A model generated the notes under the pieces. It was given only the letters and a program-made list of their open reading frames with translations, searched no databases and was not told where the DNA came from. A DNA stretch of 64,000 nt, from positions 1 to 64,000 of the forward strand of contig JAIOZL010000005.1 in assembly GCA_021740645.1 (NCBI GenBank), in the 5' to 3' direction. Shown here in pieces: positions 1 through 64,000 of this stretch; the first letter of the stretch is position 1; every line of letters begins with the position of its first letter. Both the position numbers and the translations under genes were made by a program. This DNA is from Bacteroidales bacterium (GTDB taxonomy: Bacteria; Bacteroidota; Bacteroidia; Bacteroidales; JAADJA01).

Positions 1-2
1 AT

Positions 3-122
3 TTTAATGAATTTTGTTATCGGATTAACCGCTCACAAAACAAAGAAACTATCTTTAATAATTTGATCAGAAGAATGGTTGCTGCCGACAATATTACGCA
101 TCAGCAATTAATAAGCAGCTAA
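3..122 (+). mobile_element. C-terminal end of an IS1595-like (ISXO2-domain) transposase, cut by the window edge
   Basis: Frame 3 is open from the window edge to a TAA at 120-122 and encodes 39 residues beginning FNEFCYRINR. The pattern xEFxYRxNR followed by 'IFNNLIRRMVAAD' matches, from memory, the C-terminus of IS1595-family transposases in Bacteroidota. Only the tail is visible, so activity cannot be judged. The stop overlaps the stop of the convergent beta-helix gene (119-121), so the insertion sequence end probably lies within about 15 bases of here. The family assignment rests on a short stretch and is an inference. Confidence 0.6.
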
Positions 123-1363
123 ATGATGACCTCTAAAATATTATTTAAAATCCCATAACTACCAACTATTGTAGAAGCAGCATATATTCCACCAGTGGAT
201 ATCCCTGAATTATTACAAACAATTGTATTATTTACAAAATTGTAATTTGCTTCACAATAGATTGCTCCTCCTTCATCACCGGCAGAATTGTACATAAAAA
301 GGTTGTTTAAATATTCTTTATCACTTCCTTTTTCATGTTTACTGCATACAGCTCCACCATCCCTGGCCTTATTTGAATCGAAGATATTAAACAGGATAAT
401 CATAGGGCTGTTGTGATAAAAATTACTAAAGTAAATGCCACCACCGTCGAAATTCACAGCCCTGTTGGAATTGAATTCATTTTCGATGATTTCTATATTG
501 ACAACATCCCCTCTGAAAAAACATGCTCCTCCATTATCTCTGGCCTGGTTTTTAACGAAATGGTTTTTTACCAGGTCAATTCCTCCAAAAATTGCATCTT
601 CAAGAAATATGGCACCACCATTTCTGGCCCTGTTTTTTGAAAATTCATTTTTAAATATTTTAAACTTAGTGGTGAGCAGGGAGTTAATATAAATTGCTCC
701 ACCTTTGCTTCTGCAGCGGTTATCTAAAAATCTATTATTCTCAATGATTACAGGGTTACTACAACTACTGAAATTAAAACAGATTCCTGCACCCATCAAC
801 TTTGTGAAATTGTTCCTGATAGTAGAGTTTCTGATTTCGAAAACATTAAAAGTGCTATTGTTTACAAAAATTGCACCTGCAAGATCAGATAGTGGGAGCC
901 CAAAACTAAATTTCTCGACATCCTGAATATGGGCATAATCAATAAAAATTGTGTCAATGGTGCAACTGTCAATAATAATTCCACCCCAGCATGCACCAAT
1001 ATTAGCCGGGTGTTCGTAAAACCTTGCAGGTCCTGATGAAGTTCCATGGATAAATAAGTCACCCTTGATAATAAATCGGGTATCTTCCTTCATTTGAAAT
1101 TCTGTATTTTCCAAAATAACCAAATTACTTCCGGGTTCAGTAAACATTTGTGAGTTATAATCAAACTCAATAATTACTCCCGGTTCAATAGTAAAAGAAG
1201 AGCCGGTAGGAATGTAGATATTACTCCACATGGGCACCTGGTAGGTATTTGGAGGCAAAGATGTGCCGTAAACTGCGGTAAGGTCACCAGTGATTACAAC
1301 GGCATTGGAAGAAAAAGCGATGAAGAGGGAGATTAAGAATAAATAAATGTGTAAGTTTTTCAT
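119..1363 (-). CDS. Secreted right-handed beta-helix (Pmp-like) protein, probably truncated at its C-terminus
   Basis: The 414-residue product has a signal peptide (about residues 1-22, ending SSNA) and then repeated 'NxxRDNGGA' and 'GGAIY' units typical of parallel beta-helix proteins of the polymorphic-membrane-protein or pectin-lyase-fold type. Family members are usually surface adhesins or polysaccharide-active proteins; no catalytic residue is evident. The start at 1363 is chosen because the signal peptide begins there and a good promoter (1400-1430) overlaps the earlier in-frame ATG at 1402. The protein stops in mid-repeat after 'GILNNIL' plus four residues and has no T9SS sorting domain. 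Since it runs straight into an insertion-sequence end, truncation by IS insertion is likely but inferred. Confidence 0.75.
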   Translation of the reverse strand: MKNLHIYLFLISLFIAFSSNAVVITGDLTAVYGTSLPPNTYQVPMWSNIYIPTGSSFTIEPGVIIEFDYNSQMFTEPGSNLVILENTEFQMKEDTRFIIKGDLFIHGTSSGPARFYEHPANIGACWGGIIIDSCTIDTIFIDYAHIQDVEKFSFGLPLSDLAGAIFVNNSTFNVFEIRNSTIRNNFTKLMGAGICFNFSSCSNPVIIENNRFLDNRCRSKGGAIYINSLLTTKFKIFKNEFSKNRARNGGAIFLEDAIFGGIDLVKNHFVKNQARDNGGACFFRGDVVNIEIIENEFNSNRAVNFDGGGIYFSNFYHNSPMIILFNIFDSNKARDGGAVCSKHEKGSDKEYLNNLFMYNSAGDEGGAIYCEANYNFVNNTIVCNNSGISTGGIYAASTIVGSYGILNNILEVII

Positions 1364-1399
1364 GTCTAATAATTTTATGATTAAATATTGAATTACAAG

Positions 1400-1430
1400 C
1401 AAATATACCGGGTGAAAGAGCTACCGACAA
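1400..1430 (-). promoter_or_regulatory. Bacteroidota-type promoter for the beta-helix gene
   Basis: Read on the minus strand, TTG (1428-1430) is followed by 20 bases and then TATATTTG (1400-1407), matching the Bacteroidota TTTG / TAnnTTTG pattern. The predicted transcript starts about 30 bases before the ATG at 1363. Confidence 0.55.
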
Positions 1431-1510
1431 CCTGCAATAAGGAAGCGGTTTGCCTGGATGAGGGAAAGGGGGTAAGTAGTTAGTTAAAGGAGAGACTGGG
1501 TAAATGAAAT

Positions 1511-1550
1511 AAAAAAAGAGGCCACCTTATTCAGATAGCCCCTTTTTAAA
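1511..1550 (-). terminator. Rho-independent terminator after the PKD/anchor-J gene
   Basis: Bases 1513-1522 and 1538-1547 pair as a 10-bp stem with one mismatch. On the minus strand the stem is followed by a run of T. It lies about 20 bases past the stop at 1569. Confidence 0.6.
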
Positions 1551-1568
1551 TAATTGAAAGTAAGAAGT

Positions 1569-4500
1569 TTATTTAATAAAAACCTTTTTTGTGTAAAGGT
1601 TATGTTCAGTTCTGACTTTTACTACGTAATAGCCTTTTTCTCCAATCATCTTAATTCTGCTGATGTCGCTGAATAAGTTATTTACTGTGAGAATCTCATG
1701 ACCCATCATATCGAAAATGGTAACCTGCTCAACTTGTTCAACAGGTGACTTGATATAAACAATATCCTGATAAGAATAGATATTTATGCCTTCAGGCTGA
1801 TTGTTATCAACACCAAACCACGTGGTTTGAAAATGGAGATTGAATCGATGCTTTTCATCTTCTGAGGAAGCAGTAAACTCATAAATGGAGCCTTCTTCCA
1901 GTTCAATAAATACCTCTTCTTTTATATCCTCCAACACAACTGTAATATCCAATGGAAATCCGGTTAATTCTGAGGCCTTAATGGTATAAATCCCATCCAC
2001 TCCTACTTTGTATCCAATGGGAAGAACGAGCTCTTTTGAAGCTTCAGATCTTACATCTACAGAGAATAATTCATCGCCCTGAACGATAGAATAAATATTA
2101 GGTGACTCATCATATCCCCAACGTTTTTCCAGGTCAAACTTTGGATCGTACCCATCTGTTGCCTCTGGTGTGAATTGAAACAGTACTACATCAAAATCAT
2201 TGTTACCATCTGTTCTAAGCCTAATCGTTTGCCCTATAGTTATTTCTTTATCTTTATATATCGTTTGACTATTATGAATTCTTCCACTGTTAGGAATAGT
2301 AATAGATGCCGCAGCTGAAGTGGCTCTCACCCAAAAACCCTGAGTAGGTGAAACTGAACCAGCCGGGAAATCTCCATCATTTGGCCATTGGACACCAGTT
2401 TCTGAATTGTAACATCCATCATTTCCAGTATTATGTATGCAGGCCCATGGTGTAATATCGGTGGTTGCCCATGTGTTATCCCATGTCAATCCTGAAGGAT
2501 ATGGATTACCTACAAGGTTCCATCCAGCACTTCCACTTGCAGGAGTGTAATTTACTGTGGATACATTAAAATCCCCGGTATTAAGAACTCCTGTATAGGT
2601 AACTGTTTTTGATCCTGTGAAAGCATCAGATGCCCAGGCAGAATATCCTTGTGAAGGGTTCATAGGGATAGAAGTAGGTTGTACCAGGTAGGTCCAATCA
2701 TCTGTGGGTTCATTAAATTCTTTGAGATAAATATCCAGATAAGTGAAAATGGTGGCGCCTGTCACTGGAGGTGATACCAGGTGCCATCGTTCAGATGTTA
2801 TATATTGTTCCACATTGGCTGGCCCAACAACATTGGTATTCCCATTATCAATAAAGGAAGCAATACGGTTATGATCTGCCACTAAATTAGCATCTCCGGC
2901 AACATTAAACCCACTGGTTACATTGGCAGTAACTTCTCCTAATGATCCAATGTTTAAATCACCAGCTACAGTAAATAAATCATTCATAAATCCAGGATTA
3001 CCTTCTGTATTCAGGAAGCCTGAATTTACTGTTAAATCGCCAATTACCTGGCCGCCTGCTACACTTGTTGGAGGATTTGTATTATATATTACTCCTTCCG
3101 GGCAATTTACAATCATATTAGGTGTTTTAAAATAGTTTCCAGCACCCCAGGAAGAGGCCATGATGTAAAATGGCCCGGGCCCGTCATTCCCCAAAAAATT
3201 AAAGGTTCCGTCTGTAATTGTCCAGTCATCGCTGCTGTTGCGGAAGGTCCCTCCAATATTTAAAGTAACAGGACCATCAATTGTTCCAACAATATCGAAG
3301 TTTGACCAAACAATTGCTCCAGAAGCATTAATAATTCCTCCGGAAAGGTTTATTGTTCCTTTTCCCCAGACAAAGTTTAAGTTTTGAAACCAGTTGTCGA
3401 AACTCCAGGTTCCTGCATTTATATCAGTAAGTGAACCAATTTCTGAATAATAATCACTGGCCACAGTACAATTTCCACCATCCATTCTAAATGTACCACT
3501 TACTCCTTCTCCATTACTAATATATCCTCCAACGGTAAGGTCGGAGCCTGTATCCAGGGTAATTTCTCCACCATCCTGAATAATTAAGTTTTTACAGGAT
3601 GCGACTTCATTAACTATCGGATAATTCGGACAACCTCCGGGAATTCTTACATCTGATGCGATGTGGGGAATTATATTATCATCCCAGTTGCCAATGGTAT
3701 TCCAATCGGTGTTTACCAAACCGGTCCAAAAACCTGTAGATATTGCCTGATTGGTCAATATTACATCATCTACTGCCCACCACCAAGAGTAATCACCTGT
3801 CCAGTTCCATTTAAACATTACCTGAGATTGCCCGGCACAAGAGGCACTTAGATTATACACTTCGGTTGTAGCATTATTTGTTGAATTTGCAGCCCATGAG
3901 TCAAGTATAATCCAGTTATTTCCACCATCGATGCTGTAGGAAATATTACCTGCCCCACCAAAACCAGAGAAAAAATAGTGTTCAAACTGTAAATAAGCAA
4001 TAGATTCTGAAGACAGATCAAATAAAGGGGATATCAGGTCGCAATCTTCAGCTCCTGTATTAAAGCCATAGTTATCACTGTCGAAAATAGCAAAACCATT
4101 CCCACTTGAAGAAGTATTAATATTTCTTCCTCCGGGATTATCAAATTCCCATAATTTACCATTTCCTGAATTATCAAAATTTTGCCAACAGGAAGGTATT
4201 ACTCCACTGTTATCAAACTGCTCTATCCATGGGAATGTGGAAACTGTGCAATTTATAGAAATATAACCTAATTTTAACTCGGTATCACTTCCAAGGACAT
4301 TTGAAGCTGTAAGCTCTACATTATAAATTCCAGGAGCAGTAAATTGAACCTGCGGATTTTGAGAACTTGCATCTGTTCCCCCAACATACGTATATGTTCC
4401 CGGACTAATTACCCAGCTCCAGGAGTCCGGACTTTCACTGGATAAATCGGTGAAGGCCACTGTTTGACCAATTAAAGGAGTTGTATCATCTGCAACAAAA

Positions 4501-5837
4501 TCTGCAACAGGAGGGTTAGTGGGTATGGTCTGGTTAGTGATATATACATCATCAATGGCCCACCACCACGACCAATCACCTGTCCAGTTCCAATTGAACA
4601 TCACACTGGACTGGCCTGCCAAACTTGTGGAAAGATCATAAACTACCTGTGTGGCATTTGGGGTTGAAGAGGCCGACCATGAATTCACAGAAACCCAATT
4701 TAAGCCACCATCAATCGTATATAGAAATTCTGCTGCCCCACCATAACCTGAAAAAAAGAAATGTTCAAAACTTACGATTACGGTTGCTTCGCTAGTAAAA
4801 TCAAATACTGGAGAAATCAAGTCACAATCTTCTGCACCTGTATTTTGTCCATAGTTATCACTGTCAAAAATAGCAAAACCATTTGCACTGGACGTGGTAT
4901 AAATAAATCTACTTCCAGGATTGTTAAATTCCCAAACTTTACCACTTCCTGAATTGTCAATATTTTGCCAACAATTGGGAATCAGGCCCCCGTTATCAAA
5001 TTGTTGTGAATATGGAAAAGTGGCGATTGAGCAATCCTGAACAAAAATATAATCGGTTTTAGTTTCAGTATCACTGCCACCAATATTTGAAGCGGTAAGT
5101 TCAACCGTATATAGCCCGGAGGCTGTAAACGCGACTTGCGGATTTTGCGAATTTGCATTCGTTCCTCCAATATAAGAAATGCTTGAAGGACTGAATGACC
5201 ATGACCAGGTATCCGGTGTTTCAGTTGACAGGTCAGTAAACTGAACCATTTGACCTAAATTGGGGGTGGTATAATTAGCTACAAAATCTGCCACAGGTGC
5301 CACAACCAGAAAACCTTCAACCAAAATATTATCAATGTAATGCCTTTCATTTCCCGAATTATTATTTACCCGAACAATAATGCTCACATTATTTCCTGAT
5401 AACCCGGCTTCAGTAGCTTGTAAATTCCCCAAATTTCCTGTATTTAACCCATTGGTGGTAAATGGTGTTTCCGCTCCACCATTGAGGGCGTAATACACAT
5501 TCAGATAATCAGAGTTTTCCATTCCGTTTCCGCTGGAAATATCCACTGATAATGAGACATTAGAGTAACCAGAAATATTAATAGATTGAGTAAAGAGAAT
5601 GGCTTCTCCTTTCAGGTCTCGTCCTTGAATCCGGTTACCACGAACTTCAAAATAGTCCTGGTTATTCAGTAAGTTGCAATTGGAAACATCTCTGGTCCAT
5701 TTTGGAGGAATTCCACTTCCTTGTGTTGTTCCATTTGGATAAGTGAAATTTTCTTCCCAAATAGTTACCTGGGAATATACGTTGCTGGTAAATAAATAAA
5801 TCAGCGTAAGAATAAATACGTTGTAAATTCTTTTCAT
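1569..5837 (-). CDS. T9SS cargo: giant secreted protein with two PKD / choice-of-anchor-J modules
   Basis: The 1422-residue protein has a signal peptide (1-22, ending VYSQ) and an anchor-like beta-sandwich (about 27-175). Two tandem modules follow, each a PKD domain (181-267 and 443-528) plus a 'choice-of-anchor J' domain (268-436 and 529-697). Next come a 'WTG…W…NW' beta-rich region from about 702 and a T9SS type-A sorting domain (about 1347-1422) with 'FDMMGHEI' and the ending 'KKVFIK'. No enzymatic motif was recognised, so it is probably a surface adhesin or carbohydrate-interacting protein. It is transcribed alone: a terminator follows and a 425-bp gap precedes it. The domains are clear; the biological role is unknown. 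Confidence 0.85.
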   Translation of the reverse strand: MKRIYNVFILTLIYLFTSNVYSQVTIWEENFTYPNGTTQGSGIPPKWTRDVSNCNLLNNQDYFEVRGNRIQGRDLKGEAILFTQSINISGYSNVSLSVDISSGNGMENSDYLNVYYALNGGAETPFTTNGLNTGNLGNLQATEAGLSGNNVSIIVRVNNNSGNERHYIDNILVEGFLVVAPVADFVANYTTPNLGQMVQFTDLSTETPDTWSWSFSPSSISYIGGTNANSQNPQVAFTASGLYTVELTASNIGGSDTETKTDYIFVQDCSIATFPYSQQFDNGGLIPNCWQNIDNSGSGKVWEFNNPGSRFIYTTSSANGFAIFDSDNYGQNTGAEDCDLISPVFDFTSEATVIVSFEHFFFSGYGGAAEFLYTIDGGLNWVSVNSWSASSTPNATQVVYDLSTSLAGQSSVMFNWNWTGDWSWWWAIDDVYITNQTIPTNPPVADFVADDTTPLIGQTVAFTDLSSESPDSWSWVISPGTYTYVGGTDASSQNPQVQFTAPGIYNVELTASNVLGSDTELKLGYISINCTVSTFPWIEQFDNSGVIPSCWQNFDNSGNGKLWEFDNPGGRNINTSSSGNGFAIFDSDNYGFNTGAEDCDLISPLFDLSSESIAYLQFEHYFFSGFGGAGNISYSIDGGNNWIILDSWAANSTNNATTEVYNLSASCAGQSQVMFKWNWTGDYSWWWAVDDVILTNQAISTGFWTGLVNTDWNTIGNWDDNIIPHIASDVRIPGGCPNYPIVNEVASCKNLIIQDGGEITLDTGSDLTVGGYISNGEGVSGTFRMDGGNCTVASDYYSEIGSLTDINAGTWSFDNWFQNLNFVWGKGTINLSGGIINASGAIVWSNFDIVGTIDGPVTLNIGGTFRNSSDDWTITDGTFNFLGNDGPGPFYIMASSWGAGNYFKTPNMIVNCPEGVIYNTNPPTSVAGGQVIGDLTVNSGFLNTEGNPGFMNDLFTVAGDLNIGSLGEVTANVTSGFNVAGDANLVADHNRIASFIDNGNTNVVGPANVEQYITSERWHLVSPPVTGATIFTYLDIYLKEFNEPTDDWTYLVQPTSIPMNPSQGYSAWASDAFTGSKTVTYTGVLNTGDFNVSTVNYTPASGSAGWNLVGNPYPSGLTWDNTWATTDITPWACIHNTGNDGCYNSETGVQWPNDGDFPAGSVSPTQGFWVRATSAAASITIPNSGRIHNSQTIYKDKEITIGQTIRLRTDGNNDFDVVLFQFTPEATDGYDPKFDLEKRWGYDESPNIYSIVQGDELFSVDVRSEASKELVLPIGYKVGVDGIYTIKASELTGFPLDITVVLEDIKEEVFIELEEGSIYEFTASSEDEKHRFNLHFQTTWFGVDNNQPEGINIYSYQDIVYIKSPVEQVEQVTIFDMMGHEILTVNNLFSDISRIKMIGEKGYYVVKVRTEHNLYTKKVFIK
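3747..4511 (-). repeat. Second copy of the PKD + anchor-J module
   Basis: This encodes residues 443-697 of the 1422-residue protein. It aligns almost without gaps to residues 181-436, sharing for example 'FAIFDSDNYG' and 'NTGAEDCDLISP'. Confidence 0.8.
4530..5297 (-). repeat. First copy of the PKD + anchor-J module
   Basis: This encodes residues 181-436, the tandem partner of 3747-4511. The copies have diverged at many codons, so the duplication is old. Confidence 0.8.
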
Positions 5838-6208
5838 AGTGGTACAATTTTTATTGACCTGATTATTAAGTTCTAAATATAAAATCTCTTGTTAAAATCT
5901 CTTGATAGGGCGGTTATACGCCAAATTGTAATAATTGTTTTAAAATATAAAACAAAGATATTTTAATACTACTCTTGTTTTTTGAACTTAAAGATGAAAT
6001 ATTCACATTAAAAAGTGAATAAAAATGGCCTGGATATATGGGTTGGAAATTGAAAATTAAAGATTTATACTTTTTGTAAAATCCATAACAGGAATTATTA
6101 TTTACTTTAAATCTTATTTAAAATTATCCTGAAATGAGTGTAATTTTTCATTCAATCACTTTTACATAATTAATTCCGGGAATTGGCAATAAGAAGAGAA
6201 TAAAAAGT
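5838..6208. other. AT-rich intergenic region, no gene seen
   Basis: About 370 bases between two minus-strand T9SS genes. It holds only a weak minus-strand -7-like box, TATCTTTG at 5953-5960, without a convincing upstream element. No open frame with a credible start was found. Confidence 0.5.
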
Positions 6209-6237
6209 GAAAAGCCCCCTTCATCAGGGAGCTTTTC
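6209..6237 (-). terminator. Terminator after the C25 peptidase gene
   Basis: GAAAAGC (6209-6215) pairs with GCTTTTC (6231-6237), extended inside by CCC/GGG. On the minus strand it is followed by a T-rich stretch. It lies 26 bases past the stop at 6263. Confidence 0.7.
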
Positions 6238-6262
6238 GTCCAACAAGTGATACCAAAACAAC

Positions 6263-9200
6263 TTATTCAATAAAAACTTTCTCCACATATGTCTCATTCT
6301 CAGTTGAAAGTTTTACTAAATAAAAACCGGTATCTTCCAGAATCCTTAATTTATTCAACCCATTTCCAAAAAGAATCTTCTGGAAAATTTCTTTACCCAT
6401 CATATCATATATTTGGACTGAATAATTTGTTGGTGTATTCAACTGAACATATACATTTTTTTCAAATGAATAGATCAGGAACGGACTGCTGAAAATATCT
6501 TTTGTGCCATTTGGATCACCAAAATGTAGTAAAAATCTGTGAGGATCATTTGCAGGCTTATGCAAAAAACTATAAGTATTGGTTGTATACAAATTAATTA
6601 TATGGTCTTCTTTTGTGTCCTCCAGGAATATTGGAGTACCTCCATCAAAACTTTCTAAACCATCTGCCTCGAAAGTGAATACCTCTTCCACAGCACACTC
6701 AAATCCAAGTTGTACGGTTTTCTGAATATTTATCGGGGCAAGTGTATTAATAGAACATGGGTAACCATCTACTACGGAATATAACTGTGGCGCTTCCGGA
6801 AGTCCATATAATTTGCTCACATCATAATCGTTTTCATATCCGTTATTTGCCTCAGCATTGAAGGATACAAAAATTGCATCGGAATAACCATTCCCTTCTA
6901 CATCCAGTTTTAACGTGTTTAAAATATCTTTTGAGTTTTTGTAAAAACCTTCATTGCTGTTTACTCTGCTTCTTTGAGGGATAGTCATCATTGGGTTTGC
7001 ACCTGTGGCTAAAACAAAAAATCCCTGAGCTGATGGAATTATTCCATTTGGTAATGTGCCATAACCATTTGAATTATTGGTATTGGTGCTGTTCCAAAAT
7101 AAATAATTACCCTCATTATGATCCCAGGTCCAAACGGTATTTGAAATGCTCTTTTTCGTCCAGGTGTCAATGTCTGCTTCTATTGCAGACGGATAGGGAT
7201 TAGAGATAAGGTTTAATCCAAATCCGGGAGTATATTCGAGGTTGAAAAATCCATCTTCACCGGTTGTCATGTCGCCAGTGTTTAATTCTCCTTCAAATAG
7301 AATAGTCTCATTTTGATTTATATTATTATCCACCCAAACTTCATAACCCCTGCCGAGGGTGAGAGGTGTTGTGACCGGCACAATCCACGCTCCCCATGTA
7401 TTTGTTGATTGGTCATAAGCATTCAGGTAAATATCAGATTGTCCGGGCAGGAAGAATACCCCGGCCAAAGCATTTTTAACGGGTATGCCTATAAAATGCC
7501 ACTGCATTTGAGATAAATATCTTTCAACGCCAGCCTCGACATTTGGTGTGGTATGGATAATTGAGGCGGCTGCTGCTGTATTATCTGACTTCAATATTAA
7601 TCCACTACTTCCTGAATGATTCACAAGGGTACCATTAACGGTAAGAGAATTGCCAGATGGAATGTACAAATGTGCCCCAGCTTCAATGGTTAAATTATTG
7701 CAAACTGCTCCATTTCCGCTATTTTGTTCAGGGAAAAAACCACCCGACTCCGTATTGATCAATATAACGTCCGTATTGATATCAGGTAAAATGCCAGCAT
7801 GCCAATTTGATGGATCGCTCCAATCAGCTGAACCACTTCCAAGCCAATAGCCGGGAATGGGATTCTCAAAAATTTCAAAATTATCGAATTGCCAGTACCA
7901 GTCATTTGAATGGGTTACCTCCCATTTGAATGATATGTTCTCATATCCATCAGCCCAGGAAGAAATATCATATGTTTTTTCCCCTTCTTCTTCTGCCGGA
8001 TCCATATGGTGCCATTCATCAATCAAAAAGGGGAAAGTATTCCCACCATCACGGCTGCCATAAAAATACCCATCCTGTGATCCGGACGAATAATTTGCCC
8101 GCCAGTAGTGGAAAAATTTTACATTGATGTTAATTTTATGGCTCCCGTTAAAAACTGGGGAGTAAACTGTACCTGTTTCAGATGGGCTATAATCAGAATA
8201 TATATTGTAGCCACCGGGTGGATTTTGACCCCGCCAAATGGTACTGAACGACCATACACTGGAGTTATCAGTGTTCCAATCAATTGGCCAGTTTCCCCCA
8301 TTTTCAAATGTTTGTGCATAGGGGATAGAGGTACCTATTTCTAAAGTAGTAAACGAAAATTGATCTCCATAGCTAATGCCTGTTGCATTAATAGCAAAAG
8401 CTTTAAAGTAGTATGTTGTGGCTGCATCCAGATTGCTTACATCCAAATTGAATAAACCTAAAGATACAAGGGGGTTTGTCTGTATTTCAACTGTATTTGT
8501 GCCGCCTATTTCCGGGTCGGTTGAAGTACTGAATACAATCCCGCTTTCTGTCACCGGGTTTCCATAGTCATCGGTAATTAGCCCACCACAGATTGCTGAA
8601 TTTATTGATATCAGAGATGCTGGCTGTGTTAACACAGCAGGTGGGAAATTGCAGGTTCCTGTAACATTTATTTGGGCCACATAAGGCCTGTGATTTGTTT
8701 TTGATACAGTAAGCCAAACGCTTCCTCCAGGTTCTGTGATTGAATAAGTTAAATGACCAATTCCAGATTCATCAATAACTGTATAGCCAATTAAGTCTCC
8801 GTTAAGTACGAGCGTGGCAATTGCTCCGGGACTTGAATTAGCGAGGAGAAACTGAGTTTCACTGCAATCGATATCATTTCCATGAGTAGCTGTTATTGCA
8901 TTAGAATTTGGATTTTGTGTCCAGATTTTCATAGCCGGGTCGCCAAACCAGTGGAATAATTCATATTGATATTTATCATTTGTAGAGGTGCCTCCCCAGT
9001 TCATTTCCATGGCATACAACCCCTGGTTAATCACATCACCCATTGTGAATACTTCATTGCCGGGGCCAATTTGATAATTACTTCCGGAACCCCCTGAACC
9101 AAATTGTGCTGCCAGGCCGGGATCAGGCCAAATGGCGTCAATCATACCGATCGAAAGAGCATCGTTGTAACCACTAAAACTATAGTATGCCGCCGCCACA

Positions 9201-10852
9201 ATACCTACTGCACCTTTGTTTTCCATTCTGAGAAACTTTTCAGCAAAACAATTTGCCTGTTGGTACTCACCTGTATGGCAATTAATACTGAATACCACAG
9301 GTAGAAGATTACCATTATTCAGATTGGTCAAAGTAGATGTGGTATAATAAGGATGAGCCCATCCTGACCCGCCAACATAACCGTGATCGCGATGGAATAC
9401 AAAGAACTTTCCTGAATTGATGGAGGAAGTAATTTCCGTACTTCCACCATTCCAGGAAAATGATCCTGATCTTATCTCTGCGGGTAATAATTGCCCGGAG
9501 GAATAGTATCCATTATTATATCTTAGCCCACTAACACTTGCTGTGGTGCTTGAATAATAAATTCGTTGTGCCGAATACCCCTGTTGGTTTTGTAAATAAT
9601 CCCTGATTTCTTCGGCGGTATGGCAAAATCTTCTGTCAGCAAAACCATCATTGTTATCATCCTGGTATTGTGCACAACTAAGTCCATTTGTATAGAAGGC
9701 TGAGTTGACAACAGGTGATTTCTCATAATTGATGATCTTGTCAACCACAACTTGTGCTTCATCAGTATTTGTGACGGATATTCGTCCATGAGCCATGTCA
9801 GGATGCCAGTCATCAACACCATCCATACATACATAGTATAGATCTGTGGCAAAGCTTTCACCGTAAAAAGGATCAATACAAATTTTCCCTGGAATAGCAA
9901 AAGGCCCGTCATGGTCGCCAAAGAGTAATACAAAATCAGGCTTTGGATCCCAGTTATCATAACGGGATTGTATTTCCGATTTTATTTGTGTAGAGGACAG
10001 TCCGGAAATTGAAATTACTTCAACCGAATAACCCAGCTGCCTTTTCCATTCTGCTAGCTGATTTACCTGGCTTTCGTATTCCGGATGAGATACAATGATA
10101 TAGTTTTTTGCACCATTTTCGGTATTTAATTCTGTTGATTTTCCATCCGGAATGTTTTTACTATTCAGAACTGTATTTTTGAATATATTGGTAAAATGTA
10201 ATGAGTTATTGTTTCCAATGTTATCAAATGAATTTGTTGGTGAATTATAATGTGCCCGATAAGACAAATCAGTAAAAACCCTGATTGTGCCCGACACCGG
10301 ATTAAATTGTACGGGGCATACCCGAATTACTGCGACCTCAATTCCTCTTACTTTATAAGTATAAGCTATCTCCACTGGATTTTCCGGGAAAAATGCATCT
10401 GTATTGTAAACAGTTTTATTTATTTCAAATTCTGGCTCAGGAGCACCTTCAGTATCGCTGGCAGGCATTAATGCCGGGTGGATATTATAGCCATTAAATT
10501 CTTTAAAATGTGAGTTTGTAAGTTCAATACTTACTGATGAATTGTCAGGTAATGCTATGATATCATTATTAGAAGGCAGTGCTGGTAGACCCACAGTTTG
10601 CAATTTCGAAAAACCATCAATAGTTAAATACTGATAGGTTTCAATATCAATGTTTATATTAGAAACTTTTGCACCAGTAAATTGATAGGCTATTTCGAAA
10701 TATTCGTTATTTTCTGCGGAAAGATATCGTTGTGGAAGAGAGTTTTCCTCTGCAGTACTCTGCACCCCTGTAGAAAAAGAGAGGTACTGGCAGTATGCTA
10801 TGGATAGAGACAAGTATCCAAATAGCATGATTAACATGACTATTTTTTTCAT
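6263..10852 (-). CDS. Gingipain-like C25 cysteine peptidase, T9SS cargo
   Basis: The 1529-residue protein has a signal peptide (about 1-21), a C25-type propeptide, and a peptidase C25 domain from about 248 to 645. The catalytic pair is recognisable: His490 in 'FHRDHG' and Cys525 in 'SINCHTGEY'. Their spacing of 35 residues is close to the 33 in gingipain RgpB (His211/Cys244, from memory). A gingipain-like Ig domain (about 650-735), an Fn3-like domain (737-840), a choice-of-anchor-J domain (845-985), a 'WSDPSNW' beta region and a T9SS type-A sorting domain (about 1455-1529, ending 'EKVFIE') follow. C25 enzymes are secreted endopeptidases; several act in T9SS cargo maturation or nutrition. Substrate specificity cannot be read from the sequence. 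The gene is monocistronic. Confidence 0.88.
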   Translation of the reverse strand: MKKIVMLIMLFGYLSLSIAYCQYLSFSTGVQSTAEENSLPQRYLSAENNEYFEIAYQFTGAKVSNINIDIETYQYLTIDGFSKLQTVGLPALPSNNDIIALPDNSSVSIELTNSHFKEFNGYNIHPALMPASDTEGAPEPEFEINKTVYNTDAFFPENPVEIAYTYKVRGIEVAVIRVCPVQFNPVSGTIRVFTDLSYRAHYNSPTNSFDNIGNNNSLHFTNIFKNTVLNSKNIPDGKSTELNTENGAKNYIIVSHPEYESQVNQLAEWKRQLGYSVEVISISGLSSTQIKSEIQSRYDNWDPKPDFVLLFGDHDGPFAIPGKICIDPFYGESFATDLYYVCMDGVDDWHPDMAHGRISVTNTDEAQVVVDKIINYEKSPVVNSAFYTNGLSCAQYQDDNNDGFADRRFCHTAEEIRDYLQNQQGYSAQRIYYSSTTASVSGLRYNNGYYSSGQLLPAEIRSGSFSWNGGSTEITSSINSGKFFVFHRDHGYVGGSGWAHPYYTTSTLTNLNNGNLLPVVFSINCHTGEYQQANCFAEKFLRMENKGAVGIVAAAYYSFSGYNDALSIGMIDAIWPDPGLAAQFGSGGSGSNYQIGPGNEVFTMGDVINQGLYAMEMNWGGTSTNDKYQYELFHWFGDPAMKIWTQNPNSNAITATHGNDIDCSETQFLLANSSPGAIATLVLNGDLIGYTVIDESGIGHLTYSITEPGGSVWLTVSKTNHRPYVAQINVTGTCNFPPAVLTQPASLISINSAICGGLITDDYGNPVTESGIVFSTSTDPEIGGTNTVEIQTNPLVSLGLFNLDVSNLDAATTYYFKAFAINATGISYGDQFSFTTLEIGTSIPYAQTFENGGNWPIDWNTDNSSVWSFSTIWRGQNPPGGYNIYSDYSPSETGTVYSPVFNGSHKININVKFFHYWRANYSSGSQDGYFYGSRDGGNTFPFLIDEWHHMDPAEEEGEKTYDISSWADGYENISFKWEVTHSNDWYWQFDNFEIFENPIPGYWLGSGSADWSDPSNWHAGILPDINTDVILINTESGGFFPEQNSGNGAVCNNLTIEAGAHLYIPSGNSLTVNGTLVNHSGSSGLILKSDNTAAAASIIHTTPNVEAGVERYLSQMQWHFIGIPVKNALAGVFFLPGQSDIYLNAYDQSTNTWGAWIVPVTTPLTLGRGYEVWVDNNINQNETILFEGELNTGDMTTGEDGFFNLEYTPGFGLNLISNPYPSAIEADIDTWTKKSISNTVWTWDHNEGNYLFWNSTNTNNSNGYGTLPNGIIPSAQGFFVLATGANPMMTIPQRSRVNSNEGFYKNSKDILNTLKLDVEGNGYSDAIFVSFNAEANNGYENDYDVSKLYGLPEAPQLYSVVDGYPCSINTLAPINIQKTVQLGFECAVEEVFTFEADGLESFDGGTPIFLEDTKEDHIINLYTTNTYSFLHKPANDPHRFLLHFGDPNGTKDIFSSPFLIYSFEKNVYVQLNTPTNYSVQIYDMMGKEIFQKILFGNGLNKLRILEDTGFYLVKLSTENETYVEKVFIE

Positions 10853-11084
10853 AATAAAAATTCTTTGGGTTGAGATGTTATAATGTTGGGATTCGGGTTC
10901 TAGATCATCACATATTCATATATCACTCGTTTTAATTAATAATTCAATTCATTTCAATCAGTTGTGTTTTTTCATAATTACCCAATTTATACGCCTTTAA
11001 AAACACTTGGTTTCTAAAAGTTCTAAATAAATTGAATTTTAAGTTAACATTATTAAGAAAGTGATATGTTCTATTACAAATCCA

Positions 11085-11092
11085 TATATTTG
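11085..11092 (+). promoter_or_regulatory. -7 box upstream of the phosphofructokinase gene
   Basis: TATATTTG matches TAnnTTTG. It lies 21 bases before the ATG at 11114 and inside the longer frame that starts at 11066, which favours the downstream start. No clear -33 element was seen. Confidence 0.4.
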
Positions 11093-11113
11093 CGCGCACA
11101 AAATAATATTACA

Positions 11114-12334
11114 ATGAAAAAATCGATTGCTATACTCGCTGGCGGTGGGCCAGCTCCGGGAATTAATACAGTAATTGCCTCCGTTGCAAAAGTATTTTTG
11201 AAAGATGGTTACAGAGTTTTAGGACTTCATGATGGCTACAAAGGATTGTTTTCGTTTAAACCTGAGGTAATAGAGTTTGACTTTAGTTTATGCGATAAAA
11301 TCATGAACCTGGGTGGTTCGGTATTGCAAATGAGCAGGCATAAACCAAAAAATGATGAATTCAGGACCGATTTTTTTGTAATTAATAAAGTAAAACTATT
11401 GGTTACTATAGGTGGGGATGATACGGCCTCCACCGCCAACAGGATCAGTAAATATTTAGCGGAAAATAATATCAGTATTCAAAATATCCATGTTCCCAAA
11501 ACGATTGATAATGATCTGCCTCTTCCGGCTGGAACTCCTACTTTTGGCTATCAATCAGCCAAAGAAACAGGGGTGAAAATTGCCACTACTGTTTACGAAG
11601 ATGCCCGTACAAGCGGAAACTGGTTTGTAGTTTCAGCTATGGGTCGTGAAGCTGGCCATCTTGCTTTTGGTATAGGGGCGGCCTGTCATTACCCAATGAT
11701 CATTATTCCGGAGATGTTCAATGAATCAAAAGTTTCATTTGATAAGATCATTAATCTGGTGATTTCATCCATAATTAAAAGAAAAATACTTGGAATCCAA
11801 TATGGTGCTGCTATCATTAGTGAAGGGGTTTTCCATTTTATGACCAATTCGGAAATTGAAGCCACTGATATTAATTTTACCTACGATGATCATGGCCATC
11901 CAGAACTTGGAAATGTGAGTAAAGCCCATATTTTTAATATGCTGTTGCAGCGAAAGTTGAAGGAACTTAAAATAGATGTAAAAAGTCGTCCTGTTGAACT
12001 TGGGTATGAATTACGGTGCGTAACTCCTACAGCTTTTGATCTGTTATATTGCTCTTTGCTTGGAATTGGGGTTAAAATTCTATTTGAAGAAGGAAAAACA
12101 GGGTGTATGGTAACCTCTAATCCTCAAGGTGATATTATCCCACTTTTCCTAAAAGATGTGGAAGATAAAAACGGAAAAGTTAAACCAAGGTTGGTCGACA
12201 TCAATTGTCAAAAGTCAAATTTGGTATTCCGTCATAATCTTCATTTTATTCACGAGAAAGATTATGAAGCGGCAAAGCAATATGTTTCTAATCCAGAAGA
12301 GTTCGATCTCCTTAAAATACTTAACTGGGATTAA
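11114..12334 (+). CDS. pfp: Pyrophosphate-dependent 6-phosphofructokinase (diphosphate:fructose-6-phosphate 1-phosphotransferase)
   Basis: The 406-residue cytosolic enzyme interconverts fructose-6-phosphate and fructose-1,6-bisphosphate, the key step of glycolysis. The nucleotide/PPi site shows 'GGGPAPGIN' (residues 10-18) and 'GGDDT' (100-104). Having Asp where ATP-dependent enzymes carry Gly (GGDGS) is the classic marker of PPi use. The catalytic 'PKTIDNDLP' (from residue 128) carries the expected Lys and Asp residues. The ATG at 11114 is preferred over 11066 because homology begins at 'KKSIAILAGGG' and a -7 box lies between the two. Phosphoryl-donor preference is inferred from the motif only. 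It stands alone upstream of the RND exporter gene. Confidence 0.88.
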   Translation: MKKSIAILAGGGPAPGINTVIASVAKVFLKDGYRVLGLHDGYKGLFSFKPEVIEFDFSLCDKIMNLGGSVLQMSRHKPKNDEFRTDFFVINKVKLLVTIGGDDTASTANRISKYLAENNISIQNIHVPKTIDNDLPLPAGTPTFGYQSAKETGVKIATTVYEDARTSGNWFVVSAMGREAGHLAFGIGAACHYPMIIIPEMFNESKVSFDKIINLVISSIIKRKILGIQYGAAIISEGVFHFMTNSEIEATDINFTYDDHGHPELGNVSKAHIFNMLLQRKLKELKIDVKSRPVELGYELRCVTPTAFDLLYCSLLGIGVKILFEEGKTGCMVTSNPQGDIIPLFLKDVEDKNGKVKPRLVDINCQKSNLVFRHNLHFIHEKDYEAAKQYVSNPEEFDLLKILNWD

Positions 12335-12470
12335 TTAAAAAATATTATTCATTGTAAATGAATCCTTCCAGGGATAAATTAGCTTTAATATATTTTATTT
12401 TAGGCCGGAATATAGTAATTTCGTACACTTTCTTAACCAAATAGGTTAATTTATTTATTTTCAATACCTT

Positions 12471-14873
12471 ATGTGGGTTTATCTTGTTCGGCATATACTT
12501 CGTTACAGATTAATAAACCTGCTGGTGATTATATTACTTACGGCGTTTATGGGGTATCATGCCTTAAAAGTCCAGATGTCTTATGAGTTTACCAGCCTAT
12601 TACCCCAATCAGACAGCGCACATATTGTTTATGAAAAATTCAAAGACCGGTTTGGTAAAGATGGAAGTGTACTCTTTGTAGGCATGCAATCGGAGGACAT
12701 CTTTCAACTTGAAAAATTTCAGGCTTTATATGACTTAACAAACGATATCAAAAAAATCGATGGGGTGGAAGAGGTTCTCTCTCTTACCCGATTGTTTAAC
12801 CTGGAAAAGGATAATGAACTTCGGCAGTTTGATTTTGTCCCTATTGTCATAAACCGCCCTGAAATTCAAGAAGAAGTAGATAGCCTGAAAAAGGAAATAT
12901 ACAACCTTCCCTTTTATAATGGGTTAATGTTTAACCAGGAAACCAGTGTTAACCTTATCGCCATAACATTAAATGAAAAAAAGCTAAATACCAAAGACCG
13001 GATCCACCTGGTTAATGCAATAAAATACCGGGCAGAGCTATTTAGTGCTGAAAGCGGAATAGAACTGCATTATTCGGGACTTCCTTATATACGCATCATT
13101 ACCTCAGAAATGCTTGAACAGGAATCCAAATTTTTTGTGGTTCTGGCAATGATCATCGCTTCTATTATTCTTCTTTTATTTTTCAAATCCATAAAGGCAG
13201 TGATCTTTCCTATGCTGATCGTTTTGGTTTCGCTGATATGGGTATTTGGTACCATGTCGCTGCTCGATTTTAAAGTCACTATGCTTACTGCAGTTTTTCC
13301 GCCCTTATTAATTGTGATCGTGGTTGAGAATTGTATTTTTCTGTTGAATAAATATTATAATGAATACCGCTCACATGGCAATAAGGTAAAGTCCCTCTCC
13401 AGGGTAGTGCAACGGATAGGAAATGCAAACCTCCTCACCAATGCTACAACAGCTGCCGGTTTTGCTGCTTTTATCGTGACTGGTAATAGCCTCCTGGTTC
13501 AGTTTGGGGTAATCGCTTCTATTAACATTTTAGTGGCCTATATACTTTCTTTGTTTCTTATCCCCATCTTTTACAGTTACCTTCCCCCACCATCGTCAAG
13601 GCATACGCGGCATCTTGATAAGAGTATGGTTGCAAAGCTGATACCCAAAGTCGTTAATACGGTATTAACGAAAAGGAATTATATTTATATAACTGCTTTG
13701 GGACTTCTTGTGATAGCAATTTTTGGTGTAAGTAAACTGCAAACCACCGGAAGGATTGTGGATGATATTCCTCAAAAAGATGCCTTGTATAAAGACCTGA
13801 TGTTTATTGAACATCATTTTAAGGGGGTTATGCCACTAGAGTTTAGTATAGATACCAGGAAACCTAAAGGGGTTTTGAAATTATCTACCATTGATAAAAT
13901 TGAAGAGCTCCAGGAAGTAATTTCAAGTTATCCCGAATTGTCAAGGTCGCTTTCCATTGCGGAGGTTTTGAAATTTGCCAAGCAAGCATTTTATAATGGT
14001 AAAATATCGATGTACAGCCTGCCGAACAGCAATGAAAAGAATTTTATCCTGAGGTATATGCCTAAAAATGAATCGGGCAAAAGAACCATCCTCAACCAGT
14101 TTATTGATACTACGATGCAATATACCCGCATCAGCACACAGATGGCTAACATTGGTACTTTTGATATCCAAAGAATTAAGGACGACATCAGACCTAAAAT
14201 CGACAGTATATTCCCTAAGGATAAATTTGACGTAGAAATTACCGGAACAAGTGTGGTATTTTTAAAAGGATCGCAATACCTGGTTAAAAACCTCTTCACA
14301 AGTTTGCTTTTAGCCCTGGTTATAATTACCATTTTAATGGCCTTGCTTTTTACTTCTATCCGGATGATCATTATATCTCTTATCCCTAATATAATACCTC
14401 TTATAATGACGGCTGCCATGATGGGTTATATCGGCATTCCAATCAAACCTTCTACGGTACTAATTTTTAGTATTGCTTTGGGGATATCGGTAGATAATGC
14501 AATTCACTTCCTTTCGAGGTATCGTTTGCAACTGATCATCAATAACTGGAAGATTAAAGAATCCGTGATAGCTGCCCTCAAAGAAACCGGGTTTAGCATG
14601 ATCTATTCTTCCGTGGTGCTGTTCTTCGGATTTATCATTTTTGTATTGTCATCATTTGGGGGTACTGAATCCCTGGGATACCTTATCGCTTTTACACTTG
14701 CTGTTGCTCTCTTCTCTAATCTTTTCATATTGCCTTCTTTGATTCTTTCGTTGGATAAGTACATCACCACCAAAACTTTTAAAGATCCCCTTTTGGAAAT
14801 CTTTGATGAAGAGGAAGACATTGAATTAAGCGACCTGGAAATTGAGCATATTGATACACGAGGATCGGCATAG
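12471..14873 (+). CDS. RND-superfamily (MMPL-type) inner-membrane exporter
   Basis: The 800-residue polytopic protein has the duplicated RND layout. In each half, one helix (about 13-33 and 402-422) precedes a large extracytoplasmic domain, which is followed by a bundle of about five helices (about 219-372 and 619-765). The second bundle has 'IALGISVDNAIHFLSRYR', typical of MMPL/patched-like transporters. At about 800 residues it is shorter than the AcrB group (about 1040) and fits MMPL or hopanoid/lipid exporters. No membrane-fusion protein or TolC partner is adjacent. The acidic C-terminus ('DEEEDIELSDLE') is cytosolic. The substrate is unknown; lipid or isoprenoid export would suit the nearby prenyl synthase, but that is speculation. 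Confidence 0.82.
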   Translation: MWVYLVRHILRYRLINLLVIILLTAFMGYHALKVQMSYEFTSLLPQSDSAHIVYEKFKDRFGKDGSVLFVGMQSEDIFQLEKFQALYDLTNDIKKIDGVEEVLSLTRLFNLEKDNELRQFDFVPIVINRPEIQEEVDSLKKEIYNLPFYNGLMFNQETSVNLIAITLNEKKLNTKDRIHLVNAIKYRAELFSAESGIELHYSGLPYIRIITSEMLEQESKFFVVLAMIIASIILLLFFKSIKAVIFPMLIVLVSLIWVFGTMSLLDFKVTMLTAVFPPLLIVIVVENCIFLLNKYYNEYRSHGNKVKSLSRVVQRIGNANLLTNATTAAGFAAFIVTGNSLLVQFGVIASINILVAYILSLFLIPIFYSYLPPPSSRHTRHLDKSMVAKLIPKVVNTVLTKRNYIYITALGLLVIAIFGVSKLQTTGRIVDDIPQKDALYKDLMFIEHHFKGVMPLEFSIDTRKPKGVLKLSTIDKIEELQEVISSYPELSRSLSIAEVLKFAKQAFYNGKISMYSLPNSNEKNFILRYMPKNESGKRTILNQFIDTTMQYTRISTQMANIGTFDIQRIKDDIRPKIDSIFPKDKFDVEITGTSVVFLKGSQYLVKNLFTSLLLALVIITILMALLFTSIRMIIISLIPNIIPLIMTAAMMGYIGIPIKPSTVLIFSIALGISVDNAIHFLSRYRLQLIINNWKIKESVIAALKETGFSMIYSSVVLFFGFIIFVLSSFGGTESLGYLIAFTLAVALFSNLFILPSLILSLDKYITTKTFKDPLLEIFDEEEDIELSDLEIEHIDTRGSA

Positions 14874-14913
14874 AATTTCATGCATCCTTTATTATTTCTC
14901 ACCCTAATTTATT

Positions 14914-14921
14914 TATATTTG
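14914..14921 (+). promoter_or_regulatory. -7 box upstream of rfbA
   Basis: TATATTTG lies 31 bases before the rfbA ATG and matches TAnnTTTG. No clear -33 element was seen. Confidence 0.4.
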
Positions 14922-14952
14922 CAGACCAACAAATTAAACTAACCTTCGTTTC

Positions 14953-15819
14953 ATGAAAGGAATAATACTTGCCGGGGGTGCCGGTACTCGCTTACATCCC
15001 ATCACACTTGGGATTAGTAAACAAATAATGCCGATTTACGACAAACCTATGATTTATTATCCTCTTTCAATCTTGATGATGGCCGGGATTAGGGATGTAC
15101 TTATTATTTCCACGCCCCAGGATCTGCCCAATTTTGAAAAGTTATTGGGTGACGGCAAAAATCTGGGATGTAATTTCCAATACAAAGTGCAGGAGATCCC
15201 TAATGGTTTGGCCCAGGCTTTTGTGCTGGGCGAAGAGTTTATTGGAAAAGATAAAGTGGCCCTTGTATTGGGTGATAATATTTTTTATGGCAGGGGCCTC
15301 GACCGTTTATTAAAAGAAAGCAGTGATCCTGATGGCGGACTTGTTTTTGCCTACCATGTTTCTGATCCTGAAAGATACGGGGTAGTTGAATTTGATAAAA
15401 ACCAAAAAGCGATTTCTATCGAGGAAAAACCAAAAAACCCAAAGTCAAAGTTTGCGGTTCCCGGACTATATTTTTATGATAATTCGGTGGTTGAGGTGGC
15501 AAAAAACCTTAAGCCAAGTGCAAGAGGTGAATATGAGATTACCGATATAAATAAATATTACCTTGAGCAAAATAGGTTAAAGGTTGGAATTTTAAGCAGA
15601 GGAACAGCCTGGTTAGATACCGGCACTTTTGAATCCTTACTGGAAGCTTCTATGTTTGTGCAGGTAATTGAAAAACGACAGGGGTTAAAGATCGGCTGTA
15701 TTGAAGAAATTGCTTTTCGGAACAACTTCATTGATAAAGAACAATTAATTAAACTTGCCGAACCTCTTTTAAAAAGCGGTTACGGACAATATTTGCAAAG
15801 CATACTTGACCAGGACTAA
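14953..15819 (+). CDS. rfbA: Glucose-1-phosphate thymidylyltransferase (RmlA)
   Basis: The 288-residue enzyme makes dTDP-glucose from glucose-1-phosphate and dTTP, the first step of dTDP-L-rhamnose and related sugar synthesis for surface polysaccharides. The signature '[11 protein letters not shown]' (6-16) binds the nucleotide, '[18 protein letters not shown]' follows, and 'LGDNIFYG' (106-113) carries the metal-binding Asp108. Length matches the family (about 290). The usual partners rmlB, rmlC and rmlD are not nearby. The gene ends 9 bases before the polyprenyl synthase gene, so the two are probably co-transcribed; both could feed polysaccharide assembly. Confidence 0.93.
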
Positions 15820-15828
15820 TAATTTAAG

Positions 15829-16803
15829 ATGCTCCCACTTACTGAACTAACGAAACTGATCAATAGCAGGATTGAACAACTGGACTTTAAAAAACCTCCG
15901 GTTGAATTGTATGACCCTATTCAATATACTCTTAATTTAGGAGGGAAAAGACTCCGGCCAGCCCTATGTTTACTGGCCTGTGATTTGGTGGGTGGCAATG
16001 TGAAAGATGCCCTTGACCCGGCAATTGGTATTGAGATATTTCACAACTTTACCCTTCTCCATGATGACATTATGGATGGTGCCCCTATTAGAAGGGGAAA
16101 GCCAACGGTATATAAAAAGTGGAATACCAATGTGGCCATTCTTTCCGGAGATACCATGATGGCCCTGTCCTACGAACACATCATGAAAGCTCCTGAAAAC
16201 CTAAGGTCGAAAATCTTTTTAATATTTAATGAAACGGCTATTGAGGTTTGTGAAGGGCAGCAATATGATATGAATTTTGAAATTTCTGCCAATGTTTCAA
16301 TTGACGATTACCTGGAAATGATCAGGCTTAAAACAGCCGTTTTACTGGCTGCTAGTTTAAAGATCGGGGTGATAATTGGTGGCGCTGACGATAAGGTTGC
16401 TAGATTGATTTACGATTTTGGTGAAAATATCGGGATTGCCTTTCAGTTAATGGATGACTTGCTGGATGTTTATAGTAAACAGGAAAAGTTTGGTAAAACC
16501 ACTGGGGGAGATATTCTCGCCAACAAAAAAACCTATCTGTACTTAAAAGCTTTTGAAATTGCTGAAGGTGAAGAGTTGGATCAACTTCAAACTGCTTTCA
16601 ACGAAGAGGCCATCAGGCCACAAGAAAAGGTAATCAGTGTAAAAACTCTTTACGATAAACTTGGCATTAAAACCCTGACTGAAGAAAAAATGGATCATTA
16701 TTACAATAAAGCTATGGAATCCCTTTCGCAAATAGCACTTCACCCTGAGAAAAAGAAAACCCTGATAGATTTTGCCAGGAAACTGAGAAGCAGGGATTAT
16801 TAG
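15829..16803 (+). CDS. Trans-isoprenyl diphosphate synthase (polyprenyl synthetase family)
   Basis: The 324-residue enzyme condenses isopentenyl diphosphate with allylic diphosphates. The first Asp-rich motif 'DDIMD' (79-83) and the second 'DDLLD' (209-213) are intact, as is 'GGKRLRP' (38-44) for substrate phosphate binding. Phe74, five residues before the first motif, suggests a short-to-medium product (C15-C20). DDxxD without a two-residue insertion argues against the standard bacterial IspA form. Candidate roles are geranylgeranyl, farnesyl or quinone-side-chain synthesis; the exact product is uncertain. It lies 9 bases behind rfbA, in the same orientation. Confidence 0.88.
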   Translation: MLPLTELTKLINSRIEQLDFKKPPVELYDPIQYTLNLGGKRLRPALCLLACDLVGGNVKDALDPAIGIEIFHNFTLLHDDIMDGAPIRRGKPTVYKKWNTNVAILSGDTMMALSYEHIMKAPENLRSKIFLIFNETAIEVCEGQQYDMNFEISANVSIDDYLEMIRLKTAVLLAASLKIGVIIGGADDKVARLIYDFGENIGIAFQLMDDLLDVYSKQEKFGKTTGGDILANKKTYLYLKAFEIAEGEELDQLQTAFNEEAIRPQEKVISVKTLYDKLGIKTLTEEKMDHYYNKAMESLSQIALHPEKKKTLIDFARKLRSRDY

Positions 16804-16824
16804 GATGGTATATCTTCTATAAAC

Positions 16825-16941
16825 ATGAGTAAATCACTAATGAGTTTACTTTTATTTCCTGGAACTAAATTCGGGATTTCAGTTAAGGCAATAATAATCA
16901 TATTCCTTATGTTGAATGCGTATTTTGGCGGGATTTTCTAA
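16825..16941 (+). CDS. Possible 38-residue membrane micropeptide
   Basis: An ATG frame directly after the prenyl synthase encodes 38 residues: a short polar start and one hydrophobic helix (about residues 19-38) ending 'NAYFGGIF'. Its last codons overlap the end of the convergent ABC-F gene. No clear ribosome-binding site was seen. It could be read-through of AT-rich DNA and is kept only as a weak candidate. Confidence 0.15.
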   Translation: MSKSLMSLLLFPGTKFGISVKAIIIIFLMLNAYFGGIF

Positions 16942-18884
16942 AGCTCTTCCTGGCTTTTTAATTTGAGCTTTTCGTGGTGGATTTCCAAATTTTCCCATAG
17001 CTGCATTTCTTCCTGTAGTTGTCGGTTGAAATCGTTATATTCTTTTGATAATTGATTAAAATCAACGGAATGATCAGGTTGACTTAATCGTTGTTCGCAG
17101 GATTCTATTTTTTTTTCAAGGGTATGAATTTTATCTTCCGACTTTTGTATTTGTGTTCTTACTTTCCTAATCTCCTTGTCAATTTGTTTTCTTTTTTCAT
17201 AGACGATCTTATTCTCCGAAACCTTTTCTTCTTTCCTGGTCTGTCCATTATTTGCAGCCTCCAATTCCTCCAGGGATTTTAATTTTCGGCTTTCTAAAAA
17301 ATCATAAATATCGCCAAGATATTCTTTAACGTTCCTGTTTTTAAACTCAAATACTTTATTGGTAAGGCCCTGTAAAAAGTCCCTGTCGTGCGAAACGATT
17401 ATCAAAGTGCCATCATATTGAAGCAGGGCATTTTTTAAAATATCCTTTGATTGCATGTCGAGGTGATTGGTCGGTTCGTCTAGTATTAACAAATTAGAGG
17501 GAGTTAAAAGAAGTTTAGCCAAAGATAACCTGGATTTTTCTCCACCTGAAAGCACTTTAACTTTTTTATCAATTGAATCTCCACCAAACAGGAATGCACC
17601 CAGGATATTTCTGATCTGTTTGCGAATCTCACCCACAGCCACACTATCTATGGTATCAAAAACGGTTTTCTCCGGGTCGAGATAATCGCCCTGGTTCTGA
17701 GCAAAATATCCAATATGCAAATTGTGTCCGAATTTTAGTACGCCGGTATATTTTAATTCCCCGGCAATGATGCGTGAAAGCGTGGATTTCCCTTCCCCGT
17801 TTTTCCCAACGAAGGCCACTTTGTCAGAATTTAATAATGTAAATTCTATATTTGAAAGGACATGGATATTCCCGTAACTTTTGCTGAGTTTAATACCTTC
17901 CAGAACGACCTTACCGGCACGTGGGGCAGGAGGAAACCGGAAAAAAATAGAAGAGTTGTCCATTTCTTCCAGCTCAATTTCATCCATTTTATCCAGCATT
18001 TTAATCTTTGACTGTACTTGTTTTGATTTGGTGTTTTTGTAACGGAACCGTTCGATAAACCGTTCTATTTGCCTCACCTGGTTCTGTTGGTTATTGTAGG
18101 ACGCTTTTTGCCTTGCCAGCCTCTCTTCACGCATATTTACATAATCGCTGTACCCGGCTTTGTAATCAAAGATTTTCCCAAGTTCAATTTCGATGGTTCT
18201 TCGGGTAACCGCATCAAGAAACGCCCGGTCGTGTGAAACTAATACGACCGTTCCAAAATAGTTTATTAGGAACTCCTCCAACCATTGAATGGATTCAATG
18301 TCGAGGTGATTGGTAGGCTCATCCAAAAGGAGCACATCCGGTTTTCGAAGAAGAATCTTTGCCAGTTCAACCCGCATCTGCCAACCGCTACTAAATTCTT
18401 TTACCGGCCTTACAAAATCAGTTCGTTTAAATCCCAGGCCGATAAGAACTTTTTCGGTTTCTCCTTCTTTGGATTGACCACCTAAAATCAGGAATCGCTC
18501 GTTGGCTTCAGTCAGTTCAACAATAAGGCCGTGATATTCTTTTGATTCATAATCACTTCTCTGGGAGATTTTTTCGTTTAGTTGTTTGATGGTTTTTTCA
18601 AGAGTAAGATATTCATCAAAGGCAGACAATGCTTCATTATATATTGTTTCGGTACTGCTGCTATCCATTTCCTGCTTTAAATAGCCCACGCTGGTATTTG
18701 AGGGTTTGGTTACTTCTCCCTGTTGAGGCAAAATTTCGCCGGCAATAATATTTAACAGGGTGGTTTTTCCTGAACCGTTTTTGCCTACCAGTCCGATACG
18801 ATCCTTTGGGTTGACCTGGAATGAAGCATTGCTGAAAAGATCAGTACCTGTAAAATGTATAGAAAGATTATTTATCGAAATCAT
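16938..18884 (-). CDS. ABC-F family ATPase (translation-associated, Uup/YdiF-like)
   Basis: The 648-residue soluble protein has two ABC cassettes and no membrane segments. The first has Walker A 'GLVGKNGSGKTTL', signature 'SSGWQMR' and Walker B 'VLLLDEPTNHLD'. The second has 'FVGKNGEGKSTL', 'LSGGEKSRLSLA' and 'LLILDEPTNHLD'. The linker between them is rich in Arg/Lys/Gln, as in ABC-F proteins that contact the ribosome. The C-terminal 90 residues form a charged coiled coil (Uup-type). Such proteins act on stalled or antibiotic-bound ribosomes. The start at 18884 is chosen because homology starts at 'MISINNLSIHF' and a -7 box overlaps the earlier ATG at 18911. Confidence 0.9.
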   Translation of the reverse strand: MISINNLSIHFTGTDLFSNASFQVNPKDRIGLVGKNGSGKTTLLNIIAGEILPQQGEVTKPSNTSVGYLKQEMDSSSTETIYNEALSAFDEYLTLEKTIKQLNEKISQRSDYESKEYHGLIVELTEANERFLILGGQSKEGETEKVLIGLGFKRTDFVRPVKEFSSGWQMRVELAKILLRKPDVLLLDEPTNHLDIESIQWLEEFLINYFGTVVLVSHDRAFLDAVTRRTIEIELGKIFDYKAGYSDYVNMREERLARQKASYNNQQNQVRQIERFIERFRYKNTKSKQVQSKIKMLDKMDEIELEEMDNSSIFFRFPPAPRAGKVVLEGIKLSKSYGNIHVLSNIEFTLLNSDKVAFVGKNGEGKSTLSRIIAGELKYTGVLKFGHNLHIGYFAQNQGDYLDPEKTVFDTIDSVAVGEIRKQIRNILGAFLFGGDSIDKKVKVLSGGEKSRLSLAKLLLTPSNLLILDEPTNHLDMQSKDILKNALLQYDGTLIIVSHDRDFLQGLTNKVFEFKNRNVKEYLGDIYDFLESRKLKSLEELEAANNGQTRKEEKVSENKIVYEKRKQIDKEIRKVRTQIQKSEDKIHTLEKKIESCEQRLSQPDHSVDFNQLSKEYNDFNRQLQEEMQLWENLEIHHEKLKLKSQEEL

Positions 18885-18908
18885 TTTGTCATCGCCTTTC
18901 AGAAGCTG

Positions 18909-18916
18909 CAAAAGTA
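18909..18916 (-). promoter_or_regulatory. -7 box for the ABC-F gene
   Basis: The minus strand reads TACTTTTG (TAnnTTTG), 25 bases before the ATG at 18884. It overlaps the alternative ATG at 18911 and so argues against that start. Confidence 0.4.
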
Positions 18917-18981
18917 TAAAAAGAAAGACTCTTAATTAAACCGGCATGCAATTGAGGTGTCATTTTTACCTATGAATCAAT

Positions 18982-19012
18982 TAAAAAAAGGAGGCCGGAT
19001 AAACCGGCCTCC
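18982..19012 (-). terminator. Strong terminator after the 2006-residue T9SS gene
   Basis: GGAGGCCGG (18990-18998) pairs perfectly with CCGGCCTCC (19004-19012) around a 5-base loop. On the minus strand it is followed by seven T. It lies 33 bases past the stop at 19045. Confidence 0.88.
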
Positions 19013-19044
19013 AATATTATATGAATAAGTGTTTAACTAAACGC

Positions 19045-22000
19045 TTATTTTATAGCTAACTTCCTTAATGCTATTCCTTCACTTGTCTTTAACTTGATGT
19101 AGTAAATACCACTTTCAAAGTCTGACACGTTAATTTTTGCATTTGTTTCATTAACTTTTTCTGAAATCACTACCTGACCTGCGTTGTTGAGCAATTCGAA
19201 GGATTCAATGCTATATGAAGATTGAACCATTACAAAATCACTGGCAGGGTTCGGGTGAATCGAAAGCATGTTTGCGTCGAGTTCATTGATACCGGTAACG
19301 AGCGCATACTGTGCATTTGAAGCTCCGGATTCACCGAAGTAATACACAGCAGTTACGTAATATTCGTAGAAACCGGCAGCAAGTGACTCATCTACATAGG
19401 TAAGGTCAGTTACCAGTGCAGCATTGATCTGACTTCCATCCCTGAATATATTGTATCCATCAGGAGCAAGACATGCATCAGGAGCATCCCATTCGAGAGT
19501 AACATAATTCTCATTAGGAACATCCACGGTAGCAACCAGGTCAAGAGCTTCGAGGTCACCAGGTTCAGGAACGGTGATCAGGAATGGAGGAGTAGGTTGT
19601 GATTCGTCACCAGCATAAACGGCAGTAATGGTATAACTATACTCAACGTCTATATCAACCATTTCATCAGTGTATTCCATAGCAGTTGCACTACCTATTA
19701 AAGTACCATCCCTGTAAACATTCCAGCTGTCAGGATTTCCGCCTCCCGGCATTTCCCAATCAAGCTCAACATTGGTACAGTTATATACAGCATTCAGGTT
19801 GATAGCGGGTATCAGACCTGCAACTGTTAAAGTAACCTCTACCATCGGACTTCCAACATTAGGATTAGTAGAGAAGTTGATCTCAGCATAATACTCACCA
19901 GGTAATAATCCGGTAGCATCAAAACTAAGGGTCATATCCTCATTGGTATTAGGTGCTAAACTGCCACTTGTAGGAGCTATGGATAACCATGTTTGTGATT
20001 CAGTTAGTTCAACTGCCCAAAGGTTTACATTCTGGCAGGTTCCCAGGAATGCCCAAAGTCCGCTTTCTATATGATCATCAATGGCCAATCCACCGGCAAG
20101 GTCAGCTGCTGAAAGCACGGAGCCTACGTCAAACGTAACACCAGTTTCAGTTCCTGAAGGTAATTGGATTTGAACCAGGTCGCTCTGATTTGTACCTACC
20201 TGGGCATAACCCCAAAGGTAAGGAGCACCAGCGCTGTAGTTGTCATAAGCAAAGCCATAATAACTATCACCGTAAGGACCAACAGGGAAACTACCCAGGT
20301 TAGCACCTGCTTTATCAAATTTAGTAATGTCTGTACCCCAGTTATTGGCATAGAAAACATCTTCCGTTTCGTTGTAAGCAATTGCACGACTTGCCGTTGG
20401 AGCAGTAAATGTACTGATCAGGGCTGCGTTATCAAGGTCAAGCTCAAATATTGTAGTTGCTGCAGCACCACCGTAGAAATAAGTACCATCATAGGCCATA
20501 TCCCTGGTAGCAGCGGCTCCGGCAACGGTAATTTGCTCGATGTAAGTTCCGTCCATGCCATAACGGTAATATTCACCTGTTCCATTCCATTTGGTCGTAT
20601 ATATGTACGTACCATTGGTTTCAATACCAGCTTCACCGCCACCAACACCAACAGGTACTTCCCAGATCAGGTCAAACATATCGTCACCATTGTTCTCACT
20701 TAAAATATTGAGCGAAGCACTCCAGCCAACAGTTGCATTACCATCATTGGAAATATTTACAGTTTCTGTACCCATTTGATTGGGTTCGAGTTCAATTTCA
20801 ACTATTAATGGGTCAACAACCAACTCAGGAGCACCCAGTGCAAAGTCCTGAACCGTAAGTACACCTTCTTCAATTAAGACAGAAGCAGTTGCAGGGCTGT
20901 ATCCGTTTGCAGTACATGTTACATCCCAGGTACCAGTAAATACTTCTTCGAAGTAGTAATAACCATCACTTCCTGTTGTAGTCATATACAGTCCGGCTAC
21001 GTCAATTTCAGCACCTTCAATAGGGTTGCCTGTAGCAAGTTCTGTTACAGTTCCTTCTAGTTCACCATAAGTACCAGCACCTACTAAGAGGCTGTATTCC
21101 TCAATTTCACCATAAGTTGCATCACCACAAGGTACCGGAGGAGTTGAATAGGTCATTCTAACCCTCATTCTGACCATACCTTCGGGAGCATTAGCTGGAG
21201 CGGTAATCTGACCGGTAAAGGTTTGACCCGTACCACCTACATTTTCAAGCTGGAATTCTTCCTCACCACCCGGAGTAAATTCACAATCCATGTTCCAGTC
21301 AACCCATACATAAACGATGTCACTTGCCCAGGCATTTCCATTTTCCACAGAAATATCTACTGAAAAACCAGGCAAAATAATGGTAAATTGGTCAGTATAA
21401 TCAGCAATACCACCTTGCCATGGGGTACCAAGATTTTGAATAGTACCACAAACTACATCCATAATCCACTCATCCTCAATACTTGTAGTGGCATCGCAAT
21501 AGTCGCATGAATATTCGAGTGCGAAATCCTCTGTAACATCTGTTTCCACAGGTACAACAACACCTGTTGCAATTCCTGTAGTATAGGTAGGATGTGTTAC
21601 GGTCATATCATAGGTACCGGCTTCAATGAAAAATTCATAGGTACCGTCGGCAGCGGTCATGGTTTCAAAGTCAGTTCCATCCAATACTACGGTAGCATTT
21701 TCAATTGGGCTGCCATCATCAACGTCGGTAACAGTACCCAATATCCTACCATAAATTGTTGGTAAGGTAAAGTCGATACCTGTAACCGTACCGGCAGGTG
21801 CAACGGTAACGCCTGTTACGGTTTGCTGGGTATAACCATATAAGGTTGCAGTAACGTCAAAAGTTCCCGGATAGGCTACAATCTGGTAATTTCCAGATGC
21901 ATCAGGATTAGCCCAATAAGGACCAGCCTCTACCAATACATTCTGAACATCTTCAAAGTTGTAAGGAGTACTACCCGTTAAGTTCACATTTCCTTCGATA

Positions 22001-25000
22001 AACCCAAAGTCCTGGTCACCAACCTGCATTGTAACAGGTACGGTTACCATTCCAACATCGGGATCAGAAGTAAAATGAATGTTTGCAGTTTTGATTGTAC
22101 CCGGAGTAATTCCGGTAGCATCAAAGGAAACCGTCATTTGATCCATATTACCCGGATCAACCACACCACCTGTTGGGTCAATTGAAATCCAAACCGCTCC
22201 GGCAGGGGCAAATTCATACATAAATAATACATCGGGAGTACCTTGTAATAAACCACCAATTGACCATAATCCAGGGTATACGTTATCTACCATAAACAAA
22301 CCACCGGCAATAGCACTTGCATTGGGACCTAAGTCAGTCAATACATCATAACTAAATCCTGTCATTGTAAGTGTAGTCAGGTCAAACTGGTGAATTAATT
22401 GTGCTGATCCAGCACCAGCTCCCTGGTCAAAAATCCATAAATAAGGACTTCCGGTAGTATTATCATAAGCAGAACCATACATTCCAGCCAGACCAAGTGT
22501 AGCATTAGGAACAGTATTTAAAGTAGCTCCTGATTTATCAATCAACCACGCGTCTGAACCAAAATTAGTGATCCAAAATGCATCGTTACCTTCGTCATAA
22601 GCAATACTTCTGGCCTGTCCGGCATTGGAAATACTACTTACAAGTGTTTTAGTAACAAAGTCCATTTCAAAAATCACGGCACCGGCGGCACCACCGTACA
22701 TATAGGTACCATCAAAAGCCAAATCCCTTAACCCGGTAACACCCGGAATTGAAAACTCTTCAATCAGGTTTCCATCCAGGTCATACTTATGAATTAGGTT
22801 GGAGGCCCAACGTGTTGAATAATAATATTGTCCGTCGCATTCTGCACCGGCATTACCGGCAGCTCCAGTAACAGTAGTTAAATCAATTGTAAACTGGAGA
22901 TCCCAGGTATCTTTCGGGTCATCTGTTAACATTTCAAGGGATGCTGACCAGCCTAATGTACCATCACCATTATTGGCAATATCAATCATTTCTGTATCCT
23001 GGTTTTCAGGATCAATTACAATGTTGATTGCAGTAGGAGTAATATCCATAGTAGGAGCAGTCATGCCAAAATCTATTGTGCTTGTACCACCATTGGTCAC
23101 GTCTACAGTTCCGCCACTAATCACGTTATATCCTGTAGCTGAACATGAAATAGGCCATGTGCCTACCAGCACATTGTCAATCATATAATAACCATCAGTA
23201 CCCGAAGTAGTGGAATAGGTGCCATTGTTAATAGTAACAGTTGCCCCGTCAACAGGTGCACCACCAGTAAATTCTGTTACATAACCTTCAACAGTCCCGT
23301 ATTCAGCTACGCCTAAAAATACTTTGTAGTCTTCAGCTTCGCCATATGAATAAGAACCGCAAGGATCAGTAAAAGTATTAAGCCAAACTGCCATTACACG
23401 CATTACGTGTTCACCAGGTAAGGCTGTTCCGGGGATATCTATATCCACATCGTATAAAACACCTGCAGATGTCAAAATATAATCCTCTAAAATAAGCTCA
23501 TCACTTGTTAAATCCAGGTCATCGTTATAGTCGATCCAAACATTCACATGCTGGCTACTATATCCTGTACCAAAAGTAAAAGTATGGGTAACACCTGGTA
23601 ACAATGTGGCAGGCCCCAGTTCAAAGTACTGGCTCCAACCGGTAACACCGGTGTTATTGGCACAGCCATTATTCAGGTTCTGGATTTCCTCTACGGCAAA
23701 ATCAGTAAAACCATCACCTACAACACAACCAGAAGAATAGGTTGGGGCACATAATGATGGTGATTCATTAACCACAGTTTTTGTTTTACAGTCGTTAGCA
23801 GTATTTTCATCACCAGCAAGCTCAGTACATGCTTCAAAATCGTAAGACCCATAAGCAGAAAGATCAACGGTAGTAGCGAATGTATGATTATAGGTTTCAC
23901 CACCATTAATGGTGGCAGAAATCGTTTCAACAACTGCAGTTCCACCATCCAGAGAGAAGGACACATCAAAGTTTGACTGGGCTGCTGTTCCAAAGTTCTT
24001 AACTGTAACTGTTACTGCTTCAGCATTGGTAAGATTCACCCCTGAATTAGGTGCAGTAATAGCTGTTACCCCAACATCGGTAGTTGGTAATGGGCCTGAA
24101 GTACATAATTCAAGTCCCCAGATGTTTACATTCTGGTTTGTTCCCATAATGGTCCAAGTACCGGTGTAAAGGTTATCATCGATACATAAACCACCGGCAG
24201 AAGCAGGAGCTACAACGCTTCCTACGTCAAAATAAGTTCCGGTTTCCGTTCCTGAAGGTAATTCGATTTGTATTAGTTCACAAAGGTTTGTTCCTACCTG
24301 GGCAAATCCCCAAAGGTATGGGCCATCTCCGCAATAACTTGAGCCCTGGTAAGCAAAACCATAATAGCTATCACCAGTAGGACCTACCGGGAAGCTTCCA
24401 AGGTTAGCACCTGAAGCATCAAATTTAATAATATCAGTACCCCAGTTATTGGCATAGAATGCATCTTCATCTTCGTCGTATGCAATAGCACGCACTGCAG
24501 TAGGAGCTGTGAAAGAACCGATATAGGTTCCTGTAGCCAGATCCATTTCAAAAACTGTGTTTGCAGCAGCTCCACCATAAAAGTAAGTTCCGTTATAGGC
24601 AAGATCGCGCACGGCGCCAGCTGATCCACAGGTAACTTCTTCGAGGTAGGTACCGTTCATTTCATAACGATAAAATATCGTACCATTCCATTTGGTAGTG
24701 TAAATGTAGTTACCGTCTGTTTCAATACCGGCTTCTCCACCACCAACGCCTACAGGCCATTCGAACTGCAGGTCAAACAAATCCTCTGAGGGAATGGGTG
24801 TTGCTTTGGCATTTACATCCCTGTCAGAAGGATAATATGCAGAAGCAATATCCCTGTCAGGAAAAGCTTGTTGTAATTGCTCAAGTGCTGAAGGAGCTTT
24901 GTCAAAACCTGCATTTTGCATCTCAATCAACTGAGATTTTGTAGGTTTTACCCGCTCTTTCGTTTGATTGTTTAATTTCGGAGATGAGTCACTCTGGGCT

Positions 25001-25065
25001 AATAAACCAGATGAAACAATAACCAACGAAATCAGCACAATCAGTAGTTTGTTCATGTTTTTCAT
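19045..25065 (-). CDS. T9SS cargo: 2006-residue protein with three propeller-like repeats and two GEVED domains
   Basis: Signal peptide 1-23 (ending LLAQ). Propeller-like region 1 (about 97-322), a CARDB-like domain (327-432), GEVED domain 1 (470-585) and a carboxypeptidase-regulatory-like domain (590-668) follow. Then come propeller-like region 2 (720-960), two more regulatory-like domains (1020-1183), GEVED 2 (1220-1328), another regulatory-like domain (1333-1412) and propeller-like region 3 (1462-1690). The end is a BACON-like stretch, two Fn3 domains (1753-1925) and the T9SS type-A signal (about 1930-2006). Regions 1 and 3 are close copies ('PVGVGGGEAGIET', 'YIYTTKWNGT'). No catalytic motif was recognised. 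MNKLLIV at 25056 is an equally possible start. Probably a cell-surface binding or adhesin protein; function unknown. Confidence 0.85.
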   Translation of the reverse strand: MKNMNKLLIVLISLVIVSSGLLAQSDSSPKLNNQTKERVKPTKSQLIEMQNAGFDKAPSALEQLQQAFPDRDIASAYYPSDRDVNAKATPIPSEDLFDLQFEWPVGVGGGEAGIETDGNYIYTTKWNGTIFYRYEMNGTYLEEVTCGSAGAVRDLAYNGTYFYGGAAANTVFEMDLATGTYIGSFTAPTAVRAIAYDEDEDAFYANNWGTDIIKFDASGANLGSFPVGPTGDSYYGFAYQGSSYCGDGPYLWGFAQVGTNLCELIQIELPSGTETGTYFDVGSVVAPASAGGLCIDDNLYTGTWTIMGTNQNVNIWGLELCTSGPLPTTDVGVTAITAPNSGVNLTNAEAVTVTVKNFGTAAQSNFDVSFSLDGGTAVVETISATINGGETYNHTFATTVDLSAYGSYDFEACTELAGDENTANDCKTKTVVNESPSLCAPTYSSGCVVGDGFTDFAVEEIQNLNNGCANNTGVTGWSQYFELGPATLLPGVTHTFTFGTGYSSQHVNVWIDYNDDLDLTSDELILEDYILTSAGVLYDVDIDIPGTALPGEHVMRVMAVWLNTFTDPCGSYSYGEAEDYKVFLGVAEYGTVEGYVTEFTGGAPVDGATVTINNGTYSTTSGTDGYYMIDNVLVGTWPISCSATGYNVISGGTVDVTNGGTSTIDFGMTAPTMDITPTAINIVIDPENQDTEMIDIANNGDGTLGWSASLEMLTDDPKDTWDLQFTIDLTTVTGAAGNAGAECDGQYYYSTRWASNLIHKYDLDGNLIEEFSIPGVTGLRDLAFDGTYMYGGAAGAVIFEMDFVTKTLVSSISNAGQARSIAYDEGNDAFWITNFGSDAWLIDKSGATLNTVPNATLGLAGMYGSAYDNTTGSPYLWIFDQGAGAGSAQLIHQFDLTTLTMTGFSYDVLTDLGPNASAIAGGLFMVDNVYPGLWSIGGLLQGTPDVLFMYEFAPAGAVWISIDPTGGVVDPGNMDQMTVSFDATGITPGTIKTANIHFTSDPDVGMVTVPVTMQVGDQDFGFIEGNVNLTGSTPYNFEDVQNVLVEAGPYWANPDASGNYQIVAYPGTFDVTATLYGYTQQTVTGVTVAPAGTVTGIDFTLPTIYGRILGTVTDVDDGSPIENATVVLDGTDFETMTAADGTYEFFIEAGTYDMTVTHPTYTTGIATGVVVPVETDVTEDFALEYSCDYCDATTSIEDEWIMDVVCGTIQNLGTPWQGGIADYTDQFTIILPGFSVDISVENGNAWASDIVYVWVDWNMDCEFTPGGEEEFQLENVGGTGQTFTGQITAPANAPEGMVRMRVRMTYSTPPVPCGDATYGEIEEYSLLVGAGTYGELEGTVTELATGNPIEGAEIDVAGLYMTTTGSDGYYYFEEVFTGTWDVTCTANGYSPATASVLIEEGVLTVQDFALGAPELVVDPLIVEIELEPNQMGTETVNISNDGNATVGWSASLNILSENNGDDMFDLIWEVPVGVGGGEAGIETNGTYIYTTKWNGTGEYYRYGMDGTYIEQITVAGAAATRDMAYDGTYFYGGAAATTIFELDLDNAALISTFTAPTASRAIAYNETEDVFYANNWGTDITKFDKAGANLGSFPVGPYGDSYYGFAYDNYSAGAPYLWGYAQVGTNQSDLVQIQLPSGTETGVTFDVGSVLSAADLAGGLAIDDHIESGLWAFLGTCQNVNLWAVELTESQTWLSIAPTSGSLAPNTNEDMTLSFDATGLLPGEYYAEINFSTNPNVGSPMVEVTLTVAGLIPAINLNAVYNCTNVELDWEMPGGGNPDSWNVYRDGTLIGSATAMEYTDEMVDIDVEYSYTITAVYAGDESQPTPPFLITVPEPGDLEALDLVATVDVPNENYVTLEWDAPDACLAPDGYNIFRDGSQINAALVTDLTYVDESLAAGFYEYYVTAVYYFGESGASNAQYALVTGINELDANMLSIHPNPASDFVMVQSSYSIESFELLNNAGQVVISEKVNETNAKINVSDFESGIYYIKLKTSEGIALRKLAIK

Positions 25066-25299
25066 ACGCTTAAAAATTTAGGTTAGTAATAAATTTTATT
25101 TTAATGTTTTTCATTTTGCGAAATGATAATTTTAGAATTGAGAATCAGCGATACCATTAACTATAATGACTGTACTAAAGTATAAAAATTCTGCTAATTT
25201 TTTATCCTTTCAGAAAATATTTAACTTTTTTTAATCTGAGGCTTATAATTCGCTGAAATAGTGTAAAATAGACTTAAGTATAATGAGAATAAATTAGGA

Positions 25300-26718
25300 T
25301 CAAAATTTGTTTTTAACTAAAAGTTTTGTTTCCATCATGTGCATCATGGTATATTTTACCCCTTCACGGCCTGTTCCTGAATCTTTTACTCCGCCATAAG
25401 GCATATGGTCCACCCGAAAAGTTGGGACATCATTTATTATTACTCCCCCTACATTGAGTTGATGAAAAGCCAAATTCATTTCATTTATTGAATTGGTAAA
25501 TATTCCTGCCTGCAGCCCATACCGACTGTCATTAACCAGTTCAATTGCTTCTTCAAAAGTATTATAGGGCTCAAGAGTGACTACCGGGCCAAAAACCTCC
25601 TGGGAGCAAACTTTCATTTGGGCTTTTGTTTGATTTAATACCGTAGGAGTATAAGTAGAACCACTTCGTTTACCTCCACATAGAATTTTGGCTCCATCGT
25701 CTTTTGCTTCTTTAACCCATTTTTCTACCCTTAAGGCATTTTCTTCATCGATCATGGAAGAGATTTCTGTTTTCTCGTCCAATGGATCTCCTGAATTCAA
25801 TTGATTGACAAGGGGTAAAAATTTATCCAGGAAGGCTTGATAAACCGAAGTTTGAACATATATCCTCTGGGTATGAATGCACACCTGACCGGAATATGCA
25901 AAACCACCCAGCAGACAACGGTTCACTGCCTGGTCGATGTCAGCACTTTCAGAAACGATTACACCGGCGTTTCCACCCAATTCTAAAACAAGCTTTTTTT
26001 TCCCTGCATTTTTTTTCATTTCCCACCCCACAGCTGGCGATCCTGTAAATGAGAGTAGCTTTACCCTATCGTCTGTCACCAGAAGGTTTCCTGTAGGCCG
26101 ATCCATAGGAATTATGGAAACACTACCTTCGGGCAGGCCTGATTGATGAATAATTTCTGCCAGTTTAAGGGTGGATAAAGGTGTGGAGGAGGAAGGTTTT
26201 AAGATAATCGGACAACCGGCTGCAATGGCTGGTGCAATTTTATGAACGGCCAGGTTCAATGGAAAATTGAATGGAGAAATTCCTGCTACCAGGCCAATAG
26301 GGAAGTGCTTTACCCAACCTTCTTTGTTTTCTCCGGCTGCTGTCCAGTCGAGGCTAAGGTGTTCACCAGGTATCCTTTTCGATTCTTCCGCTGCAATGGT
26401 AAACGTTTGAATAGCCCGATTCACTTCTCCTTTTGCATATCTGATTGGTTTTCCTGATTCAAGGCAAAGGATCTCAGCAAAATCATCGGTATGTATTTCA
26501 AGTTGATGTGCAATATATTTTAATGCCGCATATTTTTTATAAACGGGATAAGATTTGAGCAAAGGTTCTGCTTCAAGTGCAGCAAGAATAGCCCTTTCAA
26601 GTATATCCTTATTCCCCAGCCAGGTATGAGCAAAAAACTCACCTGAATAGGGATTGGTGATATTAAGTTTTTTGTCGCTTATTAAAAATTTACCTGCACA
26701 ATAGATTTTAAATTCCAT
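25300..26718 (-). CDS. NAD(P)-dependent aldehyde dehydrogenase
   Basis: The 472-residue cytosolic enzyme oxidises an aldehyde to the acid. All family landmarks are visible: 'SPFNFP' with Asn151, cofactor Lys174 in 'LKPSS', 'FTGSPAVG' in the nucleotide-binding fold, general base Glu246 in 'LELGGN', and nucleophile Cys280 in 'SGQVCIH'. The latter context resembles lactaldehyde, succinate-semialdehyde or non-phosphorylating glyceraldehyde-phosphate dehydrogenases, but the substrate cannot be fixed. The start at 26718 is chosen because the extra 24 residues of a longer frame run through the terminator hairpin at 26747-26778. No neighbour belongs to an obvious catabolic pathway. Confidence 0.9.
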   Translation of the reverse strand: MEFKIYCAGKFLISDKKLNITNPYSGEFFAHTWLGNKDILERAILAALEAEPLLKSYPVYKKYAALKYIAHQLEIHTDDFAEILCLESGKPIRYAKGEVNRAIQTFTIAAEESKRIPGEHLSLDWTAAGENKEGWVKHFPIGLVAGISPFNFPLNLAVHKIAPAIAAGCPIILKPSSSTPLSTLKLAEIIHQSGLPEGSVSIIPMDRPTGNLLVTDDRVKLLSFTGSPAVGWEMKKNAGKKKLVLELGGNAGVIVSESADIDQAVNRCLLGGFAYSGQVCIHTQRIYVQTSVYQAFLDKFLPLVNQLNSGDPLDEKTEISSMIDEENALRVEKWVKEAKDDGAKILCGGKRSGSTYTPTVLNQTKAQMKVCSQEVFGPVVTLEPYNTFEEAIELVNDSRYGLQAGIFTNSINEMNLAFHQLNVGGVIINDVPTFRVDHMPYGGVKDSGTGREGVKYTMMHMMETKLLVKNKF

Positions 26719-26746
26719 AAGTGTTTGAATTTGGAGTATCAAAAAT

Positions 26747-26778
26747 AAAAAAGGAGAACCAAATGGCCCTCCTTTTTT
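26747..26778 (-). terminator. Terminator between the 810-residue T9SS gene and the aldehyde dehydrogenase gene
   Basis: AAAAAAGGAG (26747-26756) pairs perfectly with CTCCTTTTTT (26769-26778). The stem carries A and T tracts on both sides, so it could work in either direction; it lies 20 bases past the stop at 26798. Confidence 0.8.
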
Positions 26779-26797
26779 GAATTCTATCAATACTAAT

Positions 26798-29230
26798 TTA
26801 TTTGATCGTTATTCTTTCAGTCATTGTCTTACCATCCAATTCAATTTTGATGATATACATGCCTGATTCAAAACCTTCAGTACTAAACTGATATTCACTT
26901 CCTGATACAATATGTCTTTCAATTAGTTGTCCCATCATATTGAAAAGCTCAATGGAATTAATTTCTGCATCAGCTTTTACATTCAGCTTATTAACAGTAG
27001 GGTTAGGATAAATCATTACAGCTGATTTATCAAACTCGTTAACACCAACCAAAACCCCGAGGTTGACAGGAATAATTACCTGCGGGTTCTCAGGATCGCT
27101 GTTATTGACCACAAGTTCGCCATAGTAGGAACCAGAAGTTAAGTCAGTGGCATCAAAATTTACATCAATATTTTCGGCCATACCAATATCTACGGTACCT
27201 GATTCAGGGCTTACTGATAACCACTGTGTAATCGCATCACCTGATAAATATGCCCTAATGTTCCAGTTATAGTCGAGTGCTGCGTTATCAGATAAGTGAT
27301 GCCATCCAGGTCCGGATGCAATCCAGTCGCCGTTTGGATGATGAGGTCCACCGTCAGTTCCTGCAGGGAAGGTAGCGGCGGCATGATCAACCCAGTATCC
27401 TACCCAAATATCTCCACCAGAGATGGTAACAGGATCATTCAAATCAACAATTTGCCAACTTGTTGCCAAAGAATTCCAGCTTTGTTCATACAATAATTCA
27501 CCTGGCCCCGGAATATTAGGAAGTCCATAGTTATATACCTGAGCTTTTGTTTCAATAGGGGCATCATTGATATAAACTTCCACAGCTGATAACTCCATCC
27601 CTATATAATCTCCTACTTCATCAGGGGTAAATACTGCAGCAACACGCATGATCCCGCCGCTGGTTAATCCAACAGCTGATACGTTGTCACCATCATAATT
27701 TAATATCACATCATCAACCATAGCAGGTGCTCCACCAGGTTGAGGTGTAGGATCTCCCTGAACATTTTTACTAAGGAGAACTTTTGAGTTTCCAGTTGAA
27801 GGTTTCCCAGCTTCTTTTTTATCGGAACCGGGATAGGTTACTACAATGTCATAGTCAAGAGCTTCTTCCCCGGAATTAGAAATTTCCATGGATGTAGATG
27901 TCATGTTTCCAGCATTTACAGATTCAACAATAACCGTCGGGTCAACGTTGATAATTGCAGCACCGCTTCCTGGCTCCAGTTGAATAAATTCTACATCATC
28001 GAAATAATAAGTGGCAGTTTCACCAGTTGGGGCACCTGCATAAACGTCCACACCTCCTAATTGAAGGGTTCCGCTTTGAGAGGTAGCCTGCCAGCTAAAA
28101 GGCCATTCATAAATGAGTGAACCATCAATGTATAATTGAGTCCAGTCTGTGTTCAGATCAATAATCTGATCACAAAATACCCAGGAGTCAGGTGTATATG
28201 TAAACCCAGCAACCTGATCACTTCCTGCGCTTAAATAACCGGCTCCGGTGGCGCCAAAATATACTTCATATGCCCATTCAATACCAGGACTTTCAAAATG
28301 TTGTAAGTTATAATATCCTCCAAATCCGGCAGGGACATACATGTAAAATGATAATTGATATTTTCCGGAAGTTTCGTCTCCTAATTTTATAATTAGGTCA
28401 GTAACACCATCAACTTTTATAGAATTAGTTCCGCTGTTTGCCTGTTCATCAGTGATAAGGGCATCTTCAGTTCCACCGGGAGCTCCACTCCAGGTAGTCC
28501 ACCAATCCGGGTTGACAACGGCAATATAATCACCTACAGTATAGGCCTCAAAGTCATCTTCATACAATGCAGAAGGAACGGCTTCAAAAACCACATCATC
28601 AAAATAATATAATGGAGTTTCTCCGGTAGGCCCGCCTGCCCACATGTCCATGGCACCAAGTTGTAATGTACCTGACTGTGAATTGAACTGCCAACTGAAA
28701 GGCCATTCATAAATCAGCGCACCATCCACATAAAGTTGTGTCCAGTCGTTATCCAAATCAATTACATTCTCAATTTCTACCCATGTATCCGGGGCAAATG
28801 TAAATCCGGCAACCTGCTCGCTGCCTGCACTTAGGTATCCTGCGCCAGTAGCACCAAAATAAACTTCATATGCCCACTCAATCCCGGGGCTTTCAAAATG
28901 CTGAATGTTAAAATATCCTGCATTTCCTGCAACTACGTAGTACTTAAAAGAGAGTTTGTATTTTCCCACAATCTTATTTCCCAATAAAAGGATATTATCC
29001 ACAAGGTTTTCAACCTTTAAAGATTGTGAAGGACTTGAGGATTGTTCATCAGAGATTACCGCATCCTCGCTACTACCAGGTGTACCGCTCCAGGTCGACC
29101 ACCAGGTTGGGTTTTCCACAGCAATGGTTGATCCAAGGGTATATGAATCAAAATTGTCTTCATATAAAATCTGTGAAAACAATGCCATGCTAAAAACCAT
29201 TGTAAATGAAAAGAGTAAGAGTTTTTTCAT
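26798..29230 (-). CDS. T9SS cargo with two tandem LamG-like/anchor domains
   Basis: The 810-residue protein has a signal peptide (1-20, ending LFSQ) and two very similar concanavalin-like beta-sandwich domains (22-216 and 222-416). Both contain 'HFESPGIEWAYEVYFGATG' and 'GYLSAGS'. A domain of unknown type (about 425-675) and a BACON-like 'WLSVSPESG' domain (about 680-735) follow. The end is a T9SS type-A signal ('IYPNPTVNKLNV', ending 'ERITIK'). It carries no recognisable active site; carbohydrate or protein binding on the cell surface is the likeliest role. It has the best -33/-7 promoter of the minus-strand genes and its own terminator, so it is transcribed alone. Confidence 0.83.
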   Translation of the reverse strand: MKKLLLFSFTMVFSMALFSQILYEDNFDSYTLGSTIAVENPTWWSTWSGTPGSSEDAVISDEQSSSPSQSLKVENLVDNILLLGNKIVGKYKLSFKYYVVAGNAGYFNIQHFESPGIEWAYEVYFGATGAGYLSAGSEQVAGFTFAPDTWVEIENVIDLDNDWTQLYVDGALIYEWPFSWQFNSQSGTLQLGAMDMWAGGPTGETPLYYFDDVVFEAVPSALYEDDFEAYTVGDYIAVVNPDWWTTWSGAPGGTEDALITDEQANSGTNSIKVDGVTDLIIKLGDETSGKYQLSFYMYVPAGFGGYYNLQHFESPGIEWAYEVYFGATGAGYLSAGSDQVAGFTYTPDSWVFCDQIIDLNTDWTQLYIDGSLIYEWPFSWQATSQSGTLQLGGVDVYAGAPTGETATYYFDDVEFIQLEPGSGAAIINVDPTVIVESVNAGNMTSTSMEISNSGEEALDYDIVVTYPGSDKKEAGKPSTGNSKVLLSKNVQGDPTPQPGGAPAMVDDVILNYDGDNVSAVGLTSGGIMRVAAVFTPDEVGDYIGMELSAVEVYINDAPIETKAQVYNYGLPNIPGPGELLYEQSWNSLATSWQIVDLNDPVTISGGDIWVGYWVDHAAATFPAGTDGGPHHPNGDWIASGPGWHHLSDNAALDYNWNIRAYLSGDAITQWLSVSPESGTVDIGMAENIDVNFDATDLTSGSYYGELVVNNSDPENPQVIIPVNLGVLVGVNEFDKSAVMIYPNPTVNKLNVKADAEINSIELFNMMGQLIERHIVSGSEYQFSTEGFESGMYIIKIELDGKTMTERITIK
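27983..28567 (-). repeat. Second copy of an intragenic 585-bp duplication
   Basis: This encodes residues 222-416 of the 810-residue protein, with long identical protein stretches shared with residues 22-216. Confidence 0.85.
28583..29167 (-). repeat. First copy of an intragenic 585-bp duplication
   Basis: This encodes residues 22-216. The two copies are 195 residues each and are separated by only about 5 residues. Confidence 0.85.
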
Positions 29231-29289
29231 GATCTAAAAAATTTAGTTTATAAAATATGGTGTATTAAAATTCGAAGTTTCCTCTGTCA

Positions 29290-29321
29290 CAAAGATACTT
29301 ATTAAAAAATAAAATTGCAAA
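29290..29321 (-). promoter_or_regulatory. Near-perfect Bacteroidota promoter for the 810-residue T9SS gene
   Basis: On the minus strand TTTG (29318-29321) is followed by 20 bases and TATCTTTG (29290-29297). This is the TTTG-N19-21-TAnnTTTG pattern. It predicts a leader of about 50 bases. Confidence 0.65.
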
Positions 29322-29369
29322 GCCTTTGTTTCGTATCTCATATTAGCTTTGTTAAAGTTGTATCAAAAC

Positions 29370-29891
29370 CTAATCAAAATTTCTTTTGATCAAAGGAGTG
29401 CTAATGATATTGCTTTGATGTTCTGCCCTGTCGACCAGATAAACCTCAAACATTATGGTATCAAATTCTGAATTGGGATAATTGATATAAAGTGTATCCT
29501 GTATTTCGCCAGAGATGGCCTTAACCGGGCCTTCAGGAGTAAGGTTAGGGATTGTGGAGTTAAAAATTATAGTATCCCCATTGAAAGGATTATTATAAAT
29601 GGGTACGGTGTCTCCGTACCTGATCTCAAAGTAACTTATGAAAAGGTTATAGTCATAGGGTGGATTGGCTTCCGATTTGATGAGCCCGATATCTCCATCC
29701 CCGTCTTTAAACGTGATTTTAAGTACGCCCCTTTCAATAAACCCTGAAACCGGATTGTACAAAAGGATAAAATCTTCATATTTTATTTCAGGAATAATCG
29801 GGTACTCTTCTTCTTTTACGCAGGAATATAAAATGCTTCCTATTATCAATCCAATTATAATTAGCAAAGGTTTTTTTTTCAGTTTCATCAA
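29370..29891 (-). CDS. Small predicted lipoprotein of unknown function
   Basis: The 173-residue protein starts with a lysine-rich n-region, a hydrophobic segment and the lipobox 'ILYSC' (about residues 20-24), so it should be lipidated by Lgt/LspA. The mature part is acidic, with 'GDGDIGL' (a calcium-loop-like Asp cluster). Proteins of this type are common in Bacteroidota as outer-membrane-anchored hypotheticals. No domain was recognised beyond that. It is divergent from the LuxE-like gene, with about 108 bp between them, so they may share a regulatory region. A start at the second Met (29888) is equally possible. Confidence 0.7.
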   Translation of the reverse strand: MMKLKKKPLLIIIGLIIGSILYSCVKEEEYPIIPEIKYEDFILLYNPVSGFIERGVLKITFKDGDGDIGLIKSEANPPYDYNLFISYFEIRYGDTVPIYNNPFNGDTIIFNSTIPNLTPEGPVKAISGEIQDTLYINYPNSEFDTIMFEVYLVDRAEHQSNIISTPLIKRNFD

Positions 29892-29999
29892 GATTATTAA
29901 TTTTCAACAGTCTGTATGATTTTAAAAGACCGAATGTAAAATTACAAAATTTACTATAAGGGGTAGTAAAAGTTTTAATTTTACAGAATAATTTATCAT

Positions 30000-30980
30000 A
30001 TGTTTAGTCATCAGCTCCAAAATAAATTGTTCAATATTTCAAGTGAGCAGGAATTTAACGAAACAGCCCTTCAAATATTTCGTTTCCAGTTTGCAAACAA
30101 CCCCATCTATAAGCATTTCGTCGAAAATCTTGATGTTGAAATTAAGCAAATAAAAAATTTCCACCAAATTCCTTTTTTACCCATAGAATTTTTCAAAACC
30201 CAGATAGTTAGCTGTTTTCCTGAAAGCTATGAAGAAATATTTTATAGCAGCGGAACAACAGGTATGGAGCGAAGTAAACATTTTATTCATAAAGTTTCAG
30301 TATATGAAGAGAGTTTTATGCGTGGATTCAGAAGGGTCTATGGCGATCCGGAACAATATCGTGTCCTTGCATTATTGCCATCTTATCTCGAAGAAGGGAA
30401 TTCGTCTTTGATTTATATGGTTGAAAAATTAATAAAGATGAGCAAAACTAGCGCTTCAGGGTTTTACCTCAATCATTCAGATCAGCTTATTGAAATACTT
30501 GCAGATAAAGGTATAAAAACCATATTGCTCGGTGTAAGTTATGCCCTGCTTGATCTTGCGGAAAAACATACGTTTAAAAATCCTGAATTAATTGTGATGG
30601 AAACGGGTGGGATGAAAGGCCGAAGAAAGGAGATCATCAGGGAAGAAATGCATGACTATCTAATGCCTAGGTTCAATGTGCCGGAAATACATTCTGAGTA
30701 TGGGATGACTGAGCTTCTTTCACAAGCCTATTCCAAAGGAAATGGAATATTTCATCCACCTCCCTGGATGAAAATCTTGATTCGTGACATGAACGACCCC
30801 CTGAGTTTAATTGATGATAAAAAAACCGGAGGCGTAAATGTGATTGATCTTGCAAATATTTATTCCTGCTCCTTTATTGCAACGCAAGACCTGGGTAAAA
30901 AATTAAATGACGGGTCATTTGAAATTCTCGGCAGGTTCGATACCAGCGACATACGCGGTTGCAACCTGATGATTGGTTAA
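30000..30980 (+). CDS. LuxE-domain acyl-protein synthetase-like protein
   Basis: The 326-residue cytosolic protein belongs to the adenylate-forming superfamily branch related to LuxE. The phosphate-binding motif 'YSSGTTG' is at residues 82-88, and 'EYGMTEL' follows at about 238. LuxE activates fatty acids in bioluminescence. Stand-alone Bacteroidota homologues have no lux partners and are usually annotated only as acyltransferases. No luxC, acyl carrier protein or polyketide gene lies alongside, so substrate and pathway are unknown. Its stop lies 2 bases from the stop of the convergent SRAP gene. Confidence 0.8.
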   Translation: MFSHQLQNKLFNISSEQEFNETALQIFRFQFANNPIYKHFVENLDVEIKQIKNFHQIPFLPIEFFKTQIVSCFPESYEEIFYSSGTTGMERSKHFIHKVSVYEESFMRGFRRVYGDPEQYRVLALLPSYLEEGNSSLIYMVEKLIKMSKTSASGFYLNHSDQLIEILADKGIKTILLGVSYALLDLAEKHTFKNPELIVMETGGMKGRRKEIIREEMHDYLMPRFNVPEIHSEYGMTELLSQAYSKGNGIFHPPPWMKILIRDMNDPLSLIDDKKTGGVNVIDLANIYSCSFIATQDLGKKLNDGSFEILGRFDTSDIRGCNLMIG

Positions 30981-30982
30981 CA

Positions 30983-31651
30983 TTAGAAGTTATCGTTGAC
31001 TTGCTCTAAAATTTCAGGTGAATCCTTAGTGGGTGAATTCACCAATTTTGAAACAGGGTATGCAGTCATATATTCGGCAGGGTAAGGTTTAAGGAGATCC
31101 TTTAGCTCCTCCTCAGGAGTTTCAGCCAACCATTTTTTTTCATCGTTAGGATTTAAAATTACAGGCATTCGGTGATGAATGTTTTCCATTAGGGCGTTTG
31201 GAGAAATGGTGAGTATAGAAAATGAATTTATCAGCTCCCCATCGGGGTCTTTCCATGTATCCCATATTCCGGCCATAGCAAATAGGTTCTCATCGCGCAT
31301 TAAAATACGATAGGGTATTTTTTCTTTTGCATTTATTTTTTTCCATTCAAAAAAACCATCGCTCAAAACCAGGCAACGTTTTCGTTTAAAGCAATTTTTA
31401 AAAGAGGGTTTTTCTGTTATGGTTTCCGCTTTCGCATTGATCATGCGGTTTCCTATTTTCGGATCTTTCGACCAAAAAGGGATCAGGCCCCACCTGTAGT
31501 AACTTAAATGCTCGGGATCCTGGTTTGAAATTACAGCCAGGTTTTGAGATGGGGCACTGTTAAAACGCGGTTTGTAGGCTGAATCTACCTTTACATCAAA
31601 CCGATCTTCGATGATCTTGGCAAGAGGAGAAAATGAAAAACGTCCGCACAT
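30983..31651 (-). CDS. SRAP/YedK (HMCES) abasic-site processing protein
   Basis: The 222-residue protein carries the full active site of the SOS-response-associated peptidase family. Cys2, exposed after removal of Met1, forms the DNA-protein crosslink. Asn72 lies in 'INAKAET', Glu102 in 'DGFFEWK' and His160 in 'HHRMPVI'. These correspond to Cys2/Asn75/Glu105/His160 of E. coli YedK (from memory). It shields abasic sites in single-stranded DNA. A minus-strand -7 box is at 31672-31679. No SOS (LexA) operator was identified. Confidence 0.9.
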   Translation of the reverse strand: MCGRFSFSPLAKIIEDRFDVKVDSAYKPRFNSAPSQNLAVISNQDPEHLSYYRWGLIPFWSKDPKIGNRMINAKAETITEKPSFKNCFKRKRCLVLSDGFFEWKKINAKEKIPYRILMRDENLFAMAGIWDTWKDPDGELINSFSILTISPNALMENIHHRMPVILNPNDEKKWLAETPEEELKDLLKPYPAEYMTAYPVSKLVNSPTKDSPEILEQVNDNF

Positions 31652-31671
31652 AGTGTATATAGTTCAAAGTT

Positions 31672-31679
31672 CAAAATTA
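31672..31679 (-). promoter_or_regulatory. -7 box for the SRAP gene
   Basis: The minus strand reads TAATTTTG (TAnnTTTG), 20 bases before the ATG at 31651. No -33 element is clear. Confidence 0.35.
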
Positions 31680-31934
31680 TTTTAAAGGGTAAAGTTAGTG
31701 ATTTATGTAATTTTAATTATTGCCCGGCTAATGAATATATAGAAAAGGAATTTTTAGTTTGAAAGTTATATCAAAATAGTTTTTCCTGCTGGTTTGCACA
31801 TCATATGTAATGGCCTGTTCGTTCATTCATAATTACCATTTGTAAAATAAATAATATATGCCACGCGTTTATTTTTTTTCTTTCTTTGTCCTTTAAGGAT
31901 ATGACATAATTTTCTTGCCAATAAATGCTGTTTT

Positions 31935-34271
31935 ATGAGAAGTAAAAATTACCCATTTAAGCCATTATTATTCGTTCTGTCACTGCTCCTGTTTACTCTT
32001 GTAGTTTCTGCCCAGACTGGGACCATCAGGGGGTTTGTTTACGAAAAGGAAACCGGCGAGCCCGTTATTTTTACTAATGTATATTTACAAGGGACAACCC
32101 ATGGCGCGGCTACTGACGTAAATGGATATTTTGCTATTTCACAAATACCTCCGGGGAAATATCTTTTAACAATAACCTACCTTGGATTTGATTCATTGCA
32201 AATTAATGTTTTAGTGAAAGCTGATGAGATCATTTCTAAAAATTTATATCTGGAGAAAGCTTCCTATACCCTGGAACAGGTTCAAATTACAGCCACCAGG
32301 CAGGAAGCCACTACTGAAACACGGACATCTGTTGTAAAAATTACACCTAAACAAATTAAGCAAATACCTTCCTTTGGTGGACAGCCCGACCTTGCCCAGT
32401 ACTTACAGGTTTTACCCGGTGTTGTTTTTACAGGTGACCAGGGTGGGCAGCTTTACATCCGGGGAGGGTCTCCTATCCAAAATAAAGTGTTACTTGATGG
32501 TATGATTGTTTATAATCCGTTCCACTCCATTGGCCTATTCTCTGTGTTTGATACAGATATTTTAAGAAATGCGGATGTGTATACAGGTGGTTTTGGGGCA
32601 GAATATGGTGGACGTATTTCCTCTGTGATGGACATTACTACACGTGATGGGAATAAAACCAGAATGTCAGGAAAAGTTGGTGCCAGTACTTTTGGAGCCA
32701 ATATGATGATTGAAGGCCCGATTAAAAAAATGAAAGAAGGGTCACAGGGAAGTTCATCATTTATTTTTACGGCTAAAAATTCTTATCTTGAGCAAAGTTC
32801 GAAGCTTTTTTACGACTATATTGACACTGCCGGCCTGCCTTTTAATTATACCGACTTGTATGGAAAGATTTCCCTTTTGGGTGCTAACGGAAGCAAGGTA
32901 AACTTTTTCGGATTCAATTTTCAGGATAGGGTAAACAACTATAAATCCCTTTCAGATTTTAAATGGGATTCATATGGAGGGGGTACCAATTTTCTTGTTA
33001 TTCCTGGGAATTCACCTGTACTCATGGAAGGACACCTTGCATATTCACAGTATAGAATAACCCTTGATGAAAAAAATAGCCTGCCTCGTGAAAGTTCGAT
33101 TAACGGCTTTAATATGGGGTTTGATTTCACTTACTTTATTGGTAAGGATGAACTTAAATATGGATTTGAAATTCTCGGGTTTAAAACTGACTATTTTTTC
33201 TATAATTCAATTGGGCTGGAAATTTCACAGGTGGAGAATACTACTGAATTGGGTTTGTATGCAAAGTACAAAAAAACTGCAGGTAACTGGTTAATTGAGC
33301 CAAGTATGCGGTTCCATTATTATGCTTCTTTATCAGATCTGTCGCCTGAACCTAGGCTTGCCCTTAAATTTAACGCCACGGAAAGTTTCAGGATTAAATT
33401 TGCCGGAGGATTTTATTCACAAAACCTGCTTAGTGCCCGGAGCGACAGAGACGTGGTTAACTTGTTTTATGGATTTTTATCTGGCCCCGACAACCTTCCT
33501 CGGACTTTCGATGGGAAAGCTATTAGTAATAAACTACAAACAGCTGAGCATGCAATCCTTGGGTTTGAGCTCGACCTTTCAGATAAACTAACTATGAACC
33601 TTGAAGGGTATTATAAAAACTTTTCACAGCTAACCAACCTGAATAGGAGTAAACTGTTTAATGATTCAGAAGAAAATGCCGATCTGCCTGACCTGCTAAA
33701 GAAAGATTTTGTAATCGAGCATGGCTATGCAACTGGGGCCGATATCACTTTTAAATATGAAACCAAACAGTTGTATTTATGGCTGGTTTATTCTCTGGGA
33801 TACGTTGTCAGACAATATGAAGATACCACCGGAGCCATTATTGATTATTACCCTCACTACGACAGGCGGCATAATGTAAATCTTGTAGCAACTTATATTT
33901 TTGGTGATAAGCGGAACTGGGAAGTAAATGCCCGTTGGAATTTCGGATCAGGATTCCCGTTTACCTTAACCCAGGGATATTACCCCTTAATTCCCTTTAC
34001 CAATGGAATATATACGGATTATACAACTCAAAATGAAGAACTCGGATACATTGCCGATGATTTGAATAAAGGGAGGATTTCGGACTATCACAGGTTGGAT
34101 GTGAGTTTAAAAAGGGTGATTAATACCGGGATCAACTCAAAGCTTGAGATTACAGTGAGCGTTACTAATTTATACGACAGGGACAATATTTTTTATGTGG
34201 ATAAAAACACCGGCGATCGGATATATCAGCTACCTGTAATGCCTAGTGCAGGATTGATGTTCTCTTTTTAA
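31935..34271 (+). CDS. TonB-dependent outer-membrane receptor with carboxypeptidase-regulatory-like N-terminal domain
   Basis: The 778-residue protein has a signal peptide (about 1-26, 'VVSAQ') and a carboxypeptidase-D regulatory-like domain (about 30-110). A plug domain (about 125-235, with 'QVLPGV' and 'LYIRGGSP') leads to the transmembrane beta-barrel, which ends in Phe ('GLMFSF'), the usual outer-membrane insertion signal. Import is driven by TonB-ExbBD, which is not in the window. No SusD-like lipoprotein follows, so it is not a typical glycan-utilisation SusC. Substrate is unknown: siderophore, peptide or other small nutrient. Confidence 0.88.
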   Translation: MRSKNYPFKPLLFVLSLLLFTLVVSAQTGTIRGFVYEKETGEPVIFTNVYLQGTTHGAATDVNGYFAISQIPPGKYLLTITYLGFDSLQINVLVKADEIISKNLYLEKASYTLEQVQITATRQEATTETRTSVVKITPKQIKQIPSFGGQPDLAQYLQVLPGVVFTGDQGGQLYIRGGSPIQNKVLLDGMIVYNPFHSIGLFSVFDTDILRNADVYTGGFGAEYGGRISSVMDITTRDGNKTRMSGKVGASTFGANMMIEGPIKKMKEGSQGSSSFIFTAKNSYLEQSSKLFYDYIDTAGLPFNYTDLYGKISLLGANGSKVNFFGFNFQDRVNNYKSLSDFKWDSYGGGTNFLVIPGNSPVLMEGHLAYSQYRITLDEKNSLPRESSINGFNMGFDFTYFIGKDELKYGFEILGFKTDYFFYNSIGLEISQVENTTELGLYAKYKKTAGNWLIEPSMRFHYYASLSDLSPEPRLALKFNATESFRIKFAGGFYSQNLLSARSDRDVVNLFYGFLSGPDNLPRTFDGKAISNKLQTAEHAILGFELDLSDKLTMNLEGYYKNFSQLTNLNRSKLFNDSEENADLPDLLKKDFVIEHGYATGADITFKYETKQLYLWLVYSLGYVVRQYEDTTGAIIDYYPHYDRRHNVNLVATYIFGDKRNWEVNARWNFGSGFPFTLTQGYYPLIPFTNGIYTDYTTQNEELGYIADDLNKGRISDYHRLDVSLKRVINTGINSKLEITVSVTNLYDRDNIFYVDKNTGDRIYQLPVMPSAGLMFSF

Positions 34272-34334
34272 TCTCTCGTTTATATTTTTTTGAAAATTTG
34301 TGGTTCATGCTTACCACATCCTGTTTCTTTAATT

Positions 34335-34931
34335 TTATTTGCCCCTTCGCCGCATTTTTTGCGTGATATTGAATACAGATTTTGGCCTTCGCAAACGAAT
34401 GTAACCCTCTTTCACAGAATTCACATCTTCAATGGTATAAAAAGCTTTTGGATTAAACTGGTTTACGATATGAATGTATTCTTTAATGTCTTTTCGGCTA
34501 ATAATTGATAAGATTACATTCACTTCCCCATGCATCCCTTTGCCCTCGACAGAAGTAACTGCAAAGTTGTTTTTTCTCAGGTCACTGATCAATTGAGTAG
34601 TGTCGTATTTTGGGATCACCCTAACAATTACATTCCCAATGGATAACTTTTCATCGAGAATAATTCCAATATAGTTGCCTGTAGCAAAACCCAGCCCATA
34701 AGCAACATATCCTATCCAGCTGTCCAGGTGCTGGATAATTTGGCTTATCGCCAGCAACCAGATGATCACCTCAAAAAAGCCAAGAATCGGGGCAAGGTAT
34801 TTAAACCCTTTTGATACAAAAATAAGGCGAAGGGTTCCAATGGAAACATCCATTATCCGGGCAAAAAAGATAAGTAATGGCAGAATAACCCAGGCAAATA
34901 TCTCAGAACTGAATAAAGATGAATCAAGCAT
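34335..34931 (-). CDS. UPF0316-type inner-membrane protein (DUF5698 + DUF2179)
   Basis: The 198-residue protein has three predicted membrane helices in its first half (about 13-30, 44-62, 70-90, the second pair inside the DUF5698-like part). A soluble C-terminal DUF2179-like domain follows ('ITRKDIKEYIHIV' type pattern), similar to domains in YitT-like proteins. The molecular role of the family is not established. It is convergent with the TonB receptor gene. The domain call is from pattern memory. Confidence 0.75.
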   Translation of the reverse strand: MLDSSLFSSEIFAWVILPLLIFFARIMDVSIGTLRLIFVSKGFKYLAPILGFFEVIIWLLAISQIIQHLDSWIGYVAYGLGFATGNYIGIILDEKLSIGNVIVRVIPKYDTTQLISDLRKNNFAVTSVEGKGMHGEVNVILSIISRKDIKEYIHIVNQFNPKAFYTIEDVNSVKEGYIRLRRPKSVFNITQKMRRRGK

Positions 34932-35052
34932 GATATTTTTTTTGCCTGCGAAATTAAAAAAGTAAAATCAATTAGCATGAAATTAATAGCAGCTTATTAA
35001 TTGCATAAACTGGTAGAATTGTACGAAATACATTTTTGTTTTACTTTAGCCA

Positions 35053-35060
35053 TATCTTTG
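35053..35060 (+). promoter_or_regulatory. -7 box upstream of the sensor kinase gene
   Basis: TATCTTTG matches TAnnTTTG, 44 bases before the TTG start at 35104. A TTTG lies 14 bases upstream (35035-35038), closer than the usual 19-21. Confidence 0.4.
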
Positions 35061-35103
35061 GAATAAATAGCAGAAAATGCCGTTATTGTAAAAAATTTTA
35101 CCA

Positions 35104-36621
35104 TTGAACTTTTACGAACGAAAAAAGCGTTGGAAATTGATCCTGTTTGGATCGGCTGTGGTTATTGTAGCTGTATCCCTTTGGATTACGCATATTTTAA
35201 TAAGAGAAATTGCAAGAGACGAAAGAAATAACATAAAAATCTGGGCAGATGCCATCCACCAAAAGGCGGAACTGGTTAATTACACTGAAGAGTTTTTTAA
35301 ACAACTGCAAAATGAAGAAAGAAAAAGGGTTGTCCTTTTAGGTGATGCCTACAGGATCGTGACCGATGTAGATGACTCGGAAGTTCTCAACTTTTTCGTG
35401 AAATTCATTTCAGAGAATACCACTATTCCTGTTATTCTGACGGATGAAAGAGGGAAGATAAAAAATGCAATCAATGTTAATTTTGATACAGATACCGTAC
35501 CTGTTCTGAAAGGTGCACTCAGAGCTGAGTTTATGGTTTATCCCCCGGTTAAAATTGCTTACGACAAAGACCAGTTTGATTTTTTATTTTATAAAGAATC
35601 AAAACTTTTTAATGAATTAAGAGAAGTACTGGATGACCTGATCGACTCTTTCTTTTCAGAAATTGTGATCAATTCTGCTTCAGTACCTGTAATTATAACA
35701 GATAGTACAAAAACAAGGGTTATTGAATTCGGAATGCTTGATACTATAAAAGCTTCCGATTCGGTTTACATTATGAAAACCCTTGAGGAGATGGCATATG
35801 ATAACGAACCGATAGAAATTGACTTTGCAGAACAAGGCAAACGTTATATCTTTTACCAGGACTCTCAGCTATTAACCCGCCTTATGATTTTTCCATACCT
35901 GCAGTGGGGAATTATTAGTGTATTCCTTTTTATTTCTTATGTATTATTTAGTACTGCACGTAAAAACGAACAGAACCAGGTTTGGGTTGGTTTGGCCAAA
36001 GAAACTGCACATCAACTCGGAACTCCACTTTCTTCAATGATAGGCTGGATTGAATTGTTAAAAATGGATGGGGTGGAAGGGGATGCCATTACCGAGTTGA
36101 ATAAGGATGTTGAGCGTCTTCATAAAATCACCGACCGGTTTTCAAAAATTGGCGCGGAACCTAAGTTGAAGAATACAAACTTGGTGACGGTGATTTACGA
36201 CTCAGTGGATTATATCAAATCAAGGACTTCGCGGAAAGTGACCTATACCATTAAGAATAGCGAAAATGAAGAAATATTTGCTCCAATCAATCTTCATTTA
36301 TTTGAGTGGGTGATTGAAAATATATGTAAAAATGCCGTTGATGCAATTGAGGCCAAAGGGTGCATTGATTTAGAAATAATTGAGGAAAATAACCTGGTGA
36401 TGATTGATATTTCTGATGATGGCAAAGGAATTCCAAAGTCTCGTTTCAAAACTATTTTTAATCCTGGATATACAAGTAAAAAACGGGGATGGGGCCTCGG
36501 ATTATCCCTCTCTAAAAGGATCATCAGCGACTATCATAATGGAAAGATCTTTGTCAAAAGTTCAGTAATGAATAAGGGTACAACTTTCAGGATAATGCTA
36601 AGGAAAGAAAATACCACTTAA
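35104..36621 (+). CDS. Membrane-bound sensor histidine kinase (TTG start)
   Basis: The 505-residue protein has a first membrane helix (about 13-34), an extracytoplasmic sensor region of about 230 residues, a second helix (about 265-284) and a cytosolic kinase. The H-box has phospho-acceptor His303 in 'AHQLGTPLSSM', the N-box 'NICKNAVDAI' is at about 408, and the ATP lid has 'DDGKGIPK' and 'GWGLGLSLSKRI'. No ATG precedes the homology in frame, so TTG at 35104 is the likely start; the ATG upstream hits a stop at once. No response regulator is adjacent. It probably autophosphorylates and signals to an unlinked partner. Confidence 0.85.
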   Translation: MNFYERKKRWKLILFGSAVVIVAVSLWITHILIREIARDERNNIKIWADAIHQKAELVNYTEEFFKQLQNEERKRVVLLGDAYRIVTDVDDSEVLNFFVKFISENTTIPVILTDERGKIKNAINVNFDTDTVPVLKGALRAEFMVYPPVKIAYDKDQFDFLFYKESKLFNELREVLDDLIDSFFSEIVINSASVPVIITDSTKTRVIEFGMLDTIKASDSVYIMKTLEEMAYDNEPIEIDFAEQGKRYIFYQDSQLLTRLMIFPYLQWGIISVFLFISYVLFSTARKNEQNQVWVGLAKETAHQLGTPLSSMIGWIELLKMDGVEGDAITELNKDVERLHKITDRFSKIGAEPKLKNTNLVTVIYDSVDYIKSRTSRKVTYTIKNSENEEIFAPINLHLFEWVIENICKNAVDAIEAKGCIDLEIIEENNLVMIDISDDGKGIPKSRFKTIFNPGYTSKKRGWGLGLSLSKRIISDYHNGKIFVKSSVMNKGTTFRIMLRKENTT

Positions 36622-36643
36622 GAATACTTTCTGTCTCCAGGCC

Positions 36644-38203
36644 TTAAAAAGGAAAATCATCCTCCGGGTTGACGATGGTTTCGATTTTTACTTCTTTAGG
36701 TTTATCGGCAAGCTTATGCACGGCATTGCCATCCACAAAGATTGATTTTGGAGTAGTCGGACATGCATATTCGCAAGCACCGCAACCAATGCAAATGTCT
36801 TTATTTACCTCTGGGATCTTCAGGTCTTTTTTATAAAAAACCATGTTTACTGCTTTGGTTGGACAATGTTCAGAGCATGCCCCGCAATCCTTTTCGTCAG
36901 TATAAACCACACAATTTTCTTTAATAAAAGTTGAAATTCCCAATTGGGTAAGTTTTTTTGTTTCGAGTTGAATTGGTAGAATAGCCCCTGTTGGACAAAC
37001 ATCGCTGCAAAGATTACATTCAAAATTGCAGAAACTGGCATTAAAATCCATATATACCTGCATCATTCCTTTTAGTCCATGCTCAAGAAAAGAGGGTTGA
37101 ATAACATGAGTAGGACAAACCCCTACACATAAATGGCAAGCAGTACAGGCATTTAAGAAATGATTGAGGCTCAATGCCCCGGGTGGGATACTATGAAATT
37201 GCCGGTTCACAGGTTTTTTTCCGTCAGCTAATCCATCTGAAAAAGAATTCTGGCTCAAAGCCAAAATCCCTACCGGCAATACCAGGGATTTTTGGATAAA
37301 ACTTCTCCTGGTATTTTCCTTTAAGGATTGTTCGGGGTGTTCATTCCCAGGTTTATTAAATGAAAATTTCACACCTCCGGAGGCACAAACATCCAGGCAG
37401 TTAAGACATCCCACACAGCGTGAAAAGTCAACCGATTTATTTTTCGTATCAATACACTGGGATTTGCAGTTGGCTCCGCATATGCCACAGCTATTGCAGG
37501 CCTCCTGATTGAGCCTGATCTTATAAATTGAAACCCTGGAAAGTATTCCCAAAAGAGTGCCTACCGGGCAAACGGCATTGCAATACAATCGCCCATATTT
37601 ATAAGTCATCCATACCAAAAGCCCCAGAACTGAAAATGAAATGCCAAAGGACAACCAGTTATAACTTTTCATATGTACGGTAAAAAGGGTATAATTTTGG
37701 AATCTCTCAAGTATAGCTACGCCAACATTATTTATACTGTAATAAATGGGCCTTATCAGGTTGGAAGAAATTTTTCCAAAGATACTGTATGGGTCAAGCA
37801 GGTTAAGGATAAAGATGCTGCCAAATAAAAGAAAAATAATAGTGCCCCCCAGAAAAAAATATCTCAGGATGTTTTTTGGTTTGGCATATTTAAACCATTT
37901 TCTCTTTTTGAATTTTTTTGAAAAATAAATAAAGATATCCTGCAGGGTACCTAAGGGACACAAGAATGAGCAATAAACCCTTCCAAATAACAAAGCAGAA
38001 ATGAGCACTATAATAAACCCAATTCCAGTAAAAGCAGCAAGTTGAATAAATTTTAGAACAGATGGAACAAATTGAAAGAATAAAATACCTTTAACCCATT
38101 GAGAGGATAAGGTGTTTCCAAAATCAATAAACAGGAAAAAGATTAGAAGAAAAAACGAGAGAGAAATCCAAACCCGTATTTTTTTCAAAAACAATAGGCT
38201 CAT
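36644..38203 (-). CDS. Membrane-anchored polyferredoxin (NapH/CcoG-type 4Fe-4S protein)
   Basis: The 519-residue protein has four or five N-terminal membrane helices. Ferredoxin-type segments follow with clustered cysteines, such as 'CNSCGICGANC', 'CVGCLNCLDVC', 'CTACHLCVGVC', 'CGACSEHC' and 'CIGCGACEYAC'. Such proteins move electrons between the quinone pool and a periplasmic or membrane partner. It starts 7 bases after the stop of the DUF362 gene, so the two form an operon with possible translational coupling. This suggests a joint redox process, but the pathway is unknown. Confidence 0.83.
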   Translation of the reverse strand: MSLLFLKKIRVWISLSFFLLIFFLFIDFGNTLSSQWVKGILFFQFVPSVLKFIQLAAFTGIGFIIVLISALLFGRVYCSFLCPLGTLQDIFIYFSKKFKKRKWFKYAKPKNILRYFFLGGTIIFLLFGSIFILNLLDPYSIFGKISSNLIRPIYYSINNVGVAILERFQNYTLFTVHMKSYNWLSFGISFSVLGLLVWMTYKYGRLYCNAVCPVGTLLGILSRVSIYKIRLNQEACNSCGICGANCKSQCIDTKNKSVDFSRCVGCLNCLDVCASGGVKFSFNKPGNEHPEQSLKENTRRSFIQKSLVLPVGILALSQNSFSDGLADGKKPVNRQFHSIPPGALSLNHFLNACTACHLCVGVCPTHVIQPSFLEHGLKGMMQVYMDFNASFCNFECNLCSDVCPTGAILPIQLETKKLTQLGISTFIKENCVVYTDEKDCGACSEHCPTKAVNMVFYKKDLKIPEVNKDICIGCGACEYACPTTPKSIFVDGNAVHKLADKPKEVKIETIVNPEDDFPF

Positions 38204-38210
38204 CCCAGGT

Positions 38211-39125
38211 TTACATTTTAATCCGATTGATGTTCAATTCTTCAAGGTTGTAATTTCCAATACCTAATTCTGCTGCCTTTACAATGTAGGCAATATCTTC
38301 CGGATCGGAACCAAAAACTTTTGCTGCCGCGGCATCAGCTGCTACGATATCTGTAGAAACCAGCATTGTTTTATAACTTACCACATCGTTTACAGAAACA
38401 CCTCTGGGCCCATTTTTCATCATCACCCTGTAGGCATCTATTACATTTAAATCAGGTTTACGATGGGTACAATAATCAGCAATACATTGGTGAAGGTCGT
38501 TACGGTGCCACCACATCCTGTCCCACACCACACCCATTAGGTTTTTCATAGCAATACTCAGGTCAGCAGAGCTATGGTGTTTTAAAACCGGAACATTAAT
38601 AAACACATCCGAATCAAGAATGAGTTCGTGAACTTTAGCAGATTTCAACCTTACTCCACCGGGGATGTCAACTTCTCTGTAATATTTTTCAGAGTTTCCC
38701 GGAACAACTTTTGCCCCGGCATCCTTTGCCATCTCTTCTATCATACTTGACTGATAGCATTTATTCCAATCGTCGCATGTATTATCAAACACATACACTT
38801 CCTTTGCACCTGCATTATAGCAATGTTCAACGATTCTTTTAATGAGTATAGGATTAGTATTTCCGGCCCTTTCGGGGGATACATCCCAACCAATATTTGG
38901 CTTGACAACCACTTTCTGTCCAGCCTTAACAAATGATTCCATACCACCCAGAGATTGTATAGCCATATCAAACATGGCATCAGGTTCTCCATTTCTTACA
39001 GCCACAAGATCGTAGGGTAAAAAAGGGTTGCCGTTAGGGTCGGCAAATAGTGTGTTTAGATTGCCGAAAACCACTGCTGCACTGGCAGCAACTCCGGATG
39101 TTCTGATAAATTCCCGTCGCTTCAT
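38211..39125 (-). CDS. DUF362 protein with Tat-type signal peptide
   Basis: The 304-residue protein begins 'MKRREFIRTSGVAASAAVV', a twin-arginine signal (RREFIR) that points to export folded with a cofactor. The body carries DUF362 motifs, including 'KPNIGWD' and 'LKHHSSADLSIAMKNLMG'. DUF362 proteins are often linked to 4Fe-4S proteins. No ferredoxin motif is seen in this one, so the adjacent polyferredoxin (7 bases downstream) may provide its electrons. It is the first gene of a two-gene operon. The function of the family is not established. Confidence 0.82.
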   Translation of the reverse strand: MKRREFIRTSGVAASAAVVFGNLNTLFADPNGNPFLPYDLVAVRNGEPDAMFDMAIQSLGGMESFVKAGQKVVVKPNIGWDVSPERAGNTNPILIKRIVEHCYNAGAKEVYVFDNTCDDWNKCYQSSMIEEMAKDAGAKVVPGNSEKYYREVDIPGGVRLKSAKVHELILDSDVFINVPVLKHHSSADLSIAMKNLMGVVWDRMWWHRNDLHQCIADYCTHRKPDLNVIDAYRVMMKNGPRGVSVNDVVSYKTMLVSTDIVAADAAAAKVFGSDPEDIAYIVKAAELGIGNYNLEELNINRIKM

Positions 39126-39307
39126 AGCATTTGTGTTTATATATTAGCCAATAAAAATACAATTTATCCCCTACATCCCATGGAATTTTGCAATTTCAAT
39201 TGATTTTAAATAAAGTTATAACCGGTAAAAGCTTTTTTATTGAATAGTCTTTTGGAACAATTCATTAGTTCATAGTACTTTTACCTCTAAATAAAGAATA
39301 TGTTATT

Positions 39308-40432
39308 GTGGCGGGGATTTACATACATATACCGTTTTGCAAACAAAAATGTCATTATTGCAACTTTTATTCCCTTGCTTCCAAAAGGAACAAGCCCCAA
39401 TTTCTGGATGCATTAGAGAAAGAAATTGTTTTGCAAAAAGACTATCTTAATGGGGAGAAGATTGAAACCATTTATTTTGGTGGAGGAACTCCTTCTTTGT
39501 TAAGCGCTGTAGAAATAATCAGGCTTTTAGATTTGATCCATCAACATTATATTATGGGTCAGGATGCGGAGATCACGCTGGAAGCAAATCCTGATGATCT
39601 GAATGCGGGATATGTCAGAAATCTGAGAGATACTAAAATCAACAGGTTGAGTATTGGTATCCAGTCGTTTCATGATAAGGACCTCAAGTATTTGCATAGA
39701 GTCCATGATTCAGCACACGCACTAAATGCGATTAAAAGGGTTCAGGATAATGGTTTTAAAAATGTAAGTATTGATTTGATTTATGGAATACCTACTCTAT
39801 CAAATGAAGCCTGGGAAAAAAACCTGGCGTTTTTCCAATCTTTAAACTTGTCACATTTGTCGGCTTATTCACTAACAGTAGAGCCAAAAACCGCCCTTGA
39901 CATCCTGATCAAAAGAAATAAAATGCGCCCTGTAGAGGATTATTTAGCAGTTAGGCATTTTAGGATATTGATGGATTTTGCCAAATTAAGCGGCCTGGAA
40001 CATTATGAAATTTCAAATTTTTGTTTGAACGGCCAATATTCAAAACATAATGTGAGTTATTGGCAAGGGAAAAAGTATCTTGGACTGGGGCCATCGGCTC
40101 ATTCTTTTAATCTCTTTTCCAGGCAATGGAATAGAGGTCATTTAGCTGGATATATTTCATCTTTGCAACAGGACAAAATTCCTGCTGAAAAAGAAAAATT
40201 GAGCATAGATCAAAAATATAATGAATATGTGATGGTTTCATTGCGGACATCCTGGGGAACAGATGTGGATTATATAGCAGAAAAGTTTGGCTGCACTTAT
40301 AAAGATCATTTTATATATAATGTGCAACGCCATATTGATAGTGAACATTTAATTGAAACCGGCGGAATCTATACATTATCTGATGAAGGCAAATTATTCA
40401 CGGATCGCATCACTTCTGAGTTGTTTCTGTAA
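39308..40432 (+). CDS. hemW: HemW, radical-SAM heme chaperone (GTG start)
   Basis: The 374-residue protein has the radical-SAM cluster motif CxxxCxxC at Cys11, Cys15 and Cys18 ('PFCKQKCHYC'). 'GGGTPSLL' and the HemN_C domain are also present. Unlike true coproporphyrinogen dehydrogenases, HemW keeps the same fold but acts in heme delivery. Short length (about 375 rather than about 460) and the N-terminus favour HemW over HemN. The start is a GTG at 39308; the nearby ATG at 39300 is in another frame. Confidence 0.85.
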   Translation: MAGIYIHIPFCKQKCHYCNFYSLASKRNKPQFLDALEKEIVLQKDYLNGEKIETIYFGGGTPSLLSAVEIIRLLDLIHQHYIMGQDAEITLEANPDDLNAGYVRNLRDTKINRLSIGIQSFHDKDLKYLHRVHDSAHALNAIKRVQDNGFKNVSIDLIYGIPTLSNEAWEKNLAFFQSLNLSHLSAYSLTVEPKTALDILIKRNKMRPVEDYLAVRHFRILMDFAKLSGLEHYEISNFCLNGQYSKHNVSYWQGKKYLGLGPSAHSFNLFSRQWNRGHLAGYISSLQQDKIPAEKEKLSIDQKYNEYVMVSLRTSWGTDVDYIAEKFGCTYKDHFIYNVQRHIDSEHLIETGGIYTLSDEGKLFTDRITSELFL

Positions 40433-40575
40433 AATAGTTTTCAAATACATTTGTTTCTGCTTTGAATAGAATTCCTCATTTCAAAATAATTATCTCTTTT
40501 AAAAGCTTTTGCAATAAGTTCATAGAATCCTCTTTTTTGTGGAAACATAATTCAGGTACTTAATTGTTAATAGCG

Positions 40576-40583
40576 TATATTTG
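40576..40583 (+). promoter_or_regulatory. -7 box upstream of the zinc-ribbon protein gene
   Basis: TATATTTG, 47 bases before the ATG at 40631. No matching -33 element at the right distance. Confidence 0.35.
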
Positions 40584-40630
40584 TTCCCTGGTTTTGTTGC
40601 CTTAAGGTGTATTACACATAATAATTTAGA

Positions 40631-40945
40631 ATGGAAACAAAGGATTTGGTCTTAATTGGCATTGTGGTAGTTTATGTGTTGATAGCATACTTGTTCTCAA
40701 GGCTGGGGAAGTACCGTGAAATTGGAACCCGAAGGCTTTTTATCCTCAGTTTGTTATTAACCCCGGTAATCGGCATTGCATTTTTAGCCAGTTCGCAACA
40801 TCGTAAATTAAATTTATATACCGAAGAGAGATTTAAATGTGAGGAATGTGGTTATGTGTTTTCAGAGGAACATGATAATTGCCCGTTTTGTGAAAAGGAG
40901 GGAAAGCAATCGCAGCTTAAACCGGTAAGTATGTTTATGACTTAA
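40631..40945 (+). CDS. Small two-helix membrane protein with C-terminal zinc ribbon
   Basis: The 104-residue protein has two predicted membrane helices (about 5-24 and 36-55) and a cytosolic zinc-ribbon with Cys70, Cys73, Cys84 and Cys87 in a CxxC-x10-CxxC arrangement. This layout is common in small bacterial membrane proteins of unknown role. Its end overlaps the end of the convergent BNR-repeat gene by 4 bases. The function cannot be stated. Confidence 0.7.
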   Translation: METKDLVLIGIVVVYVLIAYLFSRLGKYREIGTRRLFILSLLLTPVIGIAFLASSQHRKLNLYTEERFKCEECGYVFSEEHDNCPFCEKEGKQSQLKPVSMFMT

Positions 40946-43488
40946 TTCCTGAAAATTATCTTTTTCGATACTTCTACATTGTTCATCCCTAATTTTAAAA
41001 TATAAGTTCCGCATTTTTCTATACCAGTTGCGGAGGAAGATGCCAGTATTTGATTGTCGCCGGAAAGAAATTCCCTTTTTTCGTTTTTATATACGAGCTT
41101 TCCTGATAAATCAAATAATTCAATACTTACACTCCCGGATTGCCTGAGGGAGAATGAAATGTACAGGATATCCATCCAGGGATTTGGAAAAACAATTACT
41201 TCAGGAATAAAATCACTGATGTTATTAACCCGGGTTAAAACAGTATCCTGAAGCAGGTCATAAGTATACATCGATCGCCCGAAAGTAGCAGCCAATAGTT
41301 TATGTGAAGGCTGATGCAGGTCAAGGGATGTAACAGGCACTTTTGGAAGATTGGAACCAAGTAATCCCCAGTTTAGACCACCATTGTAGGTTACAAATAC
41401 TCCCGCATCACTTGCGATATATAATCTTTCTTCGTACTGAGGGTCAACGATCAGGTCATTAACCGGAACTTCCGGAAGGTCAGATGTTATATCATACCAT
41501 GTCTGTCCCATATCCCCTGATGAAAATACATGGGGTAAAAACTCATCCCATCTGTAACCAGAAAAGGTAACATATACCTGTTGTTCTTCGTGAGGATCGG
41601 CAATAACTCGAGTGACCCACCTGTTAGGTAAATCTGCTGATATTTTAGTCCATTCCTGCCCACCGTCAGCTGTACGCCAAACATTTCCATCATCGGTACC
41701 CACGTAGATCAAATCTTCATTTATAGGCGAAACAGAAATAGTAGTAATGGTTCCGTAGGTCAAATTTACTCCCGGCCCATTGGTTAAATCATTACTAATA
41801 GCCGTCCAGCTTTCGGCATGGTTAGTTGATTTATATACTTTTTCGGATCCGTAATAGAGGGTAAATGGGTTGGCAGGGTTAAAAACTATTGGGGTATTCC
41901 AATTCATACGGTCTCCACTATTTATTCCGTTCATAGCCTGCGTAAAAGAAACTCCACCATCAGTGGATCGGGCAAGGTTTCCATACTGGTACTCAACAAA
42001 AATATAATTTGGATTTTCAGGATCAACCAGTACATAAAAACCATCTCCCCCATAAATATTTTCCCAATCATCAATCCCTCCTGATAAAGTCCGGTTTGTT
42101 CCATTATCCTGTGTCCCACCATAAATCCGTTCAGGGTGCTGGCTGTCAATTTCACAAGTATAAAATTGTGTGATAGGCAGATTATTAATCCAAATCCAGT
42201 TATTACCTCCATTTTCTGAAGTATATAAACCCCCGTCATTCCCCAACAAAAGCTGATTATTATTTAGCGGATTGATATATATTTCATGCTGGTCGACATG
42301 AACACTTCCAGCAGAAATATTCGCCCACGAATCGCCCCCATCATTTGTTTTATATAAGTCAAAGCCCACGACATAGGCAATATTTGGGTTAACCGGATCA
42401 GTTTTTATTCGACCAAACCACCATCCATAGGATTGATAACATGAATTTAATGCCCCATCATTTACCTGTGACCAAAAATTCCCACCATCAGTAGATTTAT
42501 AAACTCCTTTAAAATATCCAATTTTATCAGCATATATGGCATAAATTATTTCTGGCTCAGCTTCACAAATGCTAATACCAATTCGTCCGATGTCTGATCC
42601 GCCAGGCAAACCATTTGTAAGTTTTGTCCATGAATTGCCTTCGTCAGTTGAGCGATAGATAGCTGAGGTCGGGCCCCCATAACTTCTCCTGTTTGGCCGG
42701 CGTACTCTCTCCCACATGACTGCATAAACTATTTCGGGATCTGTTGGATTTATCGCAACATCAATTGCACCGGTAGAATCAGAAATATAAAGCACATTTT
42801 CCCAGTGAACCCCTCCATTGGTGGTTTTATAAATACCCCTGTCGGGTGTATCTGCAAATAAATTACCCATTGCAGCTGCATATACAGTTTCAGAACTTTC
42901 CGGATGAACGGCTAACCGGCCAATATTTCTGCTTTCGGGTAATCCTGCTTCTTCCCAGGTATTTCCTTCATCCGTAGATAAATATATTCCATTTCCTTCA
43001 TAGGTTTGAGAGCCACCTCCTGCATTGGCCTCTCCAGTTCCCGCATACATAATATGATAATCATTGGGAGCAATAGCAATATCACCAATTGAAAGGCTTA
43101 ATGCATCCTCGAAAACGGCTTCCCATGAAGCCCCATTATCAGTTGATTTAAAAATACCCCCTGAGGCAGTTCCTGCAAAAATAGTGGATGGTATATCTGG
43201 ATGAGATTCTACGTCGCTTAGTCTTCCTCCTATATTTAAAGGCCCTTCAAATTCCCATACTGCTGAACTTTTGTTCTCTTTTGCTATAGTTGAAACATTT
43301 TTTAATGATTCGTAATATTTCTCATAATTTATTGTTCCTGAAGGATAGGCCCTTTGATTATAAAACCAGTCATTTGGATACTGATGATTTGTCAGTTTTT
43401 GATCAGAAGAAGGGGAGCGTGTGCAGCCAATGAAAACAATCAAAGAAATTAGAATTATAACCGTATGACCTGAATTACGGATTTTCAT
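40942..43488 (-). CDS. Secreted BNR/sortilin-like beta-propeller protein with lipobox and T9SS sorting signal
   Basis: The 848-residue protein is mostly repeated BNR/VPS10-like blades ('STDGGxxW', 'STDEGNSW', 'TADGGQEWT') forming a large beta-propeller. The C-terminus has a T9SS type-A domain ('VFPNPWMDILYI' and ending 'KKIIF'). The N-terminus has 'IVFIGC', a lipobox-like motif at about residues 18-23, so both a lipoprotein signal and a T9SS signal are present. BNR propellers occur in sialidases and glycosidases, but no Asp-box catalytic context proving an enzyme was found. Probably surface-exposed glycan or protein binding. Confidence 0.8.
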   Translation of the reverse strand: MKIRNSGHTVIILISLIVFIGCTRSPSSDQKLTNHQYPNDWFYNQRAYPSGTINYEKYYESLKNVSTIAKENKSSAVWEFEGPLNIGGRLSDVESHPDIPSTIFAGTASGGIFKSTDNGASWEAVFEDALSLSIGDIAIAPNDYHIMYAGTGEANAGGGSQTYEGNGIYLSTDEGNTWEEAGLPESRNIGRLAVHPESSETVYAAAMGNLFADTPDRGIYKTTNGGVHWENVLYISDSTGAIDVAINPTDPEIVYAVMWERVRRPNRRSYGGPTSAIYRSTDEGNSWTKLTNGLPGGSDIGRIGISICEAEPEIIYAIYADKIGYFKGVYKSTDGGNFWSQVNDGALNSCYQSYGWWFGRIKTDPVNPNIAYVVGFDLYKTNDGGDSWANISAGSVHVDQHEIYINPLNNNQLLLGNDGGLYTSENGGNNWIWINNLPITQFYTCEIDSQHPERIYGGTQDNGTNRTLSGGIDDWENIYGGDGFYVLVDPENPNYIFVEYQYGNLARSTDGGVSFTQAMNGINSGDRMNWNTPIVFNPANPFTLYYGSEKVYKSTNHAESWTAISNDLTNGPGVNLTYGTITTISVSPINEDLIYVGTDDGNVWRTADGGQEWTKISADLPNRWVTRVIADPHEEQQVYVTFSGYRWDEFLPHVFSSGDMGQTWYDITSDLPEVPVNDLIVDPQYEERLYIASDAGVFVTYNGGLNWGLLGSNLPKVPVTSLDLHQPSHKLLAATFGRSMYTYDLLQDTVLTRVNNISDFIPEVIVFPNPWMDILYISFSLRQSGSVSIELFDLSGKLVYKNEKREFLSGDNQILASSSATGIEKCGTYILKLGMNNVEVSKKIIFRN

Positions 43489-43505
43489 GAACAGCAGATT
43501 TTTTC

Positions 43506-43513
43506 CAAAAGTA
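43506..43513 (-). promoter_or_regulatory. -7 box for the BNR-repeat gene
   Basis: The minus strand reads TACTTTTG (TAnnTTTG), 17 bases before the ATG at 43488. No -33 element at the normal distance. Confidence 0.35.
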
Positions 43514-43548
43514 TAAAAAGTATATTAAAGTAAAAGTAATTGATTCAA

Positions 43549-46500
43549 TTACTTAAGAAATCTTGAAATTGTAGAGAATAATTCACCAGGATTTATGGGT
43601 TTATTCAAATGCTCATCACCTCCGGCTGCAAGACTCCTTTCCCTGTCTTCAGGCATAGCATATGCTGTTTGAACTATTATCGGTAAGTCACTCCTGAACT
43701 TTTTAATTTCAGCTATGGCTTCCAGGCCACCAAGTATTGGCATTTTAATATCCATAAGAACCAGGTCAATATCAGGATTTTCAGTGCAAATTTCTACGGC
43801 TTCGCGGCCATTTTTGGCCCATAATAATTTTACTTTTGTTTTTTGAAATAATGCCTCAAGAAAAGTATAATTTAGAATGGAGTCCTCTGCAATTAAAAAT
43901 AATTTGTTTTCCCATGTCACGGGTTTATTCTGAGGGACTTTCCCTAATTCCTTTTGGATTTGCATTTCTTTGTTCACGGGAAGTGTTAAATAAAATGTAC
44001 TGCCCTTGCCCGATTTGGAGGTAACGCTAAGCTTGCCGCCTAACAATTCTGCTAATTTTTTTGAAATAGACAATCCCAGCCCTGTTCCTTTATGTTCCTT
44101 TTTGTTGGCATTTTCCACCTGGCCGAAACGGGTAAATATTAGTTCCTGTTTACTTTCTGGTATTCCAATACCTGTATCCTGCACATAAAATACAATATCA
44201 TCAGGACCTCTTAAATTAAATCCAAATTCAATAAATCCTTTATTGGTAAATTTTAACGCATTGCCCAATAAATTTGATAGTATCTGCCTTATTCGGTGAG
44301 GGTCGGTTGAAATGATAAACCCTTTTTCAACGGTAGGTTTTTTCATTCTCAATTCTACATCAGCTTTGCCTGTCTTATTTTTCATTTTTATAAAAGTGGC
44401 ATAAAGCTCGTCCAGTAAATCATCTACATTGCATTCATCAAAATCAATTTTAAGCTGGCCTGCTTCAATCTTGGTAATATCAATGATATCTTCAATAAGA
44501 GTCATAAGGGTATTACTGCCCTGCGTGATATACTGGATAAATTCATTCCGTTCTTTTTGTGAAAGATCGGGGTTTGTTAAAATTTCAGAAAACCCAATGA
44601 TGGCGTTCATAGGTGTTCTTATTTCGTGGGATACATTAGCAAGGAAGGCAGATTTTAGCATATCTGATTCTTCCGCTTTCTCTACAGATTCTTTTAACTT
44701 TCGTTCTTTTTCGGTTACTTCTGTGAAATCACGAATAATAAATAGCAGGGCCTCATTTCCGGAAAAATTGATTTTATTTCCGTGTATTTCTACAGGGATT
44801 TTAACTCCTTTCTTTGTTTGTAAATAAGACCGTATATTTTTGATTTCACCATTTATCCATTTTGACAGCTGACCGGAAATTTCATTTGTGATATCCCTCG
44901 GGACAAATGAGGTAATGTTTTGGTTTAAAATTTCTGCTTCACCCGCCTGTATAAGTGCACAGGCTGCTGGGTTTACGCTTAGAATATTTCCATGGTAGTC
45001 TTCCACAATTACAGCATCCGGGTTATCAATAAATAAGGTTCTAAAACGCTGTTCACTATTTCTCAGTTCTTCATCGGCAAGTTTTTGTTCAGTGATATCC
45101 CTGTTACTTATCCTGTAACCCAAAAATTCATCTTCCTCATTATTTAGTAGCTGAATTGTATGGCTGATCCATTTTATTTTATTTTCCCTTGTTCGAATTC
45201 TTAAATCAGCAGTGATCACATTATCCTTCTCATTTAAAAGCCTTTCACGTATTTTGTCGAGTAAAGGTAAAGGGCGGTCTTCATCAATCACAATTTGATT
45301 AAGCAGTTCTGGATCATTTGAAAATTCATCGGCACTATATCCTGAAATCCTTTGGCATGAAGGCGACATATAGATTACTTCCCCTTCAGGAGATAACCAA
45401 TATTCCCAATCATAAGTAAAATCTGCCAGTGTACGGAATTTGAGTTCGCTTTTCTGATATAGTTCTTCTGCTTTTTTCCGTTCGCTGATGTTTCGGATAA
45501 ATCCTTCAAATCCTGTTGGACCAGAGTTTTCATCACGCACCAAAACTGCACTTAAGGAGGCATATACCAATTCCTTATTTTTATTGACTAATTTAATGTC
45601 TCTGTCGGATAAAATATTCTCCCTGATCAATTCTTTTGTATATGCAGCTATTTTGGCCTGATCGTGGAAAAAATAATTGATCATTTTTCCTTCAACATCT
45701 TTAGCTTCAAAACCCAGAATAGATTTTATGGATGGGCTAACTTGCAATATAACCCCATCCATATCTGTCCTAAAGTAAACATCCTGATAGGATTCAAAAA
45801 TACGCCTGTAATTTTGTTCTCGCCGTTTTAATTCCAGGGTTGTTTCTCTTCTTTTAAGAGAAGCGGAAGCTAATCTTGCAATAGTTTCAATAACCCCTGA
45901 ATGCTCAAGCTTTTTATTTTCAGGTGTAAAGATCAATGCTGTACCAAAAACAGTGTTTCCGTGAGTAAAGCCCAGAAGGTAGATCCCACTTACATGGAGT
46001 ATTTTTTGTATGACGTTAAATGTACTTTTTGGAAAAATATTATAGCCTTGATCAAATAGTCCATCGTTATATTTTATGAGCTTGCCGTAGGATATATTTC
46101 TGATCAACTCATGGTTGATTTTATCGGGGAATTCTGCATTATTATTTCGAATTACTGCCTCCAGGTTAGCTATTGCATCTGCTGAACCTTCAATGATCTC
46201 CACTTTTGGTGTATTTGTCTCAGGGTCATATGATATAATGAGAACCGCAGTAATAGATGGGATTTCAATTAGTCTTTTCCCGGTAAATCGAAAAATTTCA
46301 GAATCATTTGTCAAAGTAGCAAAATCAATCGCTTTATCTGTAATTAATTTGTACTCAGCCACAACTTTATTTATTGCCTCTTCATTTATCTTTTCCTGTG
46401 TGATATCCACAAAGTAGAAAAGACTTGCCGGCCTTGACTCCCATTCGATATAAACGGATTTGGCCCTTAGCCATTTAAAACTTTTATCTTTTTTCAGCAG

Positions 46501-47619
46501 ACGAACGGTATCTGTATTTTTCCCGTTAACTTCGTATAGCCGGTCACCAGAAAGCTGCTTAAATATACCTCTATCATCCGGATGTAAAAATTCAGTAAAA
46601 GGCGTTTTAATCAAATCATCCAGGCTATAATCCATGAGATCGAGAAGCTGTGAGTTGCTAAATTTTATGGTTTCATCCTGAAGGATAAAAATAGCTTCAC
46701 TGGTATTTTCTATGATAATCTTATAAGCTTGTTTGCTTTTAACAAGGTCTTTCTCAACAAATTTTTTGTCAGAAATATCTTTGAAATAGAATTTTACATA
46801 AACCGGGTTATCTTTTCGTTGAACAGTTCTGGCAAAAACTTCACTCCACAGGGTCTGATTTGATGAGTTTTGCCATTTAAGTTCTATACTTTGTGGGTTT
46901 TCACCTGTTTTTGTTAGGTCAAAGAGTCGTTGTATGGATATATGGTAGTTTTGAGGTAAAACCGGAAGCCTGTTAATTTTAAATCCAACAAAATCAGATT
47001 TCCCGTAACCAGAAAGATCCAGCAAAGCTTGATTCACAGAGGTGACCATCCCTTTGTGATTGATTATCAGGCTTGCTTCAAACTCTTCTTGCTGCGATTT
47101 CCGGTTTTTCTCTTTTTGTTTGTCTAATTGGTTTTTCAGTTCAACGTTTTGGGTGTTATTTTGAAAAAACCCCACTACGTTGGAAATTTTCGGATCGCTT
47201 CCTGGCAAAACTTTCAGGGTAAGTTTAAACCACAGTGTTTTTTCGGGAAAATGAATAGGGAGCGTATGGGAAGATTTATTTCCAGATTCATAAACATTCT
47301 GGATCCATTGAACAATATTTTTTGCAGTTTCTTTGTCATAGACCTCCTGGCATAACCTGCCCTTGAATTCAAATGGGTTAACACCGGCAACTTCTTTAAA
47401 ATGGGGGTCTGACCAAACTTCAATGTGCTTTCCTGAACTATTAAAGACAGCGATGAATGAATCTTCCAGGGAATCCAGTATACGATCATAAAACTGTACG
47501 GTTCCCAACAAAAACTTTTTGTCGGGTTTATCTTTATGATGCCCTGATCCCAAATGATTTAAGTCACTCTGAAGATCATTTTCTTCAAGATGCTTTTCAT
47601 TGTTCGTACTTAGCGACAT
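43549..47619 (-). CDS. Soluble multi-PAS/GAF hybrid histidine kinase with receiver domain
   Basis: The 1356-residue cytosolic protein has no predicted membrane helix. About six PAS domains are visible, e.g. those starting 'RILDSLEDSFIAVF', 'IIIENTSEAIFIL' and 'RIFESYQDVYFRT', and a GAF domain interrupts them. HisKA has phospho-acceptor His in 'SHEIRTPMNAI', HATPase has 'GTGLGLSIS', and the C-terminal receiver domain has the phospho-Asp in 'LVLMDIKMP' and Lys in 'LNKPI'. It probably senses several internal signals and relays phosphate internally; the downstream target is unknown. The start 'MSLSTNNEKH' at 47619 is chosen over 47676, whose 19 extra residues read through a structured non-coding region. 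Confidence 0.85.
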   Translation of the reverse strand: MSLSTNNEKHLEENDLQSDLNHLGSGHHKDKPDKKFLLGTVQFYDRILDSLEDSFIAVFNSSGKHIEVWSDPHFKEVAGVNPFEFKGRLCQEVYDKETAKNIVQWIQNVYESGNKSSHTLPIHFPEKTLWFKLTLKVLPGSDPKISNVVGFFQNNTQNVELKNQLDKQKEKNRKSQQEEFEASLIINHKGMVTSVNQALLDLSGYGKSDFVGFKINRLPVLPQNYHISIQRLFDLTKTGENPQSIELKWQNSSNQTLWSEVFARTVQRKDNPVYVKFYFKDISDKKFVEKDLVKSKQAYKIIIENTSEAIFILQDETIKFSNSQLLDLMDYSLDDLIKTPFTEFLHPDDRGIFKQLSGDRLYEVNGKNTDTVRLLKKDKSFKWLRAKSVYIEWESRPASLFYFVDITQEKINEEAINKVVAEYKLITDKAIDFATLTNDSEIFRFTGKRLIEIPSITAVLIISYDPETNTPKVEIIEGSADAIANLEAVIRNNNAEFPDKINHELIRNISYGKLIKYNDGLFDQGYNIFPKSTFNVIQKILHVSGIYLLGFTHGNTVFGTALIFTPENKKLEHSGVIETIARLASASLKRRETTLELKRREQNYRRIFESYQDVYFRTDMDGVILQVSPSIKSILGFEAKDVEGKMINYFFHDQAKIAAYTKELIRENILSDRDIKLVNKNKELVYASLSAVLVRDENSGPTGFEGFIRNISERKKAEELYQKSELKFRTLADFTYDWEYWLSPEGEVIYMSPSCQRISGYSADEFSNDPELLNQIVIDEDRPLPLLDKIRERLLNEKDNVITADLRIRTRENKIKWISHTIQLLNNEEDEFLGYRISNRDITEQKLADEELRNSEQRFRTLFIDNPDAVIVEDYHGNILSVNPAACALIQAGEAEILNQNITSFVPRDITNEISGQLSKWINGEIKNIRSYLQTKKGVKIPVEIHGNKINFSGNEALLFIIRDFTEVTEKERKLKESVEKAEESDMLKSAFLANVSHEIRTPMNAIIGFSEILTNPDLSQKERNEFIQYITQGSNTLMTLIEDIIDITKIEAGQLKIDFDECNVDDLLDELYATFIKMKNKTGKADVELRMKKPTVEKGFIISTDPHRIRQILSNLLGNALKFTNKGFIEFGFNLRGPDDIVFYVQDTGIGIPESKQELIFTRFGQVENANKKEHKGTGLGLSISKKLAELLGGKLSVTSKSGKGSTFYLTLPVNKEMQIQKELGKVPQNKPVTWENKLFLIAEDSILNYTFLEALFQKTKVKLLWAKNGREAVEICTENPDIDLVLMDIKMPILGGLEAIAEIKKFRSDLPIIVQTAYAMPEDRERSLAAGGDEHLNKPINPGELFSTISRFLK

Positions 47620-47858
47620 ATGTTGCCTGATTATACCATGCACCGAAATGCAATCCTGTGGCCCGCTGGGAACCACCGTTTTACCTTATTACCTTGACTC
47701 AATTTGAACTCCGGGAAGCAGCACAGCTGCAAGCGTAGATATTTTCAGGGTAAGGGAGTTTCAAACCTTTCCTCTATTCAACTAATTGGGCGCAAGTTAA
47801 AAAAAAATCCAGATAAAAAAAACTTTTAATATAAAAGTTGAAGCTAAGCGAATAAAGC
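47620..47858. other. GC-elevated structured intergenic region upstream of the hybrid kinase gene
   Basis: Bases 47641-47760 are 49 % G+C by hand count, against AT-rich flanks. Three nested or adjacent inverted repeats stand out: TGCA/TGCA (47639-47652), GTGG-CCC/GGG-CCAC (47658-47676) and GCAGC/GCTGC (47718-47730). The last lies inside TTTGAACTCC/GGAGTTTCAAA (47703-47712 with 47755-47765, one bulge). This looks like a folded RNA leader or small RNA, but no known riboswitch or SRP motif was recognised. Either strand could be the functional one. Confidence 0.4.
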
Positions 47859-48668
47859 TTATTTCATTTTAAGGAAAGATAGTTCATTATCTGTCAAAAA
47901 CCGCCATTTCCCTCTGGGTAGATCTTTCTTGGTTAACCCGGCAAATATTACCCTGTCGAGCTTAACCACCTTATATCCCACAGATTCAAAAATTCTCCTG
48001 ATTATCCTGTTTTTGCCCGAATGAATTTCTACCCCGACTTCCTTTTTATTTGCAGCATCTTTAACCCAGGCAATTTCATCTACTTTAACAAATCCATCTT
48101 CCAGGTTTATTCCATTTGCAATTTTCACCATATCAGTTTTCGCCAGGTTTTTATCAAGGGTAACATGGTATATTTTCGTGATTTTATGTTTCGGATGCGT
48201 TAACTTTTTAGCAAGTTCTCCATCATTAGTCAGGAGTAGAAGTCCCGTAGTGTTTTTGTCGAGCCTCCCGACAGGATAAATCCTCTCCTTGCAGGCATTT
48301 CTAACCAGGAACATCACTGTTCGTCTTTCAAAGGGATCATCAGTGGTAGTAATATAATCTTTGGGCTTATTTAAAAGCACATAATATTTTTTTTCAGTAT
48401 GAAGTGTTTGTCCATCATATTGCACTTTATCACTGGGGGATACCTTCGTGCCAAGGTCTTGAACTACCTTCCCATTTACTTTAATTACTCCCGTTTCAAT
48501 TAAGACATCAGCTTCTCTTCTGGAACATATTCCGGCATTAGCAATGTATTTATTTAAACGGATCAACTCATTTTCAGCGGATAAAGGTTTTGCTGCCGGG
48601 TTTCCTCTGGTGGTTTCCTTTTTTACCGGTTTGTATCTTTTTTTAACGGGCTTTTTATCGTATTTCAT
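47859..48668 (-). CDS. 16S/23S rRNA pseudouridine synthase (RsuA/RluB family)
   Basis: The 269-residue protein starts with a basic extension (KPVKK repeats), then an S4 RNA-binding domain (about 33-90, 'RLNKYIANAGICSRREAD'). The catalytic domain follows with 'GRLDKNTTGLLLLTND' and nucleophile Asp137. It converts a specific uridine of rRNA to pseudouridine during ribosome assembly; whether it is RluB-, RluE-, RluF- or RsuA-like cannot be told. A minus-strand -7 box at 48693-48700 is the likely promoter. Confidence 0.88.
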   Translation of the reverse strand: MKYDKKPVKKRYKPVKKETTRGNPAAKPLSAENELIRLNKYIANAGICSRREADVLIETGVIKVNGKVVQDLGTKVSPSDKVQYDGQTLHTEKKYYVLLNKPKDYITTTDDPFERRTVMFLVRNACKERIYPVGRLDKNTTGLLLLTNDGELAKKLTHPKHKITKIYHVTLDKNLAKTDMVKIANGINLEDGFVKVDEIAWVKDAANKKEVGVEIHSGKNRIIRRIFESVGYKVVKLDRVIFAGLTKKDLPRGKWRFLTDNELSFLKMK

Positions 48669-48692
48669 CTGGTATCAAGATTATGCAGGATG

Positions 48693-48700
48693 CAAAGTTA
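48693..48700 (-). promoter_or_regulatory. -7 box for the pseudouridine synthase gene
   Basis: The minus strand reads TAACTTTG (TAnnTTTG), 24 bases before the ATG at 48668. No -33 element is clear. Confidence 0.35.
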
Positions 48701-48805
48701 CAACTAAAATAAAGCTACTTTTTATTTTATTTGAATTTGCAAAAGATGACTTTTTGTTAATAATTAGTAAAATTGATTCGCTTAATGAAAAAAAGTAGTT
48801 GTATA

Positions 48806-48837
48806 TTTGGATTTGTTTTTAATTGAAGTTATATTTG
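48806..48837 (+). promoter_or_regulatory. Bacteroidota promoter driving the first two mini-protein genes
   Basis: TTTG (48806-48809) is followed by 20 bases and TATATTTG (48830-48837), an exact match to the consensus spacing. A second TATATTTG is at 48802-48809, overlapping the -33. The leader to the ATG at 48894 would be about 50 bases. Confidence 0.65.
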
Positions 48838-48893
48838 TCGCTTCAATACGGCCAATCAAACTGTAGATTAAGGAATAGAAAATTCAAAATAAT

Positions 48894-49109
48894 ATGAAGA
48901 AAAATATACTTGTTGCCCTTTTCTTGTTGGTTTTTCTCGTAAGCCCAATAGTTTTACCTGAGCTATTTGCTGATGCACCACCTGATCCGGGAGGAGACCC
49001 AACCGGGGGAAATCCTGTAGGCGGAGGTTCACCAATAGGAGGTGGATTAATATTAATGTTAAGCTTCGGAATTGCATATGCAACCAGAAAGTTGTTCAAA
49101 AACAAATAA
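48894..49109 (+). CDS. Mini-protein 1: secreted Gly/Pro-rich peptide with C-terminal sorting-like signal (G-type)
   Basis: The 71-residue product has a signal peptide (1-26, ending LFA), a short 'DAPPDPGGDPTGGNPVGGGSPIGGG' spacer, one membrane helix (about 51-64) and a basic tail (RKLFKNK). The core of 27 codons is identical in amino acids to the copy at 59905 but differs at 14 synonymous codons, strong evidence of selection on the peptide. The order motif–helix–basic tail resembles PEP-CTERM/exosortase-type signals, and 'GxxPxxGG' resembles, from memory, PID-CTERM-type motifs. It stands 2 bases ahead of mini-protein 2 and shares its promoter. Function unknown. Confidence 0.78.
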   Translation: MKKNILVALFLLVFLVSPIVLPELFADAPPDPGGDPTGGNPVGGGSPIGGGLILMLSFGIAYATRKLFKNK

Positions 49110-49111
49110 AA

Positions 49112-49333
49112 ATGAAGAAATTTATAAAGGTATCAACACTTGTCATTGGCTTAAGTATTTTTCCCCTGATAATGTTTGCTCAAAATCCTCCCCATCCTAA
49201 TGGAGGAAGTGGACCTACCGGTGGAAATACCCCTGTTGGTGGCGGAGCTCCCCTTGACGGAGGATTACTTACTTTAGTCGTTTTGGGTTCAGCTTATGCC
49301 TTAAAAAATACGATTCGCTTCAAAGCGGAATAA
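49112..49333 (+). CDS. Mini-protein 2: secreted Gly/Pro-rich peptide with C-terminal sorting-like signal (D-type)
   Basis: The 73-residue product follows mini-protein 1 after 2 bases. Signal peptide 1-23 (ending FAQ), spacer starting 'NPPHPNGGSGPTGG', motif 'GGGAPLDGG', membrane helix (about 50-64) and basic tail. It is a close homologue of the protein at 54321: the 29-codon core differs by one residue (Leu/Ile) but at 15 synonymous codons. It is thus a different subtype from mini-protein 1 (Asp where that has Gly). Likely exported and cut or anchored at its C-terminus. Function unknown. Confidence 0.78.
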   Translation: MKKFIKVSTLVIGLSIFPLIMFAQNPPHPNGGSGPTGGNTPVGGGAPLDGGLLTLVVLGSAYALKNTIRFKAE

Positions 49334-49358
49334 TTTTTTAATATTTCAAAAAAATAAA

Positions 49359-49398
49359 TTGCTTTGCATACCCAAGTGGTAAGTGAAGCATTTTTTTT
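49359..49398 (+). terminator. Possible terminator after mini-protein 2
   Basis: An imperfect hairpin (GCTTTGCATACC paired with GGTAAGTGAAGC, several mismatches) is followed by eight T immediately before the RNase H ATG. Confidence 0.35.
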
Positions 49399-50037
49399 AT
49401 GAAGAAGAAAGAAAAAAAATACTACGTGGTTTGGAAAGGTAAGGTTCCTGGATTCTATGAAACCTGGGAGGAATGCAAACTACAAATTGAAGGATTTCCC
49501 GAGGCGGTATACAAAGCTTTTAAAAATAAAGAGCTGGCCTTAAAAGCCAGCAAAGATGGGTGGGAATATTATATTGGTTTTGATGAACGAAAACTCAACT
49601 TTTCAGAGGAAGATCGCAAGCGTATTGGTGACCCGATTGTAGAGAGTCTTTCGGTAGATGCTGCCTGTAAAGGAAACCCGGGAATAATGGAATACCGGGG
49701 AGTACATACGGGCTCAGGACGGGAGAAATTCAGGCAGGGGCCTTACCCGGATGCTACAGTTAATATTGGCGAATTCCTGGCCCTGGTCCATGGCCTAGCC
49801 TACCTGAAACAAAAAGGAAGCAAAGTCCCAATCTATTCCGACTCAAGGACCGCTATGAGTTGGGTAAGGAATAAAAAAGTAAAAACGAAACTTCAACGAA
49901 GCCCTAAAAACCAAAAATTGTTTCAACTCGTGGAACGTGCTTTATTCTGGCTTGAAAATAATACATGGGAAAATAAGGTAATTAAATGGGAGACCGATTA
50001 CTGGGGTGAAATACCGGCTGACTTTGGCAGGAAGTAA
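49399..50037 (+). CDS. rnhA: RNase H with N-terminal viroplasmin-like RNA/DNA-hybrid-binding domain
   Basis: The 212-residue enzyme degrades RNA in RNA-DNA hybrids. The N-terminal 50 residues ('YYVVWKGKVPGFYETWEECK') match the viroplasmin/hybrid-binding domain of Bacteroidota and eukaryotic RNase H1. The catalytic carboxylates are recognisable: Asp in 'DAACKGNPG', Glu in 'NIGEFLALVHGL', Asp in 'IYSDSRTAMSW', and a final Asp in 'EIPADFGRK'. It sits between the mini-protein pair and a T9SS giant gene but is a housekeeping function; the placement may be incidental. Confidence 0.88.
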   Translation: MKKKEKKYYVVWKGKVPGFYETWEECKLQIEGFPEAVYKAFKNKELALKASKDGWEYYIGFDERKLNFSEEDRKRIGDPIVESLSVDAACKGNPGIMEYRGVHTGSGREKFRQGPYPDATVNIGEFLALVHGLAYLKQKGSKVPIYSDSRTAMSWVRNKKVKTKLQRSPKNQKLFQLVERALFWLENNTWENKVIKWETDYWGEIPADFGRK

Positions 50038-50087
50038 AAAGTTACCAATTTTTAACCATTATAAATTATTCCTTTTATTTTTTTATT

Positions 50088-50095
50088 TATATTTG
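50088..50095 (+). promoter_or_regulatory. -7 box upstream of the 1364-residue T9SS gene
   Basis: TATATTTG, 104 bases before the ATG at 50200. No clear -33 element. Confidence 0.35.
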
Positions 50096-50199
50096 TTTGC
50101 CCTATTTCATCGAGGTTGTTTTGTAGAGAAATAGGGTAATAAACAATCCGATTCATTGTAAAGAACCAACTAAAATATGTACAATAAAAATTAAATGTT

Positions 50200-53100
50200 A
50201 TGAGAAAGATTACTTTTCTTTTATTAATGACTTACCTTATGGTAGCTTTACCAGGGTGGTCACAGCTCTTCATTACAGAGCTAGCTGATCCCAACAATAT
50301 CGATCAAGCCCGTTTTGTTGAGATTTATAACGCAGGTCCTTCGGCTGTTGATTTAAGTGCAGGTTATGATTTACAAAGATGGACCAATAATAATACGTTA
50401 CCACAAGCACCGGTTGAATTAACTGGAACGATTGCGGCAGGCGGATTTTACATTGTTTGTAACAATGCTGGAACATTTTTAAGTACTTACGGATTTGCAG
50501 CTGATCAAAATATGGGAATCGGTGGACCAGCAGACAGTAACGGTGATGACCAAATTGCTTTGAGAGATCCATCAGATGCAATTATTGATATGTTCGGTGT
50601 GCCTGGCGAGGACGGTTCAGGAACAAACCATGAATTTGAAGATGGTAGAGCTGAAAGGAAAGCAACAGTAACCACTGGTAATGCGACTTATACCTTTGCT
50701 GAATGGAATATTTGGAACGATACAGGTGCTGCAGGTACTACTAACGATCCTCAGGATGCACCAGGCGATTTTGATCCAGGTTCATGGATTGGCGCAACTG
50801 GCGGGCCAGCCCTGGCTGTATCACCTAACTCATTGGCAGGTTTTTCATATGTTGAAACTGCAGGTGGTCCCTCTGCATCTCAATCATTTACGGTTGAGGG
50901 TGTTGATTTAACAGCAGATATAACAGTTACTCCTACGACAAATTATGAAATATCGCTTGATGATATTACATACCAATTAACTGCAATAACGCTCACTCAA
51001 TCAGGAGGTTCCGTTGCAACTACTACAGTATATACTCGTCTTAAGGCTGGTTTACCAGGTGGCGATTACAATGAAAATATTACATGTTCTTCTGCTGGAG
51101 CAGATGACAAATTGGTAGCATGCTCTGGTACAGTAGAAGCTCCGGCAACAACCACACTACCCTACAGCGAACCCTTTGATACCAACCTGGGTGATTGCTA
51201 CACTTACAGTGTTTCAGGTGCTACTGAAGTATGGAGCTGGGGCGAATATGGTGGAAATGGTTATGCTGAGATTAATGGATACAATACAGGAGATACTGAA
51301 ACCGACTGGTTAATCTTACCGGGAGTTGACATGGATGCATATGCTAATGAGTATTTAACTTTCGATATGTGGTGGCAATTTGGAATTGATGATGCCAGCA
51401 ATTACCTGAAACTATATTACTCAGCTGATTACCCTGGCATTGGAGATCCAACCACATACACCTGGACAGAAATTACTTTCACTTTAGGAGCATCAACAAC
51501 CTGGACAAACTCAGGCTTGCTTGATATATCGGGTATAACTGGAACCAATGTATATTTCGGATTCAAATACAATTATGAACCAGTAAATTACAGATGGTGG
51601 CAGTTGGACAATATCTCACTGTTTGAAGCAGCTAACATTGATGTAACCTTCCAGGTAAATATGGAAGAGCAAACTGTGGGTGGAAATGTTTACCTGGCTG
51701 GTGAATTTAATGGATGGAACTCAACCGCTGATCAAATGACTGATGGCAATTTGGATAATATTTATGAAGTTACGCTTACTTTATTGGAAGGTGTAAATTA
51801 TGAATATAAATTCGTCAATGGTGGTTCATGGGAAAATGTTCCAAATGAATGTGCTCAGAATGGAAACAGATTCGTTGATGTTGGTTCTACTAATTTTACC
51901 ATTGATCCCGTTTGCTTTGGATCATGCCAGAATTGTGGAATTCCCGAATGGAACATCACATTCAGGGTTGACATGAAAAATGAAACTGTTGGTGGAGATG
52001 TTTACATTGCTGGTGATTTCAATAGCTGGTCAGATGGATTAATGACAAATACTTCAGGCACTATTTACGAAGCTACTATTTTATTAGAAGAAGGTGCTAC
52101 CTATGAATACAAATTCAAAAATGGTGCAGGTGGCTGGGAAAACTTCTCCGGTTCATGTACTGTTGGAGGAGGATTTGGAAACAGGTACGTTGTTACTCCT
52201 GCCAATGATGCCACACTGGATATTGTTTGCTTCAACTCTTGTGAAGCCTGCCCCGTTGCCGATTTTGTAATGATAAACGAAGTAGATGCAGACCAGGTAG
52301 GTACTGACGCAAATGAATTCATTGAACTTTATGATGGGGGTGTTGGAAATACTGACCTTTCAGGATTAGTTGTTGTCCTGTTTAACGGCAGCGATGACGC
52401 ATCCTATGACGCCTTTGACCTGGATGGTCAATCAACTGATGCCAATGGATATTTTGTAATTGGAAGCGGCACTGTGCCCAATGTTGACTTGGTGGTTGGT
52501 GTTGATAATATTATTCAAAACGGTGCAGATGCCGTTGCTTTGTTTATTGGAAATGACACCGACTTTCCAAATGATACTCCTGTAACAGACGTTAACCTCA
52601 TCGATGCTCTTGTATATGATACTGGAGATAGTGATGATCCTGGTTTGCTACCATTATTAAATGCTGGTCAACCTCAAATTGATGAACAAGGCAGAGGAGA
52701 TGGTGAAGCACATTCAAACCAAAGAATTCCAAACGGAACCGGTGGTATGAGAAATACTGGTAGTTATGACCAGTCACCTCCGACTCCGGGAGAAGAAAAT
52801 ATCGGAATCTTTACCGATTGGACAGGTAATTCTGATGATGCCTGGGATAACGATGACAACTGGACAAACTTCATGCCTGGTTCGTCAACTAATGCATTAA
52901 TCCCGGCAAGCGCAACTACCTTCCCGATGATTTATATTGAAGGAGCAGAATGTAATGACCTTACCATTGAAAGCGGTGCTTCATTAGATATCTACGCTTC
53001 ACTAACTGTTTATAATACTTTTACAAATGCTGGAACCCTAAATATCTTGTCAGATGAATTTTGGACCGGTTCATTAATTGAGTATAACGGAGTAAGTGCA

Positions 53101-54294
53101 AATGTCGATCGTTATTTTACAGGTGATCCAAGTGCTTCACAGGACTGGCATCTTATCTCGCCTCCAATTTCTAATGCCCAGGCCGGTGTTTTCACAGGTA
53201 TGTACCTGCAAAGTTTCAACCCTACAAATTATGAATACACCTGGATTACTGACGAGTTAACTCCCCTCAATGTCATGGAAGGTTATGGAATATATTCAAC
53301 ACTAAGTGTTGATAATACTGTTACTTTCAGCGGTACTCTGAATTCGGGTATTCAATCTGCTGCTATTTCAACCGGTTTCGATTCATACAACTGGAACTTG
53401 TTCGGTAATCCGTATCCATCAGCAATCGATTGGGAAACCGTGACCATTCCTGCCAACATGACCAGTGAGGTTCACTATATTGAAGCCTCTTCAGGGAATG
53501 ATTTGTCCTATGTTAAAGGAGTAGGTGGTACAGGTTCTCAATACATTCCACCGATGCAGGGTTTCTTTGTAAGTGCTACAGGAGCAGATGTACTGCAGTT
53601 TGATGATGCTGTGAGAACACATAACGGAGCTGGTATATTCTTTAAGAATGATAATCCTCAATTATTGGTCATTGAAGCTGCAGGCGAGAACTTCAGCGAC
53701 AAAACATGGATCCACTTTAATGATGTAGCAGGTGTTGAACATGACGGACAGTTCGACGCTTACAAAAGAATTTCTCAGTCAAATCCTGAATTGCCCCAGA
53801 TATTCTCCTATACACCACAGGGAGTAAAACTTGGGATAAATGGATTGCCACAGGCAGATATGGTTCCGGTTGGTTTTACTGCGCTTGAGGCTGGTGAATT
53901 TACGATTTCAGCTTTGGAAACCGGAGACTTTTCAGACGTAATTCTTGAGGATATTTTACTCGGAACGCAGACTGACTTGCTTAACAAATCTTACACATTT
54001 AGCTATGAGCCGGGTAGTGCGGAAAACAGGTTTATTGTCCACTTTGCACCACTGAATGTTACTGAAAATGCAAAGGCTCTCTATACTATATTTGCATCTG
54101 ATGATGAAATCCGAGTTTTAGTTCCAGCAAACACGACAGGTGAAATCATGGTTTACAACCTAATGGGACAAGAACTTATTTCAACTTCCATTACTGGTAC
54201 TCGTAATATCATTAAGATGAATGAAACAGGAAATTACCTGGTTAGAGTTATAGGAAATGACGGTGCTTGTACTGGTAAAGTTTTTATTAAATAA
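50200..54294 (+). CDS. T9SS cargo with lamin-tail, anchor-J and CBM-like domains
   Basis: The 1364-residue protein has a signal peptide (1-21) and a lamin-tail (LTD) domain (22-195, 'FITELADPNN…RFVEIYN'). An Ig-like domain (203-312) precedes a choice-of-anchor-J domain (318-478). Two CBM48/glycogen-binding-like domains follow (480-578 and 583-684), each with 'VYxAGxFNxW'. A second LTD (686-865), a 'WTGNS…W…NW' beta region and a T9SS type-A sorting domain (about 1290-1364) end the protein. No catalytic motif was found. The starch-binding-like modules hint at alpha-glucan contact, an inference. It is followed after 26 bases by mini-protein 3, a probable operon. Confidence 0.83.
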   Translation: MRKITFLLLMTYLMVALPGWSQLFITELADPNNIDQARFVEIYNAGPSAVDLSAGYDLQRWTNNNTLPQAPVELTGTIAAGGFYIVCNNAGTFLSTYGFAADQNMGIGGPADSNGDDQIALRDPSDAIIDMFGVPGEDGSGTNHEFEDGRAERKATVTTGNATYTFAEWNIWNDTGAAGTTNDPQDAPGDFDPGSWIGATGGPALAVSPNSLAGFSYVETAGGPSASQSFTVEGVDLTADITVTPTTNYEISLDDITYQLTAITLTQSGGSVATTTVYTRLKAGLPGGDYNENITCSSAGADDKLVACSGTVEAPATTTLPYSEPFDTNLGDCYTYSVSGATEVWSWGEYGGNGYAEINGYNTGDTETDWLILPGVDMDAYANEYLTFDMWWQFGIDDASNYLKLYYSADYPGIGDPTTYTWTEITFTLGASTTWTNSGLLDISGITGTNVYFGFKYNYEPVNYRWWQLDNISLFEAANIDVTFQVNMEEQTVGGNVYLAGEFNGWNSTADQMTDGNLDNIYEVTLTLLEGVNYEYKFVNGGSWENVPNECAQNGNRFVDVGSTNFTIDPVCFGSCQNCGIPEWNITFRVDMKNETVGGDVYIAGDFNSWSDGLMTNTSGTIYEATILLEEGATYEYKFKNGAGGWENFSGSCTVGGGFGNRYVVTPANDATLDIVCFNSCEACPVADFVMINEVDADQVGTDANEFIELYDGGVGNTDLSGLVVVLFNGSDDASYDAFDLDGQSTDANGYFVIGSGTVPNVDLVVGVDNIIQNGADAVALFIGNDTDFPNDTPVTDVNLIDALVYDTGDSDDPGLLPLLNAGQPQIDEQGRGDGEAHSNQRIPNGTGGMRNTGSYDQSPPTPGEENIGIFTDWTGNSDDAWDNDDNWTNFMPGSSTNALIPASATTFPMIYIEGAECNDLTIESGASLDIYASLTVYNTFTNAGTLNILSDEFWTGSLIEYNGVSANVDRYFTGDPSASQDWHLISPPISNAQAGVFTGMYLQSFNPTNYEYTWITDELTPLNVMEGYGIYSTLSVDNTVTFSGTLNSGIQSAAISTGFDSYNWNLFGNPYPSAIDWETVTIPANMTSEVHYIEASSGNDLSYVKGVGGTGSQYIPPMQGFFVSATGADVLQFDDAVRTHNGAGIFFKNDNPQLLVIEAAGENFSDKTWIHFNDVAGVEHDGQFDAYKRISQSNPELPQIFSYTPQGVKLGINGLPQADMVPVGFTALEAGEFTISALETGDFSDVILEDILLGTQTDLLNKSYTFSYEPGSAENRFIVHFAPLNVTENAKALYTIFASDDEIRVLVPANTTGEIMVYNLMGQELISTSITGTRNIIKMNETGNYLVRVIGNDGACTGKVFIK

Positions 54295-54320
54295 TTATTA
54301 ATTTGTAAAATTGAACAACA

Positions 54321-54545
54321 ATGAAAAAAACAATAAGAACATTCATCATAGCTGCAATTCTGATTATTTCACCACTGCTGATATTAGCTCAAAATCCCCC
54401 GCATCCAAATGGTGGTAGCGGACCAACCGGAGGAAATACGCCTGTAGGTGGCGGGGCTCCTATTGATGGGGGTATAGTTTTACTAATGGTACTTGGTTCC
54501 GCCTATGGTGCAAAAAAAACTTTTAATTTCCGTAAAGAGAAATAA
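54321..54545 (+). CDS. Mini-protein 3: secreted Gly/Pro-rich peptide with 'APIDGG' sorting-like signal (D-type)
   Basis: The 74-residue product has a signal peptide (1-23, ending LAQ), a spacer starting 'NPPHPNGGSGPTGG', the motif 'GGGAPIDGG', a membrane helix (about 50-65) and a basic tail (KK…FRKEK). It lies 26 bases behind the T9SS giant at 50200 and before a strong terminator, so the two form an operon. The core is almost identical to mini-protein 2. 'PID' plus helix plus basic residues is the pattern I recall as a PID-CTERM sorting motif in Bacteroidota; unverified here. Confidence 0.8.
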   Translation: MKKTIRTFIIAAILIISPLLILAQNPPHPNGGSGPTGGNTPVGGGAPIDGGIVLLMVLGSAYGAKKTFNFRKEK

Positions 54546-54562
54546 TCGTTGAGAAACTACAG

Positions 54563-54592
54563 AAAACCCTGTATACTTTACAGGGTTTTTTT
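54563..54592 (+). terminator. Strong terminator after mini-protein 3
   Basis: An 11-bp perfect stem (54563-54573 with 54579-54589, loop TACTT) runs into a seven-T tract, 17 bases past the stop. Confidence 0.9.
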
Positions 54593-54648
54593 ATCTCTTT
54601 ATGCTAAGTTTGTTAACATTTAATAAAAACTTAAACAGTTTACAGGAA

Positions 54649-54676
54649 TTGTAAATTAGAACTATAACTACATTTG
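54649..54676 (+). promoter_or_regulatory. Promoter for the EndoI-type nuclease operon
   Basis: TTG (54649-54651), 17 bases, then TACATTTG (54669-54676). Spacing is slightly short. It lies 19 bases before the ATG at 54696. Confidence 0.45.
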
Positions 54677-54695
54677 CTCTCCATTTCTTCATCTA

Positions 54696-55811
54696 ATGAC
54701 AATATATACTAAACTCCTATACTTAAGTGTTGCATTAACTTTTATTTCTTTTTTGGGTAATGCGCAAATACCTACTGGCTATTATAGTGATGCATCAGGA
54801 TTATCAGGAGAATCATTAAAATCAGCCCTACATAGCATTATTGATGACCACTCAACTATATCCTATACAGCTGTCGAAAACGCCTTAAAGTTCCTGGATG
54901 AAGATCCCAATAATAGCAATAATGTCATTTTGTTATACAAGCAAACTTCTATCCCAAAGTCTTCATTTGGTGGAGGAGTTGATGATTGGAACCGGGAACA
55001 TATCTGGCCAAGCTCCCACGGAGATTTTGGGACTTCTGCACCAGAGGGTACCGACTTATTTCACATGCGGCCAACAGATGCAAGCGTAAACTCTGATCGG
55101 GGAGATAAAGACTTTGACGATTGCCAGGTGGGAGGCACACAGCACAGCGAAGCTACTTTATGTTATTATACCTCCAATGCATGGGAACCACCAGATGCGG
55201 TGAAAGGAGATATTGCCCGTGCTTTATTTTATATGGAAGTAAGGTATGAAGGTGATGCCGGGGAAGTGGATTTAGAAATCAAGGACTTCTATACCACCAC
55301 ATCTACCTCTCCCGGGCATTTAGGCGTTCTGTCAACCTTAATGTCGTGGCATGAAAATGATCCGGTTGATGCCAAAGAACAAACAAGGAATAACAATATT
55401 TATAATAATTACCAGGGAAACCGAAATCCGTTCATCGACCATCCGGAATATGTTGGCCTGATATGGGGCGACGGATTTGAGCCTGAACCAGCCAGTCATG
55501 CTTCCGATTTTTCAGCGCATACCATTACTATATCCTGGGTGGATGCTGTGGGTGGGGTATTGCCAGAAGCCTACCTGGTAAGAATGAATAATAGTGGTTT
55601 TGAAAATATTCAGGTCCCTGTAGATGGAAGCCCTGTTGCAGATGACTTCTGGAACCAAAATGTGGGTTATGGAACCGGAAAGTGTATTTTTAAAGGATTA
55701 ACAGAAAACACGGTTTATTATTTTAAAATTTATGGATATACCGGCTCTGGGGTAAATATTGATTACAAGACTGATGGTGACATCCAACAAATTAGTATTC
55801 AAGCAAAATAA
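54696..55811 (+). CDS. Secreted endonuclease I family nuclease
   Basis: The 371-residue protein has a signal peptide (about 1-23, ending GNAQ), an endonuclease I domain (about 26-255) and a C-terminal Fn3-like domain (about 262-370). The signature 'WNREHIWPSSHG' has catalytic His102, followed by 'DLFHMRP' and 'NSDRGD'. The family cleaves DNA and often RNA and is Mg-dependent. Many Bacteroidota homologues end in LTD and T9SS domains; this one stops after Fn3 and its neighbour 23 bases downstream carries those, suggesting a split arrangement. Likely first gene of a three-gene operon (nuclease, T9SS giant, mini-protein 4). Confidence 0.88.
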   Translation: MTIYTKLLYLSVALTFISFLGNAQIPTGYYSDASGLSGESLKSALHSIIDDHSTISYTAVENALKFLDEDPNNSNNVILLYKQTSIPKSSFGGGVDDWNREHIWPSSHGDFGTSAPEGTDLFHMRPTDASVNSDRGDKDFDDCQVGGTQHSEATLCYYTSNAWEPPDAVKGDIARALFYMEVRYEGDAGEVDLEIKDFYTTTSTSPGHLGVLSTLMSWHENDPVDAKEQTRNNNIYNNYQGNRNPFIDHPEYVGLIWGDGFEPEPASHASDFSAHTITISWVDAVGGVLPEAYLVRMNNSGFENIQVPVDGSPVADDFWNQNVGYGTGKCIFKGLTENTVYYFKIYGYTGSGVNIDYKTDGDIQQISIQAK

Positions 55812-55834
55812 AAAACAAATAAAAACTAACTAAA

Positions 55835-58800
55835 ATGATCAAACGAATTTTACAAATTAGGAATGCATCACTATTGGCGTTGATAATAGCTAATTTAAGT
55901 AGTTTTGGACAAAAAGATTCCTGGACTGAAAATTTTGATACTCAGTCTTCCAATAGCTATGGTTCAACTACCATTACAATTAATGGAAGGGATTGGACCA
56001 GGCAGGATGCAGGAAATTTCGCATATGCAAATACATATATGGGATCGTATGCTTTTACAATTAATGATGATAATGCAGGAGCTCATATCACCACACCAGT
56101 ATTAAATACATGCGGTACAGTGGGTTTTAAATATGCTTACATTAATGGGAGTAGTGACAATGTTTTTGTTCTTCAAAAATCTACTGATGGAACAAGCTTT
56201 ACAAATCTGGAAACACACACATTAGGGACAGGTGCTAATTTGACTTATGTAGATTATTCATTTGATGTTAATGATGCATCCACAAGTTTATATATAAGGA
56301 TTTTAAGTGATAATCAAAATGCTCACTTATTTGTTGAAGATTTCTATGTTACTGATTATTCAGGCGGTGGTTCACCAACCATTACCATTAGCGAAACCAC
56401 CCTCAGTGGATTCTCTTACATTGTCGGCAATGGCCCTTCATCAGAACAGTCATTTGATGTAGAAGGTAGTAACTTAACAGCTGATATTACCATTGTCGCA
56501 CCAACTAATTATGAAATTTCTGAAACATCAGGTGGGACTTTTGGCAGCACCATCACATTATTGCAATCAGGGGGATCTGTGAGTTTATCAAAAATCTATG
56601 TACGCCTTAATGCCAATTTGCCTATTGGTGATTATAATGATGAAGACATTACTTTAACGTCAACAACTGCTTCTGAAACAGTTACTTTGAACGGAACTGT
56701 TGTAGGTGCCGCAACGGGAGGTTGTGCAACAGATCTTATCATTTCTGAAATAAATGAAAATGGGAATGAAAAATACATTGAAATTGCGAATTTTACCGGA
56801 TCAAGTGTAAGTCTTGCTGATTATGATCTGGTAATTTATTCTAATGGGAATACATCAGTTTCTTCTACAATCGATCTGACTGATGGATCTTCAATAGCTG
56901 ACAATGATGTTTGGGTCCTTGCATATTCTAGTTCTTTTGCCTGGACAGGAACTCCAGACCAAACAAGCGGTTCATTTTCTCCAAATGGAAATGATGTTAT
57001 TGCTTTAAGAAAAGCATCTGTAAATATTGATGTATTTGGCACGATTGGTAACGGCTTATATTATTATGATGATAAAACTGTAATTAGAAATGCTGATATA
57101 ACTTCACCAACCACATCCTATAATCCTGCAGATTGGGCATTTACTGCATATTCAGGTGACAGTCCTGCTGATCTAGGTTTGCACACAATGAATTGTGGTG
57201 CAGTTCCTTCAATTTCAATAAATCCATTTACATTAACCGGTTTTACTTATGTGGAAGGTTACGGCCCATCAACAGAACAAAGCTTTGATGTAGAAGGAAG
57301 TGACCTGACCGCTGATATTGAAATTACAGCGCCCTCTGACTATGAAATTTCAGAAACTACAAGTACTGGGTTTACAAATGCTATAACACTTGATTTTGGA
57401 ACCGGCACAGTAGCTTTGACCACAATATACGTTCGGTTAAAAGCTACATTAGCTGCAGGTGATTATAATCTCGAAGAAATTTCATTAACCTCGACTGATG
57501 CTACAGATAAAATAGTTTATTGCAGTGGAACAGTCTTGGCACAAGAACCAACCAATAATCCCTCTTCAATTACTGCAACTACTATTTCTGAATATGCAAT
57601 AAGCGTAGCCTGGACAGATTCAGATGCTTCAGCTTACCTGATTAAAGGTAGTGATGTAAGTTATGCTGCTATTGGTACCCCTGAGGACGGCACGGAAGAG
57701 AGCAATGCAGCTTTGGTTCAAAATGTCGCTTCAGGTATTGAGACGTTCGAATTCACCGGACTTACGCCTTCAACAACCTACTACTTTAAATTATTCTCCT
57801 ATAATGGCACCGGAAGTACCATTAATTACAAAACAGATGGAACGATACCTCAGGATGATGCTACAACCAATGCCCCGACAATTACATCAGATTTGATGCT
57901 TTCTGCCCTTTGCGACCCTGCTAGCAATTACGCCTCCGACAGGTACATTCAGATTTATAATGCAGGCACTACTACCGAAGATCTATCTACTGTTTCAGTT
58001 GTGGCAGTTGGTAACGGCAGTGATATCTATACCTGGACCTTATCTGGAAGTATTTTACCAGGTGAAGTTAAAACATGCGGAGATGATGAAAACACAAAAT
58101 TTACGCCCGATTTTGCTACAACAGATTGGTCCTCGAGTAATAGCTCCTGGAATGGAAAAGTTGATGATGGGGCAAAATTATTAATTGGTACGACCATTAT
58201 TGATAATGCAGCAACTCACGGAAATTTTGAAAATAAAGTCTCTGTCCGTAACCAGGATGTAACGGGCCCGGCCGTTGCTTATAACTCTTCAGAATGGACA
58301 AGTACTGGTGTAACCTACGCAGATGATGCACCATCTATTCCTGGAAATCATTATTGTGATGCACCCTCATTTACCATCGGCCCCGGGGTTTGGAATACCT
58401 TAACATCCTCTTATGGAATTGGCGCAAGCTATAATATCAGTGGCACAGTTACAGTTGATAATGCCAGTACCTCACCTGCTACTTGTTTTGCATGCACTAT
58501 CTCCAGTGGGGCCAGCATCTCTGTGGATGCCGGTAAGACTCTAACTATAAACGGTTCTCTTACAAACAATGCTGGCACATCAGGTTTAGTTTTACAATCT
58601 GATGCTACTGGAACTGCTTCTTTGCTTCATTCAAGTTCTGGAGTAAATGCCACTGTTGAAAATTATAAAATCAGCGGACGTTGGCATTATATCTCTTTAC
58701 CTGTTAGCCAAACTACGGCTAATTCGTTTTTTGGAATGTACCTGATGCGTTGGTTTGAACCTACTGAAGAGTGGATTTATATTACTGATGAAAATTCAGT

Positions 58801-59902
58801 TTTGGATACGGTAATGCAGGGATTCTCTTTATGGACTACTTCCAATGCAACAGTAAGTTATACCGGGCAGTTGAACAATGGAGCTTATGCTATAGATGTT
58901 ACTCATAACGGCGACCCCGTTTCTCAAAACAGCAGCTTTAACTTTATTGGTAACCCTTATCCTTCAGCAGCGGACTGGAACCAGGCTGGATGGGATTTAA
59001 CAGATGTGGATCCTACAATTTATATTTGGGACGGAGCACAATATGGTAGCTATAACAGGGTCTCGAAAATCTCAACCAATGCTGTGGATAGTATTCTTCC
59101 GGCTCACCAGGGATTTTTTGTTGCCTGTAATGATGAGACGAATGGAGATGGTTCAGTCAGTGTGGATAATAGTGTTCGTTTGCATTTTTCTCATAATAAT
59201 TATAAATCAAATGGCACAAAGTCAAATACGGGAAATAATCTTCGGTTTGTATGCAATGGCAACGGATACTCCGATGAGATGGTCATAAATGTAGAAGAAT
59301 CAGCAACACTTGACTTCGATGGAAATTACGACAGTTATAAATTAAATGGTATTGAAGCGGCACCGCAGTTATATTCTTATACTGCCGATAATAAAAAAGT
59401 GGCCGTTAATAGCATTGCAGCTGTAAATAAGCTAACAAGCCTCCTTGTTGGTTTTGAAGTGGGTGAAGATGCCATGTATGAAATTTCATTAACGGATATC
59501 AATGGATTTGATGGCATCCCGGTTTACCTTGAGGATTTAAAAGAACACAAAGTAATCGATATCAAAGCAGTTTCGAATTATAAGTTCTATGCATCTGCAG
59601 AGGATGAAGCCCAGCGTTTTATTTTACATTTCTCGTACACCGAAGCCCCGGCCATAAGCGAAACACAGTCCACTGACGATATCATCATTTATGCAAAAGA
59701 CAAAATAATCAATATACTTTCAACCAGCGAGATGAATGGAGATGTTACTGTATATGATCTTTTGGGTAGACGGGTATTTACCGGAAGTCTGAACAACACC
59801 CTTACCCGTGAAGTAAGTATGTTGGATAAAGAAGGTTATTTTATTGTGAATGTTGTGTCAGAAAATGGGGTATTGAATAAAAAGATTTACCTAAATAATT
59901 AA
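55835..59902 (+). CDS. T9SS cargo with lamin-tail, Ig-like and Fn3 domains
   Basis: The 1355-residue protein has a signal peptide (about 1-25), an anchor-like domain (27-175), an Ig-like domain (181-290), an LTD (298-455), a second Ig-like domain (459-568), Fn3 (572-676), a second LTD (684-840), further beta regions and a T9SS type-A sorting domain (about 1280-1355). The Ig-like domains share 'SFDVEGS…LTADI' with the giant at 50200, so the two proteins are related. No active site was recognised. It begins 23 bases after the nuclease gene and ends 2 bases before mini-protein 4, strong evidence of an operon. Confidence 0.83.
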   Translation: MIKRILQIRNASLLALIIANLSSFGQKDSWTENFDTQSSNSYGSTTITINGRDWTRQDAGNFAYANTYMGSYAFTINDDNAGAHITTPVLNTCGTVGFKYAYINGSSDNVFVLQKSTDGTSFTNLETHTLGTGANLTYVDYSFDVNDASTSLYIRILSDNQNAHLFVEDFYVTDYSGGGSPTITISETTLSGFSYIVGNGPSSEQSFDVEGSNLTADITIVAPTNYEISETSGGTFGSTITLLQSGGSVSLSKIYVRLNANLPIGDYNDEDITLTSTTASETVTLNGTVVGAATGGCATDLIISEINENGNEKYIEIANFTGSSVSLADYDLVIYSNGNTSVSSTIDLTDGSSIADNDVWVLAYSSSFAWTGTPDQTSGSFSPNGNDVIALRKASVNIDVFGTIGNGLYYYDDKTVIRNADITSPTTSYNPADWAFTAYSGDSPADLGLHTMNCGAVPSISINPFTLTGFTYVEGYGPSTEQSFDVEGSDLTADIEITAPSDYEISETTSTGFTNAITLDFGTGTVALTTIYVRLKATLAAGDYNLEEISLTSTDATDKIVYCSGTVLAQEPTNNPSSITATTISEYAISVAWTDSDASAYLIKGSDVSYAAIGTPEDGTEESNAALVQNVASGIETFEFTGLTPSTTYYFKLFSYNGTGSTINYKTDGTIPQDDATTNAPTITSDLMLSALCDPASNYASDRYIQIYNAGTTTEDLSTVSVVAVGNGSDIYTWTLSGSILPGEVKTCGDDENTKFTPDFATTDWSSSNSSWNGKVDDGAKLLIGTTIIDNAATHGNFENKVSVRNQDVTGPAVAYNSSEWTSTGVTYADDAPSIPGNHYCDAPSFTIGPGVWNTLTSSYGIGASYNISGTVTVDNASTSPATCFACTISSGASISVDAGKTLTINGSLTNNAGTSGLVLQSDATGTASLLHSSSGVNATVENYKISGRWHYISLPVSQTTANSFFGMYLMRWFEPTEEWIYITDENSVLDTVMQGFSLWTTSNATVSYTGQLNNGAYAIDVTHNGDPVSQNSSFNFIGNPYPSAADWNQAGWDLTDVDPTIYIWDGAQYGSYNRVSKISTNAVDSILPAHQGFFVACNDETNGDGSVSVDNSVRLHFSHNNYKSNGTKSNTGNNLRFVCNGNGYSDEMVINVEESATLDFDGNYDSYKLNGIEAAPQLYSYTADNKKVAVNSIAAVNKLTSLLVGFEVGEDAMYEISLTDINGFDGIPVYLEDLKEHKVIDIKAVSNYKFYASAEDEAQRFILHFSYTEAPAISETQSTDDIIIYAKDKIINILSTSEMNGDVTVYDLLGRRVFTGSLNNTLTREVSMLDKEGYFIVNVVSENGVLNKKIYLNN

Positions 59903-59904
59903 TT

Positions 59905-60117
59905 ATGAAATTAAATATTAAACCATTCATTTTATTAGTTGGGATTCTACTGATTTTTGTAATTCCAGTACTGGCTGATGCACCACCTGATCCGGGAGGG
60001 GACCCTACAGGAGGCAATCCGGTTGGCGGCGGATCCCCGATTGGAGGTGGGCTGCTCACTTTTATTATTGCATCAATCTATTATACTTTTTATAAGATTA
60101 AAAGGGATAGGAATTAA
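59905..60117 (+). CDS. Mini-protein 4: secreted Gly/Pro-rich peptide with sorting-like signal (G-type)
   Basis: The 70-residue product has a signal peptide (1-24, ending VLA), the same 27-residue core as mini-protein 1, a membrane helix (about 50-63) and a basic tail (YKIKRDRN). It starts 2 bases after the stop of the T9SS giant, a spacing that permits translational coupling. Codon choices differ from mini-protein 1 at 14 of 27 core codons without changing the protein. Function unknown. Confidence 0.8.
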   Translation: MKLNIKPFILLVGILLIFVIPVLADAPPDPGGDPTGGNPVGGGSPIGGGLLTFIIASIYYTFYKIKRDRN

Positions 60118-60124
60118 TTTGAAA

Positions 60125-60169
60125 CACGGGTTTACAGATTATTAGAACTGATTTTTCTGTGAACCTGTG
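60125..60169. terminator. Stem-loop between the convergent mini-protein 4 and ComF-like genes
   Basis: Bases 60125-60137 and 60157-60169 form a 13-bp stem with two G-U pairs and a 19-base loop. There is no strong T run, so a terminator function is uncertain. Confidence 0.4.
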
Positions 60170-60222
60170 GTTTCCATTTAACAATCTGTCCAGATGAGTT
60201 TTTGTAGTTAACAGTATTGGAG

Positions 60223-60912
60223 TTAGTGACTGGCAAAGGCAATAGAAGCAACACTTAACTTTGTTCCATTTATTTTCTTTAAGGTTTGAAGGCATGCCTC
60301 CATGGTAGCGCCTGTGGTGATTACATCGTCTACAAGTAAAATATGTTTGTTGGCTAAGTTTTCAGGTTCTCTCACCCGGAAAATATCGCTTACATTTTCC
60401 CATCGTTTATATCTTCCTTTTTTGGTTTGGGTGGAGGTAGCAATGGCACGGTAAACATTATCTGTAACCAATTCTTTTTCCATAGTACCGGCAAGCCCCC
60501 GGGCAAAAGTTTCTGCCTGGTTAAATCCACGTTGTTTTAGTTTCTTTTTGTGTAATGGGATAGGAATGATCATATCCATAGTCTTATAATCCTCAACCTC
60601 CATAAGCTGGGCACCATATAACTGGCCCAGGTAAATCCCTATTTCTTTATGCCCATGATATTTGAGCTGATGGATGAGGGTTTGAACTGATCCTCCCTTT
60701 TTATAATAATACAAAGCGGTAGCCCTTTCAATTTCCACCCGGCCCCAAAACACACGGCTCACCGGGTTATCTTCATCCAAATGAAAATTAGTTTCAGGGA
60801 GGTGAAGTGCGCACCTTGTGCAAACCACTACTTCGTTTTTAAACAAGCTGTTTTCACAGATATAACAAAGTCGTGGATAGAATAGTGATATAAAATCTTT
60901 AATAAGGTTCAT
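60223..60912 (-). CDS. ComF-family phosphoribosyltransferase-fold protein
   Basis: The 229-residue protein has an N-terminal zinc finger (Cys16, Cys19, Cys31, Cys34) and a phosphoribosyltransferase domain with the PRPP loop 'LLVDDVITTGAT' at about 190-202. ComF proteins take part in natural transformation in some bacteria and in DNA-related roles in others. No other competence gene is nearby. The -7 box (60920-60927) is only 7 bases from the ATG, so the leader is very short or absent. Confidence 0.85.
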   Translation of the reverse strand: MNLIKDFISLFYPRLCYICENSLFKNEVVVCTRCALHLPETNFHLDEDNPVSRVFWGRVEIERATALYYYKKGGSVQTLIHQLKYHGHKEIGIYLGQLYGAQLMEVEDYKTMDMIIPIPLHKKKLKQRGFNQAETFARGLAGTMEKELVTDNVYRAIATSTQTKKGRYKRWENVSDIFRVREPENLANKHILLVDDVITTGATMEACLQTLKKINGTKLSVASIAFASH

Positions 60913-60919
60913 CCTGAGT

Positions 60920-60927
60920 CAAAGATA
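60920..60927 (-). promoter_or_regulatory. -7 box for the ComF-like gene
   Basis: The minus strand reads TATCTTTG, 7 bases before the ATG at 60912, implying a nearly leaderless transcript. Confidence 0.4.
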
Positions 60928-60956
60928 GGGATAATTGAAATAATGAATGGATTTTT

Positions 60957-60985
60957 TACCCCTCTAAATCTCCCCTGGAGGGGTA
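60957..60985. repeat. REP-like palindromic element 1
   Basis: TACCCCTC (60957-60964) pairs with GAGGGGTA (60978-60985) around a C-rich loop. It resembles palindromes scattered in intergenic DNA of many Bacteroidota; from memory only. Confidence 0.45.
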
Positions 60986-61373
60986 ACTGTTCAATGGATA
61001 TACATTATAGTAGTAATCTGAGTAAAATTAGCCTGTGATCTTGTCGTCATTGGTGTCCTCACCGATAGTCCCAGGTCCGCTGTTGTCCTTAGCCGAGACA
61101 GTACTGACAACTGGTAGCTCGATAGCAAAACCTGAACATTATTATGCTATAAGGTGTCCAACGGGTAAGGATTAAAAATAAATCATCCGATGACTCTGAG
61201 TCATCGGATGATTAGCCAAATATCCACTGGACGATAGGGAAATTGTCCTATACCTTAAGTTTAAAAATAAGATTTCCAAAATACATACATCCGCGTAGCA
61301 GTTTGGAATTGCTTAGCGGGTATTGAAGGATATTTCCATCTGAAAAAATCAAAGCATACTCCAAAATATAAAC
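60986..61373. other. GC-shifted non-coding island upstream of rnr
   Basis: No gene is seen. Bases 61031-61120 are 54 % G+C by hand count (49 of 90), while surrounding intergenic DNA is about 30 %. It contains a small inverted repeat GTTGTC/GACAAC (61082-61087 with 61106-61111) and the long palindrome at 61181-61213. It may be a decayed mobile element or a structured RNA; nothing recognisable was found. Confidence 0.4.
61181..61213. repeat. Perfect 15-bp palindrome with a 3-base centre (REP-like)
   Basis: AATCATCCGATGACT (61181-61195) and its exact reverse complement (61199-61213) flank CTG. It lacks the T tract of a terminator and resembles a dispersed palindromic element. Confidence 0.65.
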
Positions 61374-61381
61374 TACCTTTG
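61374..61381 (+). promoter_or_regulatory. -7 box upstream of rnr
   Basis: TACCTTTG matches TAnnTTTG and lies 24 bases before the ATG at 61406. No clear -33 element. Confidence 0.4.
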
Positions 61382-61405
61382 AATCAATATCAAAATTAAA
61401 AGCCA

Positions 61406-63559
61406 ATGGCCGGAAAAAGAAAACAAAAATCGAAAAAGATCACTGGCAATAGTTTTGCCAAAACCGTTTTAGGTGTATTTATCCAAAACCCATTTAAAGC
61501 CTATAATTTCAGGCAACTTGCTGCAGCGCTTGGAATCACTGACCAGGCAAGCAAGCAACTGGTGAAAGAAATTTTGTATACCCTTTCGGCCAATAAAGAG
61601 ATCATCGAACAAAAAAGGGGGAAATACAAACTCCATCCCAATAACATCAACCAGGGCATCGAAAATGTGATCGAGGGGATCGTGGATATGAAACAAACCG
61701 GCAAAGCCTATATCATTACTGAAAGCCTGCCCGAGGATGTTTATATTGCCTCCAACAATACCTTTCATGCATTGAATGGCGACAAAGTAAAAGTACGGCT
61801 TTTCCCGAAACGGAAAGAGCGGAAAATGGAAGGCCGGATTATTGAAGTCATCGAACGGAAACGGAAACAATTTGTTGGGATCATTGAAAGTTCAGGCAAA
61901 TATGCCTTTTTGATCCCTGATGATGTTACAGTACCGGTGGATATATTTATACCAAATTCCGACCTAAAAGGGGCAAAACATGGTGAAAAAGTTATAGCCC
62001 GTATCACTGATTGGCCCGAACAGGCAAAAAATCCTTTTGGTGAGGTCGTTGAAGTTTTAGGAGCCCCCGGCGACCATGATGTGGAAATGCACTCCATCCT
62101 GGCTGATTTCGGATTCCCGGTGAGTTTTCCTAAAAATGTGGAAGCAGAAGCAGAGAAGATCAATACCGAAATTTCAAAGGAAGAAATTGCCAGCAGAAAT
62201 GACTTCCGGGATGTATTTACTCTGACCATCGACCCTGAAGATGCCAAAGACTTTGATGATGCCATTTCCTTAAAAAAACTGAAAAACGGAAATTGGGAAG
62301 TGGGAATACACATTGCTGATGTATCCCATTATGTAAAACCCGGAACCCTAATTGAAAAGGAAGCTTACGACCGGGCTACCTCAGTTTACCTTGTGGATAG
62401 GGTTATCCCGATGTTGCCCGAAAAGCTTTCGAACAATGTCTGTTCTTTAAAACCCAATGAGGACAAATTGTGTTTCGCAGCTGTTTTCGAAATGAATGAT
62501 AAAGCCGCTATTAAAAATGAATGGTTTGGTCGTACTGTCATCAATTCAAACAGGAGATATAATTATGAAGAAGTACAACAAGTGATTGAAGGGGGGGAGG
62601 ATGAATTTAAAGAGCAAATCCTCACTATGCACAAATTATCTTCTACTTTAAGAAAGATCAGGTTCGAAAAAGGCGCTATTGCTTTTAAAAGCGAGGAGGT
62701 GAAATTCAGGTTGGATGAAAATGGAAAACCCATTGAAGCCTTTATAAAAGAACAGAAAGAATCGAATATGTTAATTGAGGATTTTATGTTGCTTGCCAAT
62801 CGTAGGGTTGCTGAAAAAATTGGTAAGAAACAAGGTTCGCGAGAGCCACGTACCTTTATTTATCGTATCCATGATCAACCCAATCCCGATAAACTTCAAA
62901 CCTTTGCCGAATTTGTAAGCAAACTTGGATATAAGCTTCAGACTTCAGGACAGAAATCAATTTCGAGTTCGCTCAACCAGCTTTTTGTGGACATAAAAGG
63001 AAAAGGAGAAGAGAACATGATTGAGGCCATTGCCATCCGGACCATGGCCAAGGCGGTTTATTCAGTGAACAACATTGGCCATTATGGCCTGGCATTTAAA
63101 TATTACACCCACTTTACTTCCCCCATCCGGCGTTACCCCGACCTGATGGTGCATCGCCTGCTGGCTGATTACCTGCAGGGTGGCAAGTCGGTTGACCCCA
63201 CTCAATACGAGGAGAAATGCAAACATTCGTCTGAACTTGAGCGTAAAGCACTTGAAGCTGAACGTGCCTCAACTAAATACAAACAGGCTGAATTTTTATT
63301 GGATAAAGTAGGGCAGGAGTTTAATGGACTGATCACAGGTGTGAGTAAATGGGGAATATTTGTGGAATTGGACGGAAACAAGTGTGAAGGAATGATCTCT
63401 CTCAGGTACCTTGATGATGACTTTTATTACCTTGATGAGGACAATTATAAAGTAATGGGAGCCCAATTTGGTAAAGAATATAAACTCGGTGACCCTATCA
63501 GGATTAAAGTGAAAAAAATTAACCTTGCAAAAAAGCAAATGGACTTTGAACCCGTTTAA
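61406..63559 (+). CDS. rnr: Ribonuclease R (RNB-family 3'-5' exoribonuclease)
   Basis: The 717-residue enzyme degrades structured RNA from the 3' end. Visible are a basic start, an N-terminal winged-helix region (about 20-75), cold-shock-type domains (about 80-240), and the RNB catalytic domain with 'DPEDAKDFDDAI' (about 273-284), whose Asp cluster binds metal. A C-terminal S1 domain (about 630-715) contains 'GLITGVSKWGIFVEL'. Length and domain order fit RNase R rather than RNase II. Confidence 0.93.
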   Translation: MAGKRKQKSKKITGNSFAKTVLGVFIQNPFKAYNFRQLAAALGITDQASKQLVKEILYTLSANKEIIEQKRGKYKLHPNNINQGIENVIEGIVDMKQTGKAYIITESLPEDVYIASNNTFHALNGDKVKVRLFPKRKERKMEGRIIEVIERKRKQFVGIIESSGKYAFLIPDDVTVPVDIFIPNSDLKGAKHGEKVIARITDWPEQAKNPFGEVVEVLGAPGDHDVEMHSILADFGFPVSFPKNVEAEAEKINTEISKEEIASRNDFRDVFTLTIDPEDAKDFDDAISLKKLKNGNWEVGIHIADVSHYVKPGTLIEKEAYDRATSVYLVDRVIPMLPEKLSNNVCSLKPNEDKLCFAAVFEMNDKAAIKNEWFGRTVINSNRRYNYEEVQQVIEGGEDEFKEQILTMHKLSSTLRKIRFEKGAIAFKSEEVKFRLDENGKPIEAFIKEQKESNMLIEDFMLLANRRVAEKIGKKQGSREPRTFIYRIHDQPNPDKLQTFAEFVSKLGYKLQTSGQKSISSSLNQLFVDIKGKGEENMIEAIAIRTMAKAVYSVNNIGHYGLAFKYYTHFTSPIRRYPDLMVHRLLADYLQGGKSVDPTQYEEKCKHSSELERKALEAERASTKYKQAEFLLDKVGQEFNGLITGVSKWGIFVELDGNKCEGMISLRYLDDDFYYLDEDNYKVMGAQFGKEYKLGDPIRIKVKKINLAKKQMDFEPV

Positions 63560-63580
63560 CCTAAAAAATGTTCAACCGAA

Positions 63581-64000
63581 TTAGATGGGTGTAATATCAA
63601 GATTGAATGTGAATTTATAAAACAATTCAATGTGCAGTCCATTGTCAAGGCCTATCCTGAATCCAATCAACAACAATATTAAAATGACGAGGTAAAGCCA
63701 TTGAATCTGGTTGGGCTTTTTAAGTGTTTTAAACCCTTTAGAAGGTTTCGACATCCGGTTAAATAAAACCGGCAGCACAGCAAAGGCCATGGTAACCAAA
63801 TTCCCTGAATCGTAATTCATATTATTCGGCAGTTTGACAAGATAAATAAACGAGGCCCCGATCAACCAGGGTAAAACAACCTGGAAGAACAGAAACTTAA
63901 TTTTATTATTTTGCCTGATCCGGGTAACTGAATAGGAAGTCTCCAAAAAATTAGATGCAGCATAATATCCGATCAATCCAAGGATAAATAAAAAGACCAT
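63581..64000 (-). CDS. Multi-pass membrane protein, cut by the window edge
   Basis: The visible 139 residues contain three or four hydrophobic helices ('FFQVVLPWLIGASFIYLV' and 'WLYLVILILLLIGFRIGL' are clear) and end 'TFNLDITPI'. The frame is still open at base 64000, so the first visible Met may be internal and the N-terminus lies outside the window. Homology was not recognised. It is convergent with rnr, with 21 bases between stops. Confidence 0.55.
   Translation of the reverse strand: MVFLFILGLIGYYAASNFLETSYSVTRIRQNNKIKFLFFQVVLPWLIGASFIYLVKLPNNMNYDSGNLVTMAFAVLPVLFNRMSKPSKGFKTLKKPNQIQWLYLVILILLLIGFRIGLDNGLHIELFYKFTFNLDITPI

Follow-up and report, generated by a model that had tools for sequence, protein, structure and literature searches.

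The window, a stretch of 64,000 nucleotides from a Bacteroidales bacterium (contig JAIOZL010000005.1, positions 1 to 64,000), contains two giant T9SS cargo genes, each directly followed by a gene for a mini-protein of about 70 residues, and two more such mini-protein genes that stand together (Table 1). What are these mini-proteins ("minis"), and what relation do they have to the giants that precede them? An earlier note on this DNA had read giant plus mini as a duplicated cassette, and had suggested the mini as a stoichiometric partner, anchor or chaperone of its giant.

Table 1. Features of the giant and mini-protein locus (window coordinates unless stated)
Feature	Position	Strand	Description
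Mini 1	48894..49109	+	71 aa; DAPPDPGG subgroup; in tandem with mini 2, no giant; PID_CTERM 21.5 bits, cut-off of 26 not reached
Mini 2	49112..49333	+	73 aa; NPPHPNGG subgroup; 2 bp 3' of mini 1; PID_CTERM 15.6 bits, under cut-off
Giant A	50200..54294	+	1364 aa; T9SS cargo: lamin-tail domains, Ig-like repeat, CBM-like modules, shared C-terminal region, T9SS type A tail
Giant A C-terminal region	53905..54291	+	YPNP-less RemA/RemZ-like CTD; CTD profile 151 bits
Mini 3	54321..54545	+	74 aa; PID-CTERM protein; 26 bp 3' of giant A; 29.2 bits, above cut-off
Mini 3 predicted signal peptide	54321..54389	+	residues 1-23; invariant Ala23; model helix 3-21
Mini 3 Pro/Gly-rich ectodomain, conserved	54390..54458	+	QNPPHPNGGSGPTGGNTPVGGGA; invariant P27, P29, P41-G45
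Mini 3 PID-CTERM signal	54459..54518	+	PIDGG + TM helix + basic residues; family match residues 47-66; model helix 47-73
Intrinsic terminator	54561..54591	+	just 3' of mini 3; -18.9 kcal/mol; folding z -5.3
Giant B	55835..59902	+	1355 aa; T9SS cargo: lamin-tail domains, Ig-like repeats, fn3, T9SS type A tail
Giant B C-terminal region	59483..59893	+	YPNP-less RemA/RemZ-like CTD; CTD profile 110 bits
Mini 4	59905..60117	+	70 aa; DAPPDPGG subgroup; 2 bp 3' of giant B; PID-CTERM member by alignment
444-aa membrane protein, C-terminal part	63581..64000	-	divergent from the XrtX-like exosortase gene just outside the window
XrtX-like exosortase	contig C51:64998-65600	+	just outside the window

The layout that the note described was confirmed: the two distances between giant and mini are exact, and minis 1 and 2 are indeed a tandem pair lacking a giant. 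Both giants are T9SS cargo, with scores of 26.4 and 26.5 bits against TIGR04183 (T9SS type A; cut-off 23), while neither tail reaches the Pfam model PF18962. Lamin-tail domains occur in both, as the note had said, and the two proteins have two regions in common, one LTD/Ig-like and the other long and C-terminal (38% over 308 aa, 30% over 484 aa). The 2-bp gap before mini 4 is compatible with translational coupling. The interpretation placed on this layout was supported in part. The giant plus mini unit does recur, but a recent tandem duplication is rejected: minis 3 and 4 (45% identical; minis 2 and 3 are 64% identical) fall into separate subgroups, QNPPHPNGG and DAPPDPGG, with the closest relatives of each elsewhere in the genome, and the last 130 residues of the giants are only 26% identical.

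A PID-CTERM family and an XrtX-like exosortase

On profile and alignment evidence, we assign the minis to the PID-CTERM sorting-signal family (NF046080, PID_CTERM; curated cut-off 26 bits). The genome encodes 14 of them. Each begins with a signal peptide and continues with a conserved Pro/Gly-rich stretch that closes in P-[IL]-[DGS]-G-G; a single TM helix comes next, and basic residues occupy the extreme C-terminus. A PID_CTERM match at E <= 0.1 was present in 47 of 49 aligned minis. Within the window, mini 4, which has the motif PIGGG and a variant tail, was alone in giving no PID_CTERM match in the profile search. The structure model of mini 3 consists of two helices and a stretch of about 25 residues outside the membrane that lacks structure. 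The minis are under purifying selection, with dN well below dS and changes biased to third codon positions, and we regard them as true genes. A possible large protein ending in PID-CTERM was seen in one 973-aa case (L247).

The genome contains one XrtX-like exosortase gene, about 5 kb beyond mini 4. We class it within the exosortase/archaeosortase superfamily from its scores over the superfamily cut-offs (TIGR04178, 66.7 bits against 23; PF09721, 39.5 against 25.7) and its conserved triad, Cys109/Arg150/His169. Against NF046081 (Exosortase X) it scores 87.7 bits, under the cut-off of 170, though XrtX is its best-matching family; the XrtX-like genes of 19 relatives score 68 to 104 bits against the same model. 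Because minis 1, 2 and 4 and the exosortase all remain under curated cut-offs, we consider them to represent a divergent branch. An XrtX-like gene is also present in each of the 19 other mini-bearing genomes tested, and PID_CTERM and exosortase co-occur among 395 genomes of the phylum (two-by-two counts 55/7/59/274, p = 2e-27). In other genomes a PID-CTERM gene is found immediately 5' of XrtX or XrtY. Glycosyltransferase genes adjoin the exosortase.

Cargo-mini pairing in this genome and across the phylum

The earlier note had proposed a survey of related genomes, and in it the minis proved to be mostly located directly behind T9SS cargo genes; the outcome that the note had named as refuting, minis mostly away from such genes, did not appear. 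At Bacteroidales-type loci, the gene directly upstream of the mini has a T9SS tail in 55 of 65 cases, compared with 4 of 60 for the downstream gene (p = 5e-20); phylum-wide, among loci taken from different genomes, the upstream gene has such a tail in 24 of 29. In the genome of the window, the gene upstream could be read for 13 minis, 6 of which come directly after a T9SS gene (p ~6e-6, assuming ~175 T9SS genes among ~4300). Terminators were located just after the mini at 26 of 49 loci and in the gap between cargo and mini at 2 of 49, and a search for intrinsic terminators in the 26-bp gap between giant A and mini 3 found none; these positions argue for a single transcript of cargo and mini. 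Because the upstream genes so often carry T9SS tails, and because terminators follow the mini and hardly ever occupy the gap, we judge from these gene arrangements that T9SS cargo plus PID-CTERM mini is a true recurring bicistron.

The cargos upstream of minis are many and unrelated, and the gene order is constant. Their N-terminal domains vary (laminin-G, LTD, MAM, cohesin, CBM) whereas the C-terminal region is shared, and a function linked to the N-terminal domains is therefore not supported. In this genome minis directly follow cargos of a single CTD subclass, YPNP-less and RemA/RemZ-like, and no cargo with a conventional tail. The CTD profile of giant A matches RemA with an E value of 3e-15. 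The model of its C-terminal region (pLDDT 92) contains a CTD with the beta-sandwich fold, which aligns with the RemA CTD (TMt 0.77, rmsd 2.2), RemZ (TMt 0.75) and NucA (0.74). Distances between minis correlate with those between CTDs (r 0.49, against 0.31 when partners are shuffled within genomes; p = 0.005), a correlation that may in part be simply joint descent.

The link between subclass and mini is not strict everywhere: in other genomes, mostly of family f7, about 1 in 18 sampled cargos with related CTDs adjoins a mini, and in other lineages minis come after conventional YPNP tails. Within this genome, 6 of the 25 cargos of the subclass have an adjoining mini, so that the mini is not the private partner of every subclass giant. 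Several minis lack an adjoining cargo as well (minis 1 and 2 of the window; loci L031, L033 and L034), and because of both observations the private stoichiometric partner that the note had envisaged is unlikely as a general rule. A role as chaperone found no support, and one as anchor for the giant is possible.

A proposed mechanism and its rivals

We propose, as the probable explanation, that the minis are substrates of the XrtX-like exosortase and that their genes stand last in operons that mainly produce a T9SS cargo giant. One mRNA would encode giant and mini and end after the mini, and both proteins would enter the periplasm via Sec. Type A RemA/RemZ-like cargos are known PorV clients; the giant's own CTD, of this kind, would direct it out via T9SS, with PorV as carrier, and PorU would cut off the CTD. 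T9SS machinery is represented in the genome by two PorU sortases (1307 and 1264 bits, above cut-off). The C-terminal helix would keep the mini in the inner membrane up to the point at which the exosortase, through its Cys/Arg/His residues, cleaves near P-[IL]-[DGS]-G-G and hands the Pro/Gly-rich peptide of about 25 residues to a carrier, possibly a glycolipid because glycosyltransferase genes adjoin the exosortase. At the surface, the product would help to place or anchor the cargo. Operon pairing, CTERM architecture and exosortase co-occurrence are well supported by sequence, and the steps from Sec export to transfer onto the carrier we infer from what is known of these families. Processing of the mini by the exosortase, with a product that helps to place or anchor the cargo, is the most likely reading, its placing or anchoring step being speculative. 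A further version is improbable in our estimate: a relay of two sortases, in which the mini peptide is first loaded by the exosortase on a carrier, either lipid or polysaccharide, and the giant is then joined to the peptide by one of this genome's two PorU enzymes.

A rival account, which we hold to be unlikely, accepts the minis as exosortase substrates but has them end in an extracellular polysaccharide or matrix with no physical contact with the cargo, sharing an operon with T9SS adhesins since both are needed simultaneously on surfaces. Exosortases elsewhere are tied to exopolysaccharide (PMC1569441, PMC12188702), F. johnsoniae xrtF and T9SS genes emerged from one surface-colonisation screen (PMC10936215), and the adjoining glycosyltransferase genes and the orphan minis would also fit such co-regulation. 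It explains less well why a mini almost always comes immediately behind the cargo gene, in constant order and behind many unrelated cargos, why a single CTD subclass is involved in this genome, and why minis and CTDs correlate.

The mini might instead stay uncut and serve its cargo as a single-pass inner-membrane T9SS accessory, be it an adaptor, a plug or an assembly factor. The gene order would then resemble that of sprB-sprF, where SprF is the partner of type B cargos (PMC12618676, PMC9143113), and a protein with one TM helix and a conserved stretch in the periplasm would suit such a part. We find this improbable, given that the C-terminus has the architecture of an exosortase signal in a family that co-occurs with exosortases, that the stretch outside the membrane is so short and is modelled as unstructured, and that most of the subclass's cargos lack a mini. 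Short Gly/Pro-rich ORFs behind large genes are also easily spurious, yet the probability that the minis are chance or annotation artefacts is practically negligible: invariant positions run through the 14 copies in this genome and through relatives in many others, a conservation that refutes the idea, and both the substitution pattern described above and a terminator right after the ORF speak against it.

Relation to known systems and significance

The closest known system is the PID-CTERM/exosortase XrtX set (NF046080 to NF046083). Shared with it are the signal peptide, the P-[IVL]-[DGS]-G signature, the TM helix, the basic tail, and an exosortase in the same genome with conserved Cys/Arg/His. 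The Bacteroidales-type branch differs in its scores under curated cut-offs (minis 1, 2 and 4, and the exosortase), in a motif that is often PIGGG, PISGG or PLDGG, in a longer conserved ectodomain, in reaching up to 14 copies, and in a position behind T9SS cargo. In SprB-SprF, a type B cargo with a PorP/SprF shuttle, a small partner gene likewise comes right after the cargo, with many repeats per genome and orphans. An SprF-like partner or type B system is rejected here, however, since the mini is a one-TM CTERM protein of about 70 aa with no beta-barrel and the cargo tails give matches to type A models as well as to RemA/RemZ. Flavobacterium johnsoniae RemA and RemZ (PDB 8GL6, 8GL8) resemble the giants in CTD profile, predicted fold and a conserved Lys near the C-terminus, but no PID-CTERM partner is reported there. 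GlyGly-CTERM/rhombosortase and MYXO-CTERM/myxosortase also have a tripartite C-terminal signal cut by an intramembrane protease, and surface anchoring after export by another secretion system (T2SS); in those systems the cargo itself bears the signal, whereas the signal described here belongs to a separate small protein whose gene follows that of the cargo. For the Wbp/Vim linking sugar of T9SS cargo in Porphyromonas and Tannerella, the part of PMC7468200 drawn on here likens VimA to a PEP-CTERM-associated family and speculates on chemistry common to T9SS and CTERM systems; unlike our case, that part reports no CTERM substrate or exosortase tied to T9SS cargo genes.

The families themselves are already known, and the T9SS adjacency is the finding of this analysis. 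Literature searches on PID-CTERM, XrtX, and T9SS with CTERM turned up no paper that describes the pairing; the adjacency may be mentioned on the NCBI family page, whose text lay outside those searches. We know of no earlier connection between T9SS and exosortase cell-surface sorting. In F. johnsoniae, mutation of xrtF impairs surface colonisation, as T9SS mutations do, and identifying exosortase substrates was named as future work (PMC10936215). The phylum-wide pairing offers a concrete, deletable gene pair for studying what the exosortases of Bacteroidota act on and what they are for, and the same pair serves the question of how T9SS cargo is anchored outside the Porphyromonas-type A-LPS. If the relay of two sortases were true, T9SS cargo would be anchored or linked at the surface by a separate gene-encoded peptide, and not by an A-LPS sugar linker alone. 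Across Bacteroidota, the pairing of cargo and mini links T9SS with exosortase sorting, and the link is now testable.

Cargo genes and the minis behind them

On re-checking the ORFs, which are mechanical calls from sequence alone, the positions and the 26-bp and 2-bp gaps that the earlier note had given for the two giants (the large T9SS cargo genes A and B) and the four minis (~70-aa PID-CTERM-type proteins) proved correct. Both giants score over the cut-off of the T9SS type A model (TIGR04183, 26.4 and 26.5 bits against 23), and the lamin-tail domains that the note had given for each also held. These genes and the exosortase all lie on one contig, C51, of a genome estimated to be 95.8% complete with 5.95% contamination; the genomes used are mostly metagenome-assembled.

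Features in the window and on C51, the contig bearing it
Feature	Position	Remarks
Mini 1	48894-49109	tandem with mini 2
Mini 2	49112-49333	2 bp from mini 1
Giant A	50200-54294	ORF call; TIGR04183 tail, lamin-tail domains
Mini 3	54321-54545	26 bp after giant A
Endonuclease I	54696-55811	after mini 3; fn3-like end, no T9SS tail; ends 23 bp before giant B
Giant B	55835-59902	ORF call; TIGR04183 tail, lamin-tail domains
Mini 4	59905-60117	2 bp after giant B
444-aa membrane protein	63581-64000, on to C51:64916	divergent from exosortase
XrtX-like exosortase	C51:64998-65600	~5 kb past mini 4, just beyond window end

The pairing that the earlier note proposed was found again in other genomes. In a contig scan of these and the own genome, where several loci per genome are not fully independent, 55 of 65 genes upstream of a mini had a C-terminus matching TIGR04183, compared with 4 of 60 downstream neighbours (p = 5e-20). 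A separate sample of 30 genomes, with one PID_CTERM locus each found with the NCBI model, gave an upstream T9SS tail in 24 of 29 readable cases. Of 49 loci, 26 had an intrinsic terminator no more than 120 bases past the mini and 2 had one between giant and mini, against an expected 0.2 at either position; that after mini 3 is strong. Our literature search found no paper on the pairing of T9SS cargo with PID-CTERM minis.

Minis without cargo occupy conserved sites (48894-49333 in the window; loci L085; L033 and L087; L034, L077, L093 and L096), the settings being between rluB-like and RNase H genes, adjoining radA-like genes, or alongside a glycogen-debranching-like gene and a TonB-type outer membrane protein. 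The order of mini then endonuclease recurs in loci L038 and L041. Behind T9SS giants we also observed two tandem PID-CTERM minis (L260:1254-1682), a 73-aa mini with the variant motif PISDYLW at 5 bp (L227) and, at 11 bp from a giant with a related CTD, a 54-aa ORF ending in ASPEPPGSGF, possibly another kind of small partner (L236). A 973-aa frame with a PID-CTERM-like end (L247:1115-4036) is possibly a large protein with its own signal, or a wrong frame.

PID-CTERM architecture and the exosortase

Mini 3 scores over the cut-off of the NCBIfam model PID_CTERM (NF046080; 29.2 against 26 bits), minis 1 and 2 match it under the cut-off, and mini 4 gave no match to it; 47 of 49 aligned mini relatives match at E <= 0.1. 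In the alignment of relatives, a signal peptide with an invariant Ala at its end is followed by a conserved stretch of ~25 residues (PPHPNGG..PxGGNTPVGGGAPIDGG), and the C-terminus consists of one hydrophobic helix and then basic residues; the AlphaFold model has a low-confidence loop joining two helices. Codon changes are concentrated at third positions, with dN much lower than dS, so the minis, of which the own genome holds 14 copies, are real genes.

The best NCBIfam match of the C51 exosortase is exosortase X, at 87.7 bits under a cut-off of 170; it exceeds the cut-offs of the superfamily models TIGR04178 and PF09721, with Cys109, Arg150 and His169 conserved. Each of the 19 other mini-bearing genomes tested has one such gene, scoring 68 to 104 bits and always under the XrtX cut-off; in many of these genomes its neighbours are alike: a divergent membrane protein of ~430-445 aa, of the type of our 444-aa protein, and a family 2 glycosyltransferase. 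The 444-aa protein, which had no match in Pfam, is possibly part of the exosortase system. At L128:5621-7965 a family 2 and a PMT-like (PF13231/PF02366) glycosyltransferase adjoin the exosortase, which suggests a polyprenyl-linked sugar pathway.

Across 395 genomes of the phylum, 55 had both PID_CTERM and PF09721, 7 PID_CTERM only, 59 the exosortase only and 274 neither, a strong co-occurrence (p = 2e-27, kinship ignored). Elsewhere, some genomes have a PID-CTERM gene immediately upstream of an XrtX or XrtY gene.

The tails of the cargos

Nearly all upstream tails (CTDs) of Bacteroidales-type mini loci lack the usual YPNP motif. Their profile, A5, gave 25 strong matches in the own genome (58 to 151 bits), the others among the T9SS tails listed, at least 150 matches, falling below 36 bits. 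YPNP was absent from all 25 and present in the best five of the remaining tails that were read. A mini lies directly downstream in 6 of the 25; for conventional tails, among the own-genome matches listed, the closest is 479 bp away. The N-terminal domains of the cargos differ widely. Since the profile matches RemA (E 3e-15) and RemZ (7e-14), and the predicted fold resembles the RemA, RemZ and NucA CTDs (TMt 0.77, 0.75 and 0.74), the subclass tails are type A, of the kind found on PorV clients (PMC10994853).

That this subclass is bound to minis everywhere was ruled out by one clear mini among ~18 sampled related-CTD cargos in other genomes, mostly of the family labelled f7. Minis of other lineages sit behind conventional tails. 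Within pairs, mini and CTD covary (r 0.49, versus 0.31 with partners shuffled inside genomes, p = 0.005), a result also to be expected if the two partners had simply descended together.

Two PorU sortase genes, 39% identical and both with conserved GHGG and TCEF motifs, stand in tandem in the own genome (G000:C27:45513-52685; L263:2508-10208). The genome also has two classes of type A tails, and each sortase possibly serves one class.

Relation to known systems

The gene order resembles that of SprB-SprF (PMC12618676, PMC9143113) and the signal type that of rhombosortase and myxosortase substrates (PMC3237569, PMC11980579), but the cargo-mini arrangement is a member of neither. A passage in PMC7468200 speculates, from VimA, on a link between T9SS and CTERM chemistry, and a colonisation screen in F. 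johnsoniae yielded both xrtF and T9SS mutants (PMC10936215). We consider the recurring cargo-mini operons, the CTERM architecture and the exosortase association to be well supported. From the known families it follows that both products would be exported by Sec, the giant then by the T9SS, and that the exosortase would cut the mini; beyond this, we infer that the mini product may act on the cargo.
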